From Polaribacter sp. BM10 (GTDB taxonomy: Bacteria > Bacteroidota > Bacteroidia > Flavobacteriales > Flavobacteriaceae), in NCBI RefSeq assembly GCF_002005425.1, contig NZ_CP019704.1, forward strand, positions 1,942,001-2,006,000: 64,000 nt of DNA, given 5' to 3'. The translations under genes were made by a program, and so were the position numbers. The notes under the pieces were generated by a model, which worked only from the letters and a program-made list of their open reading frames with translations, did no database searches and was not told the DNA's origin. Positions 1 to 64,000 of the stretch are shown piece after piece. Each line of letters begins with the position of its first letter. Positions within the stretch are counted from its first letter, which is position 1.

Positions 1-61
1 CTTGATTGGTAACCTCTGGACCAATACCATCTCCCGGAATTACTGCTATTGTATATTTCAT
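1..61 (-). CDS. leuB: 3-isopropylmalate dehydrogenase, N-terminal fragment cut by the window edge
   Basis: Only the first 20 codons lie in the window. They read MKYTIAVIPGDGIGPEVTNQ, the N-terminus of isopropylmalate/isocitrate-type dehydrogenases, with the hallmark IPGDGIGPEV motif that helps form the NAD-binding pocket. LeuB oxidatively decarboxylates 3-isopropylmalate in leucine synthesis. The ATG is 18 bases downstream of the leuA stop codon on the same strand, so the two are almost certainly co-transcribed. An isocitrate dehydrogenase would share the motif, but the leuA neighbour favours LeuB. Confidence 0.9.
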   Translation of the reverse strand, partial: MKYTIAVIPGDGIGPEVTNQ

Positions 62-79
62 ACCTTTATTATTAAATTG

Positions 80-1255
80 TTATGCCATTGCTATTTTAGA
101 AGTCTTATTTACTTCTTTCATTATATTATGAATGTCTTGATCTTTTACTTCTTTTTGCTTGTCTGCTGTTTCAAGAAAAGAGCTATACGCTTGATCTAGT
201 TGAACTTTCGTTAATTCGTAACCAATCTTTTTTGCTCTATAAGCCAATGCTGCTCTACCGCTTCTTGCTGTTAAAACAATTGCACTTTCTGTTACACCTA
301 CATCTTCAGGATCCATAATTTCATAGGTCTCTCTGTTTTTAATTACACCATCTTGATGTATCCCAGAACTATGTGCAAATGCATTTGCACCCACTATTGC
401 TTTGTTTGGTTGTACAGGCATACCCATACTTTCTCTTACCATTATAGATGTATCGTATAATAATTTAGAGTTAACAGTTGTTTCTAAATTTAGGTAAGGA
501 TGTTGTTTTAAAACCATAACAACTTCTTCTAAAGCTGTATTTCCTGCTCTTTCTCCAATACCATTAATTGTACATTCTATTTGTCTTGCTCCGTTTATAA
601 CACCAGCAATAGAGTTTGCAGTAGCCATACCTAAATCGTTATGACAATGACAAGATAAAATTACATTTTCTATACCTTTTACATTTTCTCTTAAATACTT
701 AATTTTTGCACCATATTCTTCTGGTAAACAATACCCTGTAGTATCTGGAATATTTAACACTGTTGCACCTGCTTTAATTACCGCTTCGCAAACCCTTGCC
801 AAATACTCATTATCTGTTCTACCTGCATCTTCTGCGTAAAACTCTACATCATTTACAAAAGACTTAGAATAAGAAACGGCTTTTACAGCTCTTTCTATAA
901 CTTGTTCTCTTGTAGAATTAAACTTAAATTTTATATGAGAATCACTTGTACCAATACCTGTATGAATTCTTGGAAATTTTGCATTTTTTAACGCCTCTGC
1001 TGCAACTTTAATATCATTTTCTACAGCTCTTGTTAAACCGCAAACTGTTGCATTTTTTACAATTTTTGCAATTTCAGAAACCGAATTAAAATCTCCAGGA
1101 CTAGAAACAGGAAAACCAGCTTCTATTACATTTACGCCCAATAAATCTAATCTCTCTGCAATTACTAGTTTTTGATTAGTGTCTAATTTACACCCAGGAA
1201 CCTGCTCTCCATCTCTAAGGGTTGTATCGAAAATTTGTACTTGATTGTCTTGCAT
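80..1255 (-). CDS. leuA: 2-isopropylmalate synthase, short form without the regulatory domain
   Basis: This enzyme condenses 2-oxoisovalerate with acetyl-CoA, the committed step of leucine synthesis. The DRE-TIM barrel is complete: [10 protein letters not shown] at residues 9-18 supplies the metal-binding Asp and catalytic Arg, CHCHNDLG near residue 203 supplies the metal-binding histidines, and [12 protein letters not shown] lies near 236. The protein has 391 residues, while full-length LeuA enzymes have about 510. The missing part corresponds to the C-terminal leucine-binding allosteric domain, so this form may lack classical leucine feedback inhibition. Homocitrate and citramalate synthases are relatives, but leuB directly downstream supports LeuA. 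Confidence 0.9.
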
Positions 1256-1286
1256 AATTTGTATAAAGATTGTCCTTATTATAAAT

Positions 1287-1294
1287 CAAATATA
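1287..1294 (-). promoter_or_regulatory. Candidate minus-7 box for leuA
   Basis: The minus strand reads TATATTTG, an exact match to the Bacteroidota TAnnTTTG element, 31 bases before the leuA start codon. No TTTG or TTG lies at the expected 17-23 base spacing, so only half of the promoter is recognisable. Confidence 0.45.
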
Positions 1295-1387
1295 TATCTT
1301 GCCTTTCCAATCTATTTATTAACTTTAGGCAATACACGATTTCTAAAACAAATCAAAAATATTTAAAAAACTGATTATCAATATATT

Positions 1388-2947
1388 ATGAGTAAAATCA
1401 TTACATCCGTCAATCAACAAAATGATGCTTTATTTGTTCTTATTAAGTCTTTAACAAAGTCTGAAAAGAGACAATTTAACCTATATGTAGGTCGATTGGG
1501 TGGTAATATTGATGCAAAGTTTTTTTCTTTATTTAAGTTTTTAGAAAAGCTAAAAGTCTATGATGAAAAAGTAATTATTGGAAGCGGAATTGTATCTAAA
1601 CAACAACTTTCTAATTTAAAAGCGCATTTATATAAACAAATATTAATTAGTCTACGTTTAAACCCTGCTCATAAAAATGTAAGGATCCAAATAAGAGAAC
1701 AATTAGATTTTGCAACAGTACTTTATCAGAAAGGATTATACAAACAAAGTTTAAAACTACTAGAAAAAGCCAAAAACATGGCTTTAGATAATGAAGAGAA
1801 AAATATTGCTTACGAAATAGTAGAATTAGAAAAGGTAATAGAAACACAATATATAACAAGAAGTATTAGCACAAGAGCAGATCAATTATCTGTGCAAGCA
1901 AAAGAGCTAAGTCAGCAGAATGTTATCGCAAGTAAACTCTCTAACTTATCGTTACAGTTATATAGTCACTTATTACAAAATGGTTATGTAAAAAATGAAG
2001 AAGAATTATTGTTTGTAGAGAAGTATTTTAACAGCAAAATGCCTAAATACAAATATCAAAACTTAGGTTTTAGAGAAAAGCTTTGGTTATATAAAGCCCA
2101 TTTGTGGCATAGTTTTTTGATTCAAGATTTTTTACTTAGTTACAAATACGCTAAAAAATGTGTCGATTTATTTGACAATTCTAAATTGATCAACTTACAT
2201 CCCGTTTTTTATTTAAAATCTAAAAACTACCTTTTAGAAGCTTCTTTTTTAGTGAAAAAAACATCAACATTTAAAGAAGAATTAGCTGCATTTGAAACTG
2301 AAATAGATAATAAAGAAATTCCGTTAAACACAAATACAGAACTACTAATATTTTTGTATTTCTACTCTAATAAACTACACCTTCACTTTTTAGAAGGAAC
2401 TTTCGAGCAAGGTGAATATTTAGTAGAAATTATAAATGATAAAATAGAAAAGTATAAAAATAGATTAGACAACCATTATGTAGTACTGCTTTATTATAAA
2501 ATTGCATGTCTGTACTTCGGAATGGGAGAAAACAGGTTATGTATTGCTTATTTACAAAAGATTATTAAGTCTAAAAATTTAAGTTCTGCAGAAGATTTAC
2601 AATGTTTTGCTCGTATATTAAACCTAATAGCACATTACGAATGTGGTTTAGATTATGATTTAGAAAGACAATTTGTAGACACTTATAAGTTTCTATTAAA
2701 AATGGAAAACTTGCAAGAAGTACAAAAAGTGTTTTTAACTTCTATTAGAGATTTAAGCGATGTTTTTCCGCATGAAATTAAAAACGAATTCAAAAAAATT
2801 CATGCAAAACTTAAAGTCTTCGAAAATCATCCGTATGAAAAAAGAGCTTTCTTATACTTAGATATTTTATCTTGGTTAGAAAGTAAGATCGAAAACAAAA
2901 CTATAGCTACAATAATTAAAGAAAAATCAAAATTGATTTCAAAATAA
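1388..2947 (+). CDS. Conserved helical-repeat (TPR-like) protein of unknown function
   Basis: I do not recognise a named family. The 519-residue product has no signal peptide or membrane segment, so it is predicted to be cytoplasmic. It is rich in Lys, Glu, Leu and Tyr and looks all-helical. Paired-helix stretches such as LYQKGLYKQSLKLLEKAKNM (about residues 111-130) and the segment near CIAYLQKIIK resemble tetratricopeptide units, suggesting a protein-interaction scaffold. It is divergent from leuA with 132 bases between them, and the thr leader follows downstream. Codon use matches its neighbours. A function should not be assigned from sequence alone. Confidence 0.75.
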   Translation: MSKIITSVNQQNDALFVLIKSLTKSEKRQFNLYVGRLGGNIDAKFFSLFKFLEKLKVYDEKVIIGSGIVSKQQLSNLKAHLYKQILISLRLNPAHKNVRIQIREQLDFATVLYQKGLYKQSLKLLEKAKNMALDNEEKNIAYEIVELEKVIETQYITRSISTRADQLSVQAKELSQQNVIASKLSNLSLQLYSHLLQNGYVKNEEELLFVEKYFNSKMPKYKYQNLGFREKLWLYKAHLWHSFLIQDFLLSYKYAKKCVDLFDNSKLINLHPVFYLKSKNYLLEASFLVKKTSTFKEELAAFETEIDNKEIPLNTNTELLIFLYFYSNKLHLHFLEGTFEQGEYLVEIINDKIEKYKNRLDNHYVVLLYYKIACLYFGMGENRLCIAYLQKIIKSKNLSSAEDLQCFARILNLIAHYECGLDYDLERQFVDTYKFLLKMENLQEVQKVFLTSIRDLSDVFPHEIKNEFKKIHAKLKVFENHPYEKRAFLYLDILSWLESKIENKTIATIIKEKSKLISK

Positions 2948-3051
2948 TTTCATATTTATATTTTTAACACTCAAATTTTACAGATTACACATAAATCAAC
3001 CTAAAAGTTAAAATAATTCTCATTATTTAAGCCGCTATTAAATATAAATAA

Positions 3052-3059
3052 TACATTTG
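3052..3059 (+). promoter_or_regulatory. Candidate minus-7 box of the thr operon
   Basis: TACATTTG matches TAnnTTTG exactly and sits upstream of the Thr-rich leader peptide. No good TTTG element is visible 17-23 bases upstream. Transcription would begin near 3065, giving an mRNA leader of about 200 bases before thrA, long enough for attenuation. Confidence 0.5.
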
Positions 3060-3063
3060 TTGC

Positions 3064-3168
3064 GTGAGTAATTCTAATTTAAATACAAAAGCTTTAAAAA
3101 CTATTTCTATAGTTGGTATTTCTATGGCTACTATTACACGCACATCTTCTACAACAATTACCCTTTAG
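3064..3168 (+). CDS. Threonine operon leader peptide
   Basis: An open frame from GTG 3064 to TAG 3168 encodes 34 residues. An internal ATG at 3124 would give the 14-residue peptide MATITRTSSTTITL. That tail has six Thr and two Ile codons, the composition expected of a thr attenuator, by analogy with the Thr/Ile-rich ThrL of enteric bacteria. It lies about 100 bases upstream of thrA, and a hairpin with a T run overlaps its stop codon. The true start is uncertain: GTG lies only four bases after the minus-7 box, which would make it a leaderless start, while ATG 3124 would leave a normal 5' leader. Confidence 0.7.
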   Translation: MSNSNLNTKALKTISIVGISMATITRTSSTTITL

Positions 3169-3176
3169 GGGTTTTT
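3159..3176 (+). terminator. Attenuator-like hairpin in the thr leader
   Basis: ACCC and GGGT can pair around TTTAG and are followed at once by a run of T, the layout of a short intrinsic terminator. The stem overlaps the leader-peptide stop codon. The stem is only four pairs, and a competing helix (GGGGT with ACCTT at about 3193-3197) is possible, so the exact regulatory fold is not resolved. Confidence 0.4.
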
Positions 3177-3265
3177 ATATATTCATATCACCTTAGGTTA
3201 TACATAATTTCGATTTCTCGAAGTTACATCAATAAAAAATAAATTACACAAACTATTCATTACCA

Positions 3266-5704
3266 ATGAAAGTATTAAAATTTGGCGGATCATCTGTCGC
3301 AAGCTCAGAAAACATAGAAAAAGTTTTAGCCATAGTTGCTAAAGAATCTAAAAACGAAAAAGCAGTAATTGTTGTTTCTGCTTTTGGTAAAACCACAGAC
3401 AAACTTTTAGCCGCAGCAAACGAGGCTATTGTTGATATCAATATTGCTAAAAACACTTTAGAAACTATAAAAAATTTACATTTTGAAATTATAGAAAACC
3501 TTATCACTAAAGATATTGATGTAGTTTCAAAAGAAGTTTTTGACTTATTTAAAAGATTAAATTCTATTTACGAAGGTATCTTTTTACTACAAGAATTATC
3601 TGATAAAACATTAGCAAAAGTTGCTAGTTTTGGCGAAAGATTATCTTCTTTTATTATTGCCAATGCTGCTAAAGAAACTTTAAATGCTAGCCATAAAGAA
3701 AGTAGAGATTTAATAATTACAAACAACAATCACCTAAACGCACAGGTTAATTTTAAAATTTCTAACGAAAACATTACCACTTACTTTAACAACAATAATA
3801 ATCAAGTGGTTATTTTAGGCGGATTTATTGCATCTAATTCTGCTAAAGAAACTACCACTTTAGGTAGAGGTGGTTCAGATTTTACAGCTTCTATTTATGC
3901 AGCTGCATTAGATGCCAATGAGCTTCAAATCTGGACAGATGTTAGCGGAATGTACACAGCAAATCCTAGAATTGTAAAACAAGCTTTTCCAATTTCAGAA
4001 ATTTCTTATGAAGAAGCAATGGAATTGTCTCATTTCGGAGCAAAAGTATTGTATCCACCAACAATTCAGCCATCTTTAAGAAAAGAAATTCCTATTAGAA
4101 TTAAAAATACTTTCGACCCAGAAAATAGCGGAACTCTAATTTCTAAAAATCCAAAAAACAATAACGGAGTAAAAGGAATTTCTCATATTGAAGACATCAG
4201 CTTAATTACTCTAGAAGGTGGCGGAATGATTGGAATTCCAGGTTTTTCAAAACGCTTATTTGAAACACTTTCTCAAGAAAAAATAAATGTAGTTTTTATA
4301 ACTCAGGCTTCTTCAGAACACTCAATCTGTGTTGGTGTTTATGAAAATGATGCTTTAAAATCTAAAGAATTATTAGAAGAAACTTTTAGCATAGAAATTG
4401 CTAGAAAAAAAATAAAACCAATTATTGTAGAAAGTAATTTGGCAATTATTGCTGTTGTTGGTGAAAGCATGAAAAATCATCAAGGTTTAAGCGGTCAAAT
4501 GTTTAGCGCATTGGGTAGAAACAACGTAAATGTTAGAGCAATTGCCCAAGGATCATCAGAAAAAAACATTTCTGCAGTAATTAATAAATATGATGCTAAA
4601 AAGGCTCTTACAACTTTACACGAGCAGTTTTTTGAAGAAAAAATAAAACAATTAAACCTTTTTGTAACAGGTGTTGGTAATGTTGGCGAACGATTTTTAG
4701 CTCAAATTAATCAGCAAAAAAAGTTTCTAAAAGAAAACTTAAAATTAAAAATTAAAGTGATTGGTATTGCAAATTCTAAAAAAATGTTTTTTGATGAAAG
4801 TGGTATCAATTTAAAAAACTGGAAAGAGGCTTTAAATAACGGCGAACCAACTAGTCTTGATAGTTTTTATAATAAAGTTAAGGCATGCAACCTAGTAAAC
4901 AGCGTATTTGTAGATAATACAGCAAATAAAGAAGTATCAGAAATTTACGAAAAATATTTACGTGAAAGTATTTCTGTAGTTACTTGTAATAAAATTGCTT
5001 GCGCATCTAGCTTTAGTAATTACAAAACCTTAAAAGAAGTTTCTAGAAAATATAATGCTTCATTTTTATTCGAAACAAATGTTGGTGCCGGTTTACCAAT
5101 TATAGACACACTAAAAAACTTGATAAATTCTGGCGATAGAATTCATAAAATTCAAGCAGTTTTATCTGGTAGTTTAAACTTTGTTTTTAATAATTTTGAT
5201 GAAGACGCTACTTTTCATGATGTTGTTGCAGAAGCTCAAAAAGAAGGTTATACAGAACCAGACCCAAAAATAGATTTAAGCGGTGTAGATGTTGCTAGAA
5301 AAATTTTAATCTTAGCTAGAGAAAGCGGCTATAATTTAGAATTAGAAGACATTAAAAACAACTCTTTTTTGCTAGAAGAAAGTCTTGCAACTTCAAATAA
5401 CAAAGATTTTTATGATTCGTTAATTAAAAATGAAACACATTTTCAGCATATTTTTCAAGAAGCAAACGATAAAGAGTGTAGATTAAAGTATGTTGCCGAA
5501 TTCGAAAACGGTAAAGCAAATGTTGGTTTACAACATATTTCTGCAGATCATCCTTTTTATAATTTAGAAGGTAGCGATAATATTGTACTTTTCTTTACAG
5601 AAAGATATCCAGAAAATCCGTTAATTATAAAAGGTGCTGGTGCAGGTGCAGATGTTACTGCTTCTGGTATTTTTGCTGATGTTATTAGAATTGCAAATCA
5701 ATAA
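3266..5704 (+). CDS. thrA: Bifunctional aspartokinase / homoserine dehydrogenase
   Basis: This fusion catalyses the first and third steps from aspartate to homoserine. The N-terminal kinase starts with KFGGSSVASSEN at residues 5-16. Tandem ACT-type regulatory segments occupy roughly residues 310-450. The homoserine dehydrogenase half begins near residue 465 with the NAD-binding FVTGVGNVGERF. LSGSLNFVFN and GYTEPDPKIDLSGVDVARK are the usual substrate-site signatures. Its 812 residues are normal for the fusion. It opens a thrA-thrB-thrC operon preceded by a Thr-rich leader peptide, so transcription is probably attenuated by charged tRNA-Thr. The ACT domains suggest added threonine feedback on the enzyme. 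Confidence 0.96.
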   Translation: MKVLKFGGSSVASSENIEKVLAIVAKESKNEKAVIVVSAFGKTTDKLLAAANEAIVDINIAKNTLETIKNLHFEIIENLITKDIDVVSKEVFDLFKRLNSIYEGIFLLQELSDKTLAKVASFGERLSSFIIANAAKETLNASHKESRDLIITNNNHLNAQVNFKISNENITTYFNNNNNQVVILGGFIASNSAKETTTLGRGGSDFTASIYAAALDANELQIWTDVSGMYTANPRIVKQAFPISEISYEEAMELSHFGAKVLYPPTIQPSLRKEIPIRIKNTFDPENSGTLISKNPKNNNGVKGISHIEDISLITLEGGGMIGIPGFSKRLFETLSQEKINVVFITQASSEHSICVGVYENDALKSKELLEETFSIEIARKKIKPIIVESNLAIIAVVGESMKNHQGLSGQMFSALGRNNVNVRAIAQGSSEKNISAVINKYDAKKALTTLHEQFFEEKIKQLNLFVTGVGNVGERFLAQINQQKKFLKENLKLKIKVIGIANSKKMFFDESGINLKNWKEALNNGEPTSLDSFYNKVKACNLVNSVFVDNTANKEVSEIYEKYLRESISVVTCNKIACASSFSNYKTLKEVSRKYNASFLFETNVGAGLPIIDTLKNLINSGDRIHKIQAVLSGSLNFVFNNFDEDATFHDVVAEAQKEGYTEPDPKIDLSGVDVARKILILARESGYNLELEDIKNNSFLLEESLATSNNKDFYDSLIKNETHFQHIFQEANDKECRLKYVAEFENGKANVGLQHISADHPFYNLEGSDNIVLFFTERYPENPLIIKGAGAGADVTASGIFADVIRIANQ

Positions 5705-5708
5705 AATA

Positions 5709-6638
5709 ATGAATTATCTAAAAATATTTTCTCCGGCAACAGTTGCCAATGTTTCTTGCGGATTCGATTCTCTTGGCTTTGCTGTTGATACTATTGGCGA
5801 TGAAATGACTTTTACTAAAACGCAAGAAAAAGGAGTTAAAATAACAAATATTACAGGCGCAAATTTAACGTATGATATTGATAAAAACGCAGCAAGTGCA
5901 GTTGTAAAAAAAATGTTAGAAGATGCTAATGCAGGTTTTGGTGTAGCATTAACAATTCACAAAGGTTTTTCTCCGGGTAGTGGCTTAGGTAGTTCTGCTG
6001 CAAGTGCTGCGGGCGCTGCTTTTGGTGCAAATAAATTACTCAACAACGTGTTTTCTAATTTAGAACTTACAAAATTTGCTATGTTTGGCGAAAAAGTTGC
6101 TTGCGGTTCTGCAATTGCAGATAATGTTGCAGCTGCAATTTATGGTGGTTTTGTATTGGTTAGAAGCTACGAGCCTTTAGAAATCATAAAGTTACCTGTA
6201 CCAAATGAGTTAAGAGCTGTTGCTATTCATCCGCAGATAGAAGTAAAAACAAAAGATGCTAGAGAAGTTTTACCTTCTAAAATAGCCTTAAACGATGCAG
6301 TTACACAATGGGCAAATGTTGGTGGGTTAATTAGCGGTTTGTACACAAACAATTATCAATTAATTAGTAATTCTTTGGTTGATATTATAATAGAACCGCA
6401 TCGAAAAAAATTAATTCCGTTTTTTGACAATGTAAAAAATAGCGCTTTAAAAGCAGGTGCTTTAGGAGCTGGAATTAGTGGTTCTGGTCCAACAATTTTT
6501 GCACTTTGTAAAGGTGACGAAATTGCCAATAAAGTACATCAAAGCATCAAAGAAACTTACAAAGAAACAGGTATCGATTTTGAAATCTACATTTCGAAAG
6601 TAAATCCTGGAGGTATGAAAATATTAAATAGTAATTAA
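5709..6638 (+). CDS. thrB: Homoserine kinase
   Basis: This GHMP-family kinase phosphorylates homoserine. It starts MNYLKIFSPATVANVSCGFD, the standard N-terminus. The ATP-binding loop GFSPGSGLGSSAASAAGAA is at about residues 90-108, and the C-terminal GAGISGSGPTIFAL motif is present. I chose ATG 5709, four bases after the thrA stop, giving 309 residues. A longer reading from 5634 would overlap thrA by 71 bases and add a non-homologous leader. The tight spacing shows operon organisation and probable translational coupling with thrA. Confidence 0.95.
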   Translation: MNYLKIFSPATVANVSCGFDSLGFAVDTIGDEMTFTKTQEKGVKITNITGANLTYDIDKNAASAVVKKMLEDANAGFGVALTIHKGFSPGSGLGSSAASAAGAAFGANKLLNNVFSNLELTKFAMFGEKVACGSAIADNVAAAIYGGFVLVRSYEPLEIIKLPVPNELRAVAIHPQIEVKTKDAREVLPSKIALNDAVTQWANVGGLISGLYTNNYQLISNSLVDIIIEPHRKKLIPFFDNVKNSALKAGALGAGISGSGPTIFALCKGDEIANKVHQSIKETYKETGIDFEIYISKVNPGGMKILNSN

Positions 6639-6640
6639 TC

Positions 6641-6715
6641 GTCATGACGAAGCAAGAAAATGACTGAAGTAATCTCTTTCTAAAAAATAGGTTGCTTCGT
6701 TTCTCTCGCAATGAC
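6641..6715. repeat. Imperfect palindromic intergenic repeat between thrB and thrC
   Basis: The ends are inverted copies: GTCAT at 6641 with ATGAC ending at 6715, and GAAGCAA (6649-6655) with TTGCTTC (6692-6698). The right half reads TTGCTTCGTTTCTCTCGCAATGAC. From memory, this GTCATTGCGAG...GAAGCAA motif resembles small dispersed palindromic repeats found between genes in many bacteria. Inside the thr operon it would be transcribed and could fold as a long imperfect hairpin. Its right end supplies the ATG at 6711, which argues against using that ATG as the thrC start. Confidence 0.65.
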
Positions 6716-6731
6716 TAATAATCAAAAAAAA

Positions 6732-8015
6732 ATGAACTATTACAGTTTACATCATAAATCACCAAAATCAACATTTAAAAACGCCGTTGTACAAGGTTTA
6801 GCAAAAGATAGAGGAATTTATTTCCCAGATAACATCACGCCACTTTCTAGCGATTTCATCGAAAATATTTCAGATTACTCTAATCATGAAATTGCTTATG
6901 AAGTAATTAAACAATTTGTAGGTGATGAAATTCCGACAGAAAAATTAAAAGAAATTATTTCAAATACAGTTTCGTTTGATTTTCCATTGGTGAAGGTTGA
7001 TAAAAATGTTGCGTCTTTAGAACTTTTTCACGGACCAACAATGGCTTTTAAAGATGTTGGTGCAAAATTTATGGCACAATGCCTAGAGTATTTTAATAAA
7101 GACAATTCAGAAGAAGTAACTGTTTTAGTTGCAACTTCTGGAGACACAGGTGGCGCGGTAGCTAATGGATTTTTAGGTGCAAAAGGTGTAAATGTTGTTA
7201 TTTTATACCCTTCAGGCAAAGTAAGCGACATTCAAGAAAAACAATTAACAACTTTAGGACAAAATATAACAGCTTTAGAAGTAGATGGTGTTTTTGACGA
7301 TTGCCAAGAAATGGTAAAAACTGCTTTTTTAGATAAAGAAATAACCAAAACTTTAACCTCTGCAAATTCTATTAACGTAGCAAGATGGTTACCACAAATG
7401 TTTTATTTTTTCTTTGCTTATAAAGAACTACATAAGCAACATAAAGATATTATTTTTTCTGTTCCTAGCGGAAACTTTGGTAATATTTGTGCCGGAATTA
7501 TGGCTCAGAAAATCGGCTTACCTGTAAAGCATTTTGTTGCATCAACAAACGTTAATGATACAGTACCAAATTATTTAAAAGAAGGTATTTACAAGCCAAA
7601 ACCATCAAAAGCAACTATTTCTAATGCGATGGATGTTGGAAACCCAAGTAACTTTATAAGAATTCAAGAATTATTTAATAATGATTTAGAAGCTTTAAAA
7701 AATGCATTTTCTTCTTACAGTTTTTCTGATGATGAAACAAAAGCAACAATGAAAGAAATTTATAAAAACTCTGGTTATGTCGCAGATCCTCATGGCGCTG
7801 TTGGTTATCTAGGTTTACAAGAATATAAATTAAAAGATAGTGATTTTGGTATTTTTTTAGAAACTGCGCATCCTGTTAAGTTTTTAGATATTGTAGAAGA
7901 AACATTGCCCGTTAAGGTTGAAATTCCTACGCAAATAAAAAAGGTAATTAATAATAAAAAAGTTTCTTTAAAAGTCTCTAATTATCAAGACTTAAAAGAT
8001 TTTCTTTTAAAATAA
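6732..8015 (+). CDS. thrC: Threonine synthase
   Basis: This PLP enzyme converts O-phosphohomoserine to threonine. It begins MNYYSLHHKSPKSTFKNAV, followed by the GIYFP signature of the threonine synthase N-terminal domain. The PLP lysine lies in HGPTMAFKDVGAKF at about residues 101-114, and the phosphate-binding loop is ATSGDTGGAVANG. I chose ATG 6732 (427 residues) because the upstream ATG 6711 lies inside the palindromic repeat and adds only seven non-conserved residues. It is the last gene of the thr operon, ending just before a strong bidirectional terminator. Confidence 0.95.
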   Translation: MNYYSLHHKSPKSTFKNAVVQGLAKDRGIYFPDNITPLSSDFIENISDYSNHEIAYEVIKQFVGDEIPTEKLKEIISNTVSFDFPLVKVDKNVASLELFHGPTMAFKDVGAKFMAQCLEYFNKDNSEEVTVLVATSGDTGGAVANGFLGAKGVNVVILYPSGKVSDIQEKQLTTLGQNITALEVDGVFDDCQEMVKTAFLDKEITKTLTSANSINVARWLPQMFYFFFAYKELHKQHKDIIFSVPSGNFGNICAGIMAQKIGLPVKHFVASTNVNDTVPNYLKEGIYKPKPSKATISNAMDVGNPSNFIRIQELFNNDLEALKNAFSSYSFSDDETKATMKEIYKNSGYVADPHGAVGYLGLQEYKLKDSDFGIFLETAHPVKFLDIVEETLPVKVEIPTQIKKVINNKKVSLKVSNYQDLKDFLLK

Positions 8016-8031
8016 TAACTTTTTAAAGCAT

Positions 8032-8070
8032 AAAAAAAAGGATTACAACAGAGCTGTAATCCTTTTTTTT
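8032..8070. terminator. Bidirectional terminator between thrC and the VOC gene
   Basis: GGATTACA (8040-8047) pairs perfectly with TGTAATCC (8055-8062) around a seven-base loop. Eight A flank the left side and eight T the right, so the hairpin can stop transcription from both convergent genes. Confidence 0.92.
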
Positions 8071-8086
8071 ATGTTATAATAGAAAT

Positions 8087-8485
8087 TTAGTTTTTAGCAT
8101 TCACCATCCAATTTACACCAAACTCATCTGTACATCTACCAAAAAAACCCCATTCTCTTTCTCTAAACTCGTGATGCACAACTCCGTTTTTAGATAAATT
8201 TTCAAAAACAGATTCTGCTTCTTCTTTTTGATTAAAATCTACACTCATATGCACTTGATTTCCAGAATTTATTGGAGTATCTGGCGCAGCATCATAAGCC
8301 ATAAAATTCACACCTTTACCTTTTAATTCTGCGTGTTGTAATTTTTTTCTATATGATGATGGCACATCAATTTTTTTGTCTTCGTATGTTATTCTATTCT
8401 CTACTTTTGCATCAAATAATTCTCCATAAAAATTTAATGCCTCTTGACAATTTCCATCGAACGCTAAATAAGATTGTACTTTCAT
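8087..8485 (-). CDS. VOC family (PhnB-like) protein
   Basis: The 132-residue product has the single-domain PhnB/glyoxalase-like pattern of the vicinal oxygen chelate superfamily. It opens with a strand, MKVQSYLAFDGNCQEALNFY, then a helix ending in the Y-x-x-x-F-x-A motif, and closes with WGFFGRCTDEFGVNWMVN, typical of the family C-terminus. Members bind metal or small molecules and include fosfomycin- and bleomycin-resistance proteins, but the substrate cannot be deduced here. It is predicted to be cytoplasmic and transcribed alone, ending at the shared terminator with thrC. Confidence 0.85.
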   Translation of the reverse strand: MKVQSYLAFDGNCQEALNFYGELFDAKVENRITYEDKKIDVPSSYRKKLQHAELKGKGVNFMAYDAAPDTPINSGNQVHMSVDFNQKEEAESVFENLSKNGVVHHEFREREWGFFGRCTDEFGVNWMVNAKN

Positions 8486-8595
8486 TTTTCTAAATTTTAA
8501 AGATTAATATTCTATGATTCAAAAATAGAATACTACTACTTTTCGCATTAGCTTAAATGATTTTTATATTAACGCTATCTCTATTTTAAGATAAA

Positions 8596-9117
8596 TTAGC
8601 GATCTAAGACATCTTTAATCAACCAATCATCTAAAGATAATTCTTCTGATGAATGTAAAACAGAAATATCACCTGTAGTCTCAAAAATTACAGCTTTTAC
8701 TTCAGATAATTTTAAAACATTTGCTTCTCTTAACTTCGCTCTTAAATCTCCTTCGGTAACCTGTGCCTTTTTAAGGTTTTCCCACAAAATTTGATCATTC
8801 TTCATTAAAAACAAAGGCTCATTATCTACAATATTTCTAAAAAACTGAAACCTTCTTAAATATGCAGTTATGCCTTGTAATACATAAATTGTTGTCAAAC
8901 CAAATACACCTTCAAATAAAGAAACGGACTTAGAAAGTAATGTTGATGCAATAATAGAACCAATTGCAATTGTGCAAGCAAAATCGAAACTAGACATTTT
9001 AGAAAAGCTACGTTTACCAAAAATTTTAGTGAGTAGTATAATGATAATATAAATACCCAAACAAGATACAAATATAAATTGCAGTGTATTATAGTTGGTA
9101 AAAATCCATTCTTTCAT
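8596..9117 (-). CDS. DUF421 (YetF/YcaP-like) membrane protein
   Basis: The 173-residue product carries the DUF421 layout: membrane helices in the first 80 residues, the hallmark FGKRSFSKMSSFDFACTIAIG across the second and third helices, then a soluble C-terminal domain with EPLFLMKNDQILWENLKKA and a final short tail. YetF-like proteins are inner-membrane proteins of unclear function. I chose ATG 9117 (MKEWIFTNYN); the upstream start at 9150 adds eleven residues unlike the family. tRNA-Gln lies just upstream on the same strand, separated by a very strong terminator, so the gene probably has its own promoter or depends on read-through. Confidence 0.85.
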   Translation of the reverse strand: MKEWIFTNYNTLQFIFVSCLGIYIIIILLTKIFGKRSFSKMSSFDFACTIAIGSIIASTLLSKSVSLFEGVFGLTTIYVLQGITAYLRRFQFFRNIVDNEPLFLMKNDQILWENLKKAQVTEGDLRAKLREANVLKLSEVKAVIFETTGDISVLHSSEELSLDDWLIKDVLDR

Positions 9118-9152
9118 GTTCTTATTTTTGTGTAAAAATATAAGAAACAAAT

Positions 9153-9190
9153 AAAAAGTCCTAACAAATTAAATTTGTTAGGACTTTTTT
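9153..9190 (-). terminator. Strong hairpin terminator behind tRNA-Gln
   Basis: AAAAAGTCCTAACAAATT and its almost complete inverse copy form a stem of about 18 pairs with nearly no loop, ending in T runs on both strands. It directly follows the tRNA-Gln gene on the minus strand. Confidence 0.9.
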
Positions 9191-9191
9191 G

Positions 9192-9263
9192 TTGGCCTAC
9201 AAGGACTCGAACCTTGAATGACGGTACCAAAAACCGGAGTGTTGCCAATTACACCATAGGCCA
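9192..9263 (-). tRNA. tRNA-Gln (anticodon TTG)
   Basis: The minus strand folds as a cloverleaf. The acceptor arms are TGGCCTA and TAGGCCA, the D stem is GTGT/ACAC, and the anticodon loop TTTTGGT sits in a CCGGT/ACCGT stem, with one mismatch at the base. The T arm is CAAGG-TTCGAGT-CCTTG. The anticodon is TTG, decoding CAA and CAG as glutamine. The CCA tail is not encoded: the bases after the discriminator A read CAA, so it must be added enzymatically. Confidence 0.96.
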
Positions 9264-9435
9264 ATGCTTTAATGCGGGTGCAAATTTAAAACTTTCTTTT
9301 AAACTCACAAACATTTTTAAATATTTTTTTTCTTTAACAAAGATTTATGAGGTTTTTTAAGTCTAAAAACCCACTTTTAAATGTTTATATATTTATTTAT
9401 TGTTAAATTCGCCCACACATAATTAAGCATTTCTT

Positions 9436-12400
9436 ATGACATCAGCAAACTTTAAAAAATGGAATATCATTTTAGGATGGTTCACATTTATAATTGCGCT
9501 AATAACCTACTCTTTAACAATAGAACCAACAGTTAGTGCTTGGGATGTTGGAGAATATATTGCAACTTCTGTAAAACTAGAAGTTGGGCATCCGCCAGGT
9601 GCACCTTTATTTCAAATGTTAGGCGCATTTTTTGCAATGTTTACATCAGAAAGTTCTGAAATTGCCAAAATGGTAAACTTTATGTCTGCTTTAGCTAGTG
9701 CATTTACTATTTTGTTTATGTTTTGGACAATTACCAATTTAGGTGAAAAATTAGCTTTAAAATCAGGAAAATTAACAGAAGGTAGCTATATAGCAATTTT
9801 AGGAAGTAGTATTGTAGGTTCTTTGGCCTATACATTTTCTGATAGTTTTTGGTTTAGTGCCGTAGAAGGAGAAGTGTATGCGATGTCTTCTTTTTTAATG
9901 GCAATACTATTTTGGTTAGGCTTAAAATGGGAAAGTGAACTACACACTGCACGTGGTAACAAATGGCTAATTCTAATAAGTTTTGTTGTTGGTTTGTCTT
10001 TTGGTGTACATATTTTATCATTACTTGTAATTCCTGCAATTGTAATGTTATATTTCTTTAAGACTTATAAAAACATCAATCTAAAATCTACAGCTATTGC
10101 AACAGTTTTATCTGTTTTTGTTTTAGCTTTTGTTTTTAAGTTTTTATTTCCTTTTACACTTAAGTTTTTTAGTGCTTCAGAATTATTTTTTATCAATACA
10201 ATTGGCTTACCATACAATTCTGGTAGTATTATTGCTGCAATTATTCTAATGGCCCTTTTCTTCTTCGGATTAAAATACACTCGAAAAAAGAAAAAAGTAC
10301 ACATAAATACGCTAATACTTGCTGTTTTATTTATTATGATTGGTTTCTCGTCTTGGATGATGTTACCAATTAGAGCAAACGCAAACACTACAATTAACGA
10401 AAACAACCCTTCTAGTGCTAGAGAATTATTAGCCTATTACGAACGTGAGCAATATGGTGACGCAAATGTGTTTTACGACACTTATTACTCTAATAAATAC
10501 AGCAGAGAACAAGATGCAAACAATCCTTTAAAGGATGACAAGCCTAAATACGAAAAGAAAAATGGCAAATATGTTATTGTAAACAAATACAAGAATGTTG
10601 TACCAAATTATTCTGATAAGCATAAAGGTTTTATTCCAAGAATGGTAGATCCTGCATCCGAAGAAATGTATAAAAAAATTGCCGGTATTCCTTTAAACAG
10701 TAAAAGAAGACCCACTTTTGGCGAGAACCTAAAGTTTATGTTTAGCTATCAATTTGGCTATATGTATGGTCGTTATTTTATGTGGAATTTTGTTGGAAGA
10801 CAAAACGATATTCAAGGTCGATTAGATTTATTTAACGGAAACTGGATTAGCGGTATCGATGCTATCGACGAAGTTCGATTAGGCTCTCAACAACAATTAC
10901 CGTCTCAAGTTTTAGAAAACAAAGGAAGAAATAAATATTATTTTTTACCATTAATTTTAGGATTAATTGGTTTATTTTTTCAAGTAAAATGGGATAAAGA
11001 AAACTTCTTTACACTTTTCTTATTTTTCGCTTTTACTGGTTTTGCAATTATATTTTACACAAACCCAAAACCTTTTGAACCTAGAGAAAGAGATTATGCG
11101 GTTGTAGGTAGTTTTTACATTTTTGCAATATGGATTGGCTTTGGAGTTCTAGCACTTTATGAATACTTAAAGAATGTTGCCAATAAAAAAACGATTGCAA
11201 TTGCAGTTTCTGTAATAACACTTTTGGCAGTACCAACATTAATGGCATCAGAAAATTGGGATGACCACGATAGATCTAACAGATATACAACACGTTTAAA
11301 TGCACAAGCTTATTTAGAAAGTTGCGATGAAAACGCAATTATGTTTACCATTGGAGATAATGATACTTTCCCGCTTTGGTACATGCAAGAAGTAGAAGGT
11401 ATTAGAACAGATTTAAAGCTAGTAAACACAAGTTTATTTGCTACAGATTGGTATATCGACCAAATGAAAAGAGCAACTTATGATGCTCCTCCGATTCCTT
11501 CTCAATTAAAACATGACCAATATAAATACGGAAGTTTAGATATTGCATATCATATAGAACACCCAAGATTTAAAGACTCTATTATAGAAATTAAAGATTT
11601 TATGCGTTGGATTTCTTCTGATAGTGATGCAACTTATTATATTGTTGAAGAAGAAAATATCAAAGAAAAATATTATCCTACAAACAGAATTAGAATTCCT
11701 GTAAACAAAGAAAACGTTTTAAAAAGCGGAATTGTTGCACAAAAAGATGCAGACAAAATTGTAGACTTTATAGATATTACTATTGATGATAGAGGCATTA
11801 CAAAAAACCGCCTTTTAATGTTAGATATCTTAGCAAATAACGACTGGAAACGCCCAATTTACTTTACTGGTGGGGCAAATGCCGATGAAGAATATATTTG
11901 GTTAAAAGACTATTTACAGTTAGATGGTTTGGCTTTTAAATTAGTACCAATTAAAACGCCAGCAAAATATATAGACGAATCTGGCAGACCAAGAGAAGTA
12001 AGTTTGTTTGATATTGGTAGAATAGATGCTGATAAAATGTACGCCAACATTAATAAACTAGATTGGAAAAATATAAATAGTGGCGAAATCTATTTAGACG
12101 AACAAACAAAAAGAAATGCAATTTCACTTAGAAACAGCCTAATGCGCTTATCTGATGCTTTTGCAAAACAAGGTGATACAATTAAAGCAGTAGAAGTATT
12201 AGACTTATCTTTAAGCAAAATGCCTATTGAAGATTTTGATCACTACAGTTTATCTTTGGGGTATCCAGAAATGTATTATAATTTAGGCGAAAACAATAAA
12301 GCTAAAGCAACAGCAGAAACACTAAGTAGGTTAATTATCGAAAAACTGACTTGGTTAAGTACGTTTGACAAAAATGATAGTGATTTAATTTTTGATGAAA

Positions 12401-12543
12401 TAGACCAGTCTTTATACATGTTTAAAAACCTAATAGATCAAGTAGAAAGAGGTAGCAATGATAAAGATTACGTTTCTAAAATTCAAACAGATTTTATGGA
12501 CACTGTAAAACTTTTTGGGCATTTAATGCCAGACGAAGAGTAA
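9436..12543 (+). CDS. DUF2723 multi-spanning membrane protein (putative protein O-glycosyltransferase)
   Basis: The 1,035-residue protein has about ten or more membrane helices in its first 600 residues and a large hydrophilic C-terminal half. The N-terminal signature EPTVSAWDVGEYIATSVKL plus VGHPPGAPLF (about residues 30-60) defines DUF2723. This group is widespread in Bacteroidota and is related in fold to dolichyl-phosphate-mannose protein mannosyltransferases. It is therefore probably an inner-membrane GT-C glycosyltransferase facing the periplasm; donor and acceptor are unknown. The polysaccharide deacetylase gene begins seven bases downstream, suggesting joint transcription and a link to envelope glycans. 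Confidence 0.85.
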   Translation: MTSANFKKWNIILGWFTFIIALITYSLTIEPTVSAWDVGEYIATSVKLEVGHPPGAPLFQMLGAFFAMFTSESSEIAKMVNFMSALASAFTILFMFWTITNLGEKLALKSGKLTEGSYIAILGSSIVGSLAYTFSDSFWFSAVEGEVYAMSSFLMAILFWLGLKWESELHTARGNKWLILISFVVGLSFGVHILSLLVIPAIVMLYFFKTYKNINLKSTAIATVLSVFVLAFVFKFLFPFTLKFFSASELFFINTIGLPYNSGSIIAAIILMALFFFGLKYTRKKKKVHINTLILAVLFIMIGFSSWMMLPIRANANTTINENNPSSARELLAYYEREQYGDANVFYDTYYSNKYSREQDANNPLKDDKPKYEKKNGKYVIVNKYKNVVPNYSDKHKGFIPRMVDPASEEMYKKIAGIPLNSKRRPTFGENLKFMFSYQFGYMYGRYFMWNFVGRQNDIQGRLDLFNGNWISGIDAIDEVRLGSQQQLPSQVLENKGRNKYYFLPLILGLIGLFFQVKWDKENFFTLFLFFAFTGFAIIFYTNPKPFEPRERDYAVVGSFYIFAIWIGFGVLALYEYLKNVANKKTIAIAVSVITLLAVPTLMASENWDDHDRSNRYTTRLNAQAYLESCDENAIMFTIGDNDTFPLWYMQEVEGIRTDLKLVNTSLFATDWYIDQMKRATYDAPPIPSQLKHDQYKYGSLDIAYHIEHPRFKDSIIEIKDFMRWISSDSDATYYIVEEENIKEKYYPTNRIRIPVNKENVLKSGIVAQKDADKIVDFIDITIDDRGITKNRLLMLDILANNDWKRPIYFTGGANADEEYIWLKDYLQLDGLAFKLVPIKTPAKYIDESGRPREVSLFDIGRIDADKMYANINKLDWKNINSGEIYLDEQTKRNAISLRNSLMRLSDAFAKQGDTIKAVEVLDLSLSKMPIEDFDHYSLSLGYPEMYYNLGENNKAKATAETLSRLIIEKLTWLSTFDKNDSDLIFDEIDQSLYMFKNLIDQVERGSNDKDYVSKIQTDFMDTVKLFGHLMPDEE

Positions 12544-12550
12544 TACAAAA

Positions 12551-13195
12551 ATGAAAGCATATTTCCCCGGAACGCCAGATTTTATAATGAGATTATTCTC
12601 TAAATACATCTGGCGTTTTTCTTTAGAAAAAAAAGAAGTTTTTTTAACTTTTGATGATGGCCCAACACCAGAAATTACACGATTTGTTCTAAATGAATTG
12701 AAAAAATACGATGCAAAAGCTACTTTTTTTTGCATTGGAAAAAACATTGAGCATGAACCTGAAATTTTTAATGCTATAATTTCTGATGGACATACTATAG
12801 GTAATCACACTCAAAATCATTTTAATGGCTGGAAAAACGATACATCTGTATATATTGATAACGTTTTGACTTGTGAAAAAAGCATCCTAAAACACTCTAA
12901 CCAAAATTCTAATTCTAAATTATTTAGACCGCCTTACGGAAAAATTAAAAAATCGCAAGCTAGAATTTTAATAGAAAAAGGCTTTAAAATAATTATGTGG
13001 ACGGTTTTGTCTGGTGATTTTGACAATAAATTATCTAAAGAGAATTGCCTACAAAATGTTTTAAAAAACGTAAACAACGGTAGTATTATTGTTTTTCACG
13101 ATAGTGTAAAAGCTGCCGAAAAAGTTACTTATGTGCTACCAAAGGTTTTAGAAAAACTATCTAAGCAAGGTTTTGTTTTTAAAGCAATAAAATAA
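12551..13195 (+). CDS. Polysaccharide deacetylase (NodB homology) family protein
   Basis: The 214-residue protein has the five NodB motifs in order: TFDDGPTPE at 33-41 with the catalytic and metal-binding aspartates, GHTIGNHTQNH near 79-89 with the zinc histidines, RPPYGK near 127, the MWTVLSGDFD region, and IIVFHDS near the end. Such enzymes remove N- or O-acetyl groups from peptidoglycan, chitin or other glycans. No clear signal peptide is seen, but the N-terminus (IMRLFSKYIWRFS) is amphipathic. It follows the DUF2723 gene by seven bases. The substrate is not deducible. Confidence 0.9.
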   Translation: MKAYFPGTPDFIMRLFSKYIWRFSLEKKEVFLTFDDGPTPEITRFVLNELKKYDAKATFFCIGKNIEHEPEIFNAIISDGHTIGNHTQNHFNGWKNDTSVYIDNVLTCEKSILKHSNQNSNSKLFRPPYGKIKKSQARILIEKGFKIIMWTVLSGDFDNKLSKENCLQNVLKNVNNGSIIVFHDSVKAAEKVTYVLPKVLEKLSKQGFVFKAIK

Positions 13196-13225
13196 CAGCT
13201 AAAAGAAAAAGTTAGCAAATAAGTT

Positions 13226-13305
13226 TAGCCCTGATTGAGCGGTTTGTTTGAGCTCTTTTCTAGGAACGAAGAAAAAGCGAGTAGCGAAAGCAGGAAATAG
13301 CTTCT
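13226..13305. repeat. Structured intergenic repeat between convergent genes
   Basis: The segment contains AGCCCTGATTGAGCGG, an internal GCTCTTTTC/GAAAAAGC stem-loop, and the tail AGCGAGTAGCGAAAGC plus AGGAAATAGCTTC. CCTG near the left end can pair with CAGG near the right end, closing an outer stem. From memory, near-identical sequences occur many times in flavobacterial genomes, usually just after genes. Its right edge overlaps the stop codon of the thioredoxin-like gene. No other copy is seen in this window. It may serve as a bidirectional terminator-like element or be a non-autonomous mobile repeat. Confidence 0.6.
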
Positions 13306-13597
13306 AAAAATACTGCTGTACCAAGCCAATTAATGTGTTTGCGTCTTGATAACCTGTTTGACGCCATTTCATTTCGCCATTTTTATAGATCATAAACGTT
13401 GGGTTTCCTTTTACACGCAAAGCATCTGCAAGAACTTCGTTTTTATTAATGTCTATTTTAATAACTTTTGCTCTATCACCTAACGCTGCTGCTACACTTC
13501 TTAGGGTTTCTACGGTAGTTTCTGCATCCGAAAGTTCTGCATAGAAATCTATAAGAACTGGTTTATGAACACTGATTAATTCTCCAAATTTTGTCAT
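13304..13597 (-). CDS. Thioredoxin-fold protein lacking the CXXC active site
   Basis: The 97-residue protein follows the thioredoxin fold: VLIDFYAE strand at 14-21, KVIKIDINKNEVLADALRV, then GNPTFMIYKNGE with the conserved cis-proline, and a final helix. The WCGPC motif expected at about residues 22-26 is replaced by LSDAE, and the protein has no cysteine at all. It therefore cannot act as a disulphide oxidoreductase and may instead be a binding partner or scaffold. It is transcribed alone, and its stop codon lies in the adjacent structured repeat. Confidence 0.85.
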   Translation of the reverse strand: MTKFGELISVHKPVLIDFYAELSDAETTVETLRSVAAALGDRAKVIKIDINKNEVLADALRVKGNPTFMIYKNGEMKWRQTGYQDANTLIGLVQQYF

Positions 13598-13649
13598 GAT
13601 ATAAGTTTTTTAAGATGTAAAAACGTATAAATTAGTCAATTGTTAATTC

Positions 13650-13657
13650 ACAAATAT
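13650..13657 (-). promoter_or_regulatory. Candidate minus-7 box for the thioredoxin-like gene
   Basis: The minus strand reads TATATTTG, an exact TAnnTTTG match 52 bases before the start codon. No clear minus-33 TTTG is found. Confidence 0.4.
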
Positions 13658-13684
13658 AAGAAATCTATTTGAATAAGCTGATTA

Positions 13685-14905
13685 TCAAGCTTTTTTAAGC
13701 TCGATCACCGTAATTTCTGGCCAAATACCAACACGCCCGGGAAAAGCATGATAACCAAAACCTCTGTTTACATTTATAAATCTACCTGCTTCTTCATACA
13801 AACCGGCCCATTGTTTGTATACAAATTGAGAAGGACTCCATTTTAACCAACCAGGTATTTCGATTCCCATTTGCAAACCATGTGTATGACCGCTTAATGT
13901 TAAATGATAATTAAGGTTGTCTTTTTTAACGATTTCTTCCCAATGACTAGGATCGTGAGACATTAAAATTTTAAAATCTTCTTTTTTGATATTTTTAGAA
14001 GCCTTTTTTAAATCTCCGGCTTGGTTGAAACCTTTTCCCCAATTTTCTACACCTAAAAGCGCAATTTTCTGTCCGTCTTTTTCTAGATATCGATGTTCGT
14101 CTAACAACAAATCGAAACCTATCTTTTTATGAATATCTTTTACTTTTTGAAAGTTATCTATTTTGTCTTGCGGATTCTTCCAATCCATATAATCGCCATA
14201 ATCATGATTTCCTAAAATAGAATATTTACCTTCTTTGGCTTCTAGTTTATCAAAAACATCAATCCAATCATCCATTTCATCTGCTTTGTTATTTACAATA
14301 TCTCCTGTAAACAACATAATATCAGATTTTTGCTGATTGATTAAATCTACGCCGTATTTAATTTTTTCTTTATTTGTAAAACTACCTGAATGAATATCTG
14401 AAATTTGCGTAATTGTAAAACCATCAAAAGCATCTGGTAAATCTTTAAAAGATAATTGATACTTTAAAACTTTATAATTGTATTTACCTTGTATAATACC
14501 ATAAATAAAAGATGCAAAAGGTATTGCCGCTAAACCTAAAGCTATTTGCGATATAAATTTTCTTCTACTAGCTAAAGGCTTTGTGTTTTCTGATGAAATA
14601 GCAGAAATTAACTTTAAAAACCACCTATAAATGTCTTCGCCAAACATAAACAGTAACACAATTATTTTAGGAATTAAAACAGTAAGCAATAAACCCATTG
14701 CCATTTGAAATTGTGGTGTTTGCCCTTGACCTCTATCATAAGTTAATGCAACATATAAAAAGTTTGCATATACAGCTACACTTATAAACAACCATGCAAA
14801 ACGAATAATTTTATTTTTAGAAATTGTTTTAATTGCCTGAAAATCATAAAACTCTAATAATATAATAACGGCAAATAAAATAACAAGTCTAATTATCATT
14901 TTCAT
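13685..14905 (-). CDS. Membrane-anchored metallophosphoesterase
   Basis: The 406-residue protein has about three to four membrane helices in its first 140 residues, then a calcineurin-like phosphoesterase domain. All core motifs are visible: SDIHSG, FTGDIVNN, LGNHDYGD, SHDPSHW and SGHTHGLQ, which together coordinate two metal ions. The layout resembles the YkuE/YaeI branch of membrane-linked phosphoesterases, some of which act on lipid or nucleotide phosphodiesters. The substrate is not deducible. The gene is divergent from polA and separated from it by 154 bases. Confidence 0.9.
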   Translation of the reverse strand: MKMIIRLVILFAVIILLEFYDFQAIKTISKNKIIRFAWLFISVAVYANFLYVALTYDRGQGQTPQFQMAMGLLLTVLIPKIIVLLFMFGEDIYRWFLKLISAISSENTKPLASRRKFISQIALGLAAIPFASFIYGIIQGKYNYKVLKYQLSFKDLPDAFDGFTITQISDIHSGSFTNKEKIKYGVDLINQQKSDIMLFTGDIVNNKADEMDDWIDVFDKLEAKEGKYSILGNHDYGDYMDWKNPQDKIDNFQKVKDIHKKIGFDLLLDEHRYLEKDGQKIALLGVENWGKGFNQAGDLKKASKNIKKEDFKILMSHDPSHWEEIVKKDNLNYHLTLSGHTHGLQMGIEIPGWLKWSPSQFVYKQWAGLYEEAGRFINVNRGFGYHAFPGRVGIWPEITVIELKKA

Positions 14906-15059
14906 AAAGAATCTTTATTTAAAAAATATTCGGTAAAGATAAGCGTTATAATTTCGTTTGAATTTTAATAGCATGTTAAAGTTTTGTAGCTTTACTGCAA
15001 CATCTGTGGCAATAAAAAACCACAACTATTTTAGAAAAAATTACCATTAAATTTTAGAT

Positions 15060-17906
15060 ATGTCAGATCAAAAAAGAGTTTTTTTAGTAGATGCCTTTGC
15101 ATTGATTTTTAGAGGATATTATGCTTTTATTAAAAATCCGAGAATAAATTCTAAAGGTTTAGACACCTCTGCAATAATGGGTTTTATGAACTCTCTTTTA
15201 GACGTAATTAAAAGAGAAAGACCAGACCATTTAGCGGTTTGTTTTGATAAAGGAGGTAGTGTAGACAGAGTAGAAATGTTTGAAGCTTACAAAGCCAATA
15301 GAGACGAAACACCAGAAGCCATTAAAATTGCTGTACCTTATATTCAAGAGATCTTAAAAGCCATGCACATACCTATTATGGTAAAAGAAGGTTTTGAGGC
15401 AGATGATGTAATTGGTACACTCTCTAAACAAGCAGAAAAAGAAGGTTATAAAACTTTTATGGTAACACCAGACAAAGATTTTGCACAATTGGTTTCTGAA
15501 AACATTTTTATGTACAAACCTCGTTTTGGTGGTGGTTATGATATTTGGGGAATACCAGAAGTACAAGAAAAATTTGGCGTAGAAACACCAGAGCAAGTAA
15601 TTGATTTCTTAGGGATGATGGGAGATTCTGCAGATAACATTCCGGGATTACCAGGTGTCGGAGAAAAAACTGCCAAAAAGTTTTTAGCTGCTTATGGTTC
15701 TATGGAAAACCTTTTAGCAAATACACACGAGTTAAAAGGAAAAATGAAAGAGAAACTAGAAGCCAACGGAGAATTAGGCTTACTTTCTAAAAAACTAGCC
15801 ACAATTATGCTAGATGTTCCTGTTACCTTTCATGCAAAAGATTTTGAATTAGACCAACCAGATATAGAAAAAGTAACTGAACTTTTTAACGAACTAGAAT
15901 TTAGAAATTTATTAGTAAACTTTACAAGAACCTTTGCCACTGAAAATGCAGAAAAGGTTAATTCTGCAGAAAACTCATCCGAAGAAAAAGTAAATACTAC
16001 AGCAAAAAAAGCCGTTACTGCACCAGAAGGTCAATTTGATTTATTTGCTGCACCAGGTTCTGGTAGTGTTTCTGATGCCGACATTGCATCTGGATTTAAA
16101 ACAATTAATAACACCGATCATTTTTATCAGCATATAGATTCTGTTTTATCTAGAAAACTATTACTTCGAAAATTAATGGCTCAAAAATCTGTTTGTTTCG
16201 ATACAGAAACAACTGGTTTAAAAGCTTTAGAAGTAGAGTTGATAGGAATTGCATTTTCTTTTGAAAAAGGAAAAGGTTATTATGTTTCTTTTCCGGAAGA
16301 TCAAGAGGAAACAAGATTAATATTAGAAGAATTTAGACCATTTTTTGAATCAGAAATTGAAAAAATTGGTCATAACTTAAAATACGACATTAAAGTTTTA
16401 TCAAATTACAACATGCCTGTAAAAGGTAAATTGTTTGATACTATGATTGCGCATTATTTAATTAATCCAGATATGCGTCATAATATGGATATGTTGGCAG
16501 AAACCTATTTAAATTACCAACCCGTATCTATTACAGAATTAATTGGTAAAAAAGGTAAAAACCAACTTTCTATGCGCGTTGTACCGATTAAAGACCAAAC
16601 AGAATATGCCGTAGAAGATGCAGATATTACTTTTCAATTAAAGCAATTATTTACATCAGAATTAGAAAGTGGTAATGTTACTAGGCTTTTTAATGATATA
16701 GAATTACCATTGGTATCTGTTTTAACGGCAATGGAAATTGAAGGTATTAATGTAAATACAGATTTTCTAAAAGATCTATCGATTGCTTTGTCTAATGATA
16801 TTAATCGTTTAGAAAAAGAAATTTACGAACAAGCTGGCGAAGAGTTTAATATTGCATCACCTAAACAATTAGGAATTGTGCTTTTCGAGAAAATGGAGTT
16901 GGTTAAAAAACCTAAAAAGACCAAAACGGGTCAATATAAAACCGGCGAAGATATTTTATCCTTTTTAGCTAAAGACCATAAAATAATTAGAGACATTCAA
17001 GAATATAGACAATACAAAAAACTACAAAGTACATATGTAGATGCATTACCAAACGAAATTAATGCAAAAACTGGTAGGATTCATACAGAATATATGCAAG
17101 CGGTTGCCGCAACAGGTCGTTTAAGTTCTAACAATCCTAATTTACAAAACATACCAATTAGAACAGAACGTGGTAGAGAAGTTAGAAAAGCTTTTGTTCC
17201 TAAAAATGACAATTATGTTTTACTTGCGGCAGATTATTCGCAAATAGAACTAAGAATTATTGCTGCTTTAAGTGAAGAAGAAAACATGATAAATGCTTTT
17301 AAAAACGGCGAAGATATTCATGCTTCTACTGCTGCAAAGGTTTTTAATGTTGCTTTAGAAGATGTTACAAGAGAGCAACGTAGTAATGCTAAAACCGTAA
17401 ACTTTGGTATTGTTTACGGTGTTTCTGCTTTTGGTTTAAGCAACCAAACTAATTTATCTAGAAGTGAAGCCAAAGAATTAATAGATACGTATTACGAAAC
17501 GTATCCTAAATTAAAAGCTTACATGACTTCTCAAGTAGAATTTGCAAGAGAAAAAGGATATGTAGAAACCGTTTTAAATAGACGTAGATATTTAAAAGAC
17601 ATCAATTCTAGAAATGCAATGGTAAGAAGCGGCGCAGAAAGAAACGCAGTAAATGCACCAATACAAGGTTCTGCAGCCGACATTATTAAACTTGCAATGA
17701 TAAATATTCACAATCGTTTTGAGAAAGAAAACTTTAAATCTAAAATGCTTTTACAAGTACATGATGAATTGGTTTTTGATGCACACAAAGAAGAGCTAGA
17801 AATTATTAGACCAATTATTAAGCATGAAATGGAAAACGCATTTAAAATGAGTGTACCGTTAGATGTAGAAATAGATTTAGGTGAAAATTGGTTAGAAGCA
17901 CATTAA
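15060..17906 (+). CDS. polA: DNA polymerase I
   Basis: All three activities appear intact in this 948-residue protein. The 5'-3' exonuclease covers residues 1-290, with FLVDAFALIFRGYYAF and the DSADNIPGLPGVGEKTA helix-hairpin-helix. The 3'-5' proofreading domain has DTETTGL near residue 380, GHNLKYDIKVL, and YAVEDADIT. The polymerase domain has motif A AADYSQIELRI near 722, motif B RSNAKTVNFGIVYG near 775-790, and motif C QVHDELVFD near 900. It fills gaps and removes primers in replication and repair. A 125-codon gene starts two bases after its stop. Confidence 0.97.
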   Translation: MSDQKRVFLVDAFALIFRGYYAFIKNPRINSKGLDTSAIMGFMNSLLDVIKRERPDHLAVCFDKGGSVDRVEMFEAYKANRDETPEAIKIAVPYIQEILKAMHIPIMVKEGFEADDVIGTLSKQAEKEGYKTFMVTPDKDFAQLVSENIFMYKPRFGGGYDIWGIPEVQEKFGVETPEQVIDFLGMMGDSADNIPGLPGVGEKTAKKFLAAYGSMENLLANTHELKGKMKEKLEANGELGLLSKKLATIMLDVPVTFHAKDFELDQPDIEKVTELFNELEFRNLLVNFTRTFATENAEKVNSAENSSEEKVNTTAKKAVTAPEGQFDLFAAPGSGSVSDADIASGFKTINNTDHFYQHIDSVLSRKLLLRKLMAQKSVCFDTETTGLKALEVELIGIAFSFEKGKGYYVSFPEDQEETRLILEEFRPFFESEIEKIGHNLKYDIKVLSNYNMPVKGKLFDTMIAHYLINPDMRHNMDMLAETYLNYQPVSITELIGKKGKNQLSMRVVPIKDQTEYAVEDADITFQLKQLFTSELESGNVTRLFNDIELPLVSVLTAMEIEGINVNTDFLKDLSIALSNDINRLEKEIYEQAGEEFNIASPKQLGIVLFEKMELVKKPKKTKTGQYKTGEDILSFLAKDHKIIRDIQEYRQYKKLQSTYVDALPNEINAKTGRIHTEYMQAVAATGRLSSNNPNLQNIPIRTERGREVRKAFVPKNDNYVLLAADYSQIELRIIAALSEEENMINAFKNGEDIHASTAAKVFNVALEDVTREQRSNAKTVNFGIVYGVSAFGLSNQTNLSRSEAKELIDTYYETYPKLKAYMTSQVEFAREKGYVETVLNRRRYLKDINSRNAMVRSGAERNAVNAPIQGSAADIIKLAMINIHNRFEKENFKSKMLLQVHDELVFDAHKEELEIIRPIIKHEMENAFKMSVPLDVEIDLGENWLEAH

Positions 17907-17908
17907 AA

Positions 17909-18286
17909 ATGAAATTAGACTACATAGAAAACTACAACGGACTTGATGAAAATTTAGTTCGATTATATAATTTTGACAAAACAGAAGCCCTTAAATTTAA
18001 GAATTTATTGGAGGAAATTGTCATCAATAAAAAACAGAAATTAAATTTAGCTGAAATAGATTTTATTGAACCAAGAAATTGCAATTTAATTTTTGGTTTG
18101 TTTAAATCTGATGAAGGAATTTTAACCAAAGACAATGAAACTTTTTTCTGTATTTTAACTTTAGATAGTTTTATTAAAATGACATCTTTAATAGAACCTT
18201 TTTGCAAAAAAGACACAAGAGCTCATCAATATTTATATGATGTAGACACACCTACAGATTTGCTTTTTTGTCCTTCTGCTACTTAA
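17909..18286 (+). CDS. Conserved small protein of unknown function downstream of polA
   Basis: I do not recognise this family. The 125-residue acidic protein starts at ATG 17909, two bases after polA; a reading from 17888 would overlap polA and add seven unrelated residues. It has no signal peptide or membrane helix and appears to be an alpha/beta domain, with the pattern NCNLIFGLFKSDEGILTKDNETFFCILTLDSF in the middle. Five cysteines are scattered without a metal-binding spacing. The spacing implies translational coupling with polA, but this alone does not show a role in DNA repair. Confidence 0.75.
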   Translation: MKLDYIENYNGLDENLVRLYNFDKTEALKFKNLLEEIVINKKQKLNLAEIDFIEPRNCNLIFGLFKSDEGILTKDNETFFCILTLDSFIKMTSLIEPFCKKDTRAHQYLYDVDTPTDLLFCPSAT

Positions 18287-18375
18287 AAATCAGATAAGAT
18301 TTTCAACAAAAGTAACAGCTATATAAAACAAAATAACTAACAGTTAGAAGACACATGTTTAGCTTGAAATATTTT

Positions 18376-18915
18376 CTAAAAAAACGAAAATCCGAAACCA
18401 AAAGAAACACTATCCAATCGGTTATTTTTAAACCCGTAGATACCTTTTCTATGAAAATCGATTCTAAAAACAGTGTTCCATCTTTTTTCTCCGGAAACTT
18501 GAATTCCGACACCTAAACCATAATAATTCCCATCTGAATACCTAGAAGAAGGTGTCCACATTTTACCATACCTAACTTCTACAAAATGATTGTTATTTTC
18601 TTTTTCTGTAATATTATACCTTAAACTACCATAAGCTGGAAAAGCATCTACAGCATAATTAAAATGAAAATCGTAACCACCATTTAAAGCAACAGCTACT
18701 CTTTTTTTAAACTCGTAACCAAAACCAACTCTAAAAAAGAAAGCAGAAGGCACAATAAGTGGGCCGTTATCATCATCATTCCCTATTTCATAATCTTCAT
18801 TTATGCCTAGTGTAAAGTTTAAATCTGCAGTAAAAAAAGGTCGTCCTAATTTTTCTTGAGAGAAGGTTATTTGAAATACTGTAAGTGCTAAAATTGAAAG
18901 TAGTGTTCTTTTCAT
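18376..18915 (-). CDS. Small outer-membrane beta-barrel protein
   Basis: The 179-residue precursor has a signal peptide (MKRTLLSILALTVFQITFSQ, cleavage probably after FS). The mature part is built of alternating polar and aromatic strands, such as FFRVGFGYEFKKRVAVALNG, and ends with the barrel-type terminus FGFGFSFF, a classic outer-membrane insertion signal. Its size suggests a barrel of about eight strands. A short acidic DNDDDNG-like loop could bind cations. No specific family is recognised. It is transcribed alone, convergent with the polA pair. Confidence 0.8.
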   Translation of the reverse strand: MKRTLLSILALTVFQITFSQEKLGRPFFTADLNFTLGINEDYEIGNDDDNGPLIVPSAFFFRVGFGYEFKKRVAVALNGGYDFHFNYAVDAFPAYGSLRYNITEKENNNHFVEVRYGKMWTPSSRYSDGNYYGLGVGIQVSGEKRWNTVFRIDFHRKGIYGFKNNRLDSVSFGFGFSFF

Positions 18916-19017
18916 TTGGCTATCTTTTTTTGAGATTTAAGCCATCAATAACTATTCCGTTTTACACCAACCAATTAAAAGTTAATTTCCCTTATTTCAA
19001 TAAATGAATTTTATATG

Positions 19018-19025
19018 TAATTTTG
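19018..19025 (+). promoter_or_regulatory. Minus-7 box directly before tsaC
   Basis: TAATTTTG matches TAnnTTTG and ends only nine bases before the tsaC ATG. This predicts a very short 5' leader of a few bases. A weak TTTC lies 19 bases upstream at 18995-18998. Confidence 0.5.
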
Positions 19026-19034
19026 CAATCAATT

Positions 19035-19991
19035 ATGAGCATAATATCTAAAGACATACAAAAAGCAGCGCAATTATTAACTGATGAGAAGTTAGTAGCA
19101 ATACCTACAGAAACAGTTTATGGATTGGCAGGAAATATTTTTAGTGAGAAAGCTATTAAAAGTATCTTTTCTACTAAAAAAAGACCCTTCTTTAATCCGT
19201 TAATTGTACATATCCCTTCTAAGGAAGCGCTAAAAGATATTGTTGTTGATATTCCAGAGAAAGCAAAATTATTAGCAGATGCTTTTTGGCCAGGTTCTAT
19301 GACTTTAGTTTTAAAAAAGAATAAAAATATTCCTGATTTAATTACAGCCGGTAAAGACACTGTTGCTGTTCGTATACCAAATCATCCGGTAACATTAGAA
19401 CTTTTAAATAGTATCGATTTTCCTTTGGCAGCGCCAAGTGCAAATCCTTTTGGTAGTATTAGCCCTACTAAACCAGAACATGTAGAAAGTTATTTTAACA
19501 ATGAAATTTCTCAGGTTTTAGATGGCGGATCTTGTGCTAACGGAATAGAATCTACTATTATTGGTTTTAACAACAACGAGCCAATTATTTACCGATTAGG
19601 TGCTTTGGCTTTAGAAGAAATAGAAGCTGTTGTTGGTAAAATTACAATTTTAAACAAGAAAGAAGTTAAACCTGATGCTCCTGGAATGTTGGCAAGACAT
19701 TACGCACCAAAAACTACAACATATTTAGTTGATGATGTTGCTTCTGAGATACAAAAACATAACGATAAAAAAATCGGAGTTTTAGTATTTAATTCCTCTG
19801 TAAATAATAACGAGATAACAGAAATTATTCTTTCTAAAAACAATTCTATGCAAGAAGCTGCTACTAACTTATACAACGCCATGCACACTTTAGATAGCCA
19901 AAATTTAGATATTATAATTGCAGAGCGTTTTCCTAATAATGGCTTAGGAAAATCTATAAATGATAGATTACAACGCGCTACATTTAAATAA
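19035..19991 (+). CDS. tsaC: L-threonylcarbamoyladenylate synthase (Sua5/YrdC family)
   Basis: This enzyme makes threonylcarbamoyl-AMP from threonine, bicarbonate and ATP for the t6A37 modification of ANN-decoding tRNAs. The YrdC domain occupies residues 1-200, with AIPTETVYGLAGN and the AAPSANPFGSISPT signature. The C-terminal Sua5 domain starts after the linker PGMLARHYAPKTT. At 318 residues it is the long Sua5 form, not the short TsaC form. I chose ATG 19035; the frame extends to a TTG at 19023 that overlaps the promoter box. It is convergent with the DUF5916 gene, with one base between their stop codons. Confidence 0.93.
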   Translation: MSIISKDIQKAAQLLTDEKLVAIPTETVYGLAGNIFSEKAIKSIFSTKKRPFFNPLIVHIPSKEALKDIVVDIPEKAKLLADAFWPGSMTLVLKKNKNIPDLITAGKDTVAVRIPNHPVTLELLNSIDFPLAAPSANPFGSISPTKPEHVESYFNNEISQVLDGGSCANGIESTIIGFNNNEPIIYRLGALALEEIEAVVGKITILNKKEVKPDAPGMLARHYAPKTTTYLVDDVASEIQKHNDKKIGVLVFNSSVNNNEITEIILSKNNSMQEAATNLYNAMHTLDSQNLDIIIAERFPNNGLGKSINDRLQRATFK

Positions 19992-19992
19992 T

Positions 19993-22623
19993 TTATCTCA
20001 CAAACCTATACGTTGCTTTTAATAGAAAAGTATCATTTGCAGGAACATCAAAAATTTGATTGCTTACACTATCAGTTAAAGAGTCATTTATATTTTGAGA
20101 ACCAGTAGAACCTCTAGCCCAAACTAAAAATAGTTCCGAACCAGGTATATACTCCCATCTTAATACTAAGTTTGTTTGTAATTGTACAAACGAAAAATCT
20201 GGATTCGAAAACGAATACGTGTCATTATCTAAGTTTTCATCAATGGTATAAATGCTGCTACCAGAATTTGTTGTGGTTTTAGATATTTGATTCTCAGTAT
20301 AAAAATTAACACGATCATTTATAGAACTTGCTACAGAATTATTTACATAATTAAAGTTAGAATATCTACCTCTAGAAATATAAGGTTGTCCATAAAATTG
20401 AACAGAAAAATTAGGATTTAAACTATAATTTAATCGCAAAGTAGAAGACCAAGTATCATTTTTAATATTACCTAAAATGTATCGTTTTAAATTACCAAAA
20501 TCGGCAGTAGTAACATATTGTGTTCTATCTTGTGTTTTACTTAAAGAATTATCTAAAGACATGCTAAAAGAATCAAAAGGTTGATAATTAATTCTAAATG
20601 TATACCTATTTCTATTAAAAACATCTTCTTCACTTTTTATTTTAAGGTAACTAACTCTAAAACTAAATTTCTTACTTCTATCAGAATTTATTGAAGCATA
20701 ATAAAAAATATCATCTGCTGCACGCCAACGCGGACCACCTCTTAAAAAAGCATTTCTATGGATGTTACTACTAGATCCAAATCCACCGCTTGTAGACCAA
20801 TTGTTTATCCAACTGATGTCTCCTTGTAATTCATATCTAAATCGATTTAAATTACCTCCAAAATCGTAACTTGTAGATTGCTCTAAACGTAAATTCATAT
20901 TTCTATAAATATCTGTCGGAACCTGCCATAAATATCTTGCTTCTGTAAATTGAATCATCTCATCGGTTTGTCTTAAAAAGCCAACATCATTCAATTCTAA
21001 TTCCGGAGAACGCCATACAAAACCAGCATTATAACGCCAATTACCACCACCTTGCTTACCTGCCTCTACTCTACCACCTGTACCTGTTAAAGATGTTCTA
21101 TTTTCATCTAAATTAACATAATCTGCATCTACTCTTTGAAATAATCTAGCAATCGATTGTTGAGTATTAGAAATTGCTTCTTTACTACCGTTAACACGAC
21201 TTAAAATACTATTTCCTTCTACATAGAACTCTCTATCTTGCCAAGTGTGTCTAAAATCTACACCTGCTGTATAGGCAGATTTATGCAACTCATTAAAATT
21301 ACCATCTAAATTTCTATTTGTAGCTGTTGCAATACCACCTATGTAAGAATTTCTTTCATTAAAATCCTTCTGAACTCTTGTAACAAAGTAATTTGTTAAA
21401 GGCTCTACTATTTCTTCTCTAGTATTACCGTTTACTTGTCTTATTTCTGCAAATTCATTAGCAGTAACACTCTCTAAAACACCAATAGACCATCCATTTT
21501 GTGTTTTACCAGAAAACTTAGCTGCTCCTAAAATTGTTGAATTTTGCGGAACATCTGCAAATTCTCCCGCTTGTAAATTGGCTCCTCTGTGTGGATTTCT
21601 ACCAATTCTTCTGCTGTAAAAAAGATTGTCTCTACCATTTGCAAATCTAAAGTCAAAAATATTTTTATTCTCTACAAAAAAGGGTCTTTGTTCTCTAAAA
21701 AATATTTGAAATCCGTCTAAAGCAATAGCACCTGGATCTGCTTCTACTTGTCCAAAATCAGGATTAATAGTAAGGTCTAAAGTTAAATCGTTTGTAATTC
21801 CGATTTTAGCATCTAAACCTGCATTTAATTTAAAATCACTTCCATCTCTGTAAGGGTTATTTGGTTCTGCAGGGTAATTATCGTATTGCAAAACAGTAAA
21901 CGGCTGCACCTCTAGTTGTTTTTGAGACACCAAATCGTTTAAACCATGTAACTCTCCGGCCTCACTAATAAAACCAGCTTGATCGTTAGGTATTCTTTGC
22001 CATAAAGATCTTTCTTGTAACCTAAAAATAGTTCTATTAACATTAAAACCCCAAATTTGTTCTTTTGCATTACCAAAACGTAATTGACTAAATGGGATCT
22101 TCATTTCTGCAGTCCATCCTTTATCATCTACTTGTGCATCTGTATACCAAATAGGGTTCCAACTTTCATCAAAATTATCACCGTTACCTGTAGCAATCTC
22201 TTCTCCTTTAACTCCTGCAGCAGTTGTAGTAAAAACAAAAGCAGTTCTTTTATCGTGATAACTATCTATAATTACATTTATTCTATCTCCTGCAAAACCA
22301 TCTCTTCTACTTAATCTTTGTTGAATTAATTCTGGATTTGCATCTAAAGCTCTTAATGCGATGTACAAATACTTTGCATCGTACATAACTTTAAACATTG
22401 TTTGGTGCGCAGGTGGTGTACCTTCATCTGGAGATTTTTCTACAAAATCAGAAGACCATTCTACTACATTCCATGCATCATCAGAAACATCACCATCTAT
22501 AATAGGTACTTTTTTTAGTTTTTTTGTAGTATAAATTCTCTTAGGTACTTTAGTTTGAGAGGCTTCTTGTGCATAAAGGCAAAATGCAGAAAAAACAGTT
22601 AATAATGTAATTAAAAACTTCAT
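19993..22623 (-). CDS. DUF5916 outer-membrane protein with N-terminal CBM9-like domain
   Basis: The 876-residue precursor has a signal peptide (MKFLITLLTVFSAFCLYAQ). Residues 35-225 form a family-9 carbohydrate-binding-like domain: PIIDGDVSDDAWN, YDAKYLYIALRALD, and WTAEMKIPFSQLRFG. The rest, with DLTINPDFGQVEADPGAIALD and FREQRPFFVENKNIF, is the DUF5916 region and is rich in beta strands, ending in the barrel-like LLKATYRFVR. The whole suggests an outer-membrane barrel with a periplasmic or surface sugar-binding-like domain. The ligand is unknown. It is transcribed alone. Confidence 0.88.
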   Translation of the reverse strand: MKFLITLLTVFSAFCLYAQEASQTKVPKRIYTTKKLKKVPIIDGDVSDDAWNVVEWSSDFVEKSPDEGTPPAHQTMFKVMYDAKYLYIALRALDANPELIQQRLSRRDGFAGDRINVIIDSYHDKRTAFVFTTTAAGVKGEEIATGNGDNFDESWNPIWYTDAQVDDKGWTAEMKIPFSQLRFGNAKEQIWGFNVNRTIFRLQERSLWQRIPNDQAGFISEAGELHGLNDLVSQKQLEVQPFTVLQYDNYPAEPNNPYRDGSDFKLNAGLDAKIGITNDLTLDLTINPDFGQVEADPGAIALDGFQIFFREQRPFFVENKNIFDFRFANGRDNLFYSRRIGRNPHRGANLQAGEFADVPQNSTILGAAKFSGKTQNGWSIGVLESVTANEFAEIRQVNGNTREEIVEPLTNYFVTRVQKDFNERNSYIGGIATATNRNLDGNFNELHKSAYTAGVDFRHTWQDREFYVEGNSILSRVNGSKEAISNTQQSIARLFQRVDADYVNLDENRTSLTGTGGRVEAGKQGGGNWRYNAGFVWRSPELELNDVGFLRQTDEMIQFTEARYLWQVPTDIYRNMNLRLEQSTSYDFGGNLNRFRYELQGDISWINNWSTSGGFGSSSNIHRNAFLRGGPRWRAADDIFYYASINSDRSKKFSFRVSYLKIKSEEDVFNRNRYTFRINYQPFDSFSMSLDNSLSKTQDRTQYVTTADFGNLKRYILGNIKNDTWSSTLRLNYSLNPNFSVQFYGQPYISRGRYSNFNYVNNSVASSINDRVNFYTENQISKTTTNSGSSIYTIDENLDNDTYSFSNPDFSFVQLQTNLVLRWEYIPGSELFLVWARGSTGSQNINDSLTDSVSNQIFDVPANDTFLLKATYRFVR

Positions 22624-22672
22624 GTAATTTTGGGTTGATTTTTCATCAAAAAAGACTGTTTTTTTGATTTTG

Positions 22673-22680
22673 CAAAAGTA
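22673..22680 (-). promoter_or_regulatory. Candidate minus-7 box for the DUF5916 gene
   Basis: The minus strand reads TACTTTTG, an exact TAnnTTTG match 49 bases before the start codon. No TTTG is seen at the right distance upstream. Confidence 0.45.
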
Positions 22681-22775
22681 CCTTACTAATATGGTAAAGT
22701 TTTCTTAAGATTCTGTTAATTTTAAAAACTTTAAAAACAGTAAATTAGTCTCGAAAAAAATAATCTAAAACTCTA

Positions 22776-22806
22776 TTTGTCAATTAAATAAATAGCATTA
22801 CATTTG
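22776..22806 (+). promoter_or_regulatory. Promoter of the rplM-rpsI operon
   Basis: TTTG (22776-22779), a 19-base spacer and TACATTTG (22799-22806) match the Bacteroidota housekeeping promoter at both elements. It leaves a 5' leader of about 55 bases before rplM. Confidence 0.85.
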
Positions 22807-22866
22807 CACTCCTTTTTTAAGGAAAATAAATATTATTAATAATTGACAAAAACTAATAGTGTAATT

Positions 22867-23322
22867 ATGAACACATTAAGTTACAAAACAGTATCAGCAA
22901 ACAGCGCTACCGTAAACAAGGAGTGGGTTTTAGTTGATGCGGACGGGCAAACGTTGGGTCGTCTAGCTTCTAAAGTAGCTAAGCTAATTAGAGGTAAATA
23001 CAAGCCAAACTTTACTCCTCACGTAGATTGTGGAGACAACGTGGTTATTATCAACGCAGAAAAAATTAACCTTACTGGAAACAAGTGGAGAGACAAATCT
23101 TATATTCGTCACACAGGTTACCCAGGAGGACAAAGATCGTTAACTGCAACAGAAATGTTTGAGAAAGATCCTACAAGATTAATCGAAAAAGCAGTTAAAG
23201 GGATGTTACCAAAAAATACTTTGGGTAGCGCTTTATACAGAAACTTGTATGTATATGCAGGTACAGAGCACAAACAAGCAGGTCAAGAACCTAAAGCTAT
23301 TAACCTAAACGATCTTAAATAA
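22867..23322 (+). CDS. rplM: 50S ribosomal protein L13
   Basis: L13 is an early-assembling protein of the large ribosomal subunit. The 151-residue sequence contains WVLVDADGQTLGRLAS, GKYKPNFTPHVDCGD and the VKGMLPKNTLGSALYRNLYVY signature (shown in part). I chose ATG 22867 because it gives the usual Bacteroidota length and N-terminus MNTLSYKTVSAN; an upstream TTG at 22843 adds eight unrelated residues. Its stop codon overlaps the rpsI start by one base (TAATG), so translation is coupled. Confidence 0.97.
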   Translation: MNTLSYKTVSANSATVNKEWVLVDADGQTLGRLASKVAKLIRGKYKPNFTPHVDCGDNVVIINAEKINLTGNKWRDKSYIRHTGYPGGQRSLTATEMFEKDPTRLIEKAVKGMLPKNTLGSALYRNLYVYAGTEHKQAGQEPKAINLNDLK

Positions 23323-23708
23323 TGGATACAGTTCACAAAATAGGTAGAAGAAAAACAGCTGTTGCTCGTATTTATCTTACAGAAGGTAAAGGTAACATTA
23401 CTGTAAACAAGAAAGACTATAAAAGTTATTTTACTACTGGTACTTTACAGTATAAAGTACAACAACCTTTAATGTTAACAGAAAACTTAGAATCTTACGA
23501 TATTAAGGTTAACGTATATGGTGGTGGTATTACAGGACAAGCAGAAGCTATTCGTTTAGCAATCACTAGAGCTTTAGTTTCTATTGATGCAGACCATAGA
23601 GCTGTCTTAAAACCAGAAGGATTATTAACGCGTGACCCAAGAATGGTTGAACGTAAGAAATTTGGTCAGAAGAAAGCACGTAAAAAATTCCAATTCTCGA
23701 AACGTTAA
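23322..23708 (+). CDS. rpsI: 30S ribosomal protein S9
   Basis: S9 is a small-subunit head protein whose basic C-terminal tail reaches the P-site tRNA. The 128-residue sequence has GRRKTAVARIYLTEGKG near the start, GGGITGQAEAIRLAITRAL in the middle and ends RKKFQFSKR, the conserved K/R-rich tail ending in SKR. It overlaps the rplM stop by one base and is the second gene of the conserved rplM-rpsI pair. Confidence 0.97.
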   Translation: MDTVHKIGRRKTAVARIYLTEGKGNITVNKKDYKSYFTTGTLQYKVQQPLMLTENLESYDIKVNVYGGGITGQAEAIRLAITRALVSIDADHRAVLKPEGLLTRDPRMVERKKFGQKKARKKFQFSKR

Positions 23709-23716
23709 TATATTTG
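23709..23716 (+). promoter_or_regulatory. Candidate minus-7 box upstream of rpsB
   Basis: TATATTTG starts immediately after the rpsI stop codon and matches TAnnTTTG exactly. It would give a leader of about 140 bases for rpsB, containing the hairpins described separately. No clear minus-33 element lies in the rpsI end. Confidence 0.45.
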
Positions 23717-23750
23717 CAAAATTTATTTTGCACTATATTTTATCGAGAAC

Positions 23751-23826
23751 TGTTATTATTACAAACAATTAATATTAAACAGTTTAGTATCTAAATATAT
23801 AAGACTCGTAAGACTACTTATATATT
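23751..23826 (+). promoter_or_regulatory. Structured leader of rpsB-tsf
   Basis: Two hairpins occupy the 5' leader. AACTGTT and AACAGTT (from about 23751 to 23784) form a seven-pair stem around a long loop. AATATATAAG (23794-23803) and CTTATATATT (23817-23826) form a perfect ten-pair stem around the 13-base loop ACTCGTAAGACTA. Ribosomal protein operons are commonly autoregulated through such leaders, so an S2-binding site is plausible but unproven. Confidence 0.4.
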
Positions 23827-23859
23827 GATTTCAAAACAGAAAGTAAACACATTTATAAA

Positions 23860-24624
23860 ATGGCAAACGTAAACATTCAAGAATTATTAGATAGTGGTGT
23901 ACACTTCGGACACCTTACTAGAAAATGGAACCCAAACATGGCTCCTTATATTTATACAGAAAGAAATGGTGTTCACATCATCGATTTGTATAAAACAGCA
24001 GCTAAAATAGAAGAAACTTCAGAAGCTTTAAAAAAGATCGCTAACTCTGGACGTAAAATTTTATTTGTTGCTACAAAAAAGCAAGCTAAAGATATTGTTG
24101 CAGAAAAAGCAAAATCTGTAAGCATGCCTTATATTACAGAAAGATGGCCTGGGGGAATGTTAACTAACTTTGTTACTATTAGAAAAGCTGTTAAGAAAAT
24201 GGCTCAGATTGATAGAATGAAGACAGATGGTTCTTTTGATGCATTATCTAAAAGAGAAAAATTACAAATTAATCGTCAAAGAGAAAAATTAGAAAAGAAT
24301 TTAGGTTCTATCTCTGATATGACTCGTTTACCTGGTGCATTATTTGTAGTAGACATCAAAAAAGAGCACATTGCTGTAGCAGAAGCTCAAAAATTAAACA
24401 TTCCAATTTTTGCAATGGTAGATACAAACTCTGATCCAAGACAAGTAGACTACGTAATTCCTGCAAACGATGATGCTTCTAAGTCTATAGACAAAGTATT
24501 ATCTTTTGTTACTGATGCAGTTGCAGAAGGTTTATCTGATAGAAAAGCAGATAAAGAAAAAGTAAAAGAAGCAAAAGCAGAAGCTCCTAAAAAAGCAGAA
24601 GCTGCTACAGAAGAAAAAAAATAA
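23860..24624 (+). CDS. rpsB: 30S ribosomal protein S2
   Basis: S2 joins the small subunit late and is needed for S1 binding where S1 is present. The 254-residue sequence carries LLDSGVHFGHLTRKWNPNM at the N-terminus, ITERWPGGMLTNF, and LPGALFVVDIKKEHIAVAEA with IPIFAMVDTNSDP, all S2 signatures. The last 30 residues are a Lys/Glu/Ala-rich tail typical of Bacteroidota homologues. It heads the conserved rpsB-tsf pair, with tsf 49 bases downstream. Confidence 0.97.
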   Translation: MANVNIQELLDSGVHFGHLTRKWNPNMAPYIYTERNGVHIIDLYKTAAKIEETSEALKKIANSGRKILFVATKKQAKDIVAEKAKSVSMPYITERWPGGMLTNFVTIRKAVKKMAQIDRMKTDGSFDALSKREKLQINRQREKLEKNLGSISDMTRLPGALFVVDIKKEHIAVAEAQKLNIPIFAMVDTNSDPRQVDYVIPANDDASKSIDKVLSFVTDAVAEGLSDRKADKEKVKEAKAEAPKKAEAATEEKK

Positions 24625-24673
24625 TTTAATAACTAATTAGAAACCTTAAGTTTCTAAATAAAAAAAAAGTGAC

Positions 24674-25639
24674 ATGGTAAAAGTAAGTGCTGCTGACGTT
24701 AAAAAATTAAGAGAAGCAACTGGAGCTGGTATGATGGACTGTAAAAAGGCATTAGTAGAAGCAGAAGGAAACTTTGACGAAGCAATAAACATTTTACGTA
24801 AAAAAGGTCAAAAAATTGCTGCAAAAAGAGCTGATAGAGAATCTACAGAAGGAGTTGCAGTAACTAGAATTAATGACTCTAAAACAGAAGGTGTAGCAAT
24901 CGTATTAGCTTGTGAAACTGATTTTGTTGGTAAAAACGAATCTTTTGTAGCTTTAGGTGGTCAATTTGCAGACATCGCTTTAAATTACGCAGACAAAGAA
25001 TCTTTCTTAGCTGCTGATTTTGGTGGAATGACTGTTGCTGATAAATTAGTTGAGCAAACTGGTGTTATTGGAGAGAAGTTAGAAATAACTGCTTTCGAAA
25101 AAGTAGAAGCAGCTTATGTTGGTGCTTATACTCACATTGGTAAAATTGCTGCTTTAGTTGGTTTATCTGCTGTTGTAGATAACGCAGAAACTTTATCTAA
25201 AGACCTTGCAATGCAAATTGCATCTATGGGAGCAACAACTTTATCTTACAAAGATTTAGACCCTGCTTATGTAGCTGCAGAAACTGAAGCTAGAATTGCT
25301 GTAATCGAAAAAGATAATATCGAGTTAGGTAGATTAGGAAAAACTTTAAAAAATGTTCCTCAATTTATTTCTATGTCTCAATTATCTGATGAAGTTTTAG
25401 CTAAAGCTGAAGAAGATGCAAAAGCAGAATTAAAAGCAGAAGGAAAACCAGAACAAATCTGGGATAGAATTTTACCAGGTAAAATGGAAAGATTTATTTC
25501 TGACAACACTACTTTAGATACAGAACAATGTCTTTTAGACCAATCTTTTATTAAAGATGAAAAAAAGACTGTTGCACAATACGTTAAAACGTTTGGTGAT
25601 GTAGAAGTATCTACTTTTAAAAGAGTTACTTTAGGATAA
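24674..25639 (+). CDS. tsf: Translation elongation factor Ts
   Basis: EF-Ts is the nucleotide exchange factor that recycles EF-Tu. The N-terminal UBA-like domain reads VKKLREATGAGMMDCKKALV, followed by the TDFVGKNESF motif that contacts EF-Tu. The product has 321 residues, longer than the 283 of the E. coli protein because of an enlarged core and C-terminal region, which is usual in Bacteroidota. It follows rpsB in a conserved pair and ends before a perfect-palindrome terminator. Confidence 0.96.
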   Translation: MVKVSAADVKKLREATGAGMMDCKKALVEAEGNFDEAINILRKKGQKIAAKRADRESTEGVAVTRINDSKTEGVAIVLACETDFVGKNESFVALGGQFADIALNYADKESFLAADFGGMTVADKLVEQTGVIGEKLEITAFEKVEAAYVGAYTHIGKIAALVGLSAVVDNAETLSKDLAMQIASMGATTLSYKDLDPAYVAAETEARIAVIEKDNIELGRLGKTLKNVPQFISMSQLSDEVLAKAEEDAKAELKAEGKPEQIWDRILPGKMERFISDNTTLDTEQCLLDQSFIKDEKKTVAQYVKTFGDVEVSTFKRVTLG

Positions 25640-25668
25640 TTACTATTCTAAAAAACATATTTTTTTCT

Positions 25669-25704
25669 AACCTCGTTATCAAATATTTGATAACGAGGTT
25701 TTTT
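25669..25704 (+). terminator. Terminator of rpsB-tsf
   Basis: AACCTCGTTATCAAAT and ATTTGATAACGAGGTT form a perfect 16-pair palindrome followed by TTTT, between the tsf stop and the pyrH promoter. Confidence 0.92.
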
Positions 25705-25737
25705 AATTTTCAAAAAAAGAAAATCAAAAAAAAACCG

Positions 25738-25745
25738 TAATTTTG
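25738..25745 (+). promoter_or_regulatory. Candidate minus-7 box for pyrH-frr
   Basis: TAATTTTG matches TAnnTTTG and lies 20 bases before the pyrH start, just after the tsf terminator. No convincing minus-33 TTTG is present. Confidence 0.5.
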
Positions 25746-25765
25746 CGCAACTCTTAAAATAAACT

Positions 25766-26476
25766 ATGCAATATAAAAGAATACTCTTAAAATTAAGTGG
25801 CGAAGCATTAATGGGAGAAAGACAATACGGTATCGATCCAAAACGTCTTTCTGAATATGCTAAAGAAATTAAAGAAGTTATAGCAAAAGGTATTGAAGTA
25901 GCAATTGTTATTGGAGGTGGTAATATCTTTAGAGGTGTTGCTGGTGCTGCAAATGGCATGGATCGTGTACAAGGAGACCATATGGGTATGTTAGCAACTT
26001 GTATTAATGGTTTAGCTTTACAAAGTGCTTTAGAAGACGAAGGTGTTTATACAAGACTACAAACAGCTCTAGAAATTAAAGAAATTGCAGAACCTTATAT
26101 TAAAAGAAGAGCAATTAGACATTTAGAAAAAGGTAGAGTTGTAATTTTCGGAGCAGGAACAGGTAACCCATATTTTACAACAGATACAGCAGCTGTTTTA
26201 AGAGCAATCGAAATTGATGCAGATGCAATTTTAAAAGGAACTCGTGTAGACGGTGTTTATAACGAAGATCCAGAAAAGAATAAAGACGCTATTAAATTTG
26301 ACACAATAACTTTTAAAGAAGTTATTGAGAAAGGTTTAAAGGTTATGGATATGACAGCATTTACGTTAAGTGAAGAAAATAAATTACCAATAATTGTATT
26401 TGACATGAATACCAACGGAAACTTATTAAAACTAGTTTCAGGTGAAAAAATTGGTACTATTGTTGATAATCAATAA
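25766..26476 (+). CDS. pyrH: Uridylate (UMP) kinase
   Basis: PyrH phosphorylates UMP to UDP in pyrimidine synthesis. The 236-residue protein belongs to the amino acid kinase fold: [15 protein letters not shown] at the N-terminus binds phosphate, [11 protein letters not shown] is the second glycine loop, and [16 protein letters not shown] plus [15 protein letters not shown] match the UMP-binding and ATP-binding regions. It is followed after 23 bases by frr, the common bacterial pyrH-frr pairing, and has its own promoter box. Confidence 0.96.
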
Positions 26477-26499
26477 GAAAAATCTTTAAATTTAGAAAG

Positions 26500-27054
26500 A
26501 TGAACGAAGAAATTGAATTTATATTAGACACAACTAAAGAAGCAATGAATAATGCAATTGCTCATTTAGAAAAAGAATTAAGAACTATTAGAGCTGGTAA
26601 AGCTACACCTGCAATGTTAGGTAATGTAATGGTAGATTATTATGGTTCTCAAACTCCGTTAGGGCAAGTTGCAAACGTAAGTACACCAGACCCTAGAACT
26701 ATTGCAATACAACCTTGGGAAAAAAACATGTTACAACCTATAGAAAAAGCAATTATGATTGCTAATTTAGGATTTAACCCGATGAATAATGGTGACATAA
26801 TAATGATTAACGTACCACCATTAACAGAAGAAAGAAGAATAAACTTAGCAAAACAAGCAAAAGCAGAAGCAGAAAATGCTAAGATTGGTATTAGAAATGC
26901 AAGAAAAGATGCAAACAACGATATCAAAAAAACAGATATTTCAGACGATTTAAAAAAGGCTTCTGAAGCAGATATACAAAAGCTAACAGATTCTTATGTT
27001 AAAATAACAGAAGAAAAATTAGCAATCAAAGAAAAAGAAATTATGACAGTTTAA
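26500..27054 (+). CDS. frr: Ribosome recycling factor
   Basis: RRF splits post-termination ribosomes together with EF-G. The 184-residue sequence shows HLEKELRTIRAGKATPAMLG, the YYGSQTPLGQVANVSTPDPRT segment (in part), and PPLTEERRINLAKQAK, all RRF signatures, with the usual length. It is the second gene after pyrH and ends 13 bases before a strong hairpin terminator. Confidence 0.97.
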   Translation: MNEEIEFILDTTKEAMNNAIAHLEKELRTIRAGKATPAMLGNVMVDYYGSQTPLGQVANVSTPDPRTIAIQPWEKNMLQPIEKAIMIANLGFNPMNNGDIIMINVPPLTEERRINLAKQAKAEAENAKIGIRNARKDANNDIKKTDISDDLKKASEADIQKLTDSYVKITEEKLAIKEKEIMTV

Positions 27055-27066
27055 GAACTGTTAATT

Positions 27067-27100
27067 CAAAAGGTGTTTTTAATAAAAACACCTTTTTTTT
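27067..27100 (+). terminator. Terminator of pyrH-frr
   Basis: AAAAGGTGTTTTT pairs with AAAAACACCTTTT around a short loop and runs into a stretch of T. Confidence 0.92.
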
Positions 27101-27125
27101 GGTTAAAACCCAACTTCAAATTAGT

Positions 27126-27133
27126 TACCTTTG
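27126..27133 (+). promoter_or_regulatory. Candidate minus-7 box for the RND/MMPL exporter
   Basis: TACCTTTG matches TAnnTTTG and lies 15 bases before the start codon. A TTG at 27099-27101 is 24 bases upstream, slightly outside the usual spacing, and overlaps the frr terminator T run. Confidence 0.5.
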
Positions 27134-27148
27134 CAGAAAATTTTTTAA

Positions 27149-29518
27149 ATGAATTTCTGGACAAAAGCAGCTGGTTTGATATTAAGAAACCGATACTTGG
27201 TTTTATTAATAATTGCACTAATAACAGCTTTTTTAGCATCTCAAATGAAGTATATGAAATTCTCATATACAGAAGCAAATCTTTTACCAGAAGATCATGC
27301 TGCAAATCTAGAGTATAATAAATTCTTAGAAATTTTTGGTGAAGAAGGTAATTTAGTAATCTTAGGCGTTAAAGATTCAACTGTTTTTACACCAGAAAAA
27401 TTTAATGCTTGGAATAAATTAGTAGAGCAATTTGATGCTAGAGAAGAAATAGATTTTACAGTATCTATTGCCGATGTACAAAAACTAAAGGCAGATAGAA
27501 AAAAGAGAAAGTTTATCTTAGAACCTTTATACGAAAAAAATCCAACTACTAAAGAAGAGGTTAACGCAATAAAAACACAACTTTTTGAAAAGCTTCCTTT
27601 TTACGACAACCTACTTTACAACAAAGAAACAGGTACTTTACAAACCGCAATTTATATTAAAAAGGAAATTATAAACACACCTCAAAGAAGAGATTTTATT
27701 TTTGATGTTTTAATTCCTGCCATAGAAAAATTTGAAGAGGAAAACAATCTAGATGTTAGGGTTTCTGGTATGCCATACATTAGAACCTTAAATGCCCAAA
27801 ATATTCAAGATGAAATTTTACTTTTTGTAGTAGGTGCATTAGGTATTACTGCATTAATATTTTTCTTTTTCTTTAGATCTTTTAGAGCAACATTTATAAC
27901 ACTTCTTGTAGTTCTAATTGGTGTTATTTGGGCTTTTGGTTTTATAGGATTGTTTCGATATGAAATTACTGTTTTATCAGCATTAATTCCGCCATTAATT
28001 ATCGTTATTGGTGTACCAAATGCGGTGTTTCTTATCAACAAATATCAACAAGAAATAAAAAAACACGGCCAGCAAGCAAAAGCTTTACAGCGTGTAATTT
28101 CTAAAATTGGTAACGCTACTTTAATGACAAACATTACCACGGCTTCTGGTTTTGCAACATTTGTCTTTGTAAAAAGTAATTTACTTAGAGAGTTTGGTAT
28201 TCTAGCCTCTGTAAACATAATTAGTATCTTTATTTTGGCTCTGTTGATAATACCTATTATCTATAGTTTTATGCCACTTCCTAAGAAAAAACACTTGAAC
28301 CATTTAGAAAGAAAATGGATTGAGAATGTTGTAAATTGGATGGAGAAAATGGTAAAAAATCAAAGAATTACAATTTATTTTGCAACCGTTATAGTTATCG
28401 TTTTAGGTATAATTGGAGTTTATAAAATTCGAGTTTCTGGTAGTTTAATAGAAGACATGCCTAAGAAAATGGATTTTTATAAAGACATTCGTTTTTTTGA
28501 AAAAGAGTTTGGTGGTATCATGCCTTTAGAGATTTTAATTGATACAAAAAAAGATAAAGGAGTCATGAAACTTTCAACTTTAAAAAAGATGGAAGAATTA
28601 AATGAAACTATTGAAACTTTTCCAGAATTATCGAAACCAATTTCTGTAGTAAACTTAGTTAAATATTCTAAACAAGCTTATTATAAGGGAAATCCAAGAT
28701 ATTATCAGTTACCAACAAATCAAGAACAAAGTTATATTTTTTCTTACACAAAAAACTCTAACAGTGATGCTGGCATGCTTAAAACCTTTGTAGATTCTAC
28801 AGGTAGATATGCGAGAATTACAACTTTTATGAAAGATATTGGTACCGATAAAATGGATATCATTCAAGAACGATTAAAAGCAGTTATCGCAAAAGAATTT
28901 CCTGAAGATAAGTATACAGTTTCTTTAACTGGTAAGGCTTTGGTTTTTATAAAAGGAACTAATTACTTAATTAACAATTTAGTAATCTCTTTATCATTAG
29001 CTATTTTACTGATTGCAATATTTATGGCTTGGATGTTTAGATCACCACAAATGATCTTAATTTCTTTGATACCAAACATGCTTCCTTTATTAATTACTGC
29101 AGGTTTAATGGGCTTTTTAGACATCCCTATAAAACCATCTACAATTTTAGTTTTTAGTATTGCTTTTGGTATTTCTGTTGATGATACTATTCACTTTTTA
29201 GCAAAATACAGACAAGAATTAATTGCCAATAAATGGAAAATTAAACCCTCTGTTTATGCGGCTTTAAGAGAAACAGGTGTAAGTATGTTTTATACCTCTA
29301 TTGTATTGTTTTTTGGCTTTTTAGTATTTACACTTTCTAGTTTTGGAGGTACAATTGCTTTAGGTGGTTTGGTTTCTGTAACGTTACTTTTAGCCATGGT
29401 TTCTAATTTATTACTATTACCATCTCTTTTATTAACTTTTGAAAAGAAAATTGCCAATAAAAAAGTATTTAAAGAACCTAAAATGAAGATTTTTCCTCCT
29501 AAAGAAGATAAAGAATAA
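27149..29518 (+). CDS. RND superfamily (MMPL/Patched-like) exporter
   Basis: The 789-residue protein has the duplicated RND layout. One membrane helix (about 15-33) is followed by a soluble domain and a bundle of five helices (about 225-375), then the same pattern repeats (helix near 410, bundle about 615-770). SIAFGISVDDTIHFLAKYRQ in the second half matches the conserved fourth-helix region with the proton-relay Asp. These proteins move lipids, hydrophobic compounds or drugs across the inner membrane by proton exchange. No partner adaptor or outer-membrane channel gene is adjacent, so it may work alone on lipid-like cargo. Confidence 0.87.
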   Translation: MNFWTKAAGLILRNRYLVLLIIALITAFLASQMKYMKFSYTEANLLPEDHAANLEYNKFLEIFGEEGNLVILGVKDSTVFTPEKFNAWNKLVEQFDAREEIDFTVSIADVQKLKADRKKRKFILEPLYEKNPTTKEEVNAIKTQLFEKLPFYDNLLYNKETGTLQTAIYIKKEIINTPQRRDFIFDVLIPAIEKFEEENNLDVRVSGMPYIRTLNAQNIQDEILLFVVGALGITALIFFFFFRSFRATFITLLVVLIGVIWAFGFIGLFRYEITVLSALIPPLIIVIGVPNAVFLINKYQQEIKKHGQQAKALQRVISKIGNATLMTNITTASGFATFVFVKSNLLREFGILASVNIISIFILALLIIPIIYSFMPLPKKKHLNHLERKWIENVVNWMEKMVKNQRITIYFATVIVIVLGIIGVYKIRVSGSLIEDMPKKMDFYKDIRFFEKEFGGIMPLEILIDTKKDKGVMKLSTLKKMEELNETIETFPELSKPISVVNLVKYSKQAYYKGNPRYYQLPTNQEQSYIFSYTKNSNSDAGMLKTFVDSTGRYARITTFMKDIGTDKMDIIQERLKAVIAKEFPEDKYTVSLTGKALVFIKGTNYLINNLVISLSLAILLIAIFMAWMFRSPQMILISLIPNMLPLLITAGLMGFLDIPIKPSTILVFSIAFGISVDDTIHFLAKYRQELIANKWKIKPSVYAALRETGVSMFYTSIVLFFGFLVFTLSSFGGTIALGGLVSVTLLLAMVSNLLLLPSLLLTFEKKIANKKVFKEPKMKIFPPKEDKE

Positions 29519-29540
29519 TTATAAATGTTATTTATATATA

Positions 29541-29573
29541 AAAAACCGGTGACTTAATAAACCACCGGTTTTT
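29541..29573. terminator. Bidirectional terminator between the exporter and the LRR gene
   Basis: AAAAACCGGTG (29541-29551) pairs with CACCGGTTTTT (29563-29573) around an 11-base loop; A and T flanks allow use by both convergent genes. Confidence 0.9.
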
Positions 29574-29598
29574 CTATTTAGTCTCAAAAATAAACTCC

Positions 29599-32500
29599 TT
29601 ACTTTTTCATAATTCTTTTCATAATATTACCTTTTGCTGTATCTATTTTTAATAAGTAAACACCTTCTGATAAATTAGAAATATTTATTTTATTTATAGG
29701 ATTTTTAATTAATTGTAACCTTTTACCTAAAAGATTATACACTTCAATTTTTTTAATATTTACATTATTAATATTTTGAATTTGTAAAACATCTTTAACA
29801 GGATTAGGATATAATTTTATGTAATTACTTAATACAATCTCTTTATTAACACTTAATGTTTCATCATAGTTAAGAGTAACCCTTTGTGTTTCTATATTAA
29901 ATCCTGTAATAATAGGATTAGAAACAAGACAAAAGTAATATCCAGCATCTTGTTGTGTTGCATCTGTAATAACATATTCTTTACTAGTAGCATCTGTAAT
30001 TGGACTTCCATTTTTATACCATTGGTACATATTATTAGTTCCACTAACTATTGCTACTAGAGTTTTATCGTAACCATCACCAAAATCTACAGTTTCCTCT
30101 ACCCCAACTTTTGCTTGATTAGAATAACTAAACGTTTGTAAATTCTGATAATCTATAAATTCATTTTCAAAATCACCAAATTGAAATTTATTGCTACTAA
30201 TATATAAACTTGTTAAATTGGTTGCATTCGTAAAATCAGGTAAATTACCCTTAATTTCATTATTTTGTAGATATACCGTTTTTAAGGCTAACATATTACT
30301 CATTTCTGTCGGTAAACTTGTAATCTTATTGCTGTTCAAATATAAAGTTTCTAAAGAGGCTAAATTCCCAAAAGTAGATGGAATTGCTCCCGAAATTTCA
30401 TTAGAACCTATCTGTAAATTTGTTAACTTAGTTAAATTCCCAATACTCTCTGGTAATTCTCCTTTAAGCTTATTACTATTCAAAGAAATATTAGTAATAT
30501 GCTTACCTCCATCAACAATTTTGGTGGTTATTCCTTGCCATTTTGTAGCATTGTATGGATTGTTAATAAGCGCTTTTGCTAAATTTCCATTCCAATTGGT
30601 ATTATTAGTCCAATTTGCTCCCTCTAAATTATTATATAAATCTACCAAAGCTTTAATTTCATTTTCTGGTACATTATTATATGCACTACAATCTTGTCCC
30701 CAAACAATATTTGAATATTGACTTGCAAAAGAAGTTGCTTCCCAGGCTAAAATAGTATTCTCTGGAACTGAAATACAGTTTAAGTATTGATTATAAAAAA
30801 TAAAAGTATTAGAAAATTGTTCTTCTGAATTATAACTATTATCAAAATTAGACGGAGCAACACCTATTTTTAAACCTGTAATTTCATTTCCAGAGACATT
30901 TAAAGATATCAAATTAGTTAAATTTGAAAAATCTAAATTTCCTTCTAATTGATTAGAACTTAACTCCAATCTTTTTAATGAAGAAATATTATTAATTTCT
31001 ACCGGTATTGTATTTAAAACATATTCTTGAATATTAGAATTATATTGATTATTGAATGTTAACTGTTCTAAGTTAGCCAATTCTCCAATTTCAGTTGGTA
31101 TTTCTGATATAAAATTGCTATTTAGCTCTAACTCTTTTAATTGTATTAAGTTTTTAATTACGGATGGAATGGTACCATCTAATTCATTGGAATTTAATTC
31201 AACCTTTGTTACGTGCTTTTGTCCATTAATTACCTCTGTTGTAACCCCAAACCAAGCTCCAACATTTCTTTTTAAGCTAGAATCTGTTTCCCAAACAACT
31301 CCGTTATAAGAACTAGATAAATCGTTTCTCCAATTCATACCTTTTGTACTGTTGTATAAAGCAATTAATGCTTCTCTTTCTAGATCTGGAATGGAATTAG
31401 TGGTTACCGCATTACAATTATCTGAATAAACAACTCCATTATCTATTATACCGCCTTCTTCTTTGTAATTAGACAATTGCCATGCAACTAGCTCGTCACT
31501 AGGCACTTCTACACAACCCAAAGCATTTCTATTTAGTCTCAATCTATTTGCTCTCGGATTTGTTGTATTGGTTCCAAAAATTGTTGGTGCAACGGCAATT
31601 TTTAATTCCGAAATATTATTGAAATCTGCTCTAAAGTCATTTAAAACTTCTGATAAACCTAAATTAATAGAACCCGATATTCTATTATTACTAATATTAA
31701 ATGTTTCTAATAAAATTAAATTGGTCATTGTACTTGGTAAACTTTCTAAAACGTTACCCTGTAAATACAATTTCTCTAAACTAACAATATTCCCAATTTC
31801 ATCTGGCAAACTATTTAACGTATTTGTTGGTTGATATCTAACAGGACTTGTGGTTTGATTATTTAGTCTTAATTCCTTTAAACTTGTAAAATTACCAATA
31901 CCCGATGGTAAGCTTGTTAATCCATTGTAACTTAAATCTAACTTTTCTAATGTTGCTATGTTACCAATCTCATTTGGTAAAGTTGTTAGAGTTGATGTGT
32001 ATTGAGAAGTATTTGTATTTATTCTTTGATAGCTTAAATTCAACTCTACTAAACTAGTAAAATCTCCTATTCCTACAGGTAAACTCTCTAAACTATTAGA
32101 AGATAAATTTAAATGCGTTAATTTACTTAAACCTCCTATTTCTGTGGCTATTGAAGTTATTTTTCCAGAGGATAAATTTAGCAACGTTAACTCTGGTAAA
32201 TCTGCTATTTCTTTTGGTACAACTCCTGATAATTGATTACTAATCAACTCTATTTTAGTTACGTGTTTCTGTCCGTTGATAATCTCTGTAGTTACTCCTT
32301 GCCAAGAACCTACATTGGTTAATTCTGTAGCATCAGAACTCCAATTTGTACCAACCCAAGTAACTCCTATTGTTGCATCTACCTTGTCTCCTCCGTTTGT
32401 GGCAATATACAATGCAACCAAAGCTTCTCGCTCACTTTGTGGAACTCTAAAGCCTGAACAACTATCGCTAAATGCTATTCCATTGTCTGCTATCTGGGGT

Positions 32501-35500
32501 CTTTGTGCATATCGGGTTTCCCAATTTGTAACTTCTGCTGTAGGAACTTCTACACAACTTAAATAAGGGTTATTACTGATATTAAAATGATAGGTTGGAT
32601 TAGACGATAAGCTAAAATTAATTACAGGCGCATCTATTTTTAAATCGGTAATCTTATTATTATTTAATTGCAAACGCTTTAATTTTATCACATTTGTTAA
32701 ATCAACCAATCCGCCTATTTCATTATTCTCCGCTTCTAAAACCTCCAAATTGGTTAACTGATTCATCGTACTTGGCAAACTTGTTAAATAATATGTATAA
32801 GTACCTGTAGACGAATCATACGTTTGCATATTTTCTAAATACAACTCTTTCAAATTTGATAAGTCGCCAATTTCTGCTGGTAAAGTTGCTATTTTATTAC
32901 TATTACTACTCTGAGACAAATACAACTTCTCTAAATTTGTTAAACCGCCAATTGTTGCTGGCAAACTTGTTAACTCGTTACCCTGAACCTGCAACTCTTT
33001 TAAACTAGTTAAACCATTTATTGTACTCGGAATGTTCGCAATAATATTATTCTGTAAATACAATTTTTCTAAACTAGTAATATTTCCGATTTCATCTGGT
33101 AAACTAGATAATGTATTTATTGGTTGATATCTAACAGGACTTGTGGTTTGATTATTTAGTCTTAATTCCTTTAAACTTGTAAAATTACCAATACCCGATG
33201 GTAAGCTTGTTAATCCATTGTAACTTAAATCTAACTTTTCTAATGTTGCTATGTTACCAATCTCATTTGGTAAAGTTGTTAGAGTTGATGTGTATTGAGA
33301 AGTATTTGTATTTATTCTTTGATAGCTTAAATTCAACTCTACTAAACTAGTAAAATCTCCTATTCCTACAGGTAAGCTCTCTAAACTATTAGAAGATAAA
33401 TTTAAATGCGTTAATTTACTTAAACCTCCTATTTCTGTGGCTATTGAAGTTATTTTTCCAGAGGATAAATTTAGCAACGTTAACTCTGGTAAATCTGCTA
33501 TTTCTTTTGGTACAACTCCTGATAATTGATTACTAATCAACTCTATTTTAGTTACGTGTTTCTGTCCGTTGATAATCTCTGTAGTTACTCCTTGCCAAGA
33601 ACCTACATTGGTTAATTCTGTAGCATCAGAACTCCAATTTGTACCAACCCAAGTAACTCCTGTTGTTGCATCTACCTTGTCTCCTCCGTTTGTGGCAATA
33701 TACAATGCAACCAAAGCTTCTCGCTCACTTTGTGGAACTCTAAAGCCTGAACAACTATCGCTAAATGCTATTCCGTTGTCTGCTATCTGGGGTCTTTGTG
33801 CATATCGGGTTTCCCAATTTGTAACTTCTGCTGTAGGAACTTCTACACAACTTAAATAAGGGTTATTACTGATATTAAAATGATAGGTTGGATTAGACGA
33901 TAAGCTAAAATTAATTACAGGCGCATCTATTTTTAAATCGGTAATCTTATTATTATTTAATTGCAAACGCTTTAATTTTATCACATTTGTTAAATCAACC
34001 AATCCGCCTATTTCATTATTCTCCGCTTCTAAAACCTCCAAATTGGTTAACTGATTCATCGTACTTGGCAAACTTGTTAAATAATATGTATAAGTACCTG
34101 TAGACGAATCATACGTTTGCATATTTTCTAAATACAACTCTTTCAAATTTGATAAGTCGCCAATTTCTGCTGGTAAAGTTGCTATTTTATTACTATTACT
34201 ACTCTGAGACAAATACAACTTCTCTAAATTTGTTAAACCGCCAATTGTTGCAGGCAAACTTGTTAATTCGTTACCCTGTAACTGCAACTCTTTTAAACTA
34301 GTTAAACCATTTATTGTACTCGGAATGTTCGCAATAATATTATTCTGTAAATACAATTTTTCTAAACTAGTAATATTTCCGATTTCATCTGGTAAACTAG
34401 ATAATGTATTTGTTGGTTGATATCTAACAGGACTTGTGGTTTGATTATTTAGTCTTAATTCCTTTAAACTTGTAAAATTACCAATACCCGATGGTAAGCT
34501 TGTTAATCCATTGTAACTTAAATCTAACTTTTCTAATGTTGCTATGTTACCAATCTCATTTGGTAAAGTTGTTAGAGTTGATGTGTATTGAGAAGTATTT
34601 GTATTTATTCTTTGATAGCTTAAATTCAACTCTACTAAACTAGTAAAATCTCCTATTCCTACAGGTAAACTCTCTAAACTATTAGAAGATAAATTTAAAT
34701 GCGTTAATTTACTTAAACCTCCTATTTCTGTAGCTACTGAAGTTATTTTTCCAGATGATAAATTTAGCAACGTTAACTCTGGTAAATCTGCTATTTCTTT
34801 TGGTACAACTCCTGATAATTGATTACTAATCAACTCTATTTTAGTTACATGTTTCTGTCCGTTGATAATCTCTGTAGTTACTCCTTGCCAAGAACCTACA
34901 TTGGTTAATTCTGTAGCATCTGAACTCCAATTTGTACCAACCCAAGTAACTCCTATTGTTGCATCTACCTTGTCTCCTCCGTTTGTGGCAATATACAATG
35001 CAACCAAAGCTTCTCGCTCACTTTGTGGAACTCTAAAGCCTGAACAACTATCGCTAAATGCTATTCCGTTGTCTGCTATCTGGGGTCTTTGTGCATATCT
35101 GGTTTCCCAATTTGTAACTTCTGCTGTAGGAACTTCTACACAACTTAAATAAGGGTTATTACTGATATTAAAATGATAGGTTGGATTAGACGATAAGCTA
35201 AAATTAATTACAGGCGCATCTATTTTTAAATCTTCAATCTTATTATTATTTAATTGCAAACGCTTTAATTTTATCACATTTGTTAAATCAACCAATCCGC
35301 CTATTTCATTATTCTCCGCTTCTAAAACCTCCAAATTGGTTAACTGATTCATCGTACTTGGCAAACTTGTTAAATAATATGTATAAGTACCTGTAGACGA
35401 ATCATACGTTTGCATATTTTCTAAATACAACTCTTTCAAATTTGATAAGTCGCCAATTTCTGCTGGTAAAGTTGCTATTTTATTACTATTACTACTCTGA

Positions 35501-37089
35501 GACAAATACAACTTCTCTAAATTTGTTAAACCGCCAATTGTTGCTGGCAAACTTGTTAACTCGTTACCCTGAACCTGCAACTCTTTTAAGTCAGTTAGAT
35601 TACCAATACTATTTGGTAAAAACGTTAGCCTATTATTATAAATTTTTAAAGATGTTAAGTTTAGCAAAGCGCCAATATTAGAAGGCAATTTTGTTAACTG
35701 ATTACTATACAATGTTAGTTCTTCTAGTAGTACTAAATCGCTTAAATCTTCGGGTAAATCAGTATTAAAATTTGGGTTGTCTTCTCCTAATCTATTATTG
35801 TGTAATCGAAGGTGTTTCAATTTTGTAAAACCACCTAAACCAGCAACCACTTGTAATTCGTTATTATTCAAGTATAAAGTTTCTAAATTGGTTAAATTGG
35901 CAAATGCTGTAGGTGTATTAGAAAGTTTACAATTCGAAAAATCTAAGTAGGTTAGTTTTGATAGTTGCCCTAATTCTGTTGGTATACTTGCTATATTATT
36001 AGGTGCTGCAACTAATCTAGTTAATTCTGCTAAATTACCTATTTGAGGTGGTAATAAAGTAATTTTAGTAGAGCCTAATTCTAAAATTTCTAATTTCAAT
36101 AAATTTTCAATTGTAGTTGGAAGTAAATCTACTTGCGTAGTATTAAATTTTAAAGAAATTAATTCTACTAAATCACCAACAGTACTTGGTATTGTAGTTA
36201 AAGTATTGTTGATACTTACATCTAAATGATTTAATTTAGATAAACCACCTATTTCATTTGGAATTGAACTGATTTGATTTTGACTTAATTTTAACTCTAA
36301 TAATTCTGAAAAATCTCCAATTTCAACAGGCAAACCTCCATTTAAACCCATTCCATGAAAAAATAATTTTGTTATTCTTCTAACTGTTCCAAAATCTTTA
36401 GTTACAATACCTCTTAAATCTTCTGGATTCGTATTTGCTACTATTTCTGTACTGCCATAATTATTATAAGACCATGCAGTTCCATTAGTAGTATTAAATA
36501 TTGCTTTTAAAGCTGCTTTTTCTGTAGCATCTAATGGTAAGACTCCGCTACAATTATCAGTTATTTTAATTCCTAAATCAAAATTATTCATAGATAAAGA
36601 ATGGTAACTATTAATTGAGCTCGATGGCACTTCAACACAATTTAAATTAGGTACATCTTTGATATTTAGCGTTACATATTTATGAAGTTTTAAACTCGTA
36701 ATACCAGTATTATTAAGTTTTACATTATCAATGGTTGCAGCGTAATTATCGAAATTTACACCACCTGAAAAACTCATATTTTCTGAAAAATCTACGGAGG
36801 TTATATTTGATAAATTTACCAAACTAGAAAAACTTCCGTTTAAATTATTGTTCGATAAATTGATTTCCGTAACGTAATCTTGACCATTAATTTCTGTTAC
36901 TGTAACTCCATACCAATTAGAAACATCAGAAGTAATATTTATATCTGTATTCCAATTGGTATTATTCGTCCAATTAGCTCCATCTGTAGCATTGTAAAAA
37001 TCTATTAATGCTTGTCTTTCTGTTTGTGAAATTTGCGCATTTATAGTTATACTTATAAACGCGAAAATTAATAGTAGTTTTCCTCTCAT
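29599..37089 (-). CDS. Giant secreted leucine-rich-repeat protein with type IX sorting domain
   Basis: The 2,496-residue precursor has a signal peptide (MRGKLLLIFAFISITINAQ) and a C-terminal type A type IX secretion domain from about residue 2420, with LYPNPVKDVLQI, IEVYNLLGK, ISNLSEGVYLLKI and a basic KRIMKK end. In between lie seven modules. Each starts with a cap such as EREALIALYNSTKGMNW (starts near 22, 190, 687, 1118, 1549, 1904 and 2143), continues with LRRs of the form LTSLPxxIGxLTxLExL, and most end in a cysteine-containing cap (CVEVP...DNCSG). An Ig-like segment (YQWYKNGSPI) lies near 2356. Modules three to five are almost identical at the DNA level. The protein is probably surface-attached or released and may mediate adhesion or recognition. 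Confidence 0.93.
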   Translation of the reverse strand: MRGKLLLIFAFISITINAQISQTERQALIDFYNATDGANWTNNTNWNTDINITSDVSNWYGVTVTEINGQDYVTEINLSNNNLNGSFSSLVNLSNITSVDFSENMSFSGGVNFDNYAATIDNVKLNNTGITSLKLHKYVTLNIKDVPNLNCVEVPSSSINSYHSLSMNNFDLGIKITDNCSGVLPLDATEKAALKAIFNTTNGTAWSYNNYGSTEIVANTNPEDLRGIVTKDFGTVRRITKLFFHGMGLNGGLPVEIGDFSELLELKLSQNQISSIPNEIGGLSKLNHLDVSINNTLTTIPSTVGDLVELISLKFNTTQVDLLPTTIENLLKLEILELGSTKITLLPPQIGNLAELTRLVAAPNNIASIPTELGQLSKLTYLDFSNCKLSNTPTAFANLTNLETLYLNNNELQVVAGLGGFTKLKHLRLHNNRLGEDNPNFNTDLPEDLSDLVLLEELTLYSNQLTKLPSNIGALLNLTSLKIYNNRLTFLPNSIGNLTDLKELQVQGNELTSLPATIGGLTNLEKLYLSQSSNSNKIATLPAEIGDLSNLKELYLENMQTYDSSTGTYTYYLTSLPSTMNQLTNLEVLEAENNEIGGLVDLTNVIKLKRLQLNNNKIEDLKIDAPVINFSLSSNPTYHFNISNNPYLSCVEVPTAEVTNWETRYAQRPQIADNGIAFSDSCSGFRVPQSEREALVALYIATNGGDKVDATIGVTWVGTNWSSDATELTNVGSWQGVTTEIINGQKHVTKIELISNQLSGVVPKEIADLPELTLLNLSSGKITSVATEIGGLSKLTHLNLSSNSLESLPVGIGDFTSLVELNLSYQRINTNTSQYTSTLTTLPNEIGNIATLEKLDLSYNGLTSLPSGIGNFTSLKELRLNNQTTSPVRYQPTNTLSSLPDEIGNITSLEKLYLQNNIIANIPSTINGLTSLKELQLQGNELTSLPATIGGLTNLEKLYLSQSSNSNKIATLPAEIGDLSNLKELYLENMQTYDSSTGTYTYYLTSLPSTMNQLTNLEVLEAENNEIGGLVDLTNVIKLKRLQLNNNKITDLKIDAPVINFSLSSNPTYHFNISNNPYLSCVEVPTAEVTNWETRYAQRPQIADNGIAFSDSCSGFRVPQSEREALVALYIATNGGDKVDATTGVTWVGTNWSSDATELTNVGSWQGVTTEIINGQKHVTKIELISNQLSGVVPKEIADLPELTLLNLSSGKITSIATEIGGLSKLTHLNLSSNSLESLPVGIGDFTSLVELNLSYQRINTNTSQYTSTLTTLPNEIGNIATLEKLDLSYNGLTSLPSGIGNFTSLKELRLNNQTTSPVRYQPINTLSSLPDEIGNITSLEKLYLQNNIIANIPSTINGLTSLKELQVQGNELTSLPATIGGLTNLEKLYLSQSSNSNKIATLPAEIGDLSNLKELYLENMQTYDSSTGTYTYYLTSLPSTMNQLTNLEVLEAENNEIGGLVDLTNVIKLKRLQLNNNKITDLKIDAPVINFSLSSNPTYHFNISNNPYLSCVEVPTAEVTNWETRYAQRPQIADNGIAFSDSCSGFRVPQSEREALVALYIATNGGDKVDATIGVTWVGTNWSSDATELTNVGSWQGVTTEIINGQKHVTKIELISNQLSGVVPKEIADLPELTLLNLSSGKITSIATEIGGLSKLTHLNLSSNSLESLPVGIGDFTSLVELNLSYQRINTNTSQYTSTLTTLPNEIGNIATLEKLDLSYNGLTSLPSGIGNFTSLKELRLNNQTTSPVRYQPTNTLNSLPDEIGNIVSLEKLYLQGNVLESLPSTMTNLILLETFNISNNRISGSINLGLSEVLNDFRADFNNISELKIAVAPTIFGTNTTNPRANRLRLNRNALGCVEVPSDELVAWQLSNYKEEGGIIDNGVVYSDNCNAVTTNSIPDLEREALIALYNSTKGMNWRNDLSSSYNGVVWETDSSLKRNVGAWFGVTTEVINGQKHVTKVELNSNELDGTIPSVIKNLIQLKELELNSNFISEIPTEIGELANLEQLTFNNQYNSNIQEYVLNTIPVEINNISSLKRLELSSNQLEGNLDFSNLTNLISLNVSGNEITGLKIGVAPSNFDNSYNSEEQFSNTFIFYNQYLNCISVPENTILAWEATSFASQYSNIVWGQDCSAYNNVPENEIKALVDLYNNLEGANWTNNTNWNGNLAKALINNPYNATKWQGITTKIVDGGKHITNISLNSNKLKGELPESIGNLTKLTNLQIGSNEISGAIPSTFGNLASLETLYLNSNKITSLPTEMSNMLALKTVYLQNNEIKGNLPDFTNATNLTSLYISSNKFQFGDFENEFIDYQNLQTFSYSNQAKVGVEETVDFGDGYDKTLVAIVSGTNNMYQWYKNGSPITDATSKEYVITDATQQDAGYYFCLVSNPIITGFNIETQRVTLNYDETLSVNKEIVLSNYIKLYPNPVKDVLQIQNINNVNIKKIEVYNLLGKRLQLIKNPINKINISNLSEGVYLLKIDTAKGNIMKRIMKK
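31815..35600. repeat. Near-perfect tandem triplication of a 1,293-bp unit inside the LRR gene
   Basis: The same DNA recurs at offsets of exactly 1,293 bases; for example, identical blocks start at 32276, 33569 and 34862. The array runs from about 31815 to 35600, close to three units, and diverges at both edges into related but different LRR sequence. Only scattered single-base changes separate the copies. The unit is 431 codons, so copy loss or gain keeps the reading frame. Each unit encodes part of one LRR array, a cysteine cap and the next cap domain. Confidence 0.95.
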
Positions 37090-37198
37090 TTTTGGTTATT
37101 TTAATCTTTATCAAATATATAAATCAAACAAAAGCATGTAAATACCTAATTGTAGGTATATTTTAAAGCTAAAACAACGAACAACTACACGCTAATAA

Positions 37199-37231
37199 TT
37201 GTACTTAATCCTTCAAAAAAAAGTATATTTG
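37199..37231 (+). promoter_or_regulatory. Promoter of the asnS operon
   Basis: TTG (37199-37201), a 22-base spacer and TATATTTG (37224-37231) match the flavobacterial pattern, 43 bases before the asnS start. Confidence 0.65.
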
Positions 37232-37274
37232 CTTTATTAGTAAAAGACAATTTTCGAATACAATATATATTAAG

Positions 37275-38711
37275 ATGATGACGAATAATAACGTAGCAGA
37301 ATTATTAGAATCTGGTAAAGTTTTACAAGAGGTAACAATAAAAGGTTGGGTAAGAACTTTTAGAAGTAATCGTTTTATTGCTTTAAATGACGGTTCAACA
37401 ATTAATAATATTCAGTGTGTAATAGATTTTGAAAACACATCCGAAGAAATACTAAAAAGAATTACAACTGGTGCAGCAGTATCTATAAAGGGAGTTATTG
37501 CAGAAAGCCAAGGTAAAGGACAATCTGTAGAAATTCAGGTTTCTGAAATTGAAATACTTGGAGACTCAAATCCAGATGAATATCCTATTCAGCCTAAAAA
37601 ACATAGTTTCGAATTTTTAAGAGAAAATGCACATTTACGTGTTAGAACAAATACGTTTAGTGCAGTAATGAGAGTTCGATCTAAACTATCTTTTGCTGTT
37701 CATAAATATTTTCAAGACAACGGTTTTAATTACGTAAACACACCAATTGTTACAGGTTCTGATGCAGAAGGTGCTGGTGAAATGTTTAGAGTTACTTCTT
37801 TTGAAGATAACAAAGCACCTGTTACAGAAGATGGTAAAATCGATTATTCTAAAGACTTTTTTGGTAAAGAAACAAATCTAACAGTTTCTGGTCAATTAGA
37901 AGCAGAAACCTACGCAATGGCGTTAGGAAAAGTATATACGTTTGGCCCAACTTTTAGAGCAGAAAATTCTAATACTACCCGTCATTTGGCAGAATTTTGG
38001 ATGATTGAACCAGAAGTTGCTTTTATGGATTTAGACGGCAATATGGATCTTGCCGAAGATTTTATTAAATCTGTTTTATCGTATGTTTTAGAGCACTGTA
38101 AAGAAGATTTAGCCTTTTTAGATCAACGTTTTACACAAGAAGAAAAAACAAAACCTCAATTGCAAAGAAGCGATATGAGTTTATTAGAAAAATTAAAGTT
38201 TGTTGCTGATAACAATTTTAAACGTGTATCCTATACAGAGGCAATCGATATTTTAAGAAACTCTAAGCCTAATAAAAAGAAAAAATTTCAGTTTCCAATT
38301 AATGAATGGGGCGCAGATTTACAATCTGAACACGAACGTTATCTAGTTGAAAAACACTTTAAATGTCCAGTGATTTTGTTTGATTATCCTGCAAATATTA
38401 AAGCATTTTATATGCGTTTAAATGAAGACGGAAAAACCGTAAGAGCTATGGATGTACTTTTCCCTGGAATTGGTGAAATGGTTGGTGGTGCACAACGTGA
38501 AGAACGTTATGATGTTTTAGTAGAAAAAATGAAAGCCATGAACATTGACGAAAAAGAACTTTGGTGGTATTTAGATTTAAGAAAGTTTGGTACAGCTGTT
38601 CACTCTGGTTTTGGATTAGGTTTCGAGAGACTAGTTCAATTTACAACCGGAATGGGAAATATTAGAGACGTTATTCCGTTTCCTAGAACACCACAAAACG
38701 CTGAATTTTAA
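37275..38711 (+). CDS. asnS: Asparaginyl-tRNA synthetase
   Basis: This class II synthetase charges tRNA-Asn. The N-terminal OB-fold anticodon-binding domain includes [22 protein letters not shown] (in part). The catalytic core has [43 protein letters not shown] (motif 2, in part), and [16 protein letters not shown] with the motif 3 arginine. The [17 protein letters not shown] pattern separates AsnRS from AspRS. Its 478 residues are typical. Two consecutive ATG codons (37275 and 37278) are both possible starts. It opens a tight cluster with a WG-repeat gene and rpoN. Confidence 0.96.
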
Positions 38712-38720
38712 AGATTAAAT

Positions 38721-40256
38721 ATGAAGAACTTATCTATTTTAAGCTTTATTACTTGTATACTTTTTTCTAACATCTCTTTTTCGCAAGAAGTCGTAGAAGT
38801 TGAAGAAACAGTAATAGAATCTACAGAAGCTGATAATAACTACAGTAGAAGTAGACGAAATGTAAAAAATATTTACAAAAAAGGAGAGCATTTTTTAACA
38901 GGTAACATAGATAATGAAATCTATATTATAAAAAACAATAGCACCAAATTGTATGGTTTACAAGATTATGAAGGTAATCTTTTAGTAAGACCAATGTTTA
39001 AAAGCATTAATAAATATAGTTCTTCTAAAAACAGAATAGTTGCTAGTTTAGATTATTCTAAAAATGGAGTTATCAATAGAAAAGGAGAAATTATTATTCC
39101 TTTTGAATTTTCTAGCATAATTTCTGAGAAAGACAAACAGTTTTTTATACTTGGTAGAAGCTATAGTAACTATGAAATTGTAGACTACAATGGTAAACCT
39201 GTTTTAAACGGAAACTTTGAAAGGATAACTGTTTATGATGATAATATTAAGGTTAAAAGAAATGACGCCTACGGAGTTTATAAAGATAATGGAGAGATCT
39301 TATTACCAATTATATACGACAAAATAGATTACAGCTCTAGCAATAAACATTTTAGTGTTACACAAAACGGAATTCCTTCAATTTTAACAAATGATGGTAA
39401 AAATTTATTTAAAAATAATTATGAAGAAGTAAAGAAGTTTGGTAGTTACAGAAGTTACGAATATTTAGTAATTAAAAACAACAAAAAAGGAGTTATAGAC
39501 CTTGATGAACAAGCTATTATACCCATAAAATTTGATGAAGTAAGTACCAAAAGTAATTACCACTTATATACAGTTAAAGAAAATAATTTATGGGGTGTTT
39601 ATGATTCTTATTTTGACAAATATCTTATTAAACCTGTTTACAAAGAAATTCATCAATTATCTAAAACACAATATCTTTTAACATCTTCAGATAAGAAAAT
39701 TATCAGAAATATAAAGTTTAAGACAAATACAGATGTTAGTAAATACAATTTTAATGATTATTATTTAAGTAATTCTATTTATTTAAAGACAAAACAAGAC
39801 AATAAATACGGTCTAATAAATATTAATACAGGTAAATTAATTGTACCAACAAAATATGATAGAGTTCGTGTTTACAACAATTTTATCTCTGGTTATAACG
39901 AGCAGAATAAAAAATATACAGCCTACAGTAGTAATGGTAAAATAACTGTAAAAGATTTTAATAACAGTAAAAACCTTACTACAAAACTTTACAAAATCAC
40001 TAAAAACGGAAAAGCAGGGTTAATTTATGATGGAAATTTAATTGCTGATGTTAAATACGATATCGTTACCTATTATAGAAATGTAAAATTGATTATCTTA
40101 GTTAAAAATTCGAGTTATAGTTTACTAGATCATAAAACTGGTAAAACTCTAATAAAAGATTCTAAAGATAGAATTACTATAAATTCTGCTACCAACAAAA
40201 TAAAACATAATAATAAAAATTATTTCTACTCTTCAGGTAAATTAAAAGAAGAATAA
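38721..40256 (+). CDS. Secreted WG-repeat protein
   Basis: The 511-residue precursor has a signal peptide (MKNLSILSFITCILFSNISFSQ). The mature part is made of WG (KWG) repeats of about 40-60 residues: units such as GVINRKGEIIIPFEFSSI, GVIDLDEQAIIPIKFDEV, WGVYDSYFDKYLIKPVYKEI and GLININTGKLIVPTKYDRV show the G-x-hydrophobic-D/N...I-x-P-x-x-Y/F-D pattern. These motifs form short beta sheets, often in a propeller-like array. The location is probably periplasmic or surface. Function is unknown. It lies nine bases after asnS and overlaps the rpoN start by one base. Confidence 0.85.
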   Translation: MKNLSILSFITCILFSNISFSQEVVEVEETVIESTEADNNYSRSRRNVKNIYKKGEHFLTGNIDNEIYIIKNNSTKLYGLQDYEGNLLVRPMFKSINKYSSSKNRIVASLDYSKNGVINRKGEIIIPFEFSSIISEKDKQFFILGRSYSNYEIVDYNGKPVLNGNFERITVYDDNIKVKRNDAYGVYKDNGEILLPIIYDKIDYSSSNKHFSVTQNGIPSILTNDGKNLFKNNYEEVKKFGSYRSYEYLVIKNNKKGVIDLDEQAIIPIKFDEVSTKSNYHLYTVKENNLWGVYDSYFDKYLIKPVYKEIHQLSKTQYLLTSSDKKIIRNIKFKTNTDVSKYNFNDYYLSNSIYLKTKQDNKYGLININTGKLIVPTKYDRVRVYNNFISGYNEQNKKYTAYSSNGKITVKDFNNSKNLTTKLYKITKNGKAGLIYDGNLIADVKYDIVTYYRNVKLIILVKNSSYSLLDHKTGKTLIKDSKDRITINSATNKIKHNNKNYFYSSGKLKEE

Positions 40257-41713
40257 TGCTAAAACAAAGTCTAAATTATAAATTATTACAAAAATTATCT
40301 CCTCAGCAAATTCAGTTGATGAAGTTAATTCAATTGCCTACGCAAGCATTTGAAGAACGATTAAAACAAGAAATTGAAGAGAATCCTGCGTTAGATACAG
40401 GTAAAGAGAATTCAGATAGTTTAGATGATGATTTATCTAATGAATATGATGATGCTGGTACAGAAAAAATTGAAGCAGAAGATATTAATATAGACGAATA
40501 TTTAAGCGACGACGAAATACCAAACTATAAAACACAAGCTAATAATTATTCTGCAGATGATGAAGATAAGAATGTGCCTTACGCTGCAGGTACAAGCTTT
40601 CATCAATCTTTAAAAAATCAACTGAATACTTTTAGTCTTGATGATGAAGAACGCGCGATAGCAGAGTTTTTAGTTGGTAGTATAGATGATAGCGGTTATA
40701 TAAGAAGAGAAATCATAGATCTTGTAGATGATTTAGCTTTTACCGCAAACGTTTTTACTACAGAAGAAAAAGTAATCAAAGTTTTAAAAAAAGTAGTTCA
40801 TAAATTAGATCCATTAGGTGTTGGTGCAAGAGACCTAAAAGAATGTCTTATTATACAACTTAAAGCAAAAGATAAAACAAAATACAGAAGTCTATCTATT
40901 GAAATACTAGAAAATGCTTTTGATCATTTTGTAAAAAAACATTACAAGAAACTTCAAGAAAAATTTAATATTTCAGAAGAAGAATTAAAAGAAGTTAATA
41001 AAGAGATTTCTAAATTAAACCCTAAACCTGGTAGTTCTTATGCTGGTAATAATAAAATAGCAGAACAAATTGTACCAGATTTTTCTATTAAGCTAATAGA
41101 CGGAGAGTTGGATTTGACTTTAAACTCAAGAAACGCACCAGAACTGCATGTTTCTAGAGAGTATAACAACATGTTAAAAGGTTATCAAGAATCTACCGTA
41201 AAATCTAAATCACAAAAAGATGCAGTCTACTTTATAAAACAAAAATTAGATGCTGCAAAATGGTTTATCGACGCAATTAGACAAAGACAACAAACGTTGT
41301 TGGTAACCATGAATACAATTATGCATTATCAATACGAATATTTCTTAACAGGAGATGAGCGTAAATTAAAACCAATGATTTTAAAAGATATTGCTGATAA
41401 GATTGATATGGATGTTTCTACGGTTTCTAGAGTAGCAAATAGTAAATACGTTTCTACACCTTACGGAACAAAATTAATCAAAGAATTCTTTTCTGAATCA
41501 ATGAAAAACGATCAAGGTGAAGATGTTTCTACTAAAGAAATTAAAAAAATTCTTGAAACTGTTATTGCTGAAGAAAACAAAAAGAAACCACTCACTGATG
41601 AAAAACTTGCCGGAATTCTTAAAGAAAAAGGATATCCAATTGCAAGAAGAACAGTTGCAAAATACAGAGAACAATTAGATTTACCTGTAGCACGATTGAG
41701 AAAAGAAATTTAG
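40256..41713 (+). CDS. rpoN: RNA polymerase sigma-54 factor
   Basis: Sigma-54 directs transcription from minus-24/minus-12 promoters and needs AAA+ activators. The 485-residue protein has the Gln/Leu-rich region I (LLQKLSPQQIQLMKLIQLP), an acidic region II, the core-binding domain, the helix-turn-helix segment with MDVSTVSRVANSKYVSTPYG, and the RpoN box ARRTVAKYREQL near the end. Its start overlaps the WG-repeat gene stop, and its own stop overlaps the next gene (TAGTG), so four genes appear translationally linked. No activator gene lies nearby. Confidence 0.96.
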   Translation: MLKQSLNYKLLQKLSPQQIQLMKLIQLPTQAFEERLKQEIEENPALDTGKENSDSLDDDLSNEYDDAGTEKIEAEDINIDEYLSDDEIPNYKTQANNYSADDEDKNVPYAAGTSFHQSLKNQLNTFSLDDEERAIAEFLVGSIDDSGYIRREIIDLVDDLAFTANVFTTEEKVIKVLKKVVHKLDPLGVGARDLKECLIIQLKAKDKTKYRSLSIEILENAFDHFVKKHYKKLQEKFNISEEELKEVNKEISKLNPKPGSSYAGNNKIAEQIVPDFSIKLIDGELDLTLNSRNAPELHVSREYNNMLKGYQESTVKSKSQKDAVYFIKQKLDAAKWFIDAIRQRQQTLLVTMNTIMHYQYEYFLTGDERKLKPMILKDIADKIDMDVSTVSRVANSKYVSTPYGTKLIKEFFSESMKNDQGEDVSTKEIKKILETVIAEENKKKPLTDEKLAGILKEKGYPIARRTVAKYREQLDLPVARLRKEI

Positions 41714-42315
41714 TGGAAAAATTTTACAAAATAATATCTGTAATATTTCATCCTATCGTGGTACCAACCATTGGTGTTCTATTATATTTTATACTTATAC
41801 CAAGTAGTTACCCAAGTAATTTAAAGCTAACACTACTAAGTTTAATTTTTGTAATGACTTATTTAGTGCCACTATTAATTTTAATCTTATTTAAAAAATT
41901 AAAACTAATAGAATCCTTCAATGCGTACACTATTAAAGAGAGAAAATTACCAGTAGCAATGATGATTGTATTATTCTATTTACTAGGAAATACCATTGCA
42001 AATATTGGAGCGATGAGAGATATTAGTTTATTATTTTATGCTACAAGCGGTGCATTAATGCTGTTGTATGTCTTGTTTATATTTAAAATTAAAACAAGTA
42101 TCCATTTACTTTCTTTAGGAATATCTACTGCATTTTTTTTAATTATTGATATTAATAATTCAAGTAATTTCCCATTGGTGATAATTCTTAACATATTAAT
42201 TGCTGGCATTGTTGCTAATGCAAGATTATATTTAAAAGCACACAAACCTTCAGAAGTTTATATTGGGTTCTTTATGGGCTTTATATCTACTTTTATAACT
42301 TATAATATATTATAA
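41713..42315 (+). CDS. Integral membrane protein resembling PAP2 phosphatases
   Basis: The 200-residue protein has about six membrane helices. It starts with GTG overlapping the rpoN stop. Residual PAP2-like features are visible: KERKLP in place of the K-x6-RP motif, a SIH in place of PSGH, and ARLYLKAHKPSEVYIGFFMG, close to the SR-x5-H-x3-D-x3-G-x3-G third motif, but with A for S and E for D. It may be a lipid phosphatase relative with altered or lost activity. Its 3' end overlaps the convergent barrel gene by six bases. Confidence 0.7.
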   Translation: MEKFYKIISVIFHPIVVPTIGVLLYFILIPSSYPSNLKLTLLSLIFVMTYLVPLLILILFKKLKLIESFNAYTIKERKLPVAMMIVLFYLLGNTIANIGAMRDISLLFYATSGALMLLYVLFIFKIKTSIHLLSLGISTAFFLIIDINNSSNFPLVIILNILIAGIVANARLYLKAHKPSEVYIGFFMGFISTFITYNIL

Positions 42316-42987
42316 TAAATAAAAAATCAAACCAAATTTAAGAACTTTGGTGTTTATAGCTTCTCCATCAATTGATGCATTTTTAAAAATCGGAGTTAAG
42401 CCATAAAATACGTTTATATTGAATTCATCATAACCTGCTGAAAATGTCAAGCCATATTGTAAATTATTATAACTACTTACATTCTTGAATGATATTTCAC
42501 TTGCATTAGAGGCAGTATAATCAAACTTATTAGATAGATTGTATAAAAATTTTAGGCCAGTATAAATACGCCAAAAACTGTATTTTTTAGCTGTAGACGT
42601 TCTCCATCTTACCTCTAATGGAAACTCTAAATTATGTACTTTAAATTTATTATTAGTTATGTCTGATGCAGTTGAAAAACTAGTTTCATTATTTAATTCA
42701 TCTACTTTTAATTCATGACTAAAATAGTCATATCCATAACCAATACCAGCCGCAAAAGAAAAAGTACCTTCTTTGTTTAATAAAATATCTTTAATAAAAC
42801 CAGTAGATAAAGAATAAGAAAAATTACTTTTAGATACAGTAGATGGTTGCTCACTTAATTGGCTGTAATGAACAGATAAATACAATTGATCATCAGCATA
42901 ATAATCACCAATATTTAAAGAATCCTTTTGACTATATATAGAAAAAGAAATTAGAAATATTATAATGTGTAAAAAAGGAAATTTCAT
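42310..42987 (-). CDS. Outer-membrane beta-barrel protein, PorT-like
   Basis: The precursor has a signal peptide (MKFPFLHIIIFLISFSIYSQ) and a mature part of amphipathic strands ending KVLKFGLIFYLL, an outer-membrane barrel terminus. The layout of about eight strands resembles the PorT/OMP_b-brl family, whose namesake is part of type IX secretion, but no motif proves that role here. I prefer ATG 42987; ATG 42999 adds four residues. It lies downstream of the exb operon, behind a terminator, on the same strand. Confidence 0.7.
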   Translation of the reverse strand: MKFPFLHIIIFLISFSIYSQKDSLNIGDYYADDQLYLSVHYSQLSEQPSTVSKSNFSYSLSTGFIKDILLNKEGTFSFAAGIGYGYDYFSHELKVDELNNETSFSTASDITNNKFKVHNLEFPLEVRWRTSTAKKYSFWRIYTGLKFLYNLSNKFDYTASNASEISFKNVSSYNNLQYGLTFSAGYDEFNINVFYGLTPIFKNASIDGEAINTKVLKFGLIFYLL

Positions 42988-43047
42988 AAAATAATTCATG
43001 AATTCAAATTAATATTATTTTGAAACATTTAATTAAATATAAAACAA

Positions 43048-43078
43048 AAAAAGGGTAATTCTAAGAATTACCCTTTTT
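43048..43078 (-). terminator. Terminator of the exbB-exbD operon
   Basis: GGGTAATTCT and AGAATTACCC form a ten-pair stem with an almost absent loop, flanked by A and T runs, between exbD and the barrel gene. Confidence 0.9.
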
Positions 43079-43097
43079 AAAAATTTATATATTAAAT

Positions 43098-43565
43098 TTA
43101 GTTCCCATCACCTGGAGATGCTGAATAACTAATTTTAAGAGCATTTACATCTCTTAATTTTAATCTAATATCAATAATAGTACCTACGCTAGATTCTTTA
43201 TCTGCTTTAATAGAAGTAGTCATAAATGGTACTTCTGCTTCAGAAACTTTAGATCTCTCGTTAATGATAAAAGCAGGTACATCATCTGCAGTTGCAATTT
43301 TATCATTTAATTGAATTCTATTAAAACCAGTACCATGTCGAGCTGCATCCTTAGATTTACCAACATAAATTGTACTTACAAGACTCTTATGCTCTAGTTT
43401 TTTTACTTCTGTTGCATTAGGTAATCTTGGGTTCTCTATTTTTAAATCTGTTTCTCTCATTGTAGTAGTTACCATGAAGAAAAACAACAACATAAAAACG
43501 ATGTCTGGTAAAGCTGCAGTGTTTACTGCTGGCATTCCTTTTTTCTTTTTTCCGAATTTAGACAT
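43098..43565 (-). CDS. exbD: Biopolymer transport protein ExbD, second paralogue
   Basis: ExbD couples proton flow through ExbB to TonB at the inner membrane. The 155-residue protein has a basic cytoplasmic tail (MSKFGKKKKG), one membrane helix with the conserved Asp (LPDIVFMLLFFFMVTTTMRE), and a periplasmic domain ending in the strand-rich DVNALKISYSASPGDGN. The Asp in the helix is the proton-carrying residue of the family. It is the last gene of the exb operon, 18 bases after the first exbD, and precedes a terminator. Confidence 0.92.
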   Translation of the reverse strand: MSKFGKKKKGMPAVNTAALPDIVFMLLFFFMVTTTMRETDLKIENPRLPNATEVKKLEHKSLVSTIYVGKSKDAARHGTGFNRIQLNDKIATADDVPAFIINERSKVSEAEVPFMTTSIKADKESSVGTIIDIRLKLRDVNALKISYSASPGDGN

Positions 43566-43583
43566 ATTGTTGTATTTTAAAAA

Positions 43584-44207
43584 TTAATTTGAAGTAGGTT
43601 CAGCATCAGAAATAATTTCAGGATAACTCTTTTTGATATCCTCAACTTTTTTCTTCAACTCTGTATTACTTCTGTCATCTTTGTAAGCCTCTTCTAACTC
43701 TGGAAAAGGTATCCCGTAACGTTCTTTTGATAATCTGTTACGCAACTCTGAATACGCCTTAATTAATTCGTTTTGAACTCTTAAATAAGTACCATATTCT
43801 GTACCTCTGTCACTCTGAACCGAGATAATTGCTTTGTTTGGATGATCTGAAGAAGATTCACTTTTTTCCCCTTTACAATAAGTACAAGGCCCTGTTTTAA
43901 CTCCTTCGTCGATTTTTCCTTCACCACCACCGTTATCAATAAAAGCCATTGCAGCTTCTTTAAGGTCTTTAATTTCCATTCTGTCTCCTTCAACAAGAAG
44001 ATCATTATCTCTATTAATGTTAACCTCGAAAATATTCTTTTCTTTAATAACTGGCGGAACGTAATCCTCTGGTGGTTTTTCAGATAACTTTTTAGAAACA
44101 CCAGAATCTACATTCATGGTTGTTGTTACTAAAAAGAAGATTAATAACAAGAAGGCAATATCTGCCATAGAACCTGCATTAATTTCTGGATTCTCTCTTC
44201 TTGCCAT
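43584..44207 (-). CDS. exbD: Biopolymer transport protein ExbD, first paralogue with CxxC insertion
   Basis: The 207-residue protein starts with a short cytoplasmic tail and a membrane helix holding the conserved Asp (SMADIAFLLLIFFLVTTTMN). The periplasmic part is longer than in classical ExbD (about 140 residues) and includes GPCTYCKGEK, a CxxC pair, plus an acidic C-terminal tail. AIISVQSDRGTEYGTYLRVQ is the family core strand-helix. Two ExbD paralogues in one operon are common in Bacteroidota, whose numerous TonB receptors need much energy. It lies four bases after the upstream gene. Confidence 0.9.
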   Translation of the reverse strand: MARRENPEINAGSMADIAFLLLIFFLVTTTMNVDSGVSKKLSEKPPEDYVPPVIKEKNIFEVNINRDNDLLVEGDRMEIKDLKEAAMAFIDNGGGEGKIDEGVKTGPCTYCKGEKSESSSDHPNKAIISVQSDRGTEYGTYLRVQNELIKAYSELRNRLSKERYGIPFPELEEAYKDDRSNTELKKKVEDIKKSYPEIISDAEPTSN

Positions 44208-44211
44208 AATT

Positions 44212-44673
44212 TTATGATTTTATTAATCCTTTAACTAAATCGTACACGAAAAATAAAGAAGCTATACCTCCTAATATTATACTGTACCATATACCAGCTC
44301 CTACCCATTTATTGGTTGCAGAACCTGCTTCTCCTCCTTCACTAATTCCTCCTGCTGCGTTTATTACTGCTTCAGAATCAGATAAAAAATAAGAGATTAC
44401 TAATAAAACACCTAGAACTGCAAGTCCCATTAATGTTTTCTTTAAATTCTCTGGGTTCCTAATTAAACTCCATAGAGAAAGTGCTACTGCGATTACTACT
44501 GCTGCAATAAGTAAGAAAGTCGAATAATAAATAATAGGACTTACCACACTATTTTGTAAATCAACATCAGTTTCAATTGCCTCACTATCTTCCATAAATA
44601 TTTTTATGAAAAGGAAAGCACCTACTAATGCAACTACAGCTATAATAATATTTAATATTTTATTGCTTTTCAT
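44212..44673 (-). CDS. Membrane protein of unknown function in the exb operon
   Basis: The 153-residue protein has three to four predicted helices (about 8-26, 48-68, 81-97 and 128-148) and little soluble sequence. I do not recognise a domain family. It sits between exbB (11 bases upstream) and exbD (four bases downstream), so it is co-transcribed and probably associates with the ExbBD motor. The same gene order exists, as far as I recall, in other flavobacteria. Its biochemical role is unknown. Confidence 0.75.
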   Translation of the reverse strand: MKSNKILNIIIAVVALVGAFLFIKIFMEDSEAIETDVDLQNSVVSPIIYYSTFLLIAAVVIAVALSLWSLIRNPENLKKTLMGLAVLGVLLVISYFLSDSEAVINAAGGISEGGEAGSATNKWVGAGIWYSIILGGIASLFFVYDLVKGLIKS

Positions 44674-44684
44674 TGTACTAGTTT

Positions 44685-45407
44685 TTATTTTTTATATTTT
44701 ACTAATAAGTCTACTAATTGAATAGATGCATCTTCCATGTTGTTTACAATTCCATCAATTTTAGATACGATGTAATTATAAAAGATTTGTAATATAATAG
44801 CAACAATTAAACCAAATACTGTAGTTAATAATGCTACTTTAATACCACCTGCTACTACCGCTGGAGAAATATCATTTGCTACAGCAATATCGTTAAATGC
44901 TCCAATCATACCAATTACAGTACCCATGAAACCTAACATTGGTGCTAATGCGATAAATAAAGAAATCCAAGAAACGTTTTTCTCTAAAAGTCCCATTTGA
45001 ACTCCACCGTAAGAAACAACTGCTTTTTCAGCTGCATCTACACCTTCATCTACTCTATCTAAACCTTGGTAAAAAATAGATGCAACAGGTCCTTTTGTAT
45101 TTCTACAAACCTCTTTTGCAGCTTCTACACCACCAGAACTTAATGCATCATCTACATTTGCTACTAATTTTTTAGTATTTGTAGTTGCTAAGTTTAAATA
45201 AATAATTCTTTCAATTGCGATAGCTAAACCTAAGATTAAGGCAACTAATACAATCCCCATAAATCCTGGACCACCATCAATAAAGTTTTCCTTTAGAATT
45301 TGGTGAAAAGTTTTTGACTCTGTTGCTGCTTCCTGTGCAAAAGTTGATTGAATAGCTCCAAAAAACATGAATCCTGTTACAGATAGGACATTTACTACTT
45401 TTTTCAT
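44685..45407 (-). CDS. exbB: MotA/TolQ/ExbB proton channel family protein
   Basis: ExbB forms the pentameric proton channel that houses ExbD helices. The 240-residue protein has a signal-like N-terminus ending near FAQ, then a first membrane helix (FMGIVLVALILGLAIAIERI) and the paired helices with SLFIALAPMLGFMGTVIGMI and VALLTTVFGLIVAIILQIF. The G-T-V-x-G-M loop and the conserved threonines are the channel signatures. It opens the exbB-orf-exbD-exbD operon, whose product probably energises TonB-dependent receptors such as the barrel gene at 47604. Confidence 0.93.
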   Translation of the reverse strand: MKKVVNVLSVTGFMFFGAIQSTFAQEAATESKTFHQILKENFIDGGPGFMGIVLVALILGLAIAIERIIYLNLATTNTKKLVANVDDALSSGGVEAAKEVCRNTKGPVASIFYQGLDRVDEGVDAAEKAVVSYGGVQMGLLEKNVSWISLFIALAPMLGFMGTVIGMIGAFNDIAVANDISPAVVAGGIKVALLTTVFGLIVAIILQIFYNYIVSKIDGIVNNMEDASIQLVDLLVKYKK

Positions 45408-45571
45408 CTCTGTTATAATTAATTTTTAATAGTTAACGGGTTAAATATATAAATTTTCACTTCAAATAAACAATTGTTATTTCCTTTTAATTTTTTGAGA
45501 AAGAATTTAACAACTAATTTATTTTTTAATTGAGTGGCAAGTAACAAAAAAATTGTTGTCCCTCAAAAAAA

Positions 45572-45616
45572 AATCAATCTATTTTGTGTAAAAATAATCT
45601 TTTTTTCGAGAGATTG
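45572..45616 (-). terminator. Possible terminator behind ansA
   Basis: On the minus strand, CAATCT can pair with AGATTG, which runs into A and nine T. The loop is long (about 30 bases), so the fold is weak and the call tentative. Confidence 0.3.
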
Positions 45617-45634
45617 GTTTTTTTAACATTAAAA

Positions 45635-46672
45635 TTACTTCGAACTAATTTCTCCTCTTAAAGATTTTTGAAAATACTTTTTAAATTCGATATTTGTTAA
45701 ATCTTCACTTAATAAGTACATTAACTTTGCAATTGCAGATTCTGTTGTGATGTCTAATCCTCCAATTACACCTAATTCTTTTAAACCAATACTTGTATCA
45801 TAATGTCCTAAAATAACGCTACCTCCAGAGCACTGTGTTACATTCACAATTTTTATACCACTTTGTATTGCTGTAGCAATTAAATTTAAAAACCATGGTT
45901 TATTAGGCGCATTTCCAGCACCATAAGACTCTAAAACAACTCCTTTTAAGTTTTTAATAGTTAAAATAGACTTTACTACACTCTCTGTTATTCCAGGAAA
46001 AAGTTTTAATATAACTACATCTGTGACTAATTTTTTTCGAATAACTAAATTGGAATCCGTATTAGAAACTTCGGGTAATAAATGCTCATTAAAATTTAAA
46101 TGAACTCCACTTTCTGCTAAAGCCGGATAATTCATAGAAGCAAAAGCCTCAAATTGTTCTGCACTAATTTTTGTTGTTCTATTTGCTCTATATAGTTTAT
46201 ATTCAAAATACAAACAAACTTCACTTATAACAGGTTTATCATTTTTTCTAGCAGCAGCAATTTCTATGGTAGTTATTAAATTTTCTTTCGCGTCTGTTCT
46301 TAAATCTCCGATAGGTAATTGCGAACCCGTAAATATTACCGGTTTTTGTAAATTCTCTATCATAAAACTAATTGCAGATGATGTATAAGACATGGTATCT
46401 GAACCTGTTAAAACCACAAAACCATCGTATAAATTGTAATTAGATTCTATAATATTTAAAATATCTACATAATAGTTCGTATTCATATTAGAAGAATCTA
46501 TTGGTTCTTTAAACGAAATACTTTCTATTTCACAATTTAATTGTTGTAGTTCTGGTATCTTATTTATTATTTGACTAAAATCAAAAGCCTTTAAAGCATT
46601 TGTTTTATAATCTTTTATCATACCAATAGTACCACCTGTATAAACAATTAGAATCTTAGGTTTGTTTGCCAT
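45635..46672 (-). CDS. ansA: Type I (cytoplasmic) L-asparaginase
   Basis: The enzyme hydrolyses asparagine to aspartate and ammonia. The catalytic threonine motifs are IVYTGGTIGMI near the start and VLTGSDTMSYT near residue 90, and TGSQLPIGDLRTDAKENL follows. No signal peptide is present, and the AnsA-type sequence marks the cytoplasmic form. I chose ATG 46672 (345 residues, MANKPKILI); an upstream ATG at 46693 adds seven polar residues. It is divergent from the metallopeptidase gene and transcribed alone. Confidence 0.93.
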   Translation of the reverse strand: MANKPKILIVYTGGTIGMIKDYKTNALKAFDFSQIINKIPELQQLNCEIESISFKEPIDSSNMNTNYYVDILNIIESNYNLYDGFVVLTGSDTMSYTSSAISFMIENLQKPVIFTGSQLPIGDLRTDAKENLITTIEIAAARKNDKPVISEVCLYFEYKLYRANRTTKISAEQFEAFASMNYPALAESGVHLNFNEHLLPEVSNTDSNLVIRKKLVTDVVILKLFPGITESVVKSILTIKNLKGVVLESYGAGNAPNKPWFLNLIATAIQSGIKIVNVTQCSGGSVILGHYDTSIGLKELGVIGGLDITTESAIAKLMYLLSEDLTNIEFKKYFQKSLRGEISSK

Positions 46673-46767
46673 TTTGTCATTTTTAAGTTCCAAAATATAA
46701 ATTGGAATACTTTATGTTGTAAATTTATCAAACAAAAATGATATACAATTTTAAAACTTTATAAATT

Positions 46768-47466
46768 ATGATGGGATTTTATATTTTAATTGGTGTAATC
46801 TCTTTAGTGAGTTGGCTAGTTAGTAATACCTTAAAAAGTAAATTCAAAAAATACTCTAAAGTTCAACTTAGAAATGGTTTAAGTGGTGCAGAAATTGCCG
46901 AAAAAATGTTAGCAGATAACGGTATTTTTGATGTAAAAGTAATTTCTACACCTGGTATGTTAACAGACCACTACAACCCGCAAAATAAAACTGTAAATTT
47001 AAGTGAAGGTGTTTATAACCAAAGAAATGCTGCCGCTGCAGCCGTTGCTGCACACGAATGCGGACACGCAGTACAACACGCAACTGCTTACAGTTATTTA
47101 AAAATGAGATCTCAATTAGTGCCTATTGTTAGTGTAACATCAAAATTCTCGCAATGGTTAGTAATTGGAGGATTAGTTATGGGAGCCGCTTCTGGTGCAC
47201 CAGGAATTGGTTTATACATCGCAATTGCAGGTTTAATTTTTATGGCTTTGGCAACAATATTTAGTTTTGTTACTTTACCTGTAGAGTATGATGCAAGTAA
47301 TAGAGCTTTAGCTTGGTTAAAAAATAAAAACATGGTTTCGCAAGAAGAATATGCTGGTTCTGAAGACGCACTTAAATGGGCTGCAAGAACTTATTTAGTT
47401 GCTGCTTTAGGTTCTTTAGCAATGTTACTTTATTGGGGAATGAGAATTTTAGGAAGTAGAGATTAA
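46768..47466 (+). CDS. Membrane zinc metallopeptidase (YugP family)
   Basis: The 232-residue protein has an N-terminal membrane helix, the zinc motif HECGHAVQH near residue 96 (HExxH), two further helices (about 130-175), and a conserved PVEYDASNRALAWL segment after them. This pattern is that of the Zn_peptidase_2 (YugP) family of putative integral-membrane zinc proteases. The substrate is unknown. Two successive ATG codons are possible starts. It ends before a clear terminator. Confidence 0.9.
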   Translation: MMGFYILIGVISLVSWLVSNTLKSKFKKYSKVQLRNGLSGAEIAEKMLADNGIFDVKVISTPGMLTDHYNPQNKTVNLSEGVYNQRNAAAAAVAAHECGHAVQHATAYSYLKMRSQLVPIVSVTSKFSQWLVIGGLVMGAASGAPGIGLYIAIAGLIFMALATIFSFVTLPVEYDASNRALAWLKNKNMVSQEEYAGSEDALKWAARTYLVAALGSLAMLLYWGMRILGSRD

Positions 47467-47490
47467 TTTTTTTAAAATAATTATCAATAT

Positions 47491-47518
47491 AAAAACCTTG
47501 AGAGATCAAGGTTTTTTT
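47491..47518 (+). terminator. Terminator of the metallopeptidase gene
   Basis: AAAACCTTGA pairs with TCAAGGTTTT around GAGA, followed by more T. Confidence 0.9.
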
Positions 47519-47603
47519 TGTTTCAGGAAACCTTTTTACAAAAGATAACGTCTTGTTAATGTAACAAATAAACCTTTAGACAGTCTATCTTAAAAAACAA
47601 CCC

Positions 47604-49973
47604 ATGAAACCAACAACTTACTTTTTTATTTTTTTCTTCGGAATTTTCTCAACTTTTTCTCAACATAGAATTTCTGGAAAAATTACTGATAACCAAAACC
47701 AACCATTACCCTTTACGAATATAATACTATACAATTTAGAAACTAAAGAAATGCCAAAAGGAACAGTTTCTGATTCTAATGGAAATTACAACTTTACAAA
47801 ATTAAAATCTGGTAATTATAGAATTGAAATATCAACTTTAGGCTTTGAGACAAAAAAAATAAAAGCTTTCGAATTAAAAGGAAATAAAGTTTTTAATGCC
47901 TCTCTAAAAGAAAAAAGTACAAGTTTAAATGAAGTTGTTATAAAAAGTAAACGCCCAGTAATTAAACAAACTGCAGAGAAACTAATAGTCGATTTAGAAA
48001 AATCTGAAATGACAAATACCAATTTACAAGACGTAATGCGTAAAATTCCGGGAGTTTTAGTTACCAATAACGGAATTTCAATTGCTAGTAATGGTGGTGT
48101 TAGAATTTTAATTAACGGTAAAACAACAGAATATATGGATGTTGAAACTCTTTTACGTGATTTTCCGGCAGATAATATTGCCAAAGTAGAAGTTATAGAA
48201 CAGCCTGGTGCAGAATATGAAGCTTCTGGTTCTGGCGCAATTGTAAACATCATCCTTAAAAAAAATGTAAAATTAGGAACTCATGGTAGTGTAAACTCTT
48301 GGATTGGCGAAGATGAAGGTATCGAATGGGGAACTGGTTTTTCTGTGTCGAGCTATAAAAACAAATTAAATTGGCAAACTAGTGTAAATTATTCTCAACC
48401 GACTTGGCGAGACGACTTATTTTTAGTGAGAACCGTAAATTCTGAAACATACGATCAAGTTACCAAAGAACCTTACGATCCAGATAATTTTGCAATTAGC
48501 GGTAGTTTAGACTATTATTTAAGCGAGCACCATTCAATAGGTCTTGGCGGAAGGTTTAATAACAGAAACTCAACAAGAACCGCAAGTAGTAAAACTATAA
48601 TTTCTGATGAAAATAATAGAAACACCTTATTTTCTGAAAATTACTTCGACAGACAACGAACCAATTATAACATCAATCCTTATTACGAATACAAAACAGA
48701 TACAGACAAATTAGTAATAGATTTTAATTACGTAGATTTTACAAACGATAACACAAATACACTGTATGATATTGCGGGTAGCACTATTACTTTTGATGAT
48801 AGAAAATACATTCAAGATGGTACATATAATATAAAAACATACAGATTAGACTATTCTAAAACAATTTCTGACAACTTTAAAATTAGTGCGGGTTCTAGAT
48901 TTGCTGATGTTAAAACAGACAATGACTTGCAAACTTTTGAAGAAAAAAATGGCAATTTCGAAAAAAATGAAGAAGCAAGTAGCAGATTTGTGATAGATGA
49001 AACTATTTTTGCCTTGTATTCTAAAGTAAATGCTACTTTAGGTAAATGGTCTGTTTCTGGAGGATTAAGATATGAGGATAGTAATACAGACGGAACATCT
49101 ACCTTCTTAAAAGATGGTAACTTAACATCCAAAGTACAAAAAAGACCCATAAAAAAACTTTTTCCTAGCGCTTCTATTAGTAGAAAAATTACCGATGTTC
49201 TTGGTGCTAGCGTATCTTACAGCTACAGAATTCAAAGACCTTCTTACGGTAGCTTAAATTCTTTTGCTACTTTTTTAGATCCTTATTCTGCAGGAGAAGG
49301 AAACCCTAATTTAACACCTGCTTATACAAACAACTATCAATTTAACTTAACCTTTGATGGGCAACCATTTTTTACTGTTGGTTATAGCAAAACAGATGAT
49401 GTAATCTTTCAGTTAATTAGCCAAGACAATACAACTGCACAAATAAGACAACAAGATGTTAATGTTGAAAATAATGCTAATTGGAATTTTAGATTATTTG
49501 CGCCATTAAACTTAACAAAAGGTTTAGAAGGTTACACAGGTATAATTGTAACAAATACAGATTTTAAATCATCTACCTATGGAGTTGATTTAAATAAATG
49601 GAATTTAATTTGGTTTGTACAAGCAAGTTATCAATTACCATGGGATGTGAATTTTGAATTAAGTGGAAACTACGGAACCGGTGCCTTAGAAGGTCAAATA
49701 GAAGTAGACTGGTTAGCAGAGTTAGATTTCTCTTTCGGAAAAAAGTTTCTAGACGATAAACTAAAAGTAAATCTTGGTTTTAATAAAATGCTAAATCGAG
49801 GTTTTGTAGGTAACATCGATTATGGTAATGGTATTGCTGATGTAGAAAGTAATGGTTCTAGACAAAATGTACAATTAAGGTTGGTTTATAATTTTGGTTC
49901 TAAATTCGGTAAGAAAAAATCTGGAAGAAAAACTAACAATGATGAAGAAAATAGAATAAATGTTGATAATTAA
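47604..49973 (+). CDS. TonB-receptor-like outer-membrane beta-barrel protein
   Basis: The 789-residue precursor has a signal peptide (MKPTTYFFIFFFGIFSTFSQ). A carboxypeptidase-regulatory-like domain follows at about 22-100 (ISGKITDNQNQPLPFTNI, GNYRIEISTLGFETKKI). A plug-like domain occupies about 115-215 with MTNTNLQDVMRKIPGV and VEVIEQPGAEYEASGSGAIV. The remainder is a barrel of the outer-membrane beta-barrel family 3 type. No clear TonB box or classic TonB-dependent receptor C-terminus is seen, and the protein ends in a Lys/Arg/Asn-rich tail. A partner SusD-like lipoprotein is absent. Substrate unknown; the gene is transcribed alone. Confidence 0.85.
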   Translation: MKPTTYFFIFFFGIFSTFSQHRISGKITDNQNQPLPFTNIILYNLETKEMPKGTVSDSNGNYNFTKLKSGNYRIEISTLGFETKKIKAFELKGNKVFNASLKEKSTSLNEVVIKSKRPVIKQTAEKLIVDLEKSEMTNTNLQDVMRKIPGVLVTNNGISIASNGGVRILINGKTTEYMDVETLLRDFPADNIAKVEVIEQPGAEYEASGSGAIVNIILKKNVKLGTHGSVNSWIGEDEGIEWGTGFSVSSYKNKLNWQTSVNYSQPTWRDDLFLVRTVNSETYDQVTKEPYDPDNFAISGSLDYYLSEHHSIGLGGRFNNRNSTRTASSKTIISDENNRNTLFSENYFDRQRTNYNINPYYEYKTDTDKLVIDFNYVDFTNDNTNTLYDIAGSTITFDDRKYIQDGTYNIKTYRLDYSKTISDNFKISAGSRFADVKTDNDLQTFEEKNGNFEKNEEASSRFVIDETIFALYSKVNATLGKWSVSGGLRYEDSNTDGTSTFLKDGNLTSKVQKRPIKKLFPSASISRKITDVLGASVSYSYRIQRPSYGSLNSFATFLDPYSAGEGNPNLTPAYTNNYQFNLTFDGQPFFTVGYSKTDDVIFQLISQDNTTAQIRQQDVNVENNANWNFRLFAPLNLTKGLEGYTGIIVTNTDFKSSTYGVDLNKWNLIWFVQASYQLPWDVNFELSGNYGTGALEGQIEVDWLAELDFSFGKKFLDDKLKVNLGFNKMLNRGFVGNIDYGNGIADVESNGSRQNVQLRLVYNFGSKFGKKKSGRKTNNDEENRINVDN

Positions 49974-50017
49974 ATATCATTTTTGAATTTCAGCAAAATC
50001 ACACATCAACACATAAT

Positions 50018-50049
50018 AAAAAACCTTCTTAAAATTAAGAAGGTTTTTT
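50018..50049. terminator. Bidirectional terminator between the barrel gene and the lepA group
   Basis: AAACCTTCTTAA pairs with TTAAGAAGGTTT around two bases, flanked by A and T runs. It serves convergent transcripts from both sides. Confidence 0.9.
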
Positions 50050-50059
50050 ATTATGTGTG

Positions 50060-50221
50060 TTATTTTTCCTTTTTGGGTAAAAGACCAAGAGTTAATCCAA
50101 TCCCCAAAGCAGTTAAAATTCCTGCTAAAAAATCTAAAGAATCATTTTCTAATTTAAAAACAAACAATATTGCAGCAGCTATCAATAAAGCTATAACACC
50201 AATAATTTTGAATTTGTTCAT
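50060..50221 (-). CDS. Small two-helix membrane protein downstream of lepA
   Basis: The minus strand encodes 53 residues starting MNKFKIIGVIALLIAAAILF. Two hydrophobic segments (about 6-22 and 31-48) are separated by KLENDSLD, and the chain ends PKKEK. The GILTALGIGLTLGLLP second helix is glycine-rich. It starts 11 bases after the lepA stop and ends ten bases before the shared terminator, so it is probably read through from lepA. I do not recognise a family. Gene-like codon use, a proper start and the tight placement support a real gene. Confidence 0.7.
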   Translation of the reverse strand: MNKFKIIGVIALLIAAAILFVFKLENDSLDFLAGILTALGIGLTLGLLPKKEK

Positions 50222-50232
50222 TAGAAAAAATA

Positions 50233-52029
50233 TTAATCATTCAACTTTAAAACTGCCATAAATGCTTCTTGCGGAATTTCTACATTACCAACTTGACGCA
50301 TTCTCTTTTTACCTTTTTTCTGCTTTTCTAAAAGTTTACGCTTTCTAGAAATATCACCACCATAACATTTTGCGGTAACATCTTTACGCAATGCTTTTGT
50401 AGTTTCACGAGCAATAATTTTTGCTCCAATTGCTGCCTGAATAGGAATATCAAACTGCTGTCTAGGTATTAAAGTCTTTAATTTTTCTACAATTTTCTTA
50501 CCAATTGTATAGGCGTTGTCTGCATGTAATAAAGCAGAAAGCGCATCTACAGGTTGTGCATTTAATAATATATCTACTCTTACTAATTTCGATTCTTTCA
50601 TACCTATAGGATGATAATCAAAAGAAGCATAACCTTTAGAAACTGTTTTTAATCGATCATAAAAATCGAATACAATTTCTGCCAAAGGCATTTCAAAAAT
50701 TAACTCTACACGTTGTGTAGTTAAATATGTTTGATTTATAATTTGTCCTCTTTTCTCGATACACAAACTCATTACTTGACCAACAAAATCAGACTTTGTA
50801 ATAATAGAAGCTTTAATAAATGGCTCTTCTACTCTATCTAATCTAGACGGATCTGGTAAATCTGTTGGGTTATTTAAGACAATAATCTCATCAGGATTTT
50901 TCTTTGTGTATGCGTGGTAAGAAACGTTTGGTACCGTTGTAATAACAGTCATGTTAAACTCACGCTCTAAACGTTCTTGAATAATTTCCATGTGCAGCAT
51001 TCCTAAGAATCCACATCGAAAACCAAAACCTAAAGCTGCAGAACTTTCTGGTTGAAAAACCAAAGACGCATCGTTTAATTGCAATTTCTCCATAGAGTAA
51101 CGCAACTCTTCGTAATCTTCTGTATCTACAGGATAAATACCTGCAAAAACCATTGGTTTTACATCTTCAAAACCATCAATAGTTTCTGTTGTTGGCTTGT
51201 GAGCATCTGTAATTGTATCTCCTACTTTTACTTCTTTTGCTGTTTTAATTCCTGTAATTAAATAACCTACATCACCTGTTTTTACAGATTTTTTTACTAC
51301 TTGCTCTAATTTTAAAGTACCAACTTCATCTGCAAAATAGTTTTTACCTGTTGCCATGAATTTTATTTCTTGGCCTTTTTTAATTTCTCCGTTTAAAACA
51401 CGAAAGTAAGTTTCTATACCTCTGTAAGAGTTGTAAACAGAATCGAAAATAAGTGCTTGTAACGGCGCTTCTGGATCTCCTTCTGGCGCAGGAATTCTAT
51501 CAATAATAGCTTCTAAAATATTATCTACTCCAAAACCTGTTTTACCACTTGCATGTATTACTTCTTCTGGATCACAACCTAATAAATCTACAATATCATC
51601 TGTAACTTCTTCTGGATTTGCAGAAGGTAAATCTACCTTATTTAAAACCGGAATAATCTCTAAATCGTTTTCTAAAGCTAAATATAAGTTAGAAATTGTT
51701 TGCGCTTGAATACTTTGTGCAGCATCTACAATTAACAAAGCACCTTCACAAGCAGCAATAGATCTAGAAACTTCGTAAGAAAAATCTACGTGACCAGGTG
51801 TATCAATAAGATTTAAAACAAACTGTTCTCCTTTATGAATATAATCCATTTGAATTGCATGAGATTTAATGGTAATACCACGTTCTCTCTCTAAATCCAT
51901 ATTATCTAATAACTGATTTTGCTTTTCACGCTCAGTTACAGAGCCAGTATAATCTAATAACCTATCTGCTAATGTACTTTTACCATGATCTATGTGTGCG
52001 ATAATGCAAAAGTTTCTAATATTCTTCAT
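50233..52029 (-). CDS. lepA: Elongation factor 4 (LepA)
   Basis: LepA is a ribosome-binding GTPase that affects translocation or initiation. The GTP-binding domain has [16 protein letters not shown] (G1), DTPGHVDF (G3) and NKVDLPSA (G4). The 598-residue protein ends with the LepA-specific C-terminal domain, including [20 protein letters not shown] and the closing [20 protein letters not shown] (in part). I chose ATG 52029, giving the usual [18 protein letters not shown] start; an upstream start at 52053 adds eight unrelated residues. Confidence 0.97.
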
Positions 52030-52057
52030 ACTTCGTTTTCTAACTGCTTTCAACCTA

Positions 52058-52088
52058 CAAATATATGCTATTTAAAAAGCTTGTCAAA
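52058..52088 (-). promoter_or_regulatory. Promoter of lepA
   Basis: The minus strand has TTTG (52085-52088), a 19-base spacer and TATATTTG (52058-52065), a full match to the Bacteroidota promoter, 28 bases before the start codon. Confidence 0.85.
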
Positions 52089-52090
52089 TA

Positions 52091-52123
52091 AAAAAAGTAC
52101 AATGAAATTGATTGTACTTTTTT
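52091..52123 (-). terminator. Terminator of the EF-hand gene
   Basis: AAAAAAGTACAAT pairs perfectly with ATTGTACTTTTTT around a seven-base loop. The TTTG of the lepA promoter lies just beyond it. Confidence 0.88.
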
Positions 52124-52140
52124 ATTTTTTTTGATGAGGA

Positions 52141-52416
52141 TTATAAATCGGTTTCTAATTCTGCAATTGCAACTTTAAACTCGTCCCAACTTATAGTATC
52201 ATCACTAGATTTATCGTAGCCTTTTAACAATTCGTTCGCTACAACTCCTCTTAAAAAACCACTAACTTCCGCAGCTTTTAATAGCTTTTTTATTTCAGAT
52301 TTTCTTAATTCTTTGTCACCATCTGCATCAAAAAAAGCAAATGCTTCTTCTGGTGAGTCAAATTGATTTGTTATTAAAATTCTAATTTTTCTTAAAATAT
52401 TCTCTTTTGTTCCCAA
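52141..52416 (-). CDS. Small EF-hand calcium-binding protein
   Basis: The 91-residue protein has two canonical EF-hand loops. The first is DADGDKELRKSE near residues 30-41, with Asp at loop positions 1, 3 and 5 and Glu at 12. The second is DKSSDDTISWDE near 69-80, with Asp at 1 and 5, Ser at 3 and Glu at 12. Flanking segments are helical. There is no signal peptide, so a cytoplasmic location is inferred. Partner and role are unknown; a calcium sensor or buffer is plausible. It is transcribed alone. Confidence 0.88.
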   Translation of the reverse strand: MGTKENILRKIRILITNQFDSPEEAFAFFDADGDKELRKSEIKKLLKAAEVSGFLRGVVANELLKGYDKSSDDTISWDEFKVAIAELETDL

Positions 52417-52535
52417 TAGCTTTAAGTTTTAGGTTTATAATTCAAAAAGATACTAATAAAAATAGATTTTAACAATTAAATTTTTAGTGTCACATAGCAA
52501 ATCGCATCTTTTTTATAAAATTAATATTAATTCTC

Positions 52536-52557
52536 TAAGTTTGTATAACCAAACTTA
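52536..52557 (+). promoter_or_regulatory. Minus-7 box inside an inverted repeat before the M28 peptidase gene
   Basis: TAAGTTTG matches TAnnTTTG and is followed, after six bases, by its exact inverse CAAACTTA. The perfect eight-base inverted repeat spans the minus-7 box and probable start site. It could be an operator or an incidental mRNA hairpin. Confidence 0.45.
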
Positions 52558-52562
52558 ACACT

Positions 52563-53786
52563 ATGAAAAACATTCTTTTACTTTTAGCTTTATGCCTAAT
52601 AATTTGCTGTAAACCGAATACAATTATTCAAAATAAATTAAAAAAAGATGTTTCTTTTTTAGCTTCGGATGAATTGGAGGGAAGACAAACAGGAACCAAA
52701 GGAGAAAAAGCTGCTGCCTCATATATAGAAAATCGTTTTAAAGAATTAGAATTATTACCAAAAGGTACCAACGGGTTTTTACAACCTTTTACTTTTAAAC
52801 CAAAAACGAATCCGCATGAAGAAGTGAAATTTGATGTAAACGGAGACGGAACAATTACTGGAAATAATGTTATTGGTTATTTAAACAACAACGTAGAAAA
52901 CACAATAATTATTGGCGCTCATTACGATCATTTAGGTTTTGGTGGCGAGGGTTCTTTATACAGAGATTCTATTAAGGCAGTACATAATGGCGCAGATGAC
53001 AATGCATCTGGCATTGCAATTTTATTGCATTTAGCAGCAAGGTTAAAACAGAAAAACACAAATAACAATTACTTGTTTATGGCTTTTTCTGGAGAAGAAA
53101 TGGGCCTTTTAGGTTCTAATTATTTTGTAAAAAACCCAACAATAAATACTAAAAAAGTTTCTTACATGATTAATATGGATATGGTTGGTAGACTAAAACA
53201 AGATTCGGCTTTAGCTGTTTACGGTACCGGAACTTCGCCTATTTTTAAACAAACTTTAAAATCAAACAACAATAATTTCAAATTAATCGAGCAAGAATCT
53301 GGTGTTGGGCCAAGCGATCATACAAGTTTTTATTTAGTAGATATACCGGTTTTACATTTTTTTACTGGGCAACATGAAGATTATCACAAACCTGGTGATG
53401 ATGCAGAAAAATTGAATTATGACGGAATGGAAACCATCAGTAATTATATTTTTAACATTATTTCTGATTTAAATGACAACGAAAAACTTGTCTTTACCAA
53501 AACGAAAAACGAAGGTAAAAATACACCAAGATTTAAAGTTGGTTTGGGTGTAATACCAGATTATATGTTTGATGGCAAAGGAATGCGTATCGATGGAATA
53601 TCCGAAGAAAAACCTGCACAAAAAGCTGGTTTGCAAAAAGGTGATATTGTTTTAAAATTAGGAGATAGTCTTGTTGTTGATATGATGAGTTACATGCGTG
53701 CTTTATCGGTATTTAAAAAAGGTGATAAAAGTATTGTAGTTGTTAAACGTAATCAAGAAAAAATCGAAAAAGAAATTCAGTTTTAA
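52563..53786 (+). CDS. M28 family metallopeptidase lipoprotein with PDZ domain
   Basis: The 407-residue precursor has a lipoprotein signal peptide with LIIC before the anchor Cys (about residue 15). The aminopeptidase domain has the zinc ligands in AHYDHLG, NGADDNASG, FSGEEMGLLGS, NMDMVGR and the later HEDYHKPGDD. The C-terminal 75 residues form a PDZ domain (MRIDGISEEKPAQKAGLQKG, DIVLKLGD). It is probably an envelope-anchored exopeptidase acting on peptides. It starts the M28-DUF4345-dusB operon, its stop overlapping the next start by one base. Confidence 0.93.
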   Translation: MKNILLLLALCLIICCKPNTIIQNKLKKDVSFLASDELEGRQTGTKGEKAAASYIENRFKELELLPKGTNGFLQPFTFKPKTNPHEEVKFDVNGDGTITGNNVIGYLNNNVENTIIIGAHYDHLGFGGEGSLYRDSIKAVHNGADDNASGIAILLHLAARLKQKNTNNNYLFMAFSGEEMGLLGSNYFVKNPTINTKKVSYMINMDMVGRLKQDSALAVYGTGTSPIFKQTLKSNNNNFKLIEQESGVGPSDHTSFYLVDIPVLHFFTGQHEDYHKPGDDAEKLNYDGMETISNYIFNIISDLNDNEKLVFTKTKNEGKNTPRFKVGLGVIPDYMFDGKGMRIDGISEEKPAQKAGLQKGDIVLKLGDSLVVDMMSYMRALSVFKKGDKSIVVVKRNQEKIEKEIQF

Positions 53787-54187
53787 TGTTTAAAACAAAG
53801 CAAGATTATTTTACAAAAATACATTTAATAATATCTGTATTAATTGTTGTACCGGTTTCTTTTACCTACGGATTTAATCCTGGTTTACAATTCGACATTC
53901 AACTTCAAACAATAGACGAACACAACTTTTTTAAAGCAGTTATGGGTTTATATTTGGGTTTTTCTCTACTATGGATTTTAGGTGTTTTTAAAAACGAGTA
54001 TTTAAAAACTGCGTTGATAACTAATGTTATCTTTATGCTAGGTTTAGGCTTTGGTAGATTGCTTAGTTTTATTTTTGATGGCCCACCAACTTTTGGTTAT
54101 CAATTTGGCACAATAGCAGAACTTTTATTAGGTTTTTACGGAATTTGGGTTCTGACAAATAAAAACACTAATTTTGCAGAAAAATAA
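53786..54187 (+). CDS. DUF4345 family membrane protein
   Basis: The 133-residue protein has four predicted helices (about 14-30, 46-64, 72-90 and 104-122). NFFKAVMGLYLGFSLLWILG, LGFGRLLSFIFDGPP and AELLLGFYGIWVL match the DUF4345 pattern. Function is unknown. It overlaps the M28 gene stop by one base (TAATG) and lies six bases before dusB, so it is part of the same transcript. Confidence 0.85.
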   Translation: MFKTKQDYFTKIHLIISVLIVVPVSFTYGFNPGLQFDIQLQTIDEHNFFKAVMGLYLGFSLLWILGVFKNEYLKTALITNVIFMLGLGFGRLLSFIFDGPPTFGYQFGTIAELLLGFYGIWVLTNKNTNFAEK

Positions 54188-54193
54188 TATACT

Positions 54194-55195
54194 TTGGTTA
54201 AAATAGGCAACATAGAATTACCAGAATTTCCACTTTTATTAGCACCAATGGAAGATGTTTCAGATCCTCCGTTTAGAGCACTTTGTAAAGAAAACGGAGC
54301 AGATGTTGTATATACAGAATTTATTTCTTCGGAAGGTTTAATTCGTGATGCAGCAAAAAGCGTAATGAAATTAGATATTTACGAGAAAGAACGCCCAGTT
54401 GGTATTCAGATATTTGGTGCAAATCTAGATTCTATGCTAAAAACGGTAGAAATTGTAGAAAAATCGAATCCAGATATTATAGACATTAATTTTGGTTGTC
54501 CTGTTAAAAAAGTAGTTTCTAAAGGTGCAGGTGCAGGTATTTTAAAAGATATCGACCTAATGGTTTCTCTAACAGAAGCTATGGTAAAACACACAAATTT
54601 ACCTGTTACTGTAAAAACTCGTTTGGGTTGGGACCATGACTCTATAAGAATTGTAGAAGTTGCAGAACGTTTGCAAGATGTTGGTTGTGCCGCAATTGCG
54701 ATTCATGGTAGAACCCGTGCGCAAATGTATAAAGGTGAAGCCGATTGGAAACCAATTGCCGAAGTAAAGAACAACCAAAGAATGCACATTCCTGTTTTTG
54801 GAAACGGAGATGTAACTTCGCCAGAAAAAGCAATGGAAATGAGAGATTCTTATGGTTTAGATGGCTGTATGATTGGTAGAGCTGCTATCGGATATCCGTG
54901 GTTTTTTAACGAAGTAAAACATTATTTTAAAACTGGTAAATACTTAGAAAAACCAACAATTGCCCAACGTGTAGAAATGGCAAGAAGACATTTACAAATG
55001 TCTATTGATTGGAAAGGGCCTGTTCTTGGTGTTTTTGAAACAAGAAGACATTACACAAATTACTTTAAAGGAATTCCGCATTTTAAAGAGTACAGAATGA
55101 AAATGGTAACTTCGGATGACGCAAAGGATGTATTTGCAGCGTTTGATGAAGTTGAAGCTAAATTTGGGAATGCGATTATTCCTGAAATTAAATAG
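54194..55195 (+). CDS. dusB: tRNA-dihydrouridine synthase
   Basis: This FMN enzyme reduces uridine in the tRNA D loop. The TIM-barrel N-terminus has LLLAPMEDVSDPPFRALC; the catalytic Cys is residue 102 in DINFGCPVKKVVSKGAGAG, and IAIHGRTRAQMYKGEADW and GNGDV are FMN-binding. Translation must start at TTG 54194, because the same frame has a stop at 54185 and the next ATG lies inside the conserved core. It is the last gene after M28 and DUF4345, which look functionally unrelated. Confidence 0.95.
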   Translation: MVKIGNIELPEFPLLLAPMEDVSDPPFRALCKENGADVVYTEFISSEGLIRDAAKSVMKLDIYEKERPVGIQIFGANLDSMLKTVEIVEKSNPDIIDINFGCPVKKVVSKGAGAGILKDIDLMVSLTEAMVKHTNLPVTVKTRLGWDHDSIRIVEVAERLQDVGCAAIAIHGRTRAQMYKGEADWKPIAEVKNNQRMHIPVFGNGDVTSPEKAMEMRDSYGLDGCMIGRAAIGYPWFFNEVKHYFKTGKYLEKPTIAQRVEMARRHLQMSIDWKGPVLGVFETRRHYTNYFKGIPHFKEYRMKMVTSDDAKDVFAAFDEVEAKFGNAIIPEIK

Positions 55196-55353
55196 AAGTT
55201 ACTTTAATTCAAGCATTTTTGTCAATATTTTTTTAAAATTGACCCATCGCTAAAGAATTCTTTTATATTCATAATTTTAAATATTTAAAATTAACACCAC
55301 TAAATAAACATAAATAGAATAATCTTTGTTTGTAAACAGACAATTAAAATTCT

Positions 55354-55899
55354 TTAACTTGCCAATTTAAATGAATTTATCATTTCTATAGCATCATCAA
55401 GATATTTATCATATTTTTTTGGTGTCCCAGAGAAATAAATATTGTAAATTTTATTTTTTGCTTTTAATATACAAACAATATTTATAACTCTTTCGTTATT
55501 TTCATTTGAGGCATATTGTACTACATAGAATTTACCATAAGTCTTATGATTCCTCTCATGTAACTTATATTCAAAATTCGTGTAATGTTTTTTTTTGTTT
55601 GAAATAAATTGATTTAAATTTTTTTGAATCTTTTTTGAGCTTTGAAAACTATTTCTAATTATAAACCGAGTTTGATTTTTATTAGGTTTTATAATGCTTT
55701 TGAACTCATTTGGCGAATGCGCCATTAGACCAGGGTCTGTTTTGTAAGAAAACCAATTATCCGGAATTGTTATAGTATAAGATTTATAATGCTTTTGCAC
55801 TTCTTTCTCACTAACTTCCTTATAATAAGTTTCTTTATTAAAATTTTCTTTAGATTTACATCCTATAAAAATTAATAAAATTATTATTAGTTTTTTCAT
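55354..55899 (-). CDS. Small lipoprotein of unknown function
   Basis: The 181-residue precursor has a lipoprotein signal peptide (MKKLIIILLIFIGCK, with IFIGC as lipobox). The mature part is basic, and YTITIPDNWFSYKT followed by ARNSF-like strands and a closing DDAIEMINSFKL helix resembles PsbP/DUF1795-like folds; this is a weak resemblance. It is seven bases behind the permease gene and ends a long minus-strand gene run. Envelope location is inferred from the lipobox. Confidence 0.75.
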   Translation of the reverse strand: MKKLIIILLIFIGCKSKENFNKETYYKEVSEKEVQKHYKSYTITIPDNWFSYKTDPGLMAHSPNEFKSIIKPNKNQTRFIIRNSFQSSKKIQKNLNQFISNKKKHYTNFEYKLHERNHKTYGKFYVVQYASNENNERVINIVCILKAKNKIYNIYFSGTPKKYDKYLDDAIEMINSFKLAS

Positions 55900-55906
55900 A
55901 ATAAAA

Positions 55907-57109
55907 TCACTTTTCTATAAACTCTTTTGAAATTCTACTACTTGCAATTTTAGCTGCTATATATCCTAAAACGGTAATAGTACAAAAAACGATTAGTAAA
56001 TTTAGAAACCTAAATTCTACAGGATAGGCTAAATTGGGCACAATCATAAATAGTTCAAATTTCTTTTGAACAAACACTAAGATTATCCCTAAAAATAAGC
56101 CAATACACATTCCGAAGAACGTTAGTAAAAACCCTTGAAGAATAAATATTTTCTTTATTTCTTTAATTGTTGCACCTATGCTAAAAAGTGTTTTTAAGTT
56201 TTGCTTTTTATCAATAATCATCATAATTATTGCTCCGATTACATTAAATAAAGCGATTATTACGATTAGCGTAAATATTAAATAAGAAACAAAATTCTCT
56301 GTATTAATCACTTTATAAAATACTTCATTTAATTGTGCTTTGGTTTGTACCTTAAATGCATTACCAAGAGCATCACTTAAACTTTCTGCAACATTAGCTG
56401 CTTTATTAGAATCGTTTAATTTTATTTCTATTGCAGATATTTGATTTTCTTTAAATCTTAGTAAACCTCTCGCTTGATCTATCGAAGTAAAAACAAATTT
56501 ATTTTCAAAATCTTCAGTCCCCATATAAACCCCAACAATTTGCGTTTCAATCTTATAGAATGGATTTCTAGGATTTATGAATCCTTTACCGGGTTTGGGC
56601 ACCATAATTTTTAAAGGAGATCCGTAATTTAAAATACCTAAAGAAAGTTTATTAGAAATTCCTCTACCAATAACGGCAGTGTTTTCAAATTCTTTATACA
56701 ACCAACTACCAACACTTAAAGAAGAATCTATGTTAGAGATATTTGTGTAATTTTCTTCAACACCTTTTATATAAGCAATTTCGGTTTTTTCATTATATTC
56801 TAAAAAAACTCTTTCTTCGATTACTTTGGTAAATTCAGAAATTTCTAGATTAGAATTTATTTTATTTTGAATTGTATCATCAATAAGAAATGATTTTCCC
56901 TTAACCGAAGTTATTTTAATATCGGGGTCTGATACATCGAGTAAACTATAACTAAAAGTTTTAAGACCAGAAAAACCAGATAAAATTACAAACAAAGCCA
57001 ATGCGCCTACTATTATACCAAAAGAAGCAATAATGGTAATTATATTGATTGCATTATTGCTTGTTTTAGAAAATAAGTATCTTTTAGCTATGTAAAAAGG
57101 AAAACTCAA
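55907..57109 (-). CDS. LolC/LolE-like ABC transporter permease
   Basis: The 400-residue protein has the FtsX/LolCE layout: one helix near 25-45 after IAKRYLFSKTSNNAINIITI, a large periplasmic domain, and three C-terminal helices (about 270-295, 315-340 and 365-390). The family extracts lipoproteins or acts as a membrane exporter with a LolD-type ATPase. No ATPase gene is adjacent, so it must use one encoded elsewhere. It starts 15 bases after rbfA and is followed by a lipoprotein gene, consistent with envelope work. Confidence 0.88.
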   Translation of the reverse strand: MSFPFYIAKRYLFSKTSNNAINIITIIASFGIIVGALALFVILSGFSGLKTFSYSLLDVSDPDIKITSVKGKSFLIDDTIQNKINSNLEISEFTKVIEERVFLEYNEKTEIAYIKGVEENYTNISNIDSSLSVGSWLYKEFENTAVIGRGISNKLSLGILNYGSPLKIMVPKPGKGFINPRNPFYKIETQIVGVYMGTEDFENKFVFTSIDQARGLLRFKENQISAIEIKLNDSNKAANVAESLSDALGNAFKVQTKAQLNEVFYKVINTENFVSYLIFTLIVIIALFNVIGAIIMMIIDKKQNLKTLFSIGATIKEIKKIFILQGFLLTFFGMCIGLFLGIILVFVQKKFELFMIVPNLAYPVEFRFLNLLIVFCTITVLGYIAAKIASSRISKEFIEK

Positions 57110-57124
57110 ATAGTGTAGCTTGTA

Positions 57125-57520
57125 TTATTTTTTTTGACGTCTTGGTAAAAGGTCTGGATTTTGAATAGGATTTTCATCTTCTCCTTTTAAAGACTTATCA
57201 ATTTCTTCGATATAATCTAAAGTATCATCACCAAAAAACAATAATTCTGGCATTCTTCTTAATTGATTTCTTGTTCTCTTTGCCATTTCATGGCGAATTA
57301 AAGGTGTGTTAGACTGTATTCCTTTAACCATTTCGTCTCTTTTTTCTGAAGGAAATATGCTTAAATAAACTTTTGCAACTCCTAAATCTGAAGTAACATG
57401 CACTTTAGAAACAGAGATTATAACTCCTTTCATTCCATCCTGCGCTGCTTTTTGCAACACATCTACCAAATCTTTTTGTAAAACACCTGCTATTTTACGT
57501 TGTCTGTTTGTTTCTTCCAT
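57125..57520 (-). CDS. rbfA: Ribosome-binding factor A
   Basis: RbfA binds the 30S subunit during 16S rRNA maturation and cold growth. The 131-residue protein has the KH-like core: RKIAGVLQKDLVDVLQKAA, ISVSKVHVTSDLGVAKVYLS, RHEMAKRTRNQLRRMPELLF and a final acidic/basic tail. These are family signatures, and the length is normal. It lies 20 bases after the response regulator, with a minus-7 box only four bases before its ATG, so a leaderless transcript of its own is possible. Confidence 0.94.
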   Translation of the reverse strand: MEETNRQRKIAGVLQKDLVDVLQKAAQDGMKGVIISVSKVHVTSDLGVAKVYLSIFPSEKRDEMVKGIQSNTPLIRHEMAKRTRNQLRRMPELLFFGDDTLDYIEEIDKSLKGEDENPIQNPDLLPRRQKK

Positions 57521-57524
57521 GCTG

Positions 57525-57532
57525 CAAATTTA
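57525..57532 (-). promoter_or_regulatory. Minus-7 box directly before rbfA
   Basis: The minus strand reads TAAATTTG, an exact TAnnTTTG match ending four bases before the ATG. Transcription would begin at or near the start codon. The minus-33 region is TTTA at 18 bases, a partial match. Confidence 0.45.
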
Positions 57533-57540
57533 CGATATTT

Positions 57541-58185
57541 TTATGGAGTATAAATCTTATTTTTTATTGCATACATTACCAAACCTACCCTATTCTTAAC
57601 GTTTAATTTTGTAAAAAGAACATCTCTATAACCGTCTATAGTTTTAGGACTTAAACACATTACATCTGCTATTTCTTTATACGTCATTTCAGAACAAGCG
57701 TATTTCATAAAAGTAATTTCTCTTTCTTTTAGCGTAATTTCTTCTGATGAATTACCCGAAAGAGATTTCATGAGTAAATTAGTTACTGTTTTTGTATGAT
57801 AAAATCCGTTTTGTGCAATTTCTAAGAGCGCATTTTCTAACACACTTTTTTCGGTATCTTTTAGTAAATAGCCAATTGCACCAACTTTAAGCATTTTTAG
57901 AATCGTAGTATCCTCATCTTCTACAGATAGCGCCATTACATTTACAGATTCATGGTTTTTAGTAATCCAATCTGTAGTTTCTATACCATTCATTATTGGC
58001 ATGTTAATATCCATTAAAACAATATCTGGAATATATTTAGCTGAGGCCGAAAATTTCTCTACCAATTCTTGTCCGTTTTTACAAGTATACAACACTTTAA
58101 ACTTACTAAATGTATTTACCATTGTAGCAATTGCTTGAGAAAGCAATGTATGATCATCTACAATAACTACAGAATATTTAATCAT
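57541..58185 (-). CDS. LuxR/NarL-type response regulator
   Basis: The 214-residue regulator has a receiver domain with the acidic pair Asp10/Asp11, the phosphoacceptor Asp59 (in DIVLMDINMP) and a conserved Lys near 109 (YLLKDTE). The C-terminal LuxR helix-turn-helix includes LKEREITFMKYACSEMTYKEI and LSPKTIDGYRDVLFTKL. Its start overlaps the kinase stop by four bases (ATGA), so the pair is translationally coupled. Regulated genes are unknown; the neighbouring lipoprotein and membrane protein are obvious candidates. Confidence 0.94.
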   Translation of the reverse strand: MIKYSVVIVDDHTLLSQAIATMVNTFSKFKVLYTCKNGQELVEKFSASAKYIPDIVLMDINMPIMNGIETTDWITKNHESVNVMALSVEDEDTTILKMLKVGAIGYLLKDTEKSVLENALLEIAQNGFYHTKTVTNLLMKSLSGNSSEEITLKEREITFMKYACSEMTYKEIADVMCLSPKTIDGYRDVLFTKLNVKNRVGLVMYAIKNKIYTP

Positions 58186-58931
58186 AATTTATATATTATT
58201 GATAAAGAAGTTCCTTTATCTATTTCGGATTCGAAAACAGCTTCTGCACCTATTAATTTTGCTCTATTTTTAATATTGTCTAAACCTATTCCTTTAGATA
58301 CAATCTCTTTAGAAAAACCAACACCGTTGTCTTTTGCCAAAATATGTAAACTATCAAGTTTAAAATTTAAAGATACAGTTAGTTTAGATGCCTTAGAGTG
58401 TTTAATAGTATTAGAAAAGAATTCTTGCAAAATTCTAAAGATTATAATACTCGATTTTTTTTCTATATCAAATTCTAACCCTTTAATTTCTAATTTAGAT
58501 TCTATAAATTGTAATCTATTAAACCTATCTATTTCTAATTGAATTGCTTCTCTTAAGTTAATATTTTTAATAGCCTCTGGATTAATCAATTTAGATAATG
58601 CTCTTACTTCTGTTAAACCTTTTGTAATCGTTTCAGAAACTTCGTTGATGTTTTCTGGTGATGCATTTTGTAATTGAATTTTAGCCAAGGTTAATAATTG
58701 TCCAATATTATCATGCAACTCCCAGCTAATATTTCTTAACGTTTCTTCTCTAATTTCTATTTGTGTTTCTGCAATTTCTCTTTCAAAACGTTTTTGGTCT
58801 GCGGCTTTTTGTTCTAACAAAAAATTTTTCCTTTTTTGATAAAGTCCAAATAACAAAACAATAAAAACAACAAAAGCAACAATTATTAACGTTGTTACAA
58901 AAAGTATTATAACTCTTTCTTCTGACTCCAT
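58182..58931 (-). CDS. NarL-class sensor histidine kinase with minimal sensor
   Basis: The 249-residue kinase has one membrane helix (about 7-31) with almost no periplasmic part, a coiled linker, a HisKA_3 dimerisation domain with phosphoacceptor His73 (SWELHDNIGQ), and an HATPase domain with AKDNGVGF and GIGLDNIKNRAKLIGA. It signals to the overlapping response regulator. With no extracellular sensor domain, it probably reads the neighbouring membrane protein or membrane state. Its start overlaps the upstream membrane-protein gene by 25 bases. Confidence 0.93.
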   Translation of the reverse strand: MESEERVIILFVTTLIIVAFVVFIVLLFGLYQKRKNFLLEQKAADQKRFEREIAETQIEIREETLRNISWELHDNIGQLLTLAKIQLQNASPENINEVSETITKGLTEVRALSKLINPEAIKNINLREAIQLEIDRFNRLQFIESKLEIKGLEFDIEKKSSIIIFRILQEFFSNTIKHSKASKLTVSLNFKLDSLHILAKDNGVGFSKEIVSKGIGLDNIKNRAKLIGAEAVFESEIDKGTSLSIIYKL

Positions 58932-59560
58932 AAAGCTCCAAATATAAAAATACTATACATTAAAAGTGCTAAAAAGGGGTTTATACTTAAAATAAAACTA
59001 TGGTCTGCTCTTTTAAGACTTTGAAAAGCATTCATCATCAAAGTAGCTGGTATTGAACCTAAATAATAAATTAACAAACCTACAGAAATCCAAAAAGGTA
59101 AAGACTTTTTAAAATTTAAAATTTTATCTGAATTAATAAAATCTTTAAAAAACAAAAAAACAGATAATGTTATAAAAACTCCTCCAGAAATAGAAGCAAT
59201 ACTATTATATGTAATTAAATAAGTATTATTGAATAAGTAGAATATACTTGTTAAAAAGTAAATTGCGTTAAAACCAATAATAAAATAATTTATATACTTT
59301 TTTGTGTTAGTAAATAATAAAATATCTCTAAGGAAAAAAAGTAAAAAATTAAACTCTACCAATGTAAGAAAGTTATAAACCCATGTATTTCTCCCTTTTG
59401 AAAACGAACCAAAAAAATACGCAATTATTTCAAAAATTAACATACTAACTAAATATGCCAAAAAATATTTTAAATTGATAGCAAATTTTTTTTTGAAATA
59501 ATTAATAGAATAAATTATAATAGAAATTACATATAATAAAAAGAAAATAATTTTTAACAT
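58907..59560 (-). CDS. Polytopic membrane protein linked to a two-component system
   Basis: The 217-residue protein has six to seven hydrophobic helices and short loops, with the conserved-looking LVEFNFLLFFLRDIL and FWISVGLLIYYLGSIPATLM. I do not recognise a named family. Its end overlaps the kinase gene by 25 bases and its start lies one base after the upstream lipoprotein gene. It is thus fixed between a lipoprotein and a sensorless kinase, making it a good candidate for the missing sensor part. Confidence 0.78.
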   Translation of the reverse strand: MLKIIFFLLYVISIIIYSINYFKKKFAINLKYFLAYLVSMLIFEIIAYFFGSFSKGRNTWVYNFLTLVEFNFLLFFLRDILLFTNTKKYINYFIIGFNAIYFLTSIFYLFNNTYLITYNSIASISGGVFITLSVFLFFKDFINSDKILNFKKSLPFWISVGLLIYYLGSIPATLMMNAFQSLKRADHSFILSINPFLALLMYSIFIFGALWSQKKEL

Positions 59561-59561
59561 A

Positions 59562-60197
59562 TTAAAAAGGAGGTGTGTGTTCTAGTCTGTTAGTTCCAGA
59601 ACTCTTTAAATCGTCTTGTAATAGATTTAGAGCAGGTAAAAATGATGCTCTCATAACTTTTTTAGTTTCCTCTGAACTAAACTTATTTAAAAATTCCGTA
59701 AACTTAATTGGCGTTCCTTTTTCAGAATATAAAGGCTCAAAAGCTACTCCATTATTATTTCCAATTTTTGCAGTTGGCATAAATATTAAGGTTTGTCTTC
59801 CTCTTTTAGAAGCATCTCTGTGTTTTTCTGGATATGCAGCAGAAAATATTCTTACTCCAGTTAATTTAATATTTTTTTCTTTAGAAATTCTTTCTAAATA
59901 ACTAATATATTGTTTCAGTTGATTAATTTCATAAAAATGAGAAACCGTTTCTACAGCATCATTTGAATCGCCAGTATAATTTTCTCTGTATTTGTCTAAA
60001 ACAATCTTCTGCCCTGTATCGTATTCATGAAACATACTTGCCATCTCTTTATAAGTTATCGCGTTAGAAGGTCTTTTACTATTGACGATTGCCTCTGCAT
60101 GATGCACTATCTCTTTTTTTTGTTTCTTTTCGTTATTGCAACTCATTAAAACAATTGTAATTGACAAACAAAATAATAATTTATTAGTTTTTTTCAT
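59562..60197 (-). CDS. Lipoprotein of unknown function, first gene of a two-component cluster
   Basis: The 211-residue precursor has a lipobox (VLMSCNN, anchor Cys about residue 20). The mature part is polar and mixed alpha/beta, with VSHFYEINQLKQYISYLERI, GVRIFSAAYPEKHR, and TLIFMPTAKIGNNNGVAF in the middle. I do not recognise a domain. It starts a run of genes that share tiny or negative gaps with the membrane protein, kinase and regulator. It may be an envelope ligand sensor for that signalling pair. Confidence 0.78.
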   Translation of the reverse strand: MKKTNKLLFCLSITIVLMSCNNEKKQKKEIVHHAEAIVNSKRPSNAITYKEMASMFHEYDTGQKIVLDKYRENYTGDSNDAVETVSHFYEINQLKQYISYLERISKEKNIKLTGVRIFSAAYPEKHRDASKRGRQTLIFMPTAKIGNNNGVAFEPLYSEKGTPIKFTEFLNKFSSEETKKVMRASFLPALNLLQDDLKSSGTNRLEHTPPF

Positions 60198-60525
60198 AAT
60201 GTAAAATAGTTAAGTTAATTGTACACAAAATACAATTTTTATAAAATTGAAAAAAAATATAACATACATAAAAAAATAAGACCCTATAAACAAAGGAAGT
60301 AAGATTAAAAACAAAAAAATAAAAAAGGTGTTTTTCCTTATTTAAAAGGATAATTAACCTCTAATAGTATTTTAAAAATAGTTAGACATTTACAGAAAGA
60401 AAGAAAAAATTTTAACCGCTAAGTGGGAAAATTGTTATTGCATTATTTGAATTTAAATTTCCCCCAGAAAAAAACCTCAAAACAAACGTTTTGAGGTTTT
60501 TAATTTAATAATGTATTATATATGA
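60198..60525. other. Gene-free stretch between the lipoprotein gene and atpC
   Basis: I see no credible gene in this 328-base AT-rich segment. Its left part should hold the promoter of the lipoprotein cluster, where only an imperfect TATTTTG is found. A small stem (TCCTT at 60336-60340 with AAGGA at 60347-60351) may be incidental. The right part holds the atpDC terminator. Confidence 0.6.
60470..60501 (-). terminator. Terminator of atpDC
   Basis: AAAAACCTCAAAAC pairs perfectly with GTTTTGAGGTTTTT around AAAC, just after atpC on the minus strand. Confidence 0.92.
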
Positions 60526-60819
60526 TTAATCTGCTAAAATAATAGCTTTATTATCATTTAATTCTAAAGTACCAGAGTTGATTTTTAAAGTTAAAACTTT
60601 ATCATCATCTATATGAGACTCTAACTTACCATGTAAATCATCTAAAACCAAATGATCTTGATTGTGTACATGTATTTTAATCTCTCCTTCAACTAAATTA
60701 GAAACTATAGGAGCATGATTATTTAATATTTGAAACTCTCCATCAATACCTGGTGCCGAAAATAAATCAACTTCAGATGAAAATAAGATTGCTTCTGGTG
60801 TTACAATTTCTAAATACAT
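60526..60819 (-). CDS. atpC: ATP synthase F1 epsilon subunit, short form
   Basis: The epsilon subunit links the rotor to the catalytic head. The 97-residue protein matches only the N-terminal beta-sandwich: MYLEIVTPEAILFSSEVDLF, PGIDGEFQILNNHAPIVSNL and the closing NSGTLELNDNKAIILAD. Classical epsilon subunits have about 130-140 residues, with a two-helix C-terminal domain that can inhibit ATP hydrolysis. That domain is absent, as usual in Bacteroidota. It lies 41 bases after atpD and before a strong terminator. Confidence 0.94.
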   Translation of the reverse strand: MYLEIVTPEAILFSSEVDLFSAPGIDGEFQILNNHAPIVSNLVEGEIKIHVHNQDHLVLDDLHGKLESHIDDDKVLTLKINSGTLELNDNKAIILAD

Positions 60820-60860
60820 ATTTCTATTCTTTAGGCTTTAGCTTTCGCTATAGTTAGTTT

Positions 60861-62372
<1,512 letters not shown>

Positions 62373-62430
62373 CTATATCTAATTATAATTATTATTAATT
62401 TTTGAGATTTAGCATCTCATTTTCAGGATG

Positions 62431-62438
62431 CAAAGGTA
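62431..62438 (-). promoter_or_regulatory. Candidate minus-7 box of atpDC
   Basis: The minus strand reads TACCTTTG, an exact TAnnTTTG match. A short stem (GAGAT with ATCTC at 62404-62418) follows in the leader. No minus-33 TTTG is clear. Confidence 0.5.
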
Positions 62439-62497
62439 ATTGTTTTGGTTGTAATTAAAAAAGTTTTTTTATTTAAAAAATAAACTATCCTAAAACA

Positions 62498-62525
62498 AAA
62501 AACCTCACCAATTGGTGAGGTTTTT
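62498..62525 (-). terminator. Terminator of the OmpA-family gene
   Basis: AAAACCTCACC pairs perfectly with GGTGAGGTTTT around AATT, followed by further T on both strands. Confidence 0.9.
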
Positions 62526-62545
62526 ATTATAGAATTGAAATAGAA

Positions 62546-63907
62546 TTATTTCTTGTTAGTTACTTTAACAACAACTCTTCTATTTTGAGCTCTTCCTGCT
62601 CTTGTTTTGTTAGTTGCAACTGGCTCTCCTTCTCCAAATCCGATAGCTTCTAATCTTGTAGTGCTAACTCCTTGTTTTACTAAGTAGTCTCTTACAGCGA
62701 TAGCTCTCTTTTCTGAAATTCTTAAGTTTAATGGTGCAGAACCTGAACTATCTGTATGACCTTCGATTACGAAAGTAGCACTTGGATTGTTGTTCATTAC
62801 TTTAACCATTTCGTTTAACTTAGCAGTAACACCTGGCTTGAAAGAAGATTTACCTACGTTAAATAAAATTGCTTTAGCATATTCAGATAACATGTTTTCA
62901 TCTTCTACATTAATAACTGGCTTAGGACAACCGTTGTTAGAAGCTGGTCCAGCAACATTAACACACTTGTCATCTTTATCTAATACACCGTCACCGTCAG
63001 TATCTGGCCAAGGACATCCACCGTTTGCCATTGGTCCTGCTTGAGAAGGACATTTATCGTTTTTATTAACTACACCGTCACCATCTGAATCAGGACAACC
63101 TTTGTTAGCTTTAGTTCCTTTTTCAGAAGGACACATGTCATCTTTATCAGCAACACCGTCACCATCAGCATCAGGACAACCGTTCATAGAAGCTAAACCT
63201 GCAACATTAGGACAAGCATCATCAGAATCTTTGATTCCGTCACCATCAGCATCAGGACATCCGTTAAATTCTTTTAAACCTGCAACCTCTGGACAAGCAT
63301 CATCTTTATCATATACTCCGTCTCCGTCAGTATCTTTTCCTCCAAATTTAATTACTAAACCTAAAGTAGTTTGGTAGTGAGCTTTTACTTCATCAGCAAA
63401 ACCTTTTTTAGTACCAGTTTGGAAGTTTAAACCTAAATTATCGTTAAACCAAGTATTGAAACCAACACCAGCATTTAACATACCTTCACCGTTAGAATCA
63501 ACTGAAGTATAACCACCACCTAAATATACATAAGGATCGAACCAAGCAGTTTCACCTACTAAGTTATTTAAATCATACTTTACAATTGCATCTACAGCCC
63601 AGTATAAAAAGTCTGAATCATCTTTTCTTGTAACTGTTTCAATTTTGTTTAAAGACCCTGCTAATTGTAAAGAAAAACCTTTATTAAGGTATTTATCTGC
63701 AGAAATTCTAGAAATTGACGGTAATACATTCCAGTCATTGTTTCCTAATAAATCTTTTACTTGCTCACTGAAATCATCAGTGTTGTAAAAATCTACATTG
63801 TTTAAACCAAAACCAACAGCCCACGGGTTGTTTTCATCTTGTGCATTTACGTTGCTTACAGCTACTAACGCAAATAAAGCTATCACAGCTAATTTTAATC
63901 GTTTCAT
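62546..63907 (-). CDS. OmpA-family outer-membrane protein with thrombospondin type 3 repeats
   Basis: The 453-residue precursor has a signal peptide ([22 protein letters not shown]). An N-terminal barrel covers about 25-195. Five thrombospondin type 3 repeats of the DxDGDGxxDxxDxCP form follow at about 195-330, each with acidic calcium-binding residues and a Cys pair. The C-terminal OmpA domain has [20 protein letters not shown] and [13 protein letters not shown], which bind peptidoglycan. It should anchor the outer membrane to the cell wall. I chose ATG 63907; the frame extends to a TTG at 63913. A complete promoter lies upstream. Confidence 0.95.
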
Positions 63908-63946
63908 TATCAAATTTTTAAATTAAAAGTTCGTTATTATAATACG

Positions 63947-63977
63947 CAAAAGTAAACTCTTAAAACGTATCTACAAA
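63947..63977 (-). promoter_or_regulatory. Promoter of the OmpA-family gene
   Basis: The minus strand has TTTG (63974-63977), a 19-base spacer and TACTTTTG (63947-63954), a complete Bacteroidota promoter, giving a 5' leader of about 35 bases. Confidence 0.85.
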
Positions 63978-64000
63978 GACAAATCTACAAAATATTCGTA

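Follow-up and report, generated by a model that had tools for sequence, protein, structure and literature searches.

An array of near-identical leucine-rich repeat modules within one Polaribacter gene probably evolves in concert

Internalin A and the variable lymphocyte receptors (VLRs) of lampreys are leucine-rich repeat (LRR) solenoids that bind their ligand on the concave face. A different theme is repetition of whole domains. Periscope proteins (SasG, Sgo_0707/SHIRT), as presented in the excerpted text of PMC8201768 and PMC9704523, are monomers at the cell surface whose tandem domains are long and highly identical. Changes in repeat number are proposed there to be driven by recombination between the identical DNA, and the search criterion for the class was tandem repeats of >50 residues with at least 80% identity (excerpts of PMC8201768). 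Homogenisation of repeats inside one gene is described for spider silk (PMC3933166, in part); the gene reported here differs in encoding a bacterial, modular LRR protein.

The locus studied here contains tandem units of 431 residues that are 98–100% identical per half at the amino-acid level, within the range of the Periscope search. It differs from Periscope proteins in having an LRR unit of 431 aa, a type IX secretion (T9SS) type A tail, mostly three copies and an array sequence that changes between sister species. The protein resembles repeat-array surface proteins, from which its LRR units, T9SS tail and usual three copies set it apart. The words "leucine" and "bacteroid" are absent from the main text of PMC8201768 and PMC9704523. 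No paper on LRR proteins and type IX secretion in Polaribacter was found in the open PMC literature, and PMC4829187 has LRR in its reference list only. Two open PMC papers on Polaribacter and LRR are, by title and abstract start, on other subjects. Among the titles and abstract starts listed from open PMC on Polaribacter LRR, LRR repeats and concerted evolution, tandem duplication of LRR in Bacteroidetes, concerted evolution of adhesins, variable-length T9SS and Periscope topics, no title names the array.

The Leptospira proteins LIC10831, LIC11098, LIC12759 and LSS01692 (PDB 4u06, 4u08, 4u09, 7yjw) rank with the best matches to a single module, both in sequence and in fold. The chain 7yjw_A superposes on the model of module M3 with a TM score of 0.76 by target length and an rmsd of 2.2. 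We know of no tandem array of near-identical 1.3-kb units in these Leptospira LRR proteins. Internalin A is among the fold matches and a receptor–VLR fusion among the sequence matches, both as general LRR resemblance only. Membership of the internalins was rejected, with NCBIfam models far under their cut-offs (internalin_A, 114.1 bits against 1600; internalin_H, 64.1 against 1050).

The window is a 64,000-nucleotide stretch of Polaribacter sp. BM10 (NZ_CP019704.1, positions 1,942,001 to 2,006,000), and its genome (G000) is one contig of 3,254,403 bases. The closest named orthologs of the LRR protein are from Polaribacter. Shifted by exactly 1,293 bp, the window aligns with itself from 31,748 to 34,324, giving an array that spans 31,748–35,617 and holds 2.99 units (Table 1). 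There are 23 mismatches at this offset within 31,850–34,290, and the flanks (29,000–31,700 and 34,400–37,500) have 23–41% identity per 100 bp. Self-BLAST returned in-frame matches of 98.7% over 2,538 bp at offset 1,293 and of 98.5% over 1,245 bp at offset 2,586. The near-identical 1,293-bp triplication that a preliminary description had placed at 31815–35600 is therefore real, with limits near those measured, and its claim of an in-frame unit of 431 codons is borne out. The tandem-repeat program, whose maximum period is 500, was silent on the array. The array has gradual edges, the match being lost over some tens of bases without a sharp stop, as expected if adjacent LRR modules were already weakly similar beforehand. 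Elsewhere in the window, an 81-bp tandem repeat of ~2.4 copies (63138–63334) lies in an OmpA-like gene (62546–63913, minus strand).

Table 1. Coordinates in the window of the LRR gene, its modules and repeat units, and the neighbouring genes
Feature	Position	Strand	Basis or remark
Gene for 2,496-aa LRR protein with secretion tail	29599–37089	-	ORF; LRR and T9SS tail families
M1: N-cap, short LRR stretch, C-cap; follows putative signal peptide	36541–37038	-	N-cap motif split
M2; C-half (35038–35589) is first half of unit A	35038–36540	-	N-cap motif split
M3, whole repeat module, 431 aa	33745–35037	-	N-cap motif split; LRR solenoid model
M4, whole repeat module	32452–33744	-	N-cap motif split; 98.99% identical to M3
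M5; N-half is last half of unit C, C-half unique	31399–32451	-	N-cap motif split
M6, unrepeated	30679–31398	-	N-cap motif split
M7, unrepeated, end approximate	30076–30678	-	N-cap motif split; LRR_8 at residues 2221–2279
Ig-like domain, weak	29914–30063	-	Ig_2 25.2 bits (cut-off 27); Ig_3 24.3 (cut-off 30)
T9SS type A C-terminal sorting domain	29602–29814	-	PF18962 48.5 bits (cut-off 27); TIGR04183 50 (cut-off 23)
Tandem array, three 1,293-bp units (2.99 copies)	31748–35617	-	Self-match at offset 1,293
Unit A, first in protein, residues about 501–931	34297–35589	-	BLAST limits 35589/34296 and offset
Unit B, residues about 932–1362	33004–34296	-	Self-match and BLAST
Unit C, from residue about 1363, last 70–80 bp fading	31748–33003	-	Self-match and BLAST
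asnS, one slot wall	37275–38711	+	TIGR00457 614.5 bits; conserved neighbour
RND/MMPL-like transporter gene, other slot wall	27149–29518	+	TIGR00921 211.7 bits, below cut-off 351.9; conserved neighbour

The host protein was predicted in the preliminary description to be a type IX-secreted LRR protein of 2,496 residues, and the open reading frame, the LRR families and the tail agree. LRR_14, LRR_4 and LRR_8 exceed their curated cut-offs, and the protein is probably exported to the cell surface via the predicted type IX sorting tail. Residues 1–17 are a putative signal peptide, from a hydrophobic N-terminus judged by eye. Cut at an N-cap motif that recurs along it, the protein divides into seven LRR modules (M1 to M7), most of which own both an N-cap and a C-cap. 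The repeat unit is not one such module. It is the C-half of one and the N-half of the next, running from the M2 LRRs through the M2 C-cap and the M3 N-cap into the M3 LRRs. The array therefore amounts to two whole modules (M3 and M4, which differ at 13 of 1,293 positions) and two halves (M2 and M5). Because the unit contains only complete codons and both its ends lie mid-LRR, in-register exchange would yield a protein of complete modules.

A genus search (E <= 1e-40) found the unit in 15 of 166 Polaribacter genomes. Three of these fall outside the unit count (G078, G138 and G172), with contigs that end in or at the array. Among the 12 countable orthologs, ten have three units (G000, G084, G154, G082, G106, G080, G181, G103, G013 and G021), one has two (G095, 100% identical over 1,095 bp) and one has a single unit (G004, a draft MAG with a contig end in M6 and a possibly collapsed repeat). 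Apart from G000, three units are present in seven single-contig genomes (G084, G154, G082, G080, G103, G013 and G021), and the array is read through in the drafts G106 (4 contigs), G095 (5) and G181 (100, with diverged copies). Unit length is 1,284–1,296 bp in G000, G084, G154, G082 and G013, and 1,125–1,149 bp in all remaining multicopy genomes. Arrays are in frame in nine of the ten three-unit orthologs. The exception is G103 (L144), whose copies are 99.9% identical and whose middle copy is put out of frame by one inserted base, either a mutation or a sequencing error. Length variation between strains or cells, also proposed in the preliminary description, was not seen in the sole conspecific pair: each genome has three units, and both open frames are 2,498 codons long. 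That three is the commonest count among related genomes suggests selection on size. Of 77 related loci, 2 have direct repeats that reach 300 bp and 95% identity, a lower bound with several loci ending inside the match. These are the Polaribacter Hel1_85 ortholog (L041, a contig of G106) and Aquimarina macrocephali (L056), where an LRR region (9046–10647) contains a 556-bp direct repeat, 96.6% identical, at offset 1,047.

Within genomes, nucleotide identity of the unit halves is 91.6–100% in G000, G084, G154, G021, G103, G095 and G106, 88–99.7% in G013, 80–100% in G082, 65–90% in G080 and 67–82% in G181. Mean identity of the halves between species is 54–79%. In trees of individual copies, these cluster by genome and not by position in 8 of the 11 multicopy genomes for the N-half and in 9 of 11 for the C-half (the N-half of the middle G103 copy, its frame broken by the inserted base, was excluded from trees and matrices). 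G080 and G181 depart from this in both halves and G000 in the N-half, where its copies do not form one clade and one joins the conspecific G084 (82/97). For groups named after seeing the tree, AU tests rejected position-wise pairing of G000 and G084 copies (A copies, C-half, p 5e-85; C copies, N-half, 4e-51), as well as pairing of the B and C copies of both genomes in the C-half (p 2e-5).

G084 is the only conspecific genome available beside G000. The two are 98.5% identical in rpoB and 96.5% in a 19.9-kb stretch with the gene. Three aligned 1,242-bp copies from both genomes have 91 variable sites, of which 55 are fixed between genomes, 25 vary in G000 only, 10 in G084 only and 1 in both with different patterns. 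None of the 91 has a copy-specific pattern common to both genomes. The G000 copies differ at 16–19 sites per pair. Synonymous divergence (dS) between genomes is 0.216–0.221 for each copy, and 0.18 and 0.098 in the 5' and 3' parts outside the array. Between copies it is 0.034–0.044 in G000 and 0.004–0.023 in G084, the two genomes covered (G082, G106 and G013 were left out, with indels unaligned). As dS between copies is far below that between genomes, silent sites have been homogenised too, which rules out protein-level constraint alone. Judged by these sites, the copies mostly descend from a common sequence younger than the G000/G084 split. Recent diversifying selection on the array was not seen in this pair, for which dN/dS in the array (0.11) is close to that of the 5' part (0.10) and below that of the 3' part (0.22); the A and B copies of G084 give 1.1, from only 5 changes.

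The relatives favour, by comparison of their arrays, repeated homogenisation of the units. Three similar copies with species-specific sequence, and no copy pattern common to the conspecifics, also agree with the earlier suggestion of a recent or continuously homogenised expansion. One pair of genomes departs from this. The A copies of G080 and G181 pair across species in the C-half tree (100/100), and by-genome grouping is rejected for the C-halves of G080 (p-AU 7e-6) and G181 (6e-6); for the N-halves, p-AU is 0.42 and 0.34. According to the trees, at least the A unit split from the others before the two species diverged, and all three units likely did so. The three-unit arrays of this pair (L142 and L143) are, on that evidence, a pair that has escaped from homogenisation. 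The same copy number with high divergence, which the preliminary description had set against its own reading, is found in these two genomes.

We propose the following course. Homologous recombination among units of one gene would keep resetting the copies to one sequence. It would combine module duplication by unequal crossing-over with gene conversion in shorter tracts, with the enzymes themselves presumed. By comparison between species, the common unit sequence would drift or be replaced. Difference patterns make it likely that both processes are at work. In G082, 4 of 1,296 positions separate M3 from M4 and the edge halves are only 80–86% like their interior counterparts, a pattern as expected from a single-module duplication. 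The same two modules show no difference in G084, 1 in G154 and 12 in G013, so that identity is 99.0–100% in G000, G084, G154, G082 and G013. In G106 and G021 the order of similarity is reversed or mixed, with differences packed in tracts of ~200–300 bp, and G013 has a difference tract of ~180 bp at the first edge. The packed tracts in these three genomes look like conversion tracts.

A larger change separates G013 from G021, sisters by rpoB (94.8%, starred branch). Their residue identity is 88–98% over the greater part of the M2 LRR region, mostly 76–92% in M6–M7, but 36–68% per 50 columns in the array. AU tests rejected the units of both genomes as one clade (N-half, p 5e-8; C-half, p 7e-10). 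The three copies are still alike within each genome despite the divergent arrays. The genomes group differently in trees of the 5' part and of the 3' part, and the gene looks like a mosaic. Across 66 genome pairs, the odd 3' part of G082 counted, unit identity falls below that of the 3' part in 48 and below that of the 5' part in 42. By this count the array is in general only somewhat more divergent than its flanks.

The gene is flanked by core genes, with rpsB, tsf, pyrH, frr and rpoN nearby in the window. In two genus searches of 162 genomes each, both walls of the interval (asnS and the transporter gene) were on one contig in 141 of 145 typed genomes. The walls are <600 bp apart in 102 of these, which counts as an empty slot, enclose this LRR gene in 10 and have other spacings in 29. 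G133 has an empty slot of 201 bp between wall proteins 99.2% and 98.6% identical to those of the window. By these spacings, the asnS–transporter interval is a fixed slot that the LRR gene occupies in some genomes and not in others. G082 is one of the 102 short slots, and its LRR gene sits elsewhere. At that locus (L140), the C-terminal part of the ortholog is 14–34% identical per 50 columns to that of G013, and the end resembles a T9SS tail by eye. Among the 14 slots that were opened, some contain alternative cargo, including genes that look like regulators by eye, and in G064 the slot encodes an LRR protein of 1,050 aa whose tail is similar.

Modelled from an alignment of four sequences, M3 takes the form of an LRR solenoid (mean pLDDT 72.8, pTM 0.79; residues 1–57 with pLDDT < 50). 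The two-module model (pTM 0.53, mean pLDDT 66.2) is too weak for module packing or rod shape. At positions that we take to lie on the concave face (20 columns from 5 LRR strands), mean entropy is 1.95 versus 1.51 in 51 polar-majority columns (permutation p 0.006, for a small sample of 11 related representatives, G084 omitted). This control is the strictest; with conserved structural columns in the control, p is 0.00015. Array replacement between sister species and variable concave residues together suggest recognition. The recognition protein put forward in the preliminary description is thus partly supported: the LRR fold, the T9SS tail and the concave-face variability fit, while the low dN/dS of the array in the conspecifics gives no sign of recent diversifying selection. 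Our best guess is a multivalent recognition function, in which near-identical modules would give repeated, multivalent binding of one extracellular ligand, and the flanking modules and tail would hold the array at the cell surface. It is a tentative and somewhat unlikely extension that the array is a device for concerted specificity, in which near-identical LRR modules would bind a single ligand with avidity, and intragenic recombination would spread a new or imported module, switching specificity array-wide. G013 and G021 would then be an example of such a switch.

Overall, we consider concerted evolution of the LRR module array in one gene probable. The data could instead reflect separate recent amplifications, each lineage going from one unit to two or three independently from the same weak LRR homology without continued exchange. 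Array edges that fade into weakly similar LRR sequence mean that the same breakpoints could recur, G095 with its two identical units and G004 with its one could be stages of this kind, and G082 resembles one recent module duplication. Yet ten genomes reach an equal number, at least the A unit of G080 and G181 is older than their species split, and the G000 copies already differ from one another with no pattern in common with the conspecific. G004 is also a draft MAG in which identical units have perhaps collapsed. On balance, independent amplification is unlikely. We regard it as quite unlikely that the protein is a Periscope-like one, whose identical DNA lets the copy number change and so sets how far it extends from the cell. 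In-frame tandem modules of such length and identity match the class of PMC8201768, and copy number ranges from 1 to 3 between species; against this stand three units in both conspecifics and in 10 of the 12 countable orthologs. LRR modules would also resemble binding domains more than stalk domains, and the two-module model is too poor to reveal a rod.

Two further explanations concern the origin of the copies. Near-identical 1.3-kb repeats are hard to assemble, as contigs ending in or at the array in three genomes attest, and an assembler might have tripled one unit. The copies differ at defined positions, however, and seven other single-contig genomes also have three units; an assembly artefact was judged very improbable. 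Silent cassettes elsewhere in the genome might rewrite the array, as in antigenic variation, and tract-like differences and the array change between G013 and G021 would be in keeping with this. A whole-genome search of G000 (E <= 0.001) found no second copy of the unit outside the gene. Of its 15 matches, 13 fall in the C-terminal Ig/tail region; the others are this gene and an LRR stretch of 30% identity. With no donor found in the window's genome, silent donor cassettes were rejected there, and this reading is scarcely credible.

Concerted evolution of the module array, if that reading is right, would make this gene a clear case of the process inside one bacterial gene. The genus offers natural contrasts: homogenised arrays, the escaped arrays of G080 and G181, two-unit and possible single-unit states, and a sister pair with different arrays. 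G078, G138 and G172 are a warning that the gene can break draft assemblies. The contrasts let one ask what repeat divergence stops recombination, with G080 and G181 as a natural case for an identity threshold. They also let one ask whether surface recognition proteins may profit from identical over diversified modules.
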